The position numbers and the translations under genes are program-made. Shown here one piece after another: positions 1 through 30,638 of a stretch of 30,638 nucleotides of DNA. The notes under the pieces are model-generated. The model saw only the letters and a program-made list of their open reading frames with translations. It had not been told where the DNA came from and did not search any database. Each line of letters starts with the position of its first letter. Position 1 is the stretch's first letter. The DNA is from a virus: the IMG/VR virus record IMGVR_UViG_3300029955_000101, positions 1 to 30,638 of that record; one strand, 5' to 3'.

Positions 1-1055
1 ACTTGGGTTTCTGCTGGAATAAAAATCTGAAGCAGATTGGCTTTAGTCTGATAAACAGCTGCATACGAGATACGACTATTCAGACTTTGCTTTACTGGGT
101 CAAAGAATAGAACTGCGGTATCAGTCCCTTGAGTCACGATTCCAGAAGTTCCCAGAGGATTTTCCACTTCAAAGTACGCAACGCCTACGGCACCGCCCAC
201 AGAATTAGTGACAGTGTACGTTCCTTCATTTGCTGAAGACGCAAAACCTCCTCCGAAGACGTTTACGTAATCGCCAGAACTGATCTTACCCGTATTTGGA
301 TTAGCTCCGCCAGTCCAAGTGAAACGGATGATACCGCCAGGCTGTAACGATAGAGTCCATTGGGTGGACATGTTGCCGCCAGCAGGTGCGATGGCAGGGA
401 ATAACAGTTCGTTTTGGGCGCTTCCGCCTTCTACGGTCACGCTAGAAGAGGCTCCGATAGTATCGCTTAAAAGCTCTACGTAGTTACCGTTACCGTCATT
501 CTTGGCGATTGCAGTTCCAGTCTGTCCAGCATTTCTGATGGAAGTGGTGATAGCATCGGCGACTTCTTGCGCCGTTGCAGCTGCGATGTTTTGGAATTCA
601 GCAGTATTGAAGATGATGTTGGACGTGTGATTGCCGTCAAAGTTGACGAGCAGAGTATCGCCATCGGCCAAGTCATATGGGGCGAATGCGCTTGAAGCAC
701 TGCTGGCACGAGTAAACTCATCACCAAACATAATTTCGAGCAGATTGTTGATAAGATCTCGAACCTGTTTACGGTTCTTAACCTCAATACCAATTTTGCT
801 AAAAATCTCATCCGACAGACCAACTGCTGGGGGACGAGTGATACCGTACTGAGCTAAACGCTCGTCAAGGTAGGTGCCTGAAGCTGTTGCAATATAAAGC
901 TGATCGTTAACGCCAGCGGCATTATCGACAAGATATGCGGCCATAGAAATGGCTAGCGCATTAAGAATCGCGTCAGTATTTGGACCCTTGAGATAAGGAT
1001 TCAAATACGAACGTAGTCTTTTATACTGTTCGTTTTGGGTTGTTGGCAGACCCAT
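1..1055 (-). CDS. Baseplate-J-like tail protein, 3' end outside window
   Basis: The frame is open from the ATG at 1055 to the left edge, giving about 351 visible residues with no stop, so the C-terminus lies outside the window. The start has an AGGA ribosome site a few bases upstream and follows the TAA of the giant J-like gene by one base, so the two are coupled. The N-terminal 90 residues, including a GTYLDERLAQYGITR stretch, resemble the entry helices of baseplate J family proteins. Two beta-rich modules follow. One at about residues 128-217 has the pattern of a flagellin-like insert: DGDTLL start, an A..VADAI helix, then a GNYVEL strand. A second sits at about 240-300, with a FTWTGGANP start and NEGTYTV. 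Both module types also occur in the neighbouring giant protein. Probable role: a baseplate wedge or arm component. The J assignment is inference; the module sharing is visible. Confidence 0.65.
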   Translation of the reverse strand, partial: MGLPTTQNEQYKRLRSYLNPYLKGPNTDAILNALAISMAAYLVDNAAGVNDQLYIATASGTYLDERLAQYGITRPPAVGLSDEIFSKIGIEVKNRKQVRDLINNLLEIMFGDEFTRASSASSAFAPYDLADGDTLLVNFDGNHTSNIIFNTAEFQNIAAATAQEVADAITTSIRNAGQTGTAIAKNDGNGNYVELLSDTIGASSSVTVEGGSAQNELLFPAIAPAGGNMSTQWTLSLQPGGIIRFTWTGGANPNTGKISSGDYVNVFGGGFASSANEGTYTVTNSVGGAVGVAYFEVENPLGTSGIVTQGTDTAVLFFDPVKQSLNSRISYAAVYQTKANLLQIFIPAETQ

Positions 1056-1056
1056 C

Positions 1057-4000
1057 TTAAGTTCCTATCTGGCTAACAGAAATATCAATTGTAGGATCGA
1101 CGATGAACGCTTTTTGTCCAGTGGTCAAAGGAATCAGGTCTAGAGCAGGTCCGTAAGCTGGGAAGCTTACCGCTACAGAGATAATTCCAGGGATTGCCTG
1201 TACAACGCTAACGATAGAGCTAATCGAGATGGACACGCCAAGAGGATTAGAACTAATGAGCGAGCTAACAGCGTTACGCACTTGAGCGGCAGTCTGAGCG
1301 AAAGGAGTACCAGTTCTGAGGCGGATATCCAGTGCCACTTGAACACGCAGATCAAGAGGTTCACGAACGAAGATGTTAGCACCGGCAGCGCCGATACCAG
1401 GATAAGTTTCAGGGTCACGAGGATCGCCGTAGATCAAACGATTGGCTTCTGCGATGAGACCAGTGTTGTAAGAGTAGCTGTCCAATCCGATTTTGATGAT
1501 CGTATTATAGTTGAGCTTATTCAGAGTGGACATTTGCACTCCACCAACAGCGTCTATCTTGTCCACCTGAGCATTAGTGTCAAAAGTCACCAATGTGTTA
1601 GTGGGCGAGCCAGGCTGTGCAGCGGTGAACAATACGTGCTTGTATCCAGAGTAAGGAACGCCTTCTTTAACAAAGAGTGACGATTCGATACCGTTCAAGC
1701 TAACATTGGTGATTGCTGAGCGAGTGCCAGTCAAAATAGCCGTAGTCTGATTCAATACCTGAGCAACAGTCCAAGAACCGATATTTGGAGTCAAGAACGC
1801 AGCGTTGGTCATAACAACCACATCGCCAGGGACGGTCGCTTCGTATTCGAAGAATTCCATCTGAGGACGATTGACTTGCATTCCAGTCGTAGCCGTTGAA
1901 GTAAATACAGCCGATTGATTGACCGCAGTAGGATTGATGGCTTGCAGGAACGTTCTTTGGCCAAATTGGGTAACTTGGATCGTGAACGGAGGAAGCATCG
2001 TTCCAGAAGTAGCCGTGTTTGTAGCAGTGAAACCAACAGTAGTGACAGTTAAGATTCCGCCAGAAGTAGTGGCCAAGAAATCAGCACCGCCATTTGCAGC
2101 TAAAAGGACTGAAGCAGTCTTAGTGGCGACTTGTGCGTTGGTATCAGAAGCAAGGACTGCGACTTGCAGACCCGTTCCACCAGGAGCAGGATCAGAGTTG
2201 GTTCCATTCACGTTGTACCATACGTAGTACGGACTTGGCGAGATGTTACCAGCATTATAGATTCTGAAATATTGTCCAGGAGCGCTAGGAGTTAACTGTG
2301 CGCCAGTTGGCATAGTAAACTGCGTGATTTGCTGTAAAGCAATACCAGAGCTAGTTACCATCCAGCTTCCTTGGTTTCCAACTGCGAAGTCGGTTCCAAG
2401 AGTAACGATGTCACCCGCAACAGCAACGCCGAGGTTAGGCTGAGTGCCGACACCGTTCCAGTTGATGACCATTTGGCCGCTGGAAGCGTTGACCATGAAC
2501 GAAGTCGTGCCGTCGAAAGACAGATTCACGTCATTGTACAAGAGATTTACTTCTTCTTCTACTACGTTTGAGTTCTCGAAGTACACGCTATTGTTGTACG
2601 CACGAATAACTCGGAATTTGCCCTGATTTAGCACGTTGAACGGGCTAGAAAAGAACGCATTGTAGTATGGCGAAGTAGAAACAGACGAAGGTGAAGGAAT
2701 AAGTAGAGTGTCGCCTTCGCTAACTCCGCTAGTAGCACTGAAGTATCCTGCGCTAAATGTAGGACCTGCAAGTGCAGCGCCCGATGCCGTGATATCTGTA
2801 GGATTGCTCGAAGAAAGTGCGATGCTTGCCGATGGAGTAGCTGCCGTAACCGTGATTACGTTGGCCGTAACAGTGGACAATACGCCAGGGATCGTTCCGA
2901 TCACCGCATTTAGGTTTGCAGCGGTAGCATTGGCGGTTCCACCAAGCAAATACTGCGAAGCGGTAGGTGAAGAGGCTACAGCGGTCAGCGTGGTAGCGCC
3001 AACGGTGACTTGATCTCCAACGGTTCCAGCGTTATTGACCGTGAAAGTTCCAGAACTGAACTGCGAAGTGCCAGTAGGATTCAAGAACTGAACAGTTTTG
3101 CCGTCTGACGATACGCCAGTGACCAAGTACGTGCCTTGGTTAGCCGTTGCTACGGTTCCACCAGTGATCGTGATGAGATCGCCGATTGAAAGCTCGCTAA
3201 AGTTGGTATTACCAGTCAAAACTACGATTCTGTAGTCGCTAGTTCCACTAACAGGAGCGATATTGTACGTTCCACCAGCCGTATCGTTGAAATTCAACGC
3301 AGTAGTGAACATAGGATTTGGACCGTTTCCAGTCCAGCTTAAGCATACTAGAGATCCTTGCTTCTCAACTCGGAAAGTGTCGCCTTGGATGCGGACGTTA
3401 TTGCGGGGTTTGCCGAAATAACGCTGAGTAAGAGTAGGATTGAGCAATTTGATCGTCGATTGACCAACGATTGGGCTGTCAGGAACGATAGTAACGCTAG
3501 TATTAGACGAGACCAATGCCTCTTTAGCTTGTGCTGCCGATGCTTGTAGTCTAAACCACTGATCGGCTTGGATGCCCTGACCAGAAACGTTATTGACCGT
3601 GACGTTCATCAGAGTATTGCTGATGCGCGTTCCAGTGTTTAAGATAGGAGTTTGGTATCCGTTCGCAAGTCCACCCAAGATTTGGATAGCGCCAGCGCTT
3701 CCGATTGTGTCCGTCGAGAATTCCAGACGACTTCCTCTGTCTACGACCTGGATTGAACCATCCGTAGTGAAGCCTGTGACCGCCAAAATGTTAGTGAATC
3801 GTTTCACTTGGTCCATAGTAGTAGGACTCAAACGAATCTGTTCGCCTTTGTTGAAAGCGTATCCACCTGTGATGCCATCCGAAGGATAAGCAAGGGGCTC
3901 TTTGAACGTGAATTGTGGGGTTCCACCGAGATTGCTTACTGCAATCCAGTTTACGCCGTCTTCGAGGGCAACAGTAGCATCTGCGAAGTTAGTGTTTTCA

Positions 4001-7000
4001 GCAGTGCTGAAAGTGATAGTTCCAGAACCAGACGTTCCGCCGTCATTTACGATTGTAGTCGTAAAGTATTGCGAAAGGTTAGCATTCACATACGTATTGA
4101 TGGCCGCAGCGGTAGTTGGCGTTGCGTTGTAGAACGTGATTGCGCCATTTACCTGGGTCGATTTGTTCATTTCAGCTACGGCAACGCCAGTAGGTCTTTG
4201 AACCGTGAACTGCGTAGCAGTAGGAGCGAATCCACCTTGAGTCGAAACTCTGAAGATGCCGTCATTTGCTGCGCTAAATTCGGTAGCAGGAGTGATATTT
4301 ACGTACTCACCGCCGACTAAAGTCATAGCGGGTGAGGTTCCAGTTCCATTCCATGCGTAGGTAACTTGGTCGATACCGGCGATTGGGGTGTTAGGAGTGA
4401 TCGAGATATTCCACTCAGTAGTAGAGTCGATTGCACTAGCAACGGGACCGCCAGACTGAAGGCTGATTAGAACCGTAGTGTCGTCGGTAACAGTTACAAC
4501 GCTAGAAATAGGAGCATTTGCCACTGAAGGATAGATGTATCCTACATTGGTTAATTCGCCTCCAGCGCCCCATGGAGTAGAACGATATAAGAGCGAAGTT
4601 TGTGCCCCAGTAGCTCCACCAGTCAAGGTCTGTTTGGCTTGCATCAGAACTTTAAAGTTCGAGAAGTCAAAATAAACAGGAGGAACAGCTTGGATTTGCC
4701 AGTTAGACTGGAAGCTAGTCGTAGGACCAGCCGAGAAATCGTATGCATTGAAGGTCTGTGAGTTGTTGGCCAGAGTAGTATTCGTGATTGCAATACGGAA
4801 TAAAGGAATTTCGAAAGTCTCAAGGCTTGGATTGTTATCGACAACTACAACTGCGGTGTCTTTTGGACCAAAGTCCAAAGGATTAGCGATGTAATAGCGA
4901 TCAGCCGTTCCAGTAGGACCGTCAGTCCCGCGAAGACGACGAATGTCTCTCGATACGTTCAGGTTAGATTCCGTAGTCGTATTAGGATACGAAATATTTA
5001 CAGTCGTAGTAGGAGGCGGATACGATTCTTGGATGAATTCGCCGTAAGGCTGAGTATCAGAGATCAAGCTGTTGAACGATACGGACACGCCAGTGATGTT
5101 GGCCGTGGCGTTGTTCGACATGGTGATCGTAGTTCCAGAGATAGCAGAGATGCTAGTTCCAGTTGGAATACCAGTTCCAACGATGAATTGTCCAAAAGAC
5201 AGTCCAGCAGTAGAAGCAAGGTTAGTCAACTGATTGCTCAGATTGCTGATGTTACCAGTCGTAGTCAAAGTAGGCGGGAACAATCCATAAGGATTCAAGA
5301 ACGCGATCAGTTCGTTTGGATTACGTCCAGTAAGGTCAAGGCTCGATTGGAATGCGGGGATGTACGTGTCTGGAGGACCAGCGAATACTCCAGCAGAGAA
5401 ATTCGAGTGAACGAACAAAGGCATTTGAGCGTCATACGACTGAGTATCATAGAATGCGATCAAAGAATCTTTACTCTGATTATTCAGACCTGAAGGGAAT
5501 CCAAGTAGGATACCTTGAGCGTCAGCGGTCACAACGAGCAAGCTTCCTTGTAAAGGATCTTTAGAAGTAGAACTGATGACCAGATATTCTTCTAATTGAA
5601 CTGTGAACAGCAAGTTGTCATTTTGTGCTTGGAATACCGTTGCGATTTGGTCAAGCGTGTAATTGCCAGCAGGAATCTCAAATTTCTGAGGAGCTTTAGT
5701 AGTTCTTACAACTACGAAACCTTCCGTAAACAATTGGCCAACAACAGGAGCAACAGCTGCCCATTCAGCAGGAGTGATGAGTACGTCAAGGGTGTTGCTG
5801 GTAACAGCGTGTACGCGACCTTCGATGCGATTTGCAGCAACCAAATCAGGAGACCAAACGATCAAGTAGTCGTTAAGCTGTACGTTACCGAATGCATTGT
5901 TCACATTTGAAGTGTAACGGATGATGTCGGCTGAAGGCTTGCTAACCGTCAACAGCGAAGTGGCAGTTACGCCAGTCTGGATCAAAGTCCCAGGATTGTC
6001 GATCAACAGCCAAATATAAGCTGCCGAAGTAAGCGAGAGAGATCCGCCAGTCAGGAGTGCGCTTTGCAGGCGAGCTTCCGTTTGAAGTGTACCAGCAGAC
6101 AAATTGTCGCCAGCAACGAGAGGAACCACAAGCTCAAATTGTGCAGTGTTACGATTCAGAGTGTAATCTGAAGCGCTTCCAGTAGAACTCAAACCTTGTT
6201 GGGTTGAGAACATACCTTTAGTAACGAGAGTAGAAGAAGGATCAATTACAACTTTAGCGCGGTCGCTAGCGAGCAAGTTACTGGTGATCTCGATTTGATC
6301 TCCAACTGCTTCTGCGGTAACGCCAGTCAATTTGTTATTTAAAACTTCAACCCATGCCGCGAGAGAGTTAGTCGCAGATACGCTGGTATATAGACCAGTC
6401 GCAATGAAGTCTGCGTCCAGCATAGTGTAGGAGATAGAGGCTGTTCCGTCAACAGACAGAACAAGGGTATCGCCATTGGCAATAGAAGGCGACCACAGCT
6501 GTTGAGCCGTAGTAGAAACCGTTGCCGTATTACCGTCTTTGCTCAACGGAATTTGGTTCTTATACAGGCGAAGAGTCAAGCTCTCGCTCGAAGGGAATCC
6601 CAATTGAACTGCAACGTCACGTCCTGTCGTTACAGGAGTAGTGATTTGGATAGAATCGTTACCTTCAGTTTTATCTCTGATTACGACGAACGAGCCGTTA
6701 CCAGAAGTAACAGCTTCAAATCCAACTAAGCTATCGCCGTTGATGGATGCTGTGATTTCATATGCAGTAGCACTTCCAGGACTACGGAAGTCGGACGTTT
6801 GGAAAGTGTGCTGAGTAGTTTGTCCACCAACAACAACTGCAAGGCTATCTCCGCCGATAACATCAAAAGGAGCAGCGAGAGTGCTGATGAGGAATGCTTT
6901 GGCAACAGGAGCTTGTCGTCCGCCAGTGGCCAATTGAAAGAATTGTTCGCCGCCGATTGCAGAGTCAACGATGGACTCAATGCCCACGCCAGCCCATTTA

Positions 7001-8223
7001 GCTTCATATCCAGTTCCATCGTCGATGTAAAGTACTGCACCATAAGATGCTTGGAGCAAGTCATCGCTAACTACGGTAACGCCAGGTTCATCAGAAGCTT
7101 GTGCTCCAAGAACGCCAGATTCAACTGCGAAGGCCGTGCCTAGGCCGATTGAAGAAAGCTGATTAATGACGCGGACGCGAAGTGCATCGTCAGTTTCAGT
7201 GTCTTGGCCAGAAGTGAAGGCGGCAGGATTTGTAACAGACGCATTCGCTAATCCAGGAGGATTAGACGAGAACGAAGAAATGGTTCCAATCGGAACGTTG
7301 CCTGATGTGCCAGGTAATTGAGCGGTCACAGGAATATTCGAGACAGTAGTTTCACCATCAAGAATAACAGCCGCAGTCGTAACTGCGAAAGCAATACTTG
7401 GATTTGAACCGATTGCAGGCGCAACAACAGTAGTGTTGACTGGAATAGATCTGTTTCCGCCCTGAGCGACGATGACGGTTTCACCCAAGTTATGGTATTT
7501 AACCGTGGCCACACTTAAGGTGATGGTCCAGAAGTTACCAGTCGAAACAGGCGGAGTAGTATATGTTAAAGCTGCGCCAGCTACGGTAGCCGTTGCTGCT
7601 AAATTCAAAGTGATCTGTGTTGCAGAGTCGATAGACTGAATCACAGCGCCAGCAGTAATCATGGACCCTTGAACAGGGAATCCGACGAGTAAAGCTGATG
7701 TGGATGGAATGCCAGTAATAACTTGCGAAGTATTGGTCGTATTACCAGTCAATGCGATTGGCGAACCGTTGTAGGCCAAAGGAGCTTCAACGTTTGGAGT
7801 GCCGCGACCGATGTAAATAGAGCCTGACTCAGGGAATAAAGAAGCGTCACCTACGTTGATGCTGGTGGAACCGATATTTGGAGGTGGAGTTCCAGCATAG
7901 ACCTGGCTAGAGATCTTGTTGAAGCTAAGGTCGGTAATCGTTACATTGCCCGTTGCAGGAGAGGCAGTCTTAGGGGTAATATTGTTTTCAGTAGCCAAAA
8001 GCTGCAAAGCAGGACCCGTAGCACGAATAACGGAATAGTCACGAAGGATCTGGAAAATGTCACCGCTAGCGCGAGCGGTCATCAGGGCAGCTACCTCAAA
8101 AAACGACGTAACAGCAGAACCGACGTTGAAATCGTCGATACCAATTTTGGCCGCATATGAGCTTAAGGCATCGCCTAGGATTTGCTCGTAGCTTTCTGGC
8201 GTAGGCACGTTTTGAGATGGCAT
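1057..8223 (-). CDS. Giant baseplate-J-like protein (2388 aa)
   Basis: The ATG start has a GGAG ribosome site 8 bases upstream. Residues 1-60 and the stretch around 341-350 (DTETDDALRVRV) match the baseplate J family (phage P2 gpJ, T4 gp6-like), whose members link wedges into the baseplate ring. The last 140 residues, from IGLDSYSYNTG at about 2247 through a DLRVQVALDIRLR strand, read like the family's C-terminal half. Ordinary family members are about 300-550 residues. Here about 1800 residues of Thr/Ser/Gly/Asn-rich beta modules separate the two halves. At least three module types recur: flagellin-like (starts near 452, 577, 841, 1352, 1733, 2015), WNGxG-type (near 1288, 1627, 1661, 1918, 2118) and GTGIPxGT-type (near 155, 985). 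There are no Cys-rich or membrane segments. It probably projects as a baseplate arm or carries receptor or glycan contact. The J fold is well supported; the arm role is inferred. Confidence 0.8.
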   Translation of the reverse strand: MPSQNVPTPESYEQILGDALSSYAAKIGIDDFNVGSAVTSFFEVAALMTARASGDIFQILRDYSVIRATGPALQLLATENNITPKTASPATGNVTITDLSFNKISSQVYAGTPPPNIGSTSINVGDASLFPESGSIYIGRGTPNVEAPLAYNGSPIALTGNTTNTSQVITGIPSTSALLVGFPVQGSMITAGAVIQSIDSATQITLNLAATATVAGAALTYTTPPVSTGNFWTITLSVATVKYHNLGETVIVAQGGNRSIPVNTTVVAPAIGSNPSIAFAVTTAAVILDGETTVSNIPVTAQLPGTSGNVPIGTISSFSSNPPGLANASVTNPAAFTSGQDTETDDALRVRVINQLSSIGLGTAFAVESGVLGAQASDEPGVTVVSDDLLQASYGAVLYIDDGTGYEAKWAGVGIESIVDSAIGGEQFFQLATGGRQAPVAKAFLISTLAAPFDVIGGDSLAVVVGGQTTQHTFQTSDFRSPGSATAYEITASINGDSLVGFEAVTSGNGSFVVIRDKTEGNDSIQITTPVTTGRDVAVQLGFPSSESLTLRLYKNQIPLSKDGNTATVSTTAQQLWSPSIANGDTLVLSVDGTASISYTMLDADFIATGLYTSVSATNSLAAWVEVLNNKLTGVTAEAVGDQIEITSNLLASDRAKVVIDPSSTLVTKGMFSTQQGLSSTGSASDYTLNRNTAQFELVVPLVAGDNLSAGTLQTEARLQSALLTGGSLSLTSAAYIWLLIDNPGTLIQTGVTATSLLTVSKPSADIIRYTSNVNNAFGNVQLNDYLIVWSPDLVAANRIEGRVHAVTSNTLDVLITPAEWAAVAPVVGQLFTEGFVVVRTTKAPQKFEIPAGNYTLDQIATVFQAQNDNLLFTVQLEEYLVISSTSKDPLQGSLLVVTADAQGILLGFPSGLNNQSKDSLIAFYDTQSYDAQMPLFVHSNFSAGVFAGPPDTYIPAFQSSLDLTGRNPNELIAFLNPYGLFPPTLTTTGNISNLSNQLTNLASTAGLSFGQFIVGTGIPTGTSISAISGTTITMSNNATANITGVSVSFNSLISDTQPYGEFIQESYPPPTTTVNISYPNTTTESNLNVSRDIRRLRGTDGPTGTADRYYIANPLDFGPKDTAVVVVDNNPSLETFEIPLFRIAITNTTLANNSQTFNAYDFSAGPTTSFQSNWQIQAVPPVYFDFSNFKVLMQAKQTLTGGATGAQTSLLYRSTPWGAGGELTNVGYIYPSVANAPISSVVTVTDDTTVLISLQSGGPVASAIDSTTEWNISITPNTPIAGIDQVTYAWNGTGTSPAMTLVGGEYVNITPATEFSAANDGIFRVSTQGGFAPTATQFTVQRPTGVAVAEMNKSTQVNGAITFYNATPTTAAAINTYVNANLSQYFTTTIVNDGGTSGSGTITFSTAENTNFADATVALEDGVNWIAVSNLGGTPQFTFKEPLAYPSDGITGGYAFNKGEQIRLSPTTMDQVKRFTNILAVTGFTTDGSIQVVDRGSRLEFSTDTIGSAGAIQILGGLANGYQTPILNTGTRISNTLMNVTVNNVSGQGIQADQWFRLQASAAQAKEALVSSNTSVTIVPDSPIVGQSTIKLLNPTLTQRYFGKPRNNVRIQGDTFRVEKQGSLVCLSWTGNGPNPMFTTALNFNDTAGGTYNIAPVSGTSDYRIVVLTGNTNFSELSIGDLITITGGTVATANQGTYLVTGVSSDGKTVQFLNPTGTSQFSSGTFTVNNAGTVGDQVTVGATTLTAVASSPTASQYLLGGTANATAANLNAVIGTIPGVLSTVTANVITVTAATPSASIALSSSNPTDITASGAALAGPTFSAGYFSATSGVSEGDTLLIPSPSSVSTSPYYNAFFSSPFNVLNQGKFRVIRAYNNSVYFENSNVVEEEVNLLYNDVNLSFDGTTSFMVNASSGQMVINWNGVGTQPNLGVAVAGDIVTLGTDFAVGNQGSWMVTSSGIALQQITQFTMPTGAQLTPSAPGQYFRIYNAGNISPSPYYVWYNVNGTNSDPAPGGTGLQVAVLASDTNAQVATKTASVLLAANGGADFLATTSGGILTVTTVGFTATNTATSGTMLPPFTIQVTQFGQRTFLQAINPTAVNQSAVFTSTATTGMQVNRPQMEFFEYEATVPGDVVVMTNAAFLTPNIGSWTVAQVLNQTTAILTGTRSAITNVSLNGIESSLFVKEGVPYSGYKHVLFTAAQPGSPTNTLVTFDTNAQVDKIDAVGGVQMSTLNKLNYNTIIKIGLDSYSYNTGLIAEANRLIYGDPRDPETYPGIGAAGANIFVREPLDLRVQVALDIRLRTGTPFAQTAAQVRNAVSSLISSNPLGVSISISSIVSVVQAIPGIISVAVSFPAYGPALDLIPLTTGQKAFIVDPTIDISVSQIGT
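5072..5268 (-). repeat. Tail-protein beta module, copy 2 (protein-level repeat)
   Basis: This encodes about residues 985-1052 of the giant J-like protein. It has LTTTGNISN, then GTGIPTGTSI, then SAISGTTITMSNNATA. The GTGIPxGT and TTITxSNxA elements are a pattern common in phage tail adhesion and tape-associated proteins. It is the partner of the copy at 7565-7757. Confidence 0.5.
7565..7757 (-). repeat. Tail-protein beta module, copy 1 (protein-level repeat)
   Basis: This encodes about residues 155-220 of the giant J-like protein. The pattern is LTGNTTNTS, then TGIPSTSALLVG, then I.SID..TQITL, then a strand ending in ALTY. It matches the copy encoded at 5072-5268 in spacing and in the Gly/Thr-rich turns. 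The similarity is seen in protein, not as long DNA identity. Confidence 0.5.
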
Positions 8224-8266
8224 TTATTACTCCGCTTAACCTATAAGATTAGCCTGTTACCCTTTT

Positions 8267-10933
8267 CTATATCACGCTTGGGTTGAGACCAAACGATAGG
8301 GGAAATACGCCGTTGTTTCCGGCTAAGATCACGCCCAGATTGATTGAGAGCGATGGCCCGTTCATAATGATTTGTAAATTACTCACACCTACGAATCTAG
8401 GGTCAGCTTTTACAAGCTCGTTTATTGACCTAAAGATTTCCTGTATCTGGACTGTAGAATTTATAGTCCCAGGCTGAATACCAAGACCAAACTCAGGGTG
8501 AAGCAGGATAGATCCAGCAATACTGCCGAATTTGATCTTTAAAGCTTGAATTATGTTAGTCATTCCGTAGGCATAGCGGAAATCACCATAATTGTTCACG
8601 GCGATATCGCCGCTATCCGTCAATAATAGGTCAACCTTGCTCATGCCAGACAATGGGTCTGAGGAAGCAATTGCAGGAATTACAATGTTAGGCGAATCCG
8701 TCAAGTTGATATTGCTTGGAATGAAGATCTTTTGTTGGCTATTGACCGTTCCAGGCAAATAAGCCTGAATATAGGCCGAGTCAGCCGTCACAAAGTTCGA
8801 CAGGTTTGGCAGACCATCAAGCGTCAAAAGGAAGCTCGTAGTTGACAAAGTGTCAATCCCAAGGATCGTTCGTGGTGATGGAGTCTGAGTAGCGCTCATC
8901 AAAATGACAGTCTGTCCCAAGAACAAATTGGTGTTATTGCCGACGACGATATTGCGACCAGCAGCATTGGACAGCAACGGATATTGGAAACCGTTTTCGT
9001 CAATATAAGGGTCACGCAGGTTGTTTAGCGTTACAATTTCAATCCAGCGTTGAGGATCTTGCAAGTATCTAGAAGCGATACCTTCAATGGTCAAGCCAAA
9101 TGGAACCGGAGCAACGATCTTGCTATTTGGCACGTCAAACGTGATACCAGAAGAAGCCGCAAGGCCTGCAACATATTCCATGCTAGATAGGTTATTGCTG
9201 TCATTTACTTCAGTAGAAGCAGTCAGCAAATCGTATGCTTGCATGGTGTCGTAAAGAGCCTTGAGCAGGTCATAGTCGTCAAGCGTAATCGGCGCAATCT
9301 GCGTTACAGGAGGAGGCAAGTTGTAAACCTGACTCACGAAAGCATCGCCAATTCCGAAGTTATTCGAAAGCTGTAGGGCCAACTGTTGAATCGTAGCGCG
9401 ATACTGTTTTAGCTGATTCACGGTTGTAGCACGGGCAGAGTCAACTACGTCATCGACAACGGCTTGTTGAGCAACAGTCAAAGTCAAAGAATCAACGGGA
9501 ACTTGGTCTATGAGCAAGAAGTTTGATTCAGGACTAGTGAATACGTTCTGTGCAGGATCGGTCGATTGATACTGAGTAGCACCTACTCCGATCTGTCCGC
9601 TCGAAACCGCTTGAATGCTCAAGCCTTCAGTATTCTGACTACTAGCTTGCAATGCCTTGAAAGATAGAATAGTTTTAGGATCTGTGGCAGCATCGCCAGT
9701 CAACTGGTTAACGCTACGACCAGTCAATACAGATGCAATTCCGCTCTTATAATCGTTGATTACTTGAGACGGTAGATCGGCAGCGGTAATAGCTACACCA
9801 GCTAAGTCTTTGACAAACAATGCGGTCTGCCTAAGAGCATTGAGAGGAGCTTCCACGTCACTGCGTACCGCGCCAATCAAATTGATAGCAGCACTTGTAG
9901 CTTCGCGTGCAGCAAAGATAGTGTTCTGAATGCGTTGTAAGATTCCAGGAGTAAGAGGAGACACTCCAGATGGAACCGTAATGACTTTATTATTCAGGTC
10001 AATACGTCGCCAAGCTTTGAACTGGAGATTGAACATGATCTCCATAGCTTTCTGTTGGTTTTGTTGCCAAGTAAAAGATACGGGACTAACAACGAACGAT
10101 TGGTTTTGTTTTGGAATATCAAATACTAAACGCCATCCCACATTATTTGGATCTTTTTTAGCTTCAGCGTACTGCTCCAGGAATTGTTGGAGTTTCATAG
10201 CGCTGTAGTAGCCAGTGCTGATTAATCCGTTAGGAGTATTCTCAGGACGTGGAGTTACAGGTTTGTTAGCAGCGCTATTTCCCGTTGCAACGTTGATGAC
10301 ATTGGTAGCAGAAGCGGCCAGATTACTAAAGGCTTCCAGTGTTCCACCGAAAACGGATTGTAGAACTGTAGGATTAGTAGTGGGAGGGTTAGTAACGCTT
10401 TGTCTGTTGGACCACACGCCAAGAGATCCTTGGGCGTTAATCATTTTGAATTTTACGCCATTGTGTTCTTCGGTTACGCCGCGCAATGTGGCAATCGTGT
10501 TAATGGCAAATATATCTTGGATATTCAGCTGTTGAGGAGTAATTGGAAGCTCGAATATCCATTGTGCTCCATACGTGTTAAACTCAAGGCTAGAAGTATC
10601 CGTACCCTTTCTTACTGTGATTTGGGGAGGATTACTTCCGTTGACTATGGCATTATGAAAATTTACATCAATAACCAACAAACGATATGGGAATAGCTGA
10701 TCCCAACGTCTGCTGGCAATATCTATGGATGGGAAAAATACGCTTGGAGTAAAAGATACCACATTCTGCGGGTCGGATACCCATGGTAGACCCTCGTAGT
10801 ATGTGGGGCCACTATTTTGACTTTGAGCGATAACGGTAGCTAGATAGGAATTGGCGTTAGACTGAGGATTCGGCAAATCCTTGACTATCGTATCTGACGC
10901 TCCAAATTGGCTTGAAAAATCGCTCGTTGACAT
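8267..10933 (-). CDS. Baseplate protein with LysM-like and gp25-like domains (888 aa)
   Basis: The ATG start has a strong AGAGGAAA ribosome site. Residues 60-330 form a beta-rich part with ELPITPQQLNIQD and EEHNGVKFKMINAQG stretches, then a Trp-rich WRLVFDIP/AWRRIDL part, of a kind I associate with XkdP-like baseplate proteins. The middle (about 330-590) is helical. Residues about 604-680 look LysM-like: PFGLTIEGIASRYLQDP, then WIEIVTLNNLRDPY. Residues about 764-888 match the gp25/GpW_gp25 wedge family: DSGDIAVNNYGDFRYAYG, IIQALKIKFGS, HPEFGLGI. Gp25-like proteins are normally separate proteins of 100-150 residues, so this is a fusion. It sits directly upstream of the J-like gene, as gp25 does in P2-like and PBSX-like clusters. 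Role: baseplate wedge/sheath initiation joined to a hub-side LysM part. Domain calls are by eye. Confidence 0.75.
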   Translation of the reverse strand: MSTSDFSSQFGASDTIVKDLPNPQSNANSYLATVIAQSQNSGPTYYEGLPWVSDPQNVVSFTPSVFFPSIDIASRRWDQLFPYRLLVIDVNFHNAIVNGSNPPQITVRKGTDTSSLEFNTYGAQWIFELPITPQQLNIQDIFAINTIATLRGVTEEHNGVKFKMINAQGSLGVWSNRQSVTNPPTTNPTVLQSVFGGTLEAFSNLAASATNVINVATGNSAANKPVTPRPENTPNGLISTGYYSAMKLQQFLEQYAEAKKDPNNVGWRLVFDIPKQNQSFVVSPVSFTWQQNQQKAMEIMFNLQFKAWRRIDLNNKVITVPSGVSPLTPGILQRIQNTIFAAREATSAAINLIGAVRSDVEAPLNALRQTALFVKDLAGVAITAADLPSQVINDYKSGIASVLTGRSVNQLTGDAATDPKTILSFKALQASSQNTEGLSIQAVSSGQIGVGATQYQSTDPAQNVFTSPESNFLLIDQVPVDSLTLTVAQQAVVDDVVDSARATTVNQLKQYRATIQQLALQLSNNFGIGDAFVSQVYNLPPPVTQIAPITLDDYDLLKALYDTMQAYDLLTASTEVNDSNNLSSMEYVAGLAASSGITFDVPNSKIVAPVPFGLTIEGIASRYLQDPQRWIEIVTLNNLRDPYIDENGFQYPLLSNAAGRNIVVGNNTNLFLGQTVILMSATQTPSPRTILGIDTLSTTSFLLTLDGLPNLSNFVTADSAYIQAYLPGTVNSQQKIFIPSNINLTDSPNIVIPAIASSDPLSGMSKVDLLLTDSGDIAVNNYGDFRYAYGMTNIIQALKIKFGSIAGSILLHPEFGLGIQPGTINSTVQIQEIFRSINELVKADPRFVGVSNLQIIMNGPSLSINLGVILAGNNGVFPLSFGLNPSVI

Positions 10934-11001
10934 GTATTTCCTCTAATTATAAGATTGTGGGGTAGACCGCAACCCGCATAATGTGATATATATCATTTAA
11001 C
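10934..11001. promoter_or_regulatory. Divergent intergenic region with a 12-bp palindrome
   Basis: This 68-base gap separates the minus-strand 888-residue baseplate gene from the plus-strand metallopeptidase gene. For the minus strand, a TATAAT box (10946-10951) lies inside AATCTTATAAT, with no convincing -35. For the plus strand, CATAAT at 10977-10982 follows TTGTGG at 10955-10960 with a 16-base spacer, a weak sigma70 match. The perfect palindrome TGATATATATCA lies at 10984-10995, between that -10 and the ATG at 11002, where an operator could sit. No ribosome site is visible before 11002. Promoters here are possible, not shown. Confidence 0.35.
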
Positions 11002-11601
11002 ATGAATAAAATTCTTATCCCGATTTGCCTATTAGTTTGGTCATTTACGATCTACGGTTGTATGCGTAGTAGCCATAAAATCGAGCCTAGGCTTAAACCT
11101 CACTACGTTGGAATTGATCCTAGGGTTAAATCATTGATTAGAGAATACGTTAATCTTGCAAGGCAACACGGTATAAGATTTACTCGCCCTATAACGGTTG
11201 GATTCACGGATATAAATACGGGAATTGGAGATGGAAACAAAGTAATAGGAATTTGCTTTTATGGTAAAAATTTCAGAGAAATAGACATAGACAATCGTGC
11301 ATGGAATATGTATCCTGCTGATATTAAAGAGGAATTAGTTAGACACGAATTGACGCATTGCTTGTGTGGCAGAGGTCACGACTATGGAAATGGGGAACAA
11401 TATCCAAGCGTAGAGGTGGAAGAAATTATAGATTTGTTTCGTAAATGGCCATTTTACGTGCAAAGACCAGGCAGATATTCAGATGGTTGTCCGTTAAGCA
11501 TAATGTTCCCGTATGTGCTTTCCCAAAAATGTATACAATCTCACAGAAGGCAATACTACAAAGAGATGTTCAATAGGTGCAGCCCTGCTGTTGGCTCATG
11601 A
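11002..11601 (+). CDS. Putative lipoprotein zinc metallopeptidase
   Basis: The N-terminus is a lipoprotein-type signal: MNK, a hydrophobic stretch 4-19, and a lipobox-like IYGC with Cys20 (Tyr at -2 is unusual). The body carries HELTH (His115, Glu116, His119) and a further His126 in GRGHD, giving HExxH-6-H. This resembles the metzincin HExxHxxGxxH, with one extra residue. Met168 in SIMFP could be the Met-turn. In many small bacterial and phage putative metallopeptidases I recall the same order: HExxHC, GRxH, then S(I/L)M.P. Predicted location is anchored in a membrane after export. It is on the opposite strand to the tail genes and overlaps the GIY-YIG gene by ATGA. The substrate is unknown: peptidoglycan-linked protein, host surface protein or a superinfection factor. 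Fold confidence is moderate. Confidence 0.7.
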   Translation: MNKILIPICLLVWSFTIYGCMRSSHKIEPRLKPHYVGIDPRVKSLIREYVNLARQHGIRFTRPITVGFTDINTGIGDGNKVIGICFYGKNFREIDIDNRAWNMYPADIKEELVRHELTHCLCGRGHDYGNGEQYPSVEVEEIIDLFRKWPFYVQRPGRYSDGCPLSIMFPYVLSQKCIQSHRRQYYKEMFNRCSPAVGS

Positions 11602-12332
11602 ATAGTAATCTTGTCTGTATGAAAATAGACGGAGATACTATAGAAAAATATTCAAGTAAATTGCTAATATATAGAATTTACAATAATTTGGATGGTAAAA
11701 GCTACATAGGAAAATGCTCCAAGGGCTTAAGTAGGGTAGCAGGACATTTTATTGATTGGAAATACCCTAAAAAACAATACAGAGCAAAACTTCTATATAG
11801 AGCAATAAACAAGCACGGTCCAGAAAATTTTAGATGGGAAATTCTAGTAGAATGTACTTCTTTAGAAGAATTAGATAAAAAAGAGATAGAATTTATATCG
11901 ATGTTCCGCACTATCGATCCCGAATTCGGATACAACTTAACCGCTGGCGGAACAGGTGGAAATTCCTGGTCATGGTTGACCGATGAAGAAAAAGCGAAAG
12001 TTTCCAAGAAGATATCCGAGGGAAATAAGAAAAACTATCAAAATAATCCTGAGAGAAAATTAGAATCGGCAAATACTTTAAGGGCTACCAGGAAAGATCC
12101 CATAAAATCAGCAAAAAACAAAGCGGTATGTAGCGATAGATTAAAAAATCTAAATAAAAAAGATCCAAGATTTATGGGAGCTAGAAAATTAAAGGTAATG
12201 TGCCTGGAAAACGGGAAAGAATACGCGTCGTTAAAGGATGCTTCAGCCGATACTGGGATAGGGTACGGGACAATATCAACTGCCATAAAAAACAATAGAA
12301 AATGTAAGGGCCTAACTTTCAAGTTCGTTTAG
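11598..12332 (+). CDS. GIY-YIG homing endonuclease with NUMOD-type C-terminus
   Basis: I chose the ATG at 11598 because it makes an ATGA overlap with the metallopeptidase stop. An in-frame GTG lies 21 bases upstream and another ATG at 11619. The protein is 244 residues. GIY-YIG nuclease features: LIYRIYN (23-29) and SYIGKC (35-40), Arg45, His50, YRAINKHG (67-74), probable catalytic Glu96 in KKEIEFI, and GYNLTAGG (111-118). The lysine-rich linker is followed by a C-terminal NUMOD1/IENR1-like DNA-binding repeat (about 197-244: VMCLENGKEYASLKDA, GTISTAIKN, GLTFKF). It makes a DNA break or nick and promotes its own spread. The gene is clearly richer in A and T than the baseplate genes, as expected for a recent arrival. 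Its stop overlaps the opposing 441-residue gene by 3 bases. Confidence 0.88.
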   Translation: MNSNLVCMKIDGDTIEKYSSKLLIYRIYNNLDGKSYIGKCSKGLSRVAGHFIDWKYPKKQYRAKLLYRAINKHGPENFRWEILVECTSLEELDKKEIEFISMFRTIDPEFGYNLTAGGTGGNSWSWLTDEEKAKVSKKISEGNKKNYQNNPERKLESANTLRATRKDPIKSAKNKAVCSDRLKNLNKKDPRFMGARKLKVMCLENGKEYASLKDASADTGIGYGTISTAIKNNRKCKGLTFKFV

Positions 12333-13654
12333 CCTAGGTCTTTGTACAGTCTCACATTGCTAGCAATCGTATATTTGGCTGGAATCGAATCGTTGAGCGT
12401 TACAGCATTTCCTACTATGGTTTTGATTGCCATGGCAATTTCCACTTGATTATCCGCTGTAACATATACTGAATCCCCTGGACTTAAAAAGCTCACATCG
12501 ACCAAAGAAACGAAGGGTGTCCCGTTGGCATTCGCTGCGAACCCAGTAGTGGGAATGATCGTAAAATAAGTAGCCGCTGTAGATTTTATGTTTGCGATGA
12601 TGTTAGTCTGTGCAGAAGCGGCTGTTTTGAAACTAGAAAGAACAGTTAAAGATCCATTCAGGGCATTCAGCCTTAAAGCCAAAAACCCATATCGTCTGCC
12701 ATATAGTCCGCTACTCGAAGTGACGTTCCCGTTGGTCGTATCTTGAGCTATCGTGCCTAGCACAGCGTTTAGCTGAGCAGTACGAGTTGCTACGAAAGTG
12801 GCCCGTGCGGTCACAGCAGCGGTAAATGTAGCTAGATTTACAGAATATAATTGAGGATGCGGCGTAAGAGTTGCAGGATTTGTAGAATTGAACGCGGTTC
12901 CAGTCGTGCTTCCAGGCATTGGGGTAAACGCGGGCAATGCTTGAAAAGCAGCGATAGCAGGTAAGATAACATTGTTGATGTTGTTGAGCGCAGCGGCATT
13001 ATTTGCCGTATTAGTAGAATTAGAGTCAACGATCAAGCCAATGGCAGTGGCCTGAGCTTGCAATGCAGTCTTCCATGCTGCAACAGCCGCATTCAAGTTT
13101 GTGCTTAATGTCTGTAGAGCCGTAAACGTTACGATTGGATTGGAAAGTACGGTATCAGCTTTTTGTCCAGTCGTGTTCTGAATGTCAGTGTTTGCGGCCA
13201 GCGAGGTGAAGATGCCTTGGATAGTCGTGATGTTTGCGTCTTCATTGGAAGGATTGGTTCCATAGACCTGAACGTAGTTTTTACCAACCGCGAACGACAA
13301 AGCGAACGGGCTTAGGTATGGCCATACGTTATTGAGGGCTGAAAGACTAGGAACTACCTTCGTAGTATCATTTGGGAAGAAATCGTTTTGTAGTTTTTTG
13401 TTCGCAGCATCGACAATATCTTGTTCAGATATGGTAGTGCGCAGGTTGCCGTCTATGTTGTTGAATTCAGCCTGGTATTGGCCGATCAACGTGTTAGAGG
13501 GCAGGAACAGATTGTCATTTGCCGTATCAATAGCCTGAGCCTTTACTTGCTGCGCTGCAACGGCGGCTTGCGCGCTTTGGACGCCAGCGATAGTAGTCGG
13601 AGCAGTGACTTGATACAATGAGAATGAGATTCTGTCCGCTTGGGCAGTTGGCAT
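12329..13654 (-). CDS. Probable tail structural protein, function unknown (441 aa)
   Basis: Not recognised as a named family. It is rich in Ala, Thr, Asn, Gln and Ser, with no Cys and no membrane segment. Alanine-rich heptad-like helices occur at about 25-50, 185-245 and 285-310, between short beta stretches. The last 70 residues (SPGDSVYVTADN, then VGNAVTLNDSIPA) look like a small beta domain of the kind seen in phage fibre and baseplate parts. It lies between the small 104-residue gene and the LysM/gp25-like gene in the tail order, so a baseplate or tail-tip structural role is likely. It ends tail-to-tail with the plus-strand GIY-YIG gene with a 3-base overlap and no terminator. Confidence 0.6.
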   Translation of the reverse strand: MPTAQADRISFSLYQVTAPTTIAGVQSAQAAVAAQQVKAQAIDTANDNLFLPSNTLIGQYQAEFNNIDGNLRTTISEQDIVDAANKKLQNDFFPNDTTKVVPSLSALNNVWPYLSPFALSFAVGKNYVQVYGTNPSNEDANITTIQGIFTSLAANTDIQNTTGQKADTVLSNPIVTFTALQTLSTNLNAAVAAWKTALQAQATAIGLIVDSNSTNTANNAAALNNINNVILPAIAAFQALPAFTPMPGSTTGTAFNSTNPATLTPHPQLYSVNLATFTAAVTARATFVATRTAQLNAVLGTIAQDTTNGNVTSSSGLYGRRYGFLALRLNALNGSLTVLSSFKTAASAQTNIIANIKSTAATYFTIIPTTGFAANANGTPFVSLVDVSFLSPGDSVYVTADNQVEIAMAIKTIVGNAVTLNDSIPAKYTIASNVRLYKDLG

Positions 13655-13969
13655 TTAGTGTACTCGCATGGGTATGATACGTAGCAGCAGGAGACAGCTT
13701 TTCGCATCTTCCTGTTCTCTAGGATTACCCTTTTCCTTCATAGCTGTCAAGTCTTTAAATATTCCATCGTAGAAATATTCTGCCCTTTGACGAGAAAAGG
13801 CCATCTTTCCATCGAAGGAGAAGATGTCACTTCCAACTTGAATGAAATAATTTCCATATTCCACGAGTATGACTTCTTCTTCTGTGTACGCACCATAAGC
13901 GCTTTTTGGTTTCTCTTCTGACACGTTACCCCAAAATCCATTTGATTGAGAGCAGGGTTGAAAGGTCAT
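13655..13969 (-). CDS. Small unknown protein in the tail cluster
   Basis: 104 residues if the ATG at 13969 is used, which overlaps the CPBP-like gene by 44 bases. A GTG at 13924, directly after that gene's TAA (13926-13928) and preceded by GGGG, would give 89 residues with almost no overlap and is a reasonable alternative. The central part (EEEVILVEYGNYFIQVG, SFDGKMAFSRQRAEYFYDG) suggests a small beta-hairpin followed by helix. There is no signal peptide or known motif. The stop abuts the start of the 441-residue gene. It could be a chaperone or small structural part; no function can be assigned. Confidence 0.55.
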   Translation of the reverse strand: MTFQPCSQSNGFWGNVSEEKPKSAYGAYTEEEVILVEYGNYFIQVGSDIFSFDGKMAFSRQRAEYFYDGIFKDLTAMKEKGNPREQEDAKSCLLLLRIIPMRVH

Positions 13970-14462
13970 AGAGTATGTGACAAATCATAACAGTTCCAAA
14001 GCCGTACTGCTTTCCTAGGCGCATGGCCACTGGAATGTAGAACGAGATTGCGAATGCTGGAACAACACCTTGATAGATGTGACCAGAACCAAACGACGCG
14101 GCTACTAAGACTAGGGCTACAGGAGCAAGGACTTTGTACCAACGAGAAGCTCCCCACATAAGTCCAGCTAGGACCAGTGGCATAGAGTGACAGGCGTCTT
14201 CCCAAAATGTTCCAAGTAGTGCTTGCCAAGGAATCAAGTGAGCCATGTTTCGTGCAGATTCTACCATTGCCTCTGGAGCGAGGAATTTGAGCATGACGAA
14301 TCGCATACAAGCGATGACGCACAGAAGTCTGATGAATTTTAGCAGCGGTCTCCATTCTACTCGTAGGATGTTTCTGTACTCAGATCTGAAAGTGAGTACG
14401 ATCATTAAAATGCCCAGCATCCAGCAGGGCCACATTTGCAAAGCTACTTCGCCGATAGTCAC
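13926..14462 (-). CDS. CPBP-like intramembrane protease (CAAX-protease family)
   Basis: 178 residues with six or seven hydrophobic segments (about 8-24, 41-58, 75-87, 92-104, 109-122, 132-148, 155-175). Three CPBP-type motifs are visible with the right spacing: Glu88-Asp89 (WEDACH, in place of the usual EExxxR), FxxxH at 124-128 (FGSGH) and HxxxD at 162-166 (HILYD). These would form the Glu/His active site inside the membrane. The second Glu is Asp and the Arg is missing, so activity is not certain. The gene starts 8 bases after the gpV-like spike gene, within the tail transcription unit. Known CPBP proteins process lipidated or membrane proteins or give bacteriocin immunity. In a phage, it could process a membrane or virion protein or act on the host envelope. 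PrsW-type protease is a weaker alternative. Confidence 0.65.
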   Translation of the reverse strand: MTIGEVALQMWPCWMLGILMIVLTFRSEYRNILRVEWRPLLKFIRLLCVIACMRFVMLKFLAPEAMVESARNMAHLIPWQALLGTFWEDACHSMPLVLAGLMWGASRWYKVLAPVALVLVAASFGSGHIYQGVVPAFAISFYIPVAMRLGKQYGFGTVMICHILYDLSTLLSIKWILG

Positions 14463-14470
14463 AGATACTC

Positions 14471-15535
14471 CTATGTCGCCAACGACATAACTGAAAAGCC
14501 AGAAATCGCTTGAGAAATAACAGGAAGGCCTAAGTTACCAGTCCCAATGAACATTGCCGATAACAGGAGGATTGGCTGACCGCCTTGACCGCCAATAGAC
14601 GTTAGCCCGTCCATTACGATTTGAGGAGCTTTTATGCCAGCCATAGATTGAGCCGTTGCTTGGAATGTCTGACCCATCAGAGTAGCATCGCCTTTGGCGG
14701 TAATGCTCAGTTTATCCATGCTAAGAGTTGCAGAGCCAGAGGCAGTCATAGTGAGTTTGGTCATCATGGCAGTCATATCGCCTGAAGCCGTCATATTGAT
14801 GTCTTTTGTAGTAGTCAGGTTGTAGCTAGTCTTGGTCGTGTTTGAAATATCGTCGTCAGTTGTAAGACTATACTTGCCATTCTTGTCTAGGCGTTCAGTA
14901 ATAGTCTTATGTTGAACCTGATACGAGCCATCTTTCTCGATGCTCAGTTCAGTATTGCCTTGGCTAGAATCGACAGGTGTGCCGTCATTCTTAGTGGCAC
15001 CCTTGAACGTAATGCTAGTGCTGCCGTCAGAATTTACCTTAATGTTTACACCGTTGAATTCGCCAGCCAATTGAGGGCCAGCATCTTGAATGTTGGTTTT
15101 GCGATCTGGATGGGTCAACGAAGAAATAATAATAGCCTTATCAGACATAGCATCAAGGCAAAGAATCAGAACAACAGCGCCATCTTGTCCCTTTATCGGG
15201 ACGCCAAGGCCTTTGTTGGAATTGTTCTCTAGAGGACGTAGGGTTCTCTCGAAGTAATCGGCGATTGAGCCAAGACCTTCCGAGGACATGCAGTTCTTAT
15301 AAATGATAGTCGTAGCACTCTTATCTTCATTCTGCTCAAACACTTGTACGTCATACTCAGCGGTTAGCTTAGATACGTTGCCGTCATCCGTTACAGGATA
15401 AGATTTAAGAATGATACCAAGACGCATCGGATAGGCTTTGTAGCTTTTGTTGAAGCCGTCCATGAGATCGTTCTTGCTGTGGGTTAGCAATCCATGTGGA
15501 AGGACTGCTCCGTTTTTTAAGTAATTGCCGCTCAT
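14471..15535 (-). CDS. Baseplate spike protein (gpV / gp5-like)
   Basis: 354 residues. Residues about 35-145 have the order expected of the OB-fold domain of P2 gpV/T4 gp5-type spikes: MRLGIILKSYP, a GVPIKGQDGAVVLILCLD strand pair, then IIISSLTHPD. Residues 160-310 are short repetitive beta strands (KLTMTASGSATL, KLSITAKGDATL), the usual pattern of a trimeric beta-helix needle. The last 45 residues are Gly-rich. No lysozyme domain is present. The start is fused by TAATG to the stop of the upstream hub gene, and hub then spike is the standard order. Role: membrane-puncturing tip beneath the hub. High confidence in family, by motif order and context. Confidence 0.82.
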   Translation of the reverse strand: MSGNYLKNGAVLPHGLLTHSKNDLMDGFNKSYKAYPMRLGIILKSYPVTDDGNVSKLTAEYDVQVFEQNEDKSATTIIYKNCMSSEGLGSIADYFERTLRPLENNSNKGLGVPIKGQDGAVVLILCLDAMSDKAIIISSLTHPDRKTNIQDAGPQLAGEFNGVNIKVNSDGSTSITFKGATKNDGTPVDSSQGNTELSIEKDGSYQVQHKTITERLDKNGKYSLTTDDDISNTTKTSYNLTTTKDINMTASGDMTAMMTKLTMTASGSATLSMDKLSITAKGDATLMGQTFQATAQSMAGIKAPQIVMDGLTSIGGQGGQPILLLSAMFIGTGNLGLPVISQAISGFSVMSLAT

Positions 15536-17418
15536 TATGTTTTACCGTTCCTATTCTTAACGCTGGTTTTCTGTCCACCCTGCTTAGTATTAGGCTGTGG
15601 GAACGGATTGTTATTTTTAGGGTCGAACGCACCCTTATCGTCAATGTCAGGATTGATAACGCGATAAACCGTGTCCTGACTTTCAGACACGCCAGGCAAC
15701 AAAGCGTTTGCTGCAAAATCGTTGATACGTTTCTGTTGACCTTGAGGATCGACCATTTCAGAATACCTAGTCCCATAAGTTGCATTGCTAGAAATGCTTA
15801 CTCCGCTACTTACGCTTATGTTAGTTCTAAACGACTTCTTACCATCTTGAGGATTTATTGTGCAGCTGTGGGTGACTTGTTCTATGTGGTATACTACGCC
15901 ATCAAACTCAAAGTTGTCCCCAGTCGCAATTGGATCTTCTAAGCCGATGCATGTGAAAGTGCCATTCATCTTAAGGTGTCCACCTATAAGAGAATCGCCA
16001 ACGATTTTGGCCCATAAAGGACTCTTAAAGGCTAGACCTTGACCGACAGAAGGCTCATTGAACTGTGTCACTACTATGTATGGTCGTAGTCCGCTTCGTT
16101 GAACGTCTCTAATGTCATATGAATAGTTCTTCTTGGCAATTTCCAAAGATAGCGCTGTTCCGCCGACATCAATGGTAGATCTAGCAAAATATTGAACGAA
16201 ATTGATCCTTGCAGCTTCCTCTCTACCTATGTCAAATCCAACAACTAGTGCCGGATTAACCTTCCATCTTGGGAGGTTCATGAATTTGGTAGTAGGCAGC
16301 GAGGTGCCCTTGAAATCTTCGGTAGTAAAAGGAATTTGTCTAAATACCAAAGTAGGCATTACGGTCCCCTCAGGAGACACGCGAAAACAAGTATACATTT
16401 CGTTAAGGGGACCATTCGTGTACTGGTTCAATATGGACCAAGCTTTTACGTTGTTCCAAAATTCAGCTTTTAACATGCTGTCTCCGTCGCATGGAGTTGG
16501 GGTGTACCAAAAACGATTAAATCTCTGTACCAATCCTTGCGGATTCAAACCAGAAGAAAGGGTAGTACTATTTGCTTGAGCCCCTGCATATTTTTGAATT
16601 CCAAAAACATAGTTGTATACGTCCTTTGCTGCCTTAGCATTTTTTAATCCTAGGTATCTTCCTACAAGTCTAGGTATGTAAAAATGCGTGTTGAAGTTTT
16701 GTGGAACGCCTTTCTTATTAGTTTGACCCTTACTTGTATTTCCAGTCCCTATAAAATTCTGGATTAGAACAGCTATTAAGTCTTGTACGTTTACATATCC
16801 ACGTTTATTATACAAACTTGCCCAGTTTGTACTGATGATAGAAGAAAACAGAAGCTCATTCTTTTTATCCACATCGGGATCTAGCATGAAAGGATTAAAA
16901 TAGATAGAGTTATTAAACTCAGTAAAAGCAAATCCTGTAATTTTGAAGGCATAAAATTTTGTGCCAGTATCGGGATCTACCGATAATACTTTTCTAACAG
17001 ACTGTACCTTGTACAAGCCTTTGAATCCGTCTAATACCCCGTTGATGGGCTCTTTTGCTCTTGCGGCGTCTGCTACTAGTCTAGCGTCTATTTCGTAGTT
17101 GAGCATATTAACAAATACGAAATCGCCTGGGGCTACAGCCGTCTCATAATTGACGTCGGTCATAATGAGAGTAGCCGTCATAGAAGGAGTAAGAGTGCCC
17201 TTATTAGACGTAGTGGAACACTGCACGCAATCATTCTCAACTACAAGAGGATCTCTGACTTCGGTAGAGCTAGTAGTCGTAGTTCTATATGTATCCCTGT
17301 TGTTCCAACGAACGAACGTCAACACCCACGCTGGACTGGTCTGATGTATAGAATTGTTTTCACCAGTTCCAGAACCATTTGGGTCTATGTAGAATGTGTA
17401 AGCTCTTGAATCAGACAT
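15535..17418 (-). CDS. Baseplate hub protein (gp27 / gpD-like)
   Basis: 627 residues, coupled by TAATG overlaps at both ends (tape measure upstream, spike downstream). The C-terminal part has the signature arrangement of hub proteins: GDSLIGGHLKMNGTFTCIGLE, then GDNFEFDGVVYHIEQVTHSC at about residues 500-530, as in the P2 gpD/T4 gp27/XkdQ group. The N-terminal 170 residues are beta-rich, with TLTPSMTATLIMTDVN and GDFVFVN, consistent with a tube-like barrel. A long insertion (about 190-330) with aromatic residues and one CDG is larger than in typical members of 350-400 residues. The function is the trimeric hub joining the tail tube to the spike. Confidence comes from the C-terminal motif and gene order. 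Confidence 0.78.
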   Translation of the reverse strand: MSDSRAYTFYIDPNGSGTGENNSIHQTSPAWVLTFVRWNNRDTYRTTTTSSTEVRDPLVVENDCVQCSTTSNKGTLTPSMTATLIMTDVNYETAVAPGDFVFVNMLNYEIDARLVADAARAKEPINGVLDGFKGLYKVQSVRKVLSVDPDTGTKFYAFKITGFAFTEFNNSIYFNPFMLDPDVDKKNELLFSSIISTNWASLYNKRGYVNVQDLIAVLIQNFIGTGNTSKGQTNKKGVPQNFNTHFYIPRLVGRYLGLKNAKAAKDVYNYVFGIQKYAGAQANSTTLSSGLNPQGLVQRFNRFWYTPTPCDGDSMLKAEFWNNVKAWSILNQYTNGPLNEMYTCFRVSPEGTVMPTLVFRQIPFTTEDFKGTSLPTTKFMNLPRWKVNPALVVGFDIGREEAARINFVQYFARSTIDVGGTALSLEIAKKNYSYDIRDVQRSGLRPYIVVTQFNEPSVGQGLAFKSPLWAKIVGDSLIGGHLKMNGTFTCIGLEDPIATGDNFEFDGVVYHIEQVTHSCTINPQDGKKSFRTNISVSSGVSISSNATYGTRYSEMVDPQGQQKRINDFAANALLPGVSESQDTVYRVINPDIDDKGAFDPKNNNPFPQPNTKQGGQKTSVKNRNGKT

Positions 17419-19808
17419 TAGTTACCATGGCCCTTGCCAGAGCCAGCTTGAGATTGGTTCTCAGGAGCAGTAGAAGGATTCAAAACTGAATTGAAGTATG
17501 CGTTAGCACGTTTCTCGTTTGGAGTGCCCTGAGCAGATTCGACACCACGACGTAGAGCGGCATTGAACTGATTTACTGCCTCAACGGTAGGAACCAAAAT
17601 GTCATGAAACTGTCTGAAACTTTTCAAAACGTCCTGTTGGGAAGCAGCATCGGCTGAATTTTTCTCATCTTGTTGTCTTGGCATACCTGGGACGTTTAAG
17701 CTATCTTCGTATGCTTTCTGTTCGCTTTCGCTTCTTTGTTGCGGAACGCCATTGACGAATCCCATTGCGACAGATTTTGCCATTTGCGGCGACATACCAG
17801 GAGCAGCATTGGCTTGCAATGTGTTAATCCTATTATAGTCTGCGCGAGCACCCTCGTCAAGTTGACCGAGAGTGGCGTCATCAAGTTTGTCTATATTGTT
17901 TGCCTTCATGTAAGTTTGCAAACGTTTTCGTCTCTGATCTAGCTCTGGATCTCTAGATTGAGTATTGTCCTTAGCCTTATGTATACTTTGCAAGAATTCA
18001 TCTTCAGTTAATTCTGGATTCTTAGCTTTAGCTTGTGCATAAGCATCCTGAACCTTAGGATTTTCTAAGCTAAGATCAACGTCGTTAGTGCTCATCAAGG
18101 CGCTCATAGACTGAGGATCAATCCCTTTCAAGTTTTTATCTTGAAGGAAAGAACTAGCTTGCAATACGCCGTATGCGCCAGAAGTGGACGATGATCGTTG
18201 TTGATATTGGTCAAAAGCGTTTTTGGCACCTTCGAGACCCATCATAGTATTTGAGCCCATGAAACGACTGAACTGCGCGGCTTTGTCTGCTGCATCTTCT
18301 GGAGATGTAGAGCCAGAACGAGAAACGACTTCGGCAACAGTTTGCGTGAATTTGCGATTCTCTTCTGTCATGTCGGCAGCATTCAATCCTAAACGCATAC
18401 CTTCAGCTAAAATTTTGATTGTAGCCTGTTCAGACTCTTTCGCTCCACCAAGCTGACCGCTTAGTGTTCCCATTACTTGACCAGCATTGGTGAGATCATG
18501 GTCACGAGACATTTGATTACCGAATATTGCTGAATCTCTAGCTGCTCTGCTAGATCCACCAGCGCCAAGGATATCTTGGGACATGCCGGTCATTTGAGAA
18601 GAAGTGAAACCTTTGCCTGCTCCGCGAGCAAAGTATCCGCCTTGACCAGTCAAATCCTCATCGCTGAAACCAAGCGAACGCTGCGTTGCTAGATTTGCTT
18701 GGCCATTGTTAGCAAAGTAGTCAGCCGCCTGAGTCTTATACGGGTTAGCTTCTCGTTTTGATTGTTGAGTAGTCTGATAGTTCTGCGACCGTTCAGCCAT
18801 ATTAGACAACTGATACTTGTCTTGGAAATTCTGACCCGTCTGGCCAGGCAACATGCCAAGGTCTCTATTCCTAGTTCTTGAATTAAATACGTCGTGAAGG
18901 CCAGCAGCGCCTAGACGAATCATGCCAGGAAGAGTAAAAAGCTTGGAGCTATTCAATGCACCATGAACGCTCTGCGCTTCGTCTGTGGCCATCTGAACGT
19001 CTTGCGATTTCTTAGCTTCAGCCATCGCATCAGACTTTTCTTTCATGAAAGACATTTCGTATGATTGCTGTCCGCCAGTGGCAGCGCCTATCTCACGACC
19101 ATACGTATTGGAAATTGCGGACCCACGAGCCTGCGAAACTTCCATGGGAATTTTATTGTAGCCAACGTATGCGTTACCGGCCATGGTCATAGCCTTGCTG
19201 ACTGCGCCTAGAACCATAGCGCCTACGGCCATACCGCCGCCAAGCATCGCCATCGAACTGCCGCCTCCAGCCATTAGACCTTCAAGCCCACCTGATCGGC
19301 CAGAATTGAAATCTCCCATAGCTTTGCCAAACTTGGTTTGGTTCATCTTCTGACGAGCGTCCATGGCGTCATTGATGACTTTATCTCTAGCTGCGATTGC
19401 ATCATTTTGCTTTCTGATGTTTTCTTTGGCGGTCAAGATCTCTTGTGTAATTCGCAGTTCCTCTTTGGAACCTTTTACAACTTTCTCTTGACTCTTTAGA
19501 TGCTTTTCTAATTCTGCTGTTTTCTGTACGACCTGTTTCTGAGACTCAACGTTAGCCTTATGTTCAGATGCAATGCGTCTATCCAGGTCAATCTTGGACT
19601 GATTGGCTGAACGCTTATAAGCATCCTGAGCGGCCTTGGACTGAGGACTAGCAAGCCCCATGTTCTCGGCACGTTGTTGAGTATTTTGTAAAGATTGGGC
19701 ATTAGCGCCAGGACGGTAGGCGTCCGTGAGCTTCTTCTTGATCTTGTCGATTTGACCATCGACATCAGAAGTATCCAATTTTACCATGAAACTAATCGTT
19801 TTATTCAT
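17418..19808 (-). CDS. Tail tape measure protein
   Basis: 796 residues, directly upstream of the hub gene. It starts with a MVKLDTSDVDGQIDKIKKKL stretch typical of tape measure N-termini. Heptad-rich coiled coil spans about 60-155. A glycine-rich hydrophobic segment lies at 174-212 (AMLGGGMAVGAMVLGAV) and could be the membrane-active part. The rest is Gln/Ser/Asn-rich and helical, without a recognisable peptidase or lysozyme domain. With the usual rule of about 0.15 nm per residue, the tail would be about 120 nm long, ordinary for a myovirus. Start: ATG at 19808, fused by TAATG to the stop of the upstream HNH gene, with only a weak ribosome site. Confidence 0.85.
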   Translation of the reverse strand: MNKTISFMVKLDTSDVDGQIDKIKKKLTDAYRPGANAQSLQNTQQRAENMGLASPQSKAAQDAYKRSANQSKIDLDRRIASEHKANVESQKQVVQKTAELEKHLKSQEKVVKGSKEELRITQEILTAKENIRKQNDAIAARDKVINDAMDARQKMNQTKFGKAMGDFNSGRSGGLEGLMAGGGSSMAMLGGGMAVGAMVLGAVSKAMTMAGNAYVGYNKIPMEVSQARGSAISNTYGREIGAATGGQQSYEMSFMKEKSDAMAEAKKSQDVQMATDEAQSVHGALNSSKLFTLPGMIRLGAAGLHDVFNSRTRNRDLGMLPGQTGQNFQDKYQLSNMAERSQNYQTTQQSKREANPYKTQAADYFANNGQANLATQRSLGFSDEDLTGQGGYFARGAGKGFTSSQMTGMSQDILGAGGSSRAARDSAIFGNQMSRDHDLTNAGQVMGTLSGQLGGAKESEQATIKILAEGMRLGLNAADMTEENRKFTQTVAEVVSRSGSTSPEDAADKAAQFSRFMGSNTMMGLEGAKNAFDQYQQRSSSTSGAYGVLQASSFLQDKNLKGIDPQSMSALMSTNDVDLSLENPKVQDAYAQAKAKNPELTEDEFLQSIHKAKDNTQSRDPELDQRRKRLQTYMKANNIDKLDDATLGQLDEGARADYNRINTLQANAAPGMSPQMAKSVAMGFVNGVPQQRSESEQKAYEDSLNVPGMPRQQDEKNSADAASQQDVLKSFRQFHDILVPTVEAVNQFNAALRRGVESAQGTPNEKRANAYFNSVLNPSTAPENQSQAGSGKGHGN

Positions 19809-20386
19809 TATTGCTCAATCCTATTACCCTTTTTAAGATTATCCTGTGACCACATTGGGCGTAGATTACTATGGTGATTCAGTTTATATAGTTCTTTTTC
19901 TGATTTTGCCAATGAAAGAGGGTGGCGGTGATCGATATTCCACTTATTTCGTCCTGATCCATAGTTTTCCCAAGTCATTCCTGGTTGAAATAGAGATTCG
20001 AGATGTAGTTTAAACTCTACTAAAGAGCACCCCAACATGATCAAGGTACTAATGCTACGAGATTTTCCTTTAAGGGCACAATATATTCTTCCGCTCAAAT
20101 TTCCTCTTAGCTTAAACATAACATCGTTTTCTTTACGATTTTTAACCTGAGCATTTATCTTGCTTTTGTTTTTACTCTTCCATTCTCTATTTCTTGCTTT
20201 TTCCTCCTCGCATGAATCGGCATACCTAATAAGTCTTTTTTCACTATGGCAGGCGTTACACCAAGAACTAAAACCGTCCCTATTGGTCTTAGCCTTATAT
20301 GTGAAATCTAAGCCTAAAACTTTGTGCTTTCCACATCTTGCGCATTGTTTCATAGTATTAAGATTGTCGTATTCTGATTCTGCCAT
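19808..20386 (-). CDS. HNH endonuclease with zinc-ribbon N-terminus
   Basis: 192 residues. Cys15xxCys18 and Cys43xxCys46 make a zinc ribbon (QCARCGKHK, WCNACHSEK). The basic middle is followed by an HNH core: WNIDHRHPLSLA (149-160), then HHSNLRPMWSQDNLKKGNR (171-189), with His153 and the Asn residues as probable catalytic and metal positions. Phage HNH genes of this pattern are common free-standing homing endonucleases. The gene is the first of the tail transcription unit and its TAA overlaps the tape measure ATG, an unusually intimate position. It is richer in A and T than the tape measure gene. No ribosome site is clear at the ATG; M12 is a possible alternative start. An AATCTTA motif lies at 20359-20365. 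Confidence 0.8.
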   Translation of the reverse strand: MAESEYDNLNTMKQCARCGKHKVLGLDFTYKAKTNRDGFSSWCNACHSEKRLIRYADSCEEEKARNREWKSKNKSKINAQVKNRKENDVMFKLRGNLSGRIYCALKGKSRSISTLIMLGCSLVEFKLHLESLFQPGMTWENYGSGRNKWNIDHRHPLSLAKSEKELYKLNHHSNLRPMWSQDNLKKGNRIEQ

Positions 20387-20414
20387 ATATATCTACTTAT
20401 ATCAGGGGTTGCAC

Positions 20415-20443
20415 TTGACTTACCCAAAAAGATACGATATTAT
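20415..20443 (+). promoter_or_regulatory. Sigma70-type promoter for the small plus-strand unit
   Basis: TTGACT at 20415-20420, then a 17-base spacer, then TATTAT at 20438-20443. The -35 matches TTGACA in five of six positions and the -10 matches TATAAT in four of six. An AAAGGA ribosome site at 20453-20458 precedes the ATG at 20465. Spacing and order are right for host RNA polymerase. This unit runs against the surrounding minus-strand genes, which fits a separate promoter. Confidence 0.72.
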
Positions 20444-20464
20444 AAAATCTACAAAGGACACAAA

Positions 20465-20692
20465 ATGCGCAAAAAGACCAAGCAAATCAAGAAGAAAGGT
20501 CCTACTTTGATGGACCGATTGCCTGAGAACCAAGGCGAATGGCTGATGCTCGTTATAAAAAATACAAAGAAAGTGCTTGGTGGCCACTCAGAAGCTTCCT
20601 ACGATTTCTTGGAAGATCAGCTTGATCGTCTGGAAAAAGAACTAGAAGCTTTTAAAGCATCTAATCCCGATTTGAGACTGCGCGAACTGTAA
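20465..20692 (+). CDS. Small basic/coiled-coil protein, unknown
   Basis: 75 residues with a good AAAGGA ribosome site and a promoter upstream. The N-terminus is lysine-rich (RKKTKQIKKKG). A short helical segment follows (GEWLMLVIKNTKKVL), then an acidic amphipathic helix (DFLEDQLDRLEKELEAFK) likely to form a coiled coil. There is no known motif. The stop TAA is immediately followed by the ATG of the next gene, so the pair is co-translated. The position, on the strand opposite its neighbours with its own promoter, suggests independent, possibly early expression. Function unknown. Confidence 0.65.
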   Translation: MRKKTKQIKKKGPTLMDRLPENQGEWLMLVIKNTKKVLGGHSEASYDFLEDQLDRLEKELEAFKASNPDLRLREL

Positions 20693-20929
20693 ATGACTGA
20701 AATCGTTACCATATCCGTATTTTTGACTTTAGCTATGTTGTGGGCTATACTGCCAGAACTGCGGTGGGTAAGAAGAATAATCCATTGTAAATTTGACAAA
20801 CACTTTTTTATCAATAAAAGATGTGTTTACTGCAAAGAGAAAAAACGTCGCCTCCTTGATTTCTTTTCTGCCTTCCTGACGCTCTTTGGCCTTGGCCTTC
20901 TTGGTAGACTTGTGTGGAGGAATATCTAG
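20693..20929 (+). CDS. Small two-span membrane protein with a CxxC motif, unknown
   Basis: 78 residues. There are hydrophobic segments at about 5-22 and 57-74, a basic cytoplasmic-like loop between them, and His32-Cys33 plus CVYC (45-48), which could bind a metal. Start ATG sits directly after the previous gene's TAA with no ribosome site of its own, so coupling is likely. The opposite strand over the same bases is also open (a lysine-rich frame from an ATG at 20989), so the reading is not certain. I prefer this strand because it continues the promoter-led unit and has a coherent membrane topology. Possible roles include a membrane effector or holin-like protein; neither can be shown. Confidence 0.55.
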   Translation: MTEIVTISVFLTLAMLWAILPELRWVRRIIHCKFDKHFFINKRCVYCKEKKRRLLDFFSAFLTLFGLGLLGRLVWRNI

Positions 20930-20981
20930 TGACTGCTCCTGAATTTTCAGAGAGTAGTGCGATGTTCTTTTGGTGTCTCGC

Positions 20982-21407
20982 TTAGCCATATTTTTCTTGC
21001 TTGAGGATATCAAGAGCGCGTTCTGCGTCTTTATCGGTCAGACCAATTAGAGAGTTGGTCAACACGTATTTGTGTAAGAAGTCCGGCATTTCTGCCATGT
21101 CATCTAGGATTACGAAATTTTCTGCTGGATGGTCACGAAGCCATTTCTTGATGTGATGGTCGCGGGTCTTTAGCGCGTGCTCTGGCTGGCCAGGAGTAAC
21201 GTCTATCACTTTGATAGGATCAATTCCATGTGCTGATAGAATCACTCTGCATTCTTGCAAGCCCTTGGCTCTCCAAGAGCTAGATATGACAATGCGAAGA
21301 TGGGGCTCTTTTATGAGCAGTTCGTGTACGCGATTGCAAGCTTCTTTCGAGAAGTCTTGATGGAGCGGCTTGATTACGCCGTCGAAATCTAGGAATAAAA
21401 TTTTCAT
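20982..21407 (-). CDS. HAD-fold hydrolase of the phage RNA-repair type
   Basis: 141 residues. HAD motif 1 is FLDFDGV (5-11, catalytic Asp7 and Asp9). Motif 2 is ISSSW (41-45). The distal acidic pair is ILDDM (Asp102, Asp103). The very short cap-less form with DFDGV, SSSWR, LDD and a VLTN...GLT end corresponds to the HAD family known from Swiss Army Knife RNA-repair proteins. Probable activity: phosphatase on a nucleic acid end or nucleotide. The gene begins three bases after its upstream neighbour ends. A 20-codon remnant of a close paralogue lies at 29859-29921. The RNA-repair role is inferred from family and from the kinase/ligase genes nearby. Confidence 0.78.
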   Translation of the reverse strand: MKILFLDFDGVIKPLHQDFSKEACNRVHELLIKEPHLRIVISSSWRAKGLQECRVILSAHGIDPIKVIDVTPGQPEHALKTRDHHIKKWLRDHPAENFVILDDMAEMPDFLHKYVLTNSLIGLTDKDAERALDILKQEKYG

Positions 21408-21409
21408 CT

Positions 21410-21670
21410 TTACTCAATCGGCGGAGAGCCTTCTGGTCTGTTCAGAAGCGTCGTATAGCCGTAAAAATCTTTAAGTCGTTTAATAGCTCGTGTGGTGTCT
21501 GGGTGCCAATTAGTCTCTACGCCAAGCCAGTGAGCGATCACTATGCAGGGTACGTGCGCTGCCTGGGCCATCATCGAGATAGTCTTTTGGATATCGCGTC
21601 CACCTTTTCCGTGGAAGTAATTCAAGACCGTCTGTTTGCTGGCGTCGTATCCGCCTATATCTATTGTCAC
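21410..21670 (-). CDS. Small unknown protein (GTG start)
   Basis: 86 residues from a GTG at 21670, with a GAGGA ribosome site 5 bases before it. The composition is ordinary, with a predicted helical middle (ASKQTVLNYFHGKGGRD, QKTISMMAQAAHVPCIVIAHWLG) and a basic TTRAIKRLKDFYG helix. The helices could make a small DNA-binding fold, but no family is recognised. Upstream (21671-21720) a TTTACA box and TAGTAT are separated by 19 bases, a weak promoter candidate, and the AATCTTA word lies at 21692-21698. The stop TAA lies two bases from the HAD start. Confidence 0.6.
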   Translation of the reverse strand: MTIDIGGYDASKQTVLNYFHGKGGRDIQKTISMMAQAAHVPCIVIAHWLGVETNWHPDTTRAIKRLKDFYGYTTLLNRPEGSPPIE

Positions 21671-21720
21671 TGTGTTCCTCGCTGTTCATACTAAGATTCA
21701 GGGCAGATGCTATGTAAAAC

Positions 21721-22437
21721 TTACAATTTCCAGCCAATCGACTTCAGGGTAGATACAGCTACCGGACACACGTTTGCTTTTTCGACTTCTTCGAGCATCA
21801 GTTTGGCGATCTGACGAATTTCAGGTTGAGCATGGTCAGAGTTGCGTTGGAACTGATAGTTCGCAAATGACCGCAAATTCATAATTGTGGTACGTTCTAC
21901 CATACCAGCAGTTGGAAGCACTCCACGCAAAACTTCACGGGCACGCTTGAATTCAGCGTTAGTAATCTTGCCCCATTTTTCCTGTAGCTTCAATTCGCGT
22001 AGCTGTTCATTATAAAATGAATAGGCTTGCTGGCAAATAGAGTCGTAGCCTAATTTGGCCATAGGGGTAGCGCCGTGAGGATTTGGATTAAGCCTGTCAT
22101 ACATGTCACAAACATCTTTGGGTAACGAGAACCAATCGTTGGGTAGAGTGCGATAGCGGCCAGAGAGCCCGTTGTGCGAGGCGATACGATGGGTCATATG
22201 CTGACGATCAGTGTAAATTGGCAAACGAATCCAAAAGCGAAGTATTACCGATTCAATGGGCGTACCGTGACCAGCCTTGATAAGTCCTGGAACTATATTT
22301 GCTACCTTTTCGGGGTCATCATACTTGTCTTCGCGCTTGTCCTTGTCGTAAGTGGAAGTCCACGCAGCGTTGGCAATGGAAGCATCCGAACCCATGTACT
22401 CTTGAAGCTCCACTAAGATTTTTCCGTCGTTGCTCAT
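21721..22437 (-). CDS. thyX: Flavin-dependent thymidylate synthase
   Basis: 238 residues, the normal length for ThyX. It makes dTMP from dUMP using FAD, NADPH and methylene-tetrahydrofolate. Visible signatures: GHGTPIESV (56-64), PIYTDRQHM (73-81), the ThyX motif as THRIASHNGLSGRY (82-95), LPTAGMVERTT, and a C-terminal QRNSDHAQPEIRQIA with Arg198, Gln204 and Arg208. In the canonical motif RHRxxSxxxxSxR the first residue is Arg; here it is Thr82, while His83, Arg84, Ser87, Ser92 and Arg94 are kept. A GGAGAAA ribosome site precedes the ATG. It sits between peptide deformylase and small genes. Its role is dTTP supply for phage DNA synthesis. Family confidence is very high. Confidence 0.95.
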   Translation of the reverse strand: MSNDGKILVELQEYMGSDASIANAAWTSTYDKDKREDKYDDPEKVANIVPGLIKAGHGTPIESVILRFWIRLPIYTDRQHMTHRIASHNGLSGRYRTLPNDWFSLPKDVCDMYDRLNPNPHGATPMAKLGYDSICQQAYSFYNEQLRELKLQEKWGKITNAEFKRAREVLRGVLPTAGMVERTTIMNLRSFANYQFQRNSDHAQPEIRQIAKLMLEEVEKANVCPVAVSTLKSIGWKL

Positions 22438-22459
22438 TGTTTCTCCAATATGTTGTCCA

Positions 22460-22942
22460 CTATACGCCCCATTTCTTGGCTAGGCCACGTCGAACCTGCC
22501 TGGAAAGACTTTTTGATTGAAGGTGCGACTTACCGTCTAGATGGTCCATTTCATGCTGTACGCACACCGCATGAAGGCCCTGGAACTTGCCAGATCGTAC
22601 TCCGCCAGTTTCATCTTGGTACATAATCTGTACCCACATGGTGCGTTCATTAAGCATCAGGAATTCTCCTGGAGCACTAAGACAGCCCTCTTTTACGTTT
22701 GCTGGAGTTTTGGACCGAAGTAGGATTTTAGGATTGACGATGAATAATTTTTCATTGTCTGGGCCAAGCATCGTGAACATGCGATATGGCAAATCAACCT
22801 GATTAGCAGATAGTCCAATCCCACCGTGTTTAATCATTACGTCCCACATGCCATTTAGTAAAATTAATAATTCTTCTCCGAATGCGGTAATCGGCTCGCA
22901 CGGTTTAAATAGTGATACGTGGGGAAATTTAAGCAATTCCAT
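22460..22942 (-). CDS. def: Peptide deformylase
   Basis: 160 residues. It removes the formyl group from N-terminal methionine of new proteins. All three family motifs are present: GIGLSANQ (41-48), EGCLS (85-89) and HEMDHLDG (130-137). Cys87, His130 and His134 bind the metal and Glu131 is catalytic. The short C-terminus, with no long helix, is typical of phage deformylases. An AAGAAGG ribosome site lies inside the end of the upstream chimeric gene, which overlaps this ATG by 14 bases. ThyX follows 22 bases downstream. Phage deformylases probably help translation of phage proteins late in infection. Confidence 0.95.
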   Translation of the reverse strand: MELLKFPHVSLFKPCEPITAFGEELLILLNGMWDVMIKHGGIGLSANQVDLPYRMFTMLGPDNEKLFIVNPKILLRSKTPANVKEGCLSAPGEFLMLNERTMWVQIMYQDETGGVRSGKFQGLHAVCVQHEMDHLDGKSHLQSKSLSRQVRRGLAKKWGV

Positions 22943-23282
22943 TACTAGACCTTCTTACGTGATTAAGCCAAATAAGAAATTCTTCTTTGGTTTTCAAGAA
23001 CTTCGCCCTATTGCAAAACTCACAACACGTTACCGTATTTTTTATTGTGTATCCGCCATCAGAATCCAATCTGTCTATTCCGTTATAAACAAATGAATTA
23101 TCATGGTTCTTTTGAACGGAATTCGTTTCGAGGGTTTTGAGTGTCTTACTTTCAGCCTTGTTCATGTTGTTTTCGATTCCACTCTGCTTGGAACCAGCAG
23201 TAAGCGCTTTGTTGCAGGCTTCCTGCTGGACTCCAGATAAACCTACACAGCTAGTCACTATGAGTGTATCTATAAGTCCCAT
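22929..23282 (-). CDS. Chimera: unknown secreted-like N-terminus fused to an HNH tail
   Basis: 117 residues. Residues 1-55 start with a hydrophobic segment (MGLIDTLIVTSCVGLSG) and continue with a polar helix-like part (QQEACNKALTAG, MNKAESKTLKTLE). From about residue 66 the sequence changes: FVYNGIDRLDSDGGYTIKN, then CCEFCNRAK and EEFLIWLNHVRR. This matches the C-terminal 50 residues of the HNH gene at 29033-29584 (YNGIDR, GYTFKN, CCKICNRAK, EEFVSWI). The first CxxC of the HNH domain is absent, so the nuclease part is incomplete. It reads as an HNH insertion followed by deletion, leaving an in-frame fusion. The start is a TGATG overlap with the upstream gene, and its end overlaps the deformylase start. 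Whether the N-terminal part still works is unknown. Confidence 0.65.
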   Translation of the reverse strand: MGLIDTLIVTSCVGLSGVQQEACNKALTAGSKQSGIENNMNKAESKTLKTLETNSVQKNHDNSFVYNGIDRLDSDGGYTIKNTVTCCEFCNRAKFLKTKEEFLIWLNHVRRSSNGIA

Positions 23283-23485
23283 CAGTCACCGTTACCGTAA
23301 AACCAGTCCTCGGTCAATCCAGGATCGCTAGCTTCCAAGGGCTGGTCTTTATCCATAACCCTGTCTGAAACTTCAATCAAATGTTTGATCTTATCTTTGT
23401 CGTTGGTGCTGATCAGAAGCTCGCCAATGTTACGCATTGCTTCTTCAGGTGTTAGATTGTCTAGGTCTCTACAGATAATGCACAT
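23282..23485 (-). CDS. Small conserved-type phage protein, unknown
   Basis: 67 residues with a very good ribosome site (AAGGAG, 5 bases before ATG). It starts MCIICRDLDNLTPEEAMRN, a Cys-x-x-Cys and acidic helix pattern I recall from small phage proteins, and ends in an acidic tail. The start overlaps the upstream UDG-fold gene by 25 bases and the stop shares TGATG with the next gene. Without the usual second Cys pair a full zinc finger cannot be claimed. Function unknown. Confidence 0.65.
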   Translation of the reverse strand: MCIICRDLDNLTPEEAMRNIGELLISTNDKDKIKHLIEVSDRVMDKDQPLEASDPGLTEDWFYGNGD

Positions 23486-23850
23486 TCTCGCTCCTTAAGA
23501 TAAGAATAGCATTTCTGTAACTCTGAGGCAATGAATTCCTTGTCGTTAAGCTTGCGATTTTTAGGACTAGGATGAGGCAGCTTGAAATGGGGAATGCCGT
23601 ATAGAGCCCTAGAAGCGTTATTGCCTAGGGCAACGTAAACATCTCCTGAGCTATCAACGGTTAGCATGGATTCCCGATTGAATCTGTACAGCGACATGTT
23701 GACTCCATGGCTATTAACCATAAGGAAATCAACTATTTGCATTTCTTCAATCCATTTACATAAATTTCTGTAGGATGGCGTGCCGACGAACGGGATATTG
23801 GGATCAGTATTCAGTCTGCTTGGCCTATCGCCTACAAATATCACTTTCAT
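23461..23850 (-). CDS. Uracil-DNA-glycosylase-fold protein
   Basis: 129 residues, shorter than family 4/5 UDGs (about 200). Features of the UDG superfamily: VGDRPS (6-11), PFVGTPSYRNLCKW (20-33), MVNSHG (44-49), LGNNASRAL (75-83) and HPSPKNRK (93-100), the last corresponding to the HPSPLS-type motif. The usual active-site loop GQDPY is not clear; VGDRPSRLN stands in its place. It may excise uracil or another base, or only bind DNA or a nucleotide. The start ATG directly follows the RNA ligase stop TAG, with no ribosome site of its own. The fold call is good, the activity is not. Confidence 0.7.
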   Translation of the reverse strand: MKVIFVGDRPSRLNTDPNIPFVGTPSYRNLCKWIEEMQIVDFLMVNSHGVNMSLYRFNRESMLTVDSSGDVYVALGNNASRALYGIPHFKLPHPSPKNRKLNDKEFIASELQKCYSYLKERECALSVET

Positions 23851-25056
23851 CTAATGTTCATCGGTGTTACTGGGGTCCGAAAGATAATCCTCAGAGACCC
23901 ATTTTAAGGCTTGTTTGTTGCCATCAATAGAGTAATCCTTGGCAGCTTTGATTACAATACCTTCACGAACTTTCTCAGACTTATCGTTGAACTCTGATTT
24001 GCCCTTGGTCAAGGCGTAAGCAAGCTCTTTATTGTACGGACCTTTGTAGAGGATAGGGACCATGTCGAACCCGCGTTCTTTGGCAAAGGCTTCAACTTCA
24101 TCGGGCGTTAGCCAAATTTGAGATCCGTCTGCTTGTAATACTTTCACATCGAACAAAATAAACTTTTGCTCTTTCAGTCCATAGGAGTAGTTTTTTTGGA
24201 TACCAGGGCCTACGATCTCACCAAATACCGTTTCGCCAAGCTTGATCTTGTTGAACGCATCGGCTTTGTGAAACGCAAACCCATACACGTCTTCTCCGTA
24301 AAAGCCCACATATCCAGACTTCGAGGATATTTCTACGCGATTGGAGCCGTAGCAATTTTCTACTGCTGGCGACAAACGTAAAAGCTTTTTCAGTTTTTTC
24401 ATCAAAGTGTTTGCCATGAAAGGAAGAACGGACGCACGGGCGTTGGTTCCGTGGAGCTTCTCTTGAATTACCACTTCTGTCTGTTCATTGAACTTATTGG
24501 GAAACCATTTAATGTTGTCGAGCCCATTGTATTTATGGAAATTTGGGTGTTCGCCATTTTTCTTGCGTCCGCCAGGTTTTCCGGCAGGTCCAATGTTTCT
24601 TACTGGAGGCTCATATTTTTTAACGCCAAGAATCAACTTGAGGTCTTGTTCTAGTTTTAGATAAGAAGGATTAACCAAATCGGCAATGTCCTGCGGCAAG
24701 ATCAACATACCCTGAGATGCAAGTCCGCGTATCTTAATCTGTCTTACGCGGTGATTGTTGAGCTTAATCTTGGAGCCCTCTGGAAAGAGCTTAAGCTCCA
24801 GCTTCTCTGGAAGAATCGAATCGATAGGAATATAAACGCACTTGTCGCCAACTTTATATTGGCCTTTGCCTACGATAACCTGGAACCCATAGACGGTAGC
24901 CACTTCAAGACGTTCTGCGTTATTATGAGGCTGAATGTCTAGGATGGAAGTATATGGAACCTTGTAGGTAGTCCCTTCTTCTGTTTCATTCAATTCTTTA
25001 ACTAGATTCTCTAGAATCGGCTTAAAATCTGTTTTTTTATTGAAAAAATCAAACAC
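23851..25056 (-). CDS. RNA ligase with N-terminal OB domain (DraRnl type)
   Basis: I place the start at the GTG at 25056, giving 401 residues. It overlaps the upstream stop as TAGTG, with GGAG seven bases before. The ATG at 25107 would lengthen the protein across 52 bases of the kinase gene. Residues about 30-125 form an OB-like domain (YGFQVIVGKGQYKVGDKCVYIPIDS). The nucleotidyltransferase part has motif I EKLHGTN (199-205, Lys200 as the AMP-bearing lysine), motif IIIa FGEIVGPG (278-285), motif IV EGIVIK (365-370) and motif V LKWVSEDY (384-391). An OB domain before the ligase domain is the DraRnl (DRB0094) layout. Role: sealing nicked or cut RNA. It follows a Pnkp gene that makes the ends it needs. 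Confidence 0.9.
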   Translation of the reverse strand: MFDFFNKKTDFKPILENLVKELNETEEGTTYKVPYTSILDIQPHNNAERLEVATVYGFQVIVGKGQYKVGDKCVYIPIDSILPEKLELKLFPEGSKIKLNNHRVRQIKIRGLASQGMLILPQDIADLVNPSYLKLEQDLKLILGVKKYEPPVRNIGPAGKPGGRKKNGEHPNFHKYNGLDNIKWFPNKFNEQTEVVIQEKLHGTNARASVLPFMANTLMKKLKKLLRLSPAVENCYGSNRVEISSKSGYVGFYGEDVYGFAFHKADAFNKIKLGETVFGEIVGPGIQKNYSYGLKEQKFILFDVKVLQADGSQIWLTPDEVEAFAKERGFDMVPILYKGPYNKELAYALTKGKSEFNDKSEKVREGIVIKAAKDYSIDGNKQALKWVSEDYLSDPSNTDEH

Positions 25057-25931
25057 TAGAAATCTCCTTCCGCCACTTGCATACACATATAGCCGCGTTT
25101 GCGCCACATCTTAACCACTTGGTCTCTGTCATCAAGAATAAAGTATGGAGTGAATCTTGTCAATATCTCAAAATCAAGGATGTTTTCCTTAACAAGATCG
25201 CCTTGTCTAGAGTCGTGTCGGTCGCGCATGAACAATGCGTCATACTTCATGTCTTGTTTGTTTAACCATTCTTCAGTCATATTCTGGTAGTCGCTAGGAC
25301 GACCAGTGCAAAATACGATTTTTATGTTATCTTGTTGAAATTTCTCAAGAATATGGGCAACAGGAGTGATCATAGGATCATGCTCCATACCAAGGAAGAA
25401 GCTGCGCCAGTCTTTTTTCTGGCCGTCTGTTCTGCGAACATGGTGGCGACGATGTTCTACGTCACAAAGGGTGCCGTCGAGGTCGCATATGACCGCTAAT
25501 GGCTTATCGCCTTCTGGATAGATGAAAGTAAGCTTAAAACGGGGGTTATCGTATGGACGCTCGTACTTAGTAAAGAACGTCTTTAACGCTGATCGGGCAG
25601 ACTTCTCATCCTTGATAGTAGGATGACCTTCGCGCTTGAGCATTCTCTCAAGGCAAACACGATATGGCTGGTGAAGCACAATTATTTCAATTTCATATTC
25701 TTTATCGTCAGCAACTTGAACCATGTAGTTCTTGCGTTGCTCGATGCTAAAATTCATTCGGTCAACAATAATGTCTTGTTTAAGACGCACAGCCTCACGG
25801 TAGGCATCCATGTGGCCGCCTTTACCTTGATCGTCCTGACTGATGCGAACAAAGCCCTTAGCTTCATATTCTTTGGCCAAAGTTGATTTGCCCGATCCAG
25901 GAGGACCTACTAATAAGATAAGTTTTGCCAT
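25056..25931 (-). CDS. pnkp: Polynucleotide kinase-phosphatase (T4 Pnkp-like)
   Basis: 291 residues, close to T4 Pnkp (301). The N-terminal kinase has a P-loop GPPGSGKST (9-17), SQDD (31-34) and VDRMN (56-60). The C-terminal phosphatase is HAD-type: DLDGT (150-154; Asp150, Asp152), FCTGRP (207-212), and DDRD (267-270). It moves phosphate to 5'-OH ends and removes 3' or 2',3'-cyclic phosphates of RNA or DNA. Start: ATG at 25931, overlapping the upstream TAA as TAATG, with GGAG upstream. The stop shares bases with the ligase GTG, so kinase and ligase are made together. In T4 this pair repairs tRNA cut by anticodon nucleases such as PrrC. Confidence 0.95.
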   Translation of the reverse strand: MAKLILLVGPPGSGKSTLAKEYEAKGFVRISQDDQGKGGHMDAYREAVRLKQDIIVDRMNFSIEQRKNYMVQVADDKEYEIEIIVLHQPYRVCLERMLKREGHPTIKDEKSARSALKTFFTKYERPYDNPRFKLTFIYPEGDKPLAVICDLDGTLCDVEHRRHHVRRTDGQKKDWRSFFLGMEHDPMITPVAHILEKFQQDNIKIVFCTGRPSDYQNMTEEWLNKQDMKYDALFMRDRHDSRQGDLVKENILDFEILTRFTPYFILDDRDQVVKMWRKRGYMCMQVAEGDF

Positions 25932-26158
25932 TATACTGCTCCGCTTCTGGGGTGATTATCGTCGTCTTCTGGGTCCCACTCATTGCCGTTTTGAACCGTT
26001 CGATTGCTCTTTTGCCAGTTTTTGTGAAACATGCTATGGGAAAACGGAGGCGACATACCTAATTCTTCAAGCCGATTAAGAATCAACTCTGCGCCATAAT
26101 CGGTGAGGCCATTCATGTCATCCATGTCGTTGAATATCTTTTTAATTTTTTGAATCAT
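25931..26158 (-). CDS. Small unknown protein upstream of pnkp
   Basis: 75 residues from the ATG at 26158, which follows the SLOG gene's TGA by one base. A longer frame begins at 26197, but 13 extra residues would overlap that gene, and this start gives close packing. The sequence is an acidic N-terminal helix (IQKIKKIFNDMDDMNGL), an YGAELILNRLEELG helix and a polar, Asp/Pro-rich tail (EWDPEDDDNHPRS). No family is recognised. It ends in a TAATG overlap with pnkp. Confidence 0.6.
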   Translation of the reverse strand: MIQKIKKIFNDMDDMNGLTDYGAELILNRLEELGMSPPFSHSMFHKNWQKSNRTVQNGNEWDPEDDDNHPRSGAV

Positions 26159-26159
26159 C

Positions 26160-26540
26160 TCACTTCGTTTCAACTGGAACCTCCAGAATAATCTCATATA
26201 CCGGCTTATTCAATGCTAACATAGCTTCTTTCATATGTCTAGAGCCCTTTGACTTACCGTCCCAAATCAAGACTAGAGCATCGGCGTAGACTGCCATCTT
26301 ATTGTTCCTGATAGGACCTGCGCGGTTGCCGTATTTTTCCCATTCTGCCTTGAAAGTGTTCACTGGAATGCCATAGTCGTGCCCGAACTTATTTCCTGCT
26401 CTATCGGAGCCGGTTGCTCCACCATCAACTATCACCGTGACTTTAGAGAAAGGATGGGACTCGTCCATGTTGAGCCTTTGTAGCTCGGAATAGGCTTTAC
26501 GCTCATCAATTGTCCTAGATCCAGCTACGATAAATTTCAA
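26160..26540 (-). CDS. SLOG-fold protein (YspA/DUF2493 type)
   Basis: 126 residues from a TTG start at 26540 (TTG overlaps the stop of a 40-residue gene as TTGA). Rossmann-like SLOG features: FIVAGSRT (3-10), VIVDGGATGSDRAG (36-49) and a W-x-x-x-G-N-R-A-G-P-I-R-N block (67-79). These are the hallmark of the DUF2493/YspA family, common in phages. SLOG proteins are thought to sense nucleotide or nucleic-acid ligands. Position beside RNA-repair genes suggests a nucleotide role, but the ligand is not known. Confidence 0.8.
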   Translation of the reverse strand: MKFIVAGSRTIDERKAYSELQRLNMDESHPFSKVTVIVDGGATGSDRAGNKFGHDYGIPVNTFKAEWEKYGNRAGPIRNNKMAVYADALVLIWDGKSKGSRHMKEAMLALNKPVYEIILEVPVETK

Positions 26541-26659
26541 TCGTCACCGTATATAAGCCAAGTAAAGCCAAAGATGAACAGGCCTACGACGCTAAAAGCG
26601 CCAGCTATGTAAAGCGATGCAATCGCAGCGCCTACAAACATTAAGGATTCTTTTCTCAT
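26537..26659 (-). CDS. 40-residue membrane protein
   Basis: An ATG at 26659 inside the end of the HNH gene (ATGA overlap) opens a 40-residue frame ending at TGA 26537-26539, which overlaps the SLOG TTG start. The residues are MRKES, then a long hydrophobic stretch with two Gly breaks (LMFVGAAIASLYIAG, FSVVGLFIFGFTWLIYG), then Asp-Asp. It reads as one long or two short membrane spans with a basic N-terminus. Both overlaps are exact, which argues that the frame is real and translated. Function unknown; small phage membrane proteins of this kind are often accessory to lysis or host inhibition. Confidence 0.6.
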   Translation of the reverse strand: MRKESLMFVGAAIASLYIAGAFSVVGLFIFGFTWLIYGDD

Positions 26660-27468
26660 ACACTGTCCACGGTACGTTGATTCGATTTAAAAGTAAAAAA
26701 ATCTTCTTTCATTCGTTTTGGAATCTTATACGGCAATTCGCCTTCGTCTAGAAGACTTTCTACGGACTCTACGATCTGATCTTTGGTAAACAAAGATGAA
26801 TTTAACATCTTCATAACAATATCTTCTACTCGATCCATGTAGACGCCTTGACGTTCTCTGTTTCTGTAATATTTTAACATTCGATATATTTTAACAACAA
26901 AATCCCATTCTGGATTTTCTTTTTGTTTTTTATTGTTCTTAAGTATTCCACCGAGTTTCGATATTGCTATGCTAATAGTACGAGAAAGCGCTTCATCCGA
27001 AGTTCTATCCACGTATCGAGCCGATATATCTATAGCCTCTAAAATTTCTAGTGAAGGAAATTTTTTAACTGCTTTTTTAAAGGACTCAATCCCAACTTCA
27101 TTTAGACATCTAGGAGCACATATTTTTTCATTAAAATACTTAACCTGCATATTGAATTCTAGGCCCTTTATATCAGAAAGCGATCTATGCCACTCAAACA
27201 TAAGCTCTATTTGTTCTTGTCGTTCCTGTAATTCTCCCATCTGTTTGATGGTTTTAGATATTACGGAACTATCTGACAGCTCTCTATCTTTCTTGCCCAT
27301 GTTGCAATCGAAGCACGATGTTACCAAATTCATCATGTGGTCTTCTCCACCTTTTGCTACAGGCTTAACATGGTCTACATGCAATATTACATCTGGAGCC
27401 TTACAGCCACAGTACTGGCATGTAAATGAGTCTCTTTTAAAAACCTCAAATCTAAGTTTTTTGGTCAT
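26656..27468 (-). CDS. HNH endonuclease with long helical C-terminus
   Basis: 270 residues. The N-terminal 60 residues are a classical HNH: FEVFKRDSFTCQYCG (Cys17, Cys20), HVDHVKPVAKGG (Asp32, His33), NLVTSCFDCNMGKK (Asn47, Cys52, Cys55, Asn56). Residues 62-250 are helical, lysine-rich and without known motifs (KTIKQMGELQERQEQIELM, FKKAVKKFPS). They may bind DNA or another protein. The gene is AT-rich and linked at both ends by ATGA overlaps: upstream nucleotidyltransferase (with GGAGAAGG as ribosome site) and the 40-residue gene downstream. Probably a free-standing homing endonuclease. Confidence 0.82.
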   Translation of the reverse strand: MTKKLRFEVFKRDSFTCQYCGCKAPDVILHVDHVKPVAKGGEDHMMNLVTSCFDCNMGKKDRELSDSSVISKTIKQMGELQERQEQIELMFEWHRSLSDIKGLEFNMQVKYFNEKICAPRCLNEVGIESFKKAVKKFPSLEILEAIDISARYVDRTSDEALSRTISIAISKLGGILKNNKKQKENPEWDFVVKIYRMLKYYRNRERQGVYMDRVEDIVMKMLNSSLFTKDQIVESVESLLDEGELPYKIPKRMKEDFFTFKSNQRTVDSV

Positions 27469-28433
27469 ACCTTCTCCACAAGTTTCTGAATGGTCTTCAA
27501 TAACGCCTTATGCTGCTCTACCGTCTCAACGGCACCGTCCAATGATCCATAGTGTTCTTCCAGGGTTTGTAGCAGCAGATTCTTAATCTGACTCTCGTCT
27601 GGACTATGTTGGAGCTTGGAGTTGGAATAAACCGTCTCCAGGTCCCTTTCTTTGATTACAAAGTATTGTTCTACCTGATCCATGGTCCATTCGCCGCGAC
27701 GGATAGCCTTAAGCTGTTCATTATTGCGTCTAAGGTCCAGGTCTCCCTCTGTGAGTATCTGTTCGACCTCATTCAGTAACCTAACGATATGATAGGCGAA
27801 TTTGACATCGAAGCCCCACTTATCGACCGTTGCACGGCGTTTGCTACCAGCTTGTGGGCTCTTAAGACCCATCTTGTGCATCTGAGAGTACGCATAGCCC
27901 TTAAAGCGAAACCAAGCGCCTTTGTGCAAGAAAATCTTTCGGTTATCACGGATATGCTGAGCCAATTTGGTCGCTTTGAGCACGCACGTACTGTCCGTGA
28001 ACAAGGAATCAATCATGTTTGGGTTATTGTCCATGCAAAGCTGGAAGTACTTTACTATGGAATAGATCTGCATGTCGTATTCTTTTTGACGATCTGTCTC
28101 ATGCACATGATGTTGCTGAAATTGCTCAAAACGTTGGATTTGTGTTCCAAAACCAGGGATTTCGCCTGCTAAATGAGGGAAAACCATGTCTTTTGGTGGA
28201 ATGCAGAAACCGTACAAATCCATATCGGATTCATCAGTATTAACAGCATATGCTTGTGAACCCATAACTGTAAGGTACTGAGTACCGCCAATAACGAAAG
28301 GAGGCGGGAAGATAAGTCTTTTGGAATGAAGTCGTTCGATTAAATCCATAATAGAACTATTACATTCTACCTGGGATAAGTCAAGTTTGTTGAGTGCTTT
28401 GATCTGTTCTGGAGTAAGACTTTTAGTCTCCAT
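27465..28433 (-). CDS. Pol-beta-fold nucleotidyltransferase (RlaP/COG3541-like)
   Basis: 322 residues. The nucleotidyltransferase signature is MGSQAYAVNTDESDMDLYG (57-75), with Gly58-Ser59 and the metal pair Asp70, Asp72. A helical region follows with FKGYAYSQMHKMG and KWGFDVKFAYHIVRLLNE (near 178-218), as in the COG3541 group. That group includes the RlaP proteins tied to RNA ligases and repair. The start ATG has AAAGGA upstream and overlaps the metallophosphoesterase end by 11 bases. Likely role: adding a nucleotide to an RNA end or another substrate in repair. Family is firm, substrate inferred. Confidence 0.85.
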   Translation of the reverse strand: METKSLTPEQIKALNKLDLSQVECNSSIMDLIERLHSKRLIFPPPFVIGGTQYLTVMGSQAYAVNTDESDMDLYGFCIPPKDMVFPHLAGEIPGFGTQIQRFEQFQQHHVHETDRQKEYDMQIYSIVKYFQLCMDNNPNMIDSLFTDSTCVLKATKLAQHIRDNRKIFLHKGAWFRFKGYAYSQMHKMGLKSPQAGSKRRATVDKWGFDVKFAYHIVRLLNEVEQILTEGDLDLRRNNEQLKAIRRGEWTMDQVEQYFVIKERDLETVYSNSKLQHSPDESQIKNLLLQTLEEHYGSLDGAVETVEQHKALLKTIQKLVEKV

Positions 28434-29052
28434 AATCGTCCTTTGATTTGCCCTCGAATTGTGGGCCTGCTTCGATCATTTGTAAAATCTTTTCATGTGG
28501 CACAGGCTTGAAGTCCCATACGTCCACGCCAAGATTGATTTGTCGTCCATTTTGCTTCCAGGCACCATGAACATGGCCATGTAACAGCCACATGTTGCCG
28601 TCGTCCACTATGCGCTTGTGCATATAGCGAGTATCTACCTTTTCGTATGGATAGGTAGTCCGAACCTTGTCCTCGTTGGTCTTCTGGTACGTGACCATGG
28701 GATGGAACGGGAAATGGCTCAGGAACACCTTTTGCTTATTACCAATCTCTATAAAGATGTTTTCATGGACTTCTTGGAAACCCATATCTAACATATGTTT
28801 TGCGTGGCGGTCGTGATTGCCAAGCACTAAGATCTTATGTCCGTTGAGACGGTCTAGTATTGGCCTAGTCATTGTGCCATTGGCAAAAGAGAAATCTCCC
28901 AAAACATAAATTTTGTCCGTAGACTTACGTACTCTCTTGTTCCACTCTTCAATCATATGTTCGTGCATATCATGCAGGTGCGCAAATGGGCGATTGCACA
29001 GGCGAATTACGTTCTTATGCCAAAAATGATTGTCAGAAGTGAAGTGTATCAC
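28423..29052 (-). CDS. Calcineurin-like metallophosphoesterase
   Basis: 209 residues from a GTG at 29052, with an AGGA 11 bases before it. All five metal-binding blocks are present: TSDNHF (Asp7, His9), LGDFSF (Gly52, Asp53), LGNHDR (Asn79, His80, Asp81), LSHFP (His113) and HGHVHG (His160, His162). It hydrolyses a phosphomonoester or phosphodiester. Its place directly before the nucleotidyltransferase and near Pnkp and ligase suggests work on nucleic acid ends or cyclic phosphates. Its 5' end overlaps the upstream HNH gene by 20 bases. Confidence 0.88.
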   Translation of the reverse strand: MIHFTSDNHFWHKNVIRLCNRPFAHLHDMHEHMIEEWNKRVRKSTDKIYVLGDFSFANGTMTRPILDRLNGHKILVLGNHDRHAKHMLDMGFQEVHENIFIEIGNKQKVFLSHFPFHPMVTYQKTNEDKVRTTYPYEKVDTRYMHKRIVDDGNMWLLHGHVHGAWKQNGRQINLGVDVWDFKPVPHEKILQMIEAGPQFEGKSKDDYGD

Positions 29053-29584
29053 TATTTTTAATTTCCTTTATCCATGAGACAAATTCTTCGTATGGCATAT
29101 TCGATTTTGCCCTGTTGCAAATTTTACAGCAAGGAACACTATTCTTAAACGTGTATCCTAAATCGTTACGCATTCTGTCTATGCCATTATAAAATATGGT
29201 TTGACTGCTCTTAGTGAAAGGCAGACTTGGAGTAATTCCGCAGTACCAACAATTTTGAGCTATAATCATTCTAAATTCGTCGATACTCAAATCGAAAGCA
29301 TAGTTTCTGTTCGATGCAGCCTTTTGATACTTGTAAAAAAGTTCATTAAAAACAGACTCTTTGTTTGGCAATCTTGGAGATTTTCTTACGCAGCCGCATG
29401 AAACCGTTTCACCGGATACTATTGATCCTCTGCGTATAACTTTTTCTGTTCCGCACTCACACTTGCATAGATAAAACAATCTAGTTCCCCTAGAAGCCTT
29501 AGCTCTATGAGAAAAAGACAACACGGTCAAACGATTGAATTTTTGACCCAAAATATCTAGTTCGTTGAAGTCGGCAGGAGCCAT
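29033..29584 (-). CDS. HNH homing endonuclease with Cys-rich N-terminal domain
   Basis: 183 residues. Residues 10-66 are a Cys-rich DNA-recognition domain of the type found in phage HNH proteins: LGQKFNRLTVLSFS, CKCECGTEKVI, SCGC. The linker is followed by a second part: NCWYCGITPS (Cys112, Cys115), YNGIDRMRND, GYTFKNSV, CCKICNRAK, EEFVSWI. This is a treble-clef HNH, with GIDR in the place of the usual DH. It probably nicks DNA and spreads the gene. It starts one base after the HTH gene's stop and overlaps the phosphoesterase gene. A truncated relative is fused into the gene at 22929-23282. Confidence 0.85.
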   Translation of the reverse strand: MAPADFNELDILGQKFNRLTVLSFSHRAKASRGTRLFYLCKCECGTEKVIRRGSIVSGETVSCGCVRKSPRLPNKESVFNELFYKYQKAASNRNYAFDLSIDEFRMIIAQNCWYCGITPSLPFTKSSQTIFYNGIDRMRNDLGYTFKNSVPCCKICNRAKSNMPYEEFVSWIKEIKNSDTLHF

Positions 29585-29585
29585 T

Positions 29586-29801
29586 TTACGACGGTTCTGT
29601 AGTAGCTACAACTTCTTGGGTTTTGGCTTTATATTCGTTCAATTTGTTGTATACCGTTTTAACGGTAACGCCCAGGATCTTAGCCGCTTCTGGCTTGTTT
29701 CCCGAAGTCTTAGACAAGACCATTGTCAAATACTGACGTTCCACTTCCTGCAAAGTGGGAAAATTGGTTACATCAATTGCGATTGTATTTTCTTGTGACA
29801 T
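29586..29801 (-). CDS. Fis-type (HTH_8) DNA-binding protein
   Basis: 71 residues: an N-terminal tail, then PTLQEVERQYLTMVLSKTSG (15-34), NKPEAAKILGVTVKTVYNKLNEY (35-57) and a short polar tail. This is the C-terminal Fis-like helix-turn-helix of NtrC-type activators, standing alone without AAA or receiver domains. It should bind DNA as a dimer and may act as regulator or nucleoid-type protein. A strong AAGGAAGG ribosome site and a consensus promoter precede it, so it is well expressed, probably early. It lies at the head of the HNH, phosphoesterase, nucleotidyltransferase series. Target sites are not known. Confidence 0.85.
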   Translation of the reverse strand: MSQENTIAIDVTNFPTLQEVERQYLTMVLSKTSGNKPEAAKILGVTVKTVYNKLNEYKAKTQEVVATTEPS

Positions 29802-29821
29802 TTTTACCTTCCTTATAAGAC

Positions 29822-29850
29822 ATATTAGTGTATCAAAACGAGACTGTCAA
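29822..29850 (-). promoter_or_regulatory. Consensus sigma70-type promoter
   Basis: On the minus strand TTGACA (29845-29850) is followed by a 17-base spacer and TAATAT (29822-29827). The -35 is perfect, the -10 matches four of six, and the spacing is ideal. The HTH gene's ribosome site lies just downstream, with its start at 29801. It follows the HAD remnant directly, so it drives the HTH gene and probably those beyond. Confidence 0.85.
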
Positions 29851-29858
29851 TGACTATT

Positions 29859-29921
29859 TTACAAAATGGCGGACTGATGCGAATTGAGGACTCCGTCGAA
29901 GTCAAGAAATAATACTTTCAT
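29859..29921 (-). pseudogene. HAD-family gene remnant (20 codons)
   Basis: An ATG at 29921 opens 20 codons ending at TAA 29859-29861. The residues are MKVLFLDFDGVLNS followed by six more, the exact first motif of the HAD gene at 20982-21407 (MKILFLDFDGV). Nothing further of the HAD fold follows; the promoter of the HTH gene begins 9 bases after its stop. So this is the truncated head of a lost paralogue. It overlaps the end of the upstream gene by 20 bases in another frame, as an intact downstream gene would. Translation of the short peptide is possible but no activity is expected. Confidence 0.75.
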
Positions 29922-30144
29922 CTTTCTTCTTATCGCATTTCTTGCAGTATTCGTATTCAGTGAATCCGCTGTTATAGGTAGCCCATTCGTGGAAACATCC
30001 ACGAGACGGAACGGCATCGTAATCGCTAGCTAATCTGTCTAAAACTGAACCTGCCGATACGCTGTCCACAAATAAATCCTTGGTTACTCCAGCCGCCATA
30101 GCTTCCATTATTTGTTTTAGTAGATAGTCTGTGCCGTCTGACAT
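29902..30144 (-). CDS. Small zinc-ribbon-like protein, unknown
   Basis: 80 residues from the ATG at 30144, which overlaps the upstream stop as TAATG. A longer frame to 30180 would overlap that gene more. The first 45 residues are helical (DGTDYLLKQIMEAMAAG, KDLFVDSVSAGSVLDRLAS). Residues about 50-74 hold Cys-Phe-His and CKKC, a C-x-H...C-x-x-C ribbon that could bind zinc. This arrangement is frequent in small phage proteins. No function is known. Its 3' end overlaps the HAD remnant. Confidence 0.65.
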   Translation of the reverse strand: MSDGTDYLLKQIMEAMAAGVTKDLFVDSVSAGSVLDRLASDYDAVPSRGCFHEWATYNSGFTEYEYCKKCDKKKDESIIS

Positions 30145-30638
30145 TATTTCTTCTTTGTGGGCATTTTTCGGAAGCTCCACTTATCGAATCCGTGTTTGTG
30201 AATCTTATCTTTGTCTGAAATTTTTACCATAGTATTTTCTGGTCTAGTCAGGTGTCCAGCTACGTAGCCAAATATGTCCTGGTAAGCCGTATACGGATCT
30301 TTCTGCTTCTGAAACTCTAGATCCTTGAGGATTGGTCCAAGAGTTATCTGCTGTTTTTTACCATCTCTGTTCTCGGATGAAATCAAGAACAAAGGAGTGT
30401 TGTGTTCGTGGAAAAGGCTAACCAAAGGTTTGGTATCTTGCTCGTCAAACTTCTGGTACGTTCCAGGCCACCAGCGACTGGTGCTGAAATCGTACTTGCT
30501 GCCTAGACCTCTTTCAAACATGTACGCCTTAAATTCTTCATACTTGTAAAAAATGCGTCTGCTTGAAGGTGGCAATGCAGACCTAAGACTTTCGTCTACT
30601 ATGTAGATCTTAAAGATGTATCCACAATATCCTAGTAA
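30144..30638 (-). CDS. Unknown phage protein, 5' end outside window
   Basis: The frame is open to the right edge. The codons from 30638 read LLGYCGYIFKIYIVDES and join the visible protein, so the gene starts outside the window and the TTG at 30575 is not the likely start. There are 164 visible residues. The visible part has a Tyr/Phe-rich region (IFYKYEEFKAYMFERG), a helical middle and a C-terminal stretch (ISDKDKIHKHGFDKWSFRK) I recall from unnamed phage proteins. Its end is coupled by TAATG to the next gene. Function unknown. Confidence 0.7.
   Translation of the reverse strand, partial: LLGYCGYIFKIYIVDESLRSALPPSSRRIFYKYEEFKAYMFERGLGSKYDFSTSRWWPGTYQKFDEQDTKPLVSLFHEHNTPLFLISSENRDGKKQQITLGPILKDLEFQKQKDPYTAYQDIFGYVAGHLTRPENTMVKISDKDKIHKHGFDKWSFRKMPTKKK

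Follow-up and report, generated by a model that had tools for sequence, protein, structure and literature searches.

We describe a metalloprotease-like gene, oriented against the tail genes of an uncultivated phage, that sequence comparison identifies as a long-standing resident of the baseplate locus, inherited together with the neighboring baseplate gene. What was inserted at this locus is, on the same evidence, the GIY-YIG homing endonuclease gene behind it and not the protease gene. Both genes lie in a virus record of 30,638 bases that was analyzed over its whole length (hereafter, the window). The explanation that we favor, and hold to be rather probable as a whole, is a resident protease directed at the host envelope, combined with an endonuclease that homes on genes of this protease family.

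The first gene (MP; 11002..11601, plus strand) encodes a predicted exported, metzincin-like metalloprotease of 199 aa, assigned from its open reading frame, an alignment of 41 members and an AF2 model. Through an ATGA at 11598-11601 it overlaps the second gene (11598..12332, plus strand), which encodes a putative free-standing homing endonuclease of 244 aa. This protein matches the homing endonuclease family PHROG 314 (E 6e-34) and scores 19.1 bits against Pfam GIY-YIG, under the cut-off of 22.6 that its relative on the L081 contig exceeds. Both reading frames run opposite to the two flanking minus-strand genes: bp888 (8267..10933), which is divergent to MP and matches the baseplate protein family PHROG 975 (E 5e-18), and g441 (12329..13654), a convergent tail-region neighbor that is also present in part of the relatives and has no family match below E 0.1 in Pfam and PHROG searches. 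GC content is 38.7% in MP and 34.9% in the endonuclease gene, against 44.7% and 46.4% in the flanking genes. The initial annotation, made from the letters of this stretch, had recognized the orientation, the AT-richness, the overlap and the homing endonuclease, all of which hold; it had read the pair as an inserted cassette in which MP hitches as cargo with a mobile endonuclease. Searches of the open-licence PMC literature listed no report of such an arrangement of protease and endonuclease genes.

We collected a first set of loci anchored on bp888, not on MP. It comprised 24 viral loci, two of which (L020 and L022) stop short of the interval beside bp888. An MP homolog on the opposite strand was present in 17 of the 22 loci covering the interval, counting a truncated copy in L012, and was absent from five; once near-copies were collapsed, MP was found in 12 of 16 lineages. 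Scanning with the MP alignment gave another set of 50 loci (46 viral and four from genome contigs), which contains MP by construction and has some contigs in common with the first. The order of bp888 on the minus strand followed by MP on the plus strand recurred in 42 of these 50 loci, and tblastn at E 1e-3 on the DNA covered around each detected a relative of the window's GIY-YIG protein in none of the 42. The remaining eight comprise seven loci without bp888 in the DNA covered and a false match, L085 (genome_contigs), which was dropped as an MP relative, its similarity being confined to the surroundings of the HExxH motif.

The family is divergent, and an alignment-based scan was needed to reach it. 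A single-sequence scan with the window MP found no relatives, and a nucleotide search of phage records gave no match. Against named phages, tblastn returned 24%-identity matches alone for the window MP (E 0.8-0.9) and no match for the MPs of L076, L108 and L081; a viral scan with the L108 MP returned its own contig as the sole match. The longest records of the phage group with MP measure 151-177 kb. Second, more distant MP-family matches occur elsewhere in records G002, G009, G016 and G020. Four of the 16 lineages and Myxococcus phage Mx1 lack MP, which is thus not essential; searches of the longer MP-less records G004, G007 and G008, which are possibly fragments, and of Mx1 gave no MP-family match.

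Where it is present, MP follows the history of its neighbor. Pairwise distances of the MP and bp888 proteins were correlated across 35 loci, window included (Pearson r 0.72, with 0 of 2000 permutations as high), and L002 is the window's nearest relative for both proteins. The nearest relative was identical for the two proteins in 20 of the 35 rows and different in 15, so that some exchange of MP is possible. A bp888 tree with 40 rows requires three changes to account for the five rows without MP, against a mean of 4.8 after shuffling. The dN/dS of MP ranged from 0.10 to 0.31 in the five computable pairs of seven (the other two were saturated and gave no ratio, and dS exceeded 2 in two of the five), which argues for purifying selection. 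The low GC content, which might be taken as a mark of recent import, was rejected as such: in all 34 relatives compared, MP is poorer in GC than the flanking sequence, so AT-richness is a usual property of this gene and no sign of a recent arrival.

The ends of MP and g441 in the window locate the insertion. MP proteins end in RC-x-PY-stop in L049, L056 and L084 and in RC-x-PW-stop in L039 and L045; the window MP ends in RCSP-AVGS-stop. Likewise, g441 has T or S before its stop codon in eight of nine relatives checked, I in L060, and G in the window (KDLG-stop). The stops of MP and g441 overlap in L049, L056 and L084, and in the window the GIY-YIG gene lies between them. From the altered ends of both genes, the edges of the insertion fall near 11587 and 12334, and the inserted segment would thus span approximately 11587..12334 and comprise the endonuclease gene alone. 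Insertion, as proposed by the initial annotation, therefore stands for the endonuclease; for MP it is not supported, as most relatives carry MP at this place without a relative of this endonuclease. In this gene-order comparison, the greedy ORF set did not include two MP loci (L043 and L044) and contained no next minus-strand gene for L069.

Several other elements occupy the gaps around MP. A small gene of ~115-140 aa on the same strand often lies 3' of MP (L037, L039, L040, L050-L055, L058, L060, L063 and L082), and two members that were scanned had no Pfam match. We saw no sign that the endonuclease displaced the small gene B that many relatives have behind MP, the nearest relative (L002/L036) being without gene B. 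In L040 and L045, a different gene, marked by the motif DC-x-(V/I)VAAYNA, is found 3' of MP. A perfect inverted repeat, spotted by eye at 5517-5552 of L036 between the convergent MP and g441 stops, is possibly a two-way terminator, at the position held by the endonuclease in the window. Elsewhere in the window, an HNH-like endonuclease, identified by eye and without a Pfam match, is encoded at 19808-20386 (minus strand); its relatives sit in different tail-region gaps, at L038 4381-4929 (directly 5' of MP), L022 1212-1838 and L094 6618-7127.

We further investigated where relatives of the window's GIY-YIG endonuclease are located. Scans with the protein and its alignments gave 24 distinct loci, which include two full-length relatives at 44% identity, in L108 and L109 (the contig of L081). 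In both, the endonuclease gene overlaps an MP-family gene at its stop codon (profile E 1e-15 and 2e-32), in contexts that differ from that of the window. An MP-family gene was found beside none of the other 22 loci in the flanks covered, some of which are short; their GIY-YIG proteins are partial or at most 41% identical to that of the window, except in L086 (45% over 74 residues). In a GIY-YIG tree that kept one copy of identical rows, omitted L110 and L120 because of their short extracted ORFs and has several long branches, the window, L108 and L109 fall on one side of a branch with a moderate support of 89/93. L115, L116 and L119 form a separate group, behind visibly similar upstream genes of their own. 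The probability that both MP-adjacent loci are by chance the two closest relatives is 1 in 276, or 1 in 190 without near-copies. Among phage records, the window endonuclease is 27-31% identical to the best 25 of 143 matched, and tblastn of the L108 endonuclease against named phages at E 1e-15 gave no match.

From these three genes, window included, we infer that the cleavage site of this endonuclease clade lies in MP genes, which is probably why its members also follow MP-family genes in other phages. That the association is due to chance, or that the target lies in another neighboring gene, seems rather unlikely to us given the contrast between two of two close loci and none of 22 others with an MP-family neighbor and the odds just given, even though the clade has just three members, one of which is the starting point, its support is moderate, and the three MPs are so distant that their sequences do not establish a common stretch of cleavage-site DNA. 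An endonuclease clade targeting MP genes would also explain the cassette-like look of the locus without joint movement. Joint travel of MP and the GIY-YIG gene, with MP as cargo, would fit the ATGA overlap and the presence of an MP-family gene before the window endonuclease and both full-length relatives in differing contexts. We nevertheless consider it highly improbable: MP stands at the same place without a relative of this endonuclease in most loci of the MP scan, belongs to most of the baseplate-anchored loci, follows the baseplate protein in its distances and has a conserved promoter-like element of its own, and the L081 MP is just 27% identical to that of the window.

The favored arrangement, an endonuclease homing on the gene that it adjoins, has counterparts in phage T4, where several free-standing GIY-YIG genes are neighbors of their target genes and are expressed from promoters lying upstream, the cut being hundreds or thousands of bases off (PMC2988022). 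The window endonuclease resembles T4 SegF and SegG in its GIY-YIG domain and its intergenic insertion beside a conserved gene (PMC2988022), and it would similarly borrow an upstream promoter, being expressed from the MP transcript. It differs from the T4 Seg-type genes in adjoining a protease gene. Most T4 GIY-YIG genes are oriented like the genes around them, segD being an exception (PMC2988022).

The MP protein carries the putative zinc motif HELTHCLCGRGH (HExxH, six residues and a third His; residues 115-126; 11344..11379, plus strand) and a Met-turn candidate, CPLSIMFP, picked out by column conservation (residues 163-170; 11488..11511, plus strand), both of which the initial annotation had proposed. 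Across the 41 distinct members of the alignment (the window and 40 others), the columns of H115, E116, H119 and H126 are invariant, so the motif is not a chance occurrence. The spacing from HExxH to the third His is six in 40 of 41 members, L039 having His at five and seven. C163, P170 and C177 are likewise invariant in all 41, and M168 of the Met-turn is kept in 39 (Leu in L044 and L050). Even the more distant MP of L108 retains HEILHCALFIEH and an LMYP turn, with a weak Pfam matrixin match (E 0.0096).

Motif and predicted fold together suggest that MP is metzincin-like. With metzincins and matrixins (PF00413, MMP catalytic domains; snapalysin) it has in common HExxH with a third His and an S-I-M-x-P Met-turn. 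The metzincin consensus is HExxHxxGxxH/D, whereas the window MP reads HExxHxxCxxxH, with six residues before the third His instead of five and a Cys at the position of the consensus Gly; strict membership fails on this one additional residue. The same consensus is given for Mtz of Listeria monocytogenes (PMC8235301). Unlike matrixins, MP has covarying cysteine pairs. The AF2 model, built from the 41 sequences, reached a pLDDT of 89.4, and after re-ranking, MMPs or snapalysin made up 49 of 50 among the PDB matches listed. The best was MMP-11 (Z 8.5, rmsd 3.3, 114 aligned; a Z near 8 is modest), and the fold match to matrixins spans residues 36-195. Foldseek alone, run on an earlier model, ranked a DNA-protein-crosslink repair protease first in the PDB (E 0.011), with nothing below E 0.001. 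Against viral models, three uncharacterized phage proteins passed E 0.001, and several weaker structural matches carry the name SprT-like. SprT is cytosolic, unlike MP with its predicted N-terminal export signal.

Profile searches placed MP outside established families. The window MP had no match to Pfam M10, scored 16.6 bits against PF18894 (PhageMetallopep), under the gathering threshold of 23.7, and 12.5 bits against the SprT-like PF10263, under that of 25.6. PF18894 is the commonest Pfam neighbor, matched at E <= 0.01 by 31 of 41 MPs, mostly around the zinc motif, and its gathering threshold was passed by four of ten relatives scanned. None of the 41 members matched NCBIfam, and a PDB sequence search with MP gave no convincing match.

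Several features suggest that MP is exported. A rule-based scan predicted an N-terminal export signal with a lipobox-like TIYG-C20 (11002..11061, plus strand), C20 fitting the rule applied, which is PS00013-like. The strict form of this rule is satisfied by 17 of 41 MPs, window included, and by three of 190 background ORFs in the genome of the nearest relative, one of which is its own MP; a strongly hydrophobic N-terminus is present in 41 of 41 MPs against 17 of 190 background ORFs. The putative lipoprotein of the initial annotation is thus probably lipid-anchored. Cysteines covary in pairs: C122 and C193 occur together in 34 MPs, are both missing from seven and are mixed in none; C85 and C120 occur together in 34, are both missing from six and are mixed in one (L081); and C163 and C177 are found in all 41. 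This covariation suggests three disulfides and hence export. A role of MP in virion processing was set aside, as the cysteine pairs would imply an oxidizing compartment.

MP may also be transcribed independently. Upstream of it lies the extended -10-like element TGATATATA (10984..10992, plus strand), whose TGATATA is found within the last 60 nt 5' of MP in 28 of 35 loci, whereas 300 rounds of first-order Markov sequences had it in 1.7 on average and in no more than 5. Its end lies a median of 8.5 nt from the MP ATG (range 7-30; 11 nt in the window), and TGATATA is found upstream of bp888 in none of the five MP-less loci. We read it as a candidate extended -10 promoter (TGnTATA) of MP's own, which would make the message nearly leaderless. 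A distinct element, CAATCTTAT (10949..10957, minus strand), lies upstream of bp888; of the 35 loci with MP, 32 have its complement AAGATT(G/A) within 150 nt, and CAATCTT upstream of bp888 is kept in five of five MP-less loci. The rest of the window shows no enrichment of CAATCTTAT. Three observations speak against the promoter reading of TGATATA. In a simple sigma-70 scan, 10700-12700 had fewer sites than its shuffles did; TGATATAWM occurs three times in the window against 0.9 expected, two of the occurrences being on MP's palindromic site; and in the relative G001, TGATATATCA is present at two other sites, one 5' of a same-strand structural gene. The structural region of G001 has a counter-strand island (L088 116-1659, G001 20116-21659) encoding an SLT transglycosylase and an exonuclease, and the divergent promoter region of this island also has TGATATATCA and CAATCTTAT.

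The simplest reading of a protein that appears exported, disulfide-bonded, conserved, accessory and independently transcribed is a protease directed at the envelope. MP would have a sigma70-like extended -10 promoter of its own, from which it is transcribed in the direction opposite to the tail genes; the protein would be exported, often lipid-anchored and disulfide-bonded, and would cleave host envelope proteins in the manner of a metzincin-like zinc protease. It would most likely alter or weaken the envelope during infection, either helping lysis or excluding later phages, possibilities that the initial annotation had also raised. In the window's lineage, the GIY-YIG gene was inserted between the convergent MP and g441 stop codons. 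A precedent for a phage-associated metzincin-like protease is Mtz, a phage-derived secreted metzincin that sensitizes Listeria cells to phage lysis; Mtz is exported, as is predicted for MP (PMC8235301). Mtz has an AIMLD Met-turn and a Sec/SPI signal, where MP bears a lipobox-like signal, and it sits in a cI-cro-like locus with a TIMP-like lipoprotein partner (PMC8235301).

Two more specific roles can be weighed on these data. MP could be dedicated to lysis, breaking proteins that belong to the outer membrane or are linked to the wall, and replacing a spanin or acting beside it. The rule-based export and lipid-anchor signals, the Mtz precedent (PMC8235301) and the SLT transglycosylase in another counter-strand island of the nearest relative speak for such a role, but the absence of MP from 4 of 16 lineages and a separate small-membrane-gene cluster in G001, one member of which weakly matches an Rz-like spanin (E 0.019), speak against it, leaving it plausible but short of probable. 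Alternatively, MP could shave receptors off the infected cell and so block superinfection. The accessory distribution of MP would suit this role, as would a promoter-like element that is of host type, belongs to MP itself and differs from the bp888-oriented one; we find the role doubtful, since it presupposes early expression and a receptor that MP would cleave.

Under the broader reading of an envelope-directed protease, MP may have company. A subtilisin-like protein (Pfam S8, E 1e-21), with a lipobox in G001 (L089 4731-5549), is represented in 14 of the 16 genomes or records searched, the two without a relative being the MP-less G007 and Mx1. The same phage group thus probably has a second exported protease. 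More tentatively, the endonuclease clade may be specialized on the exported MP family and translationally coupled to its stop codons, in a group that deploys two exported proteases, MP and the subtilisin-like lipoprotein, to remodel the envelope.

Altogether, these results describe a conserved protease-like gene, with a predicted exported product, that large uncultivated phages carry on the counter strand and whose zinc motif exceeds the metzincin consensus by one residue. They also provide an example, open to testing, of a homing endonuclease associated with a single gene family. If MP does attack the envelope, a protease would be added to the known ways in which phages alter the bacterial surface.
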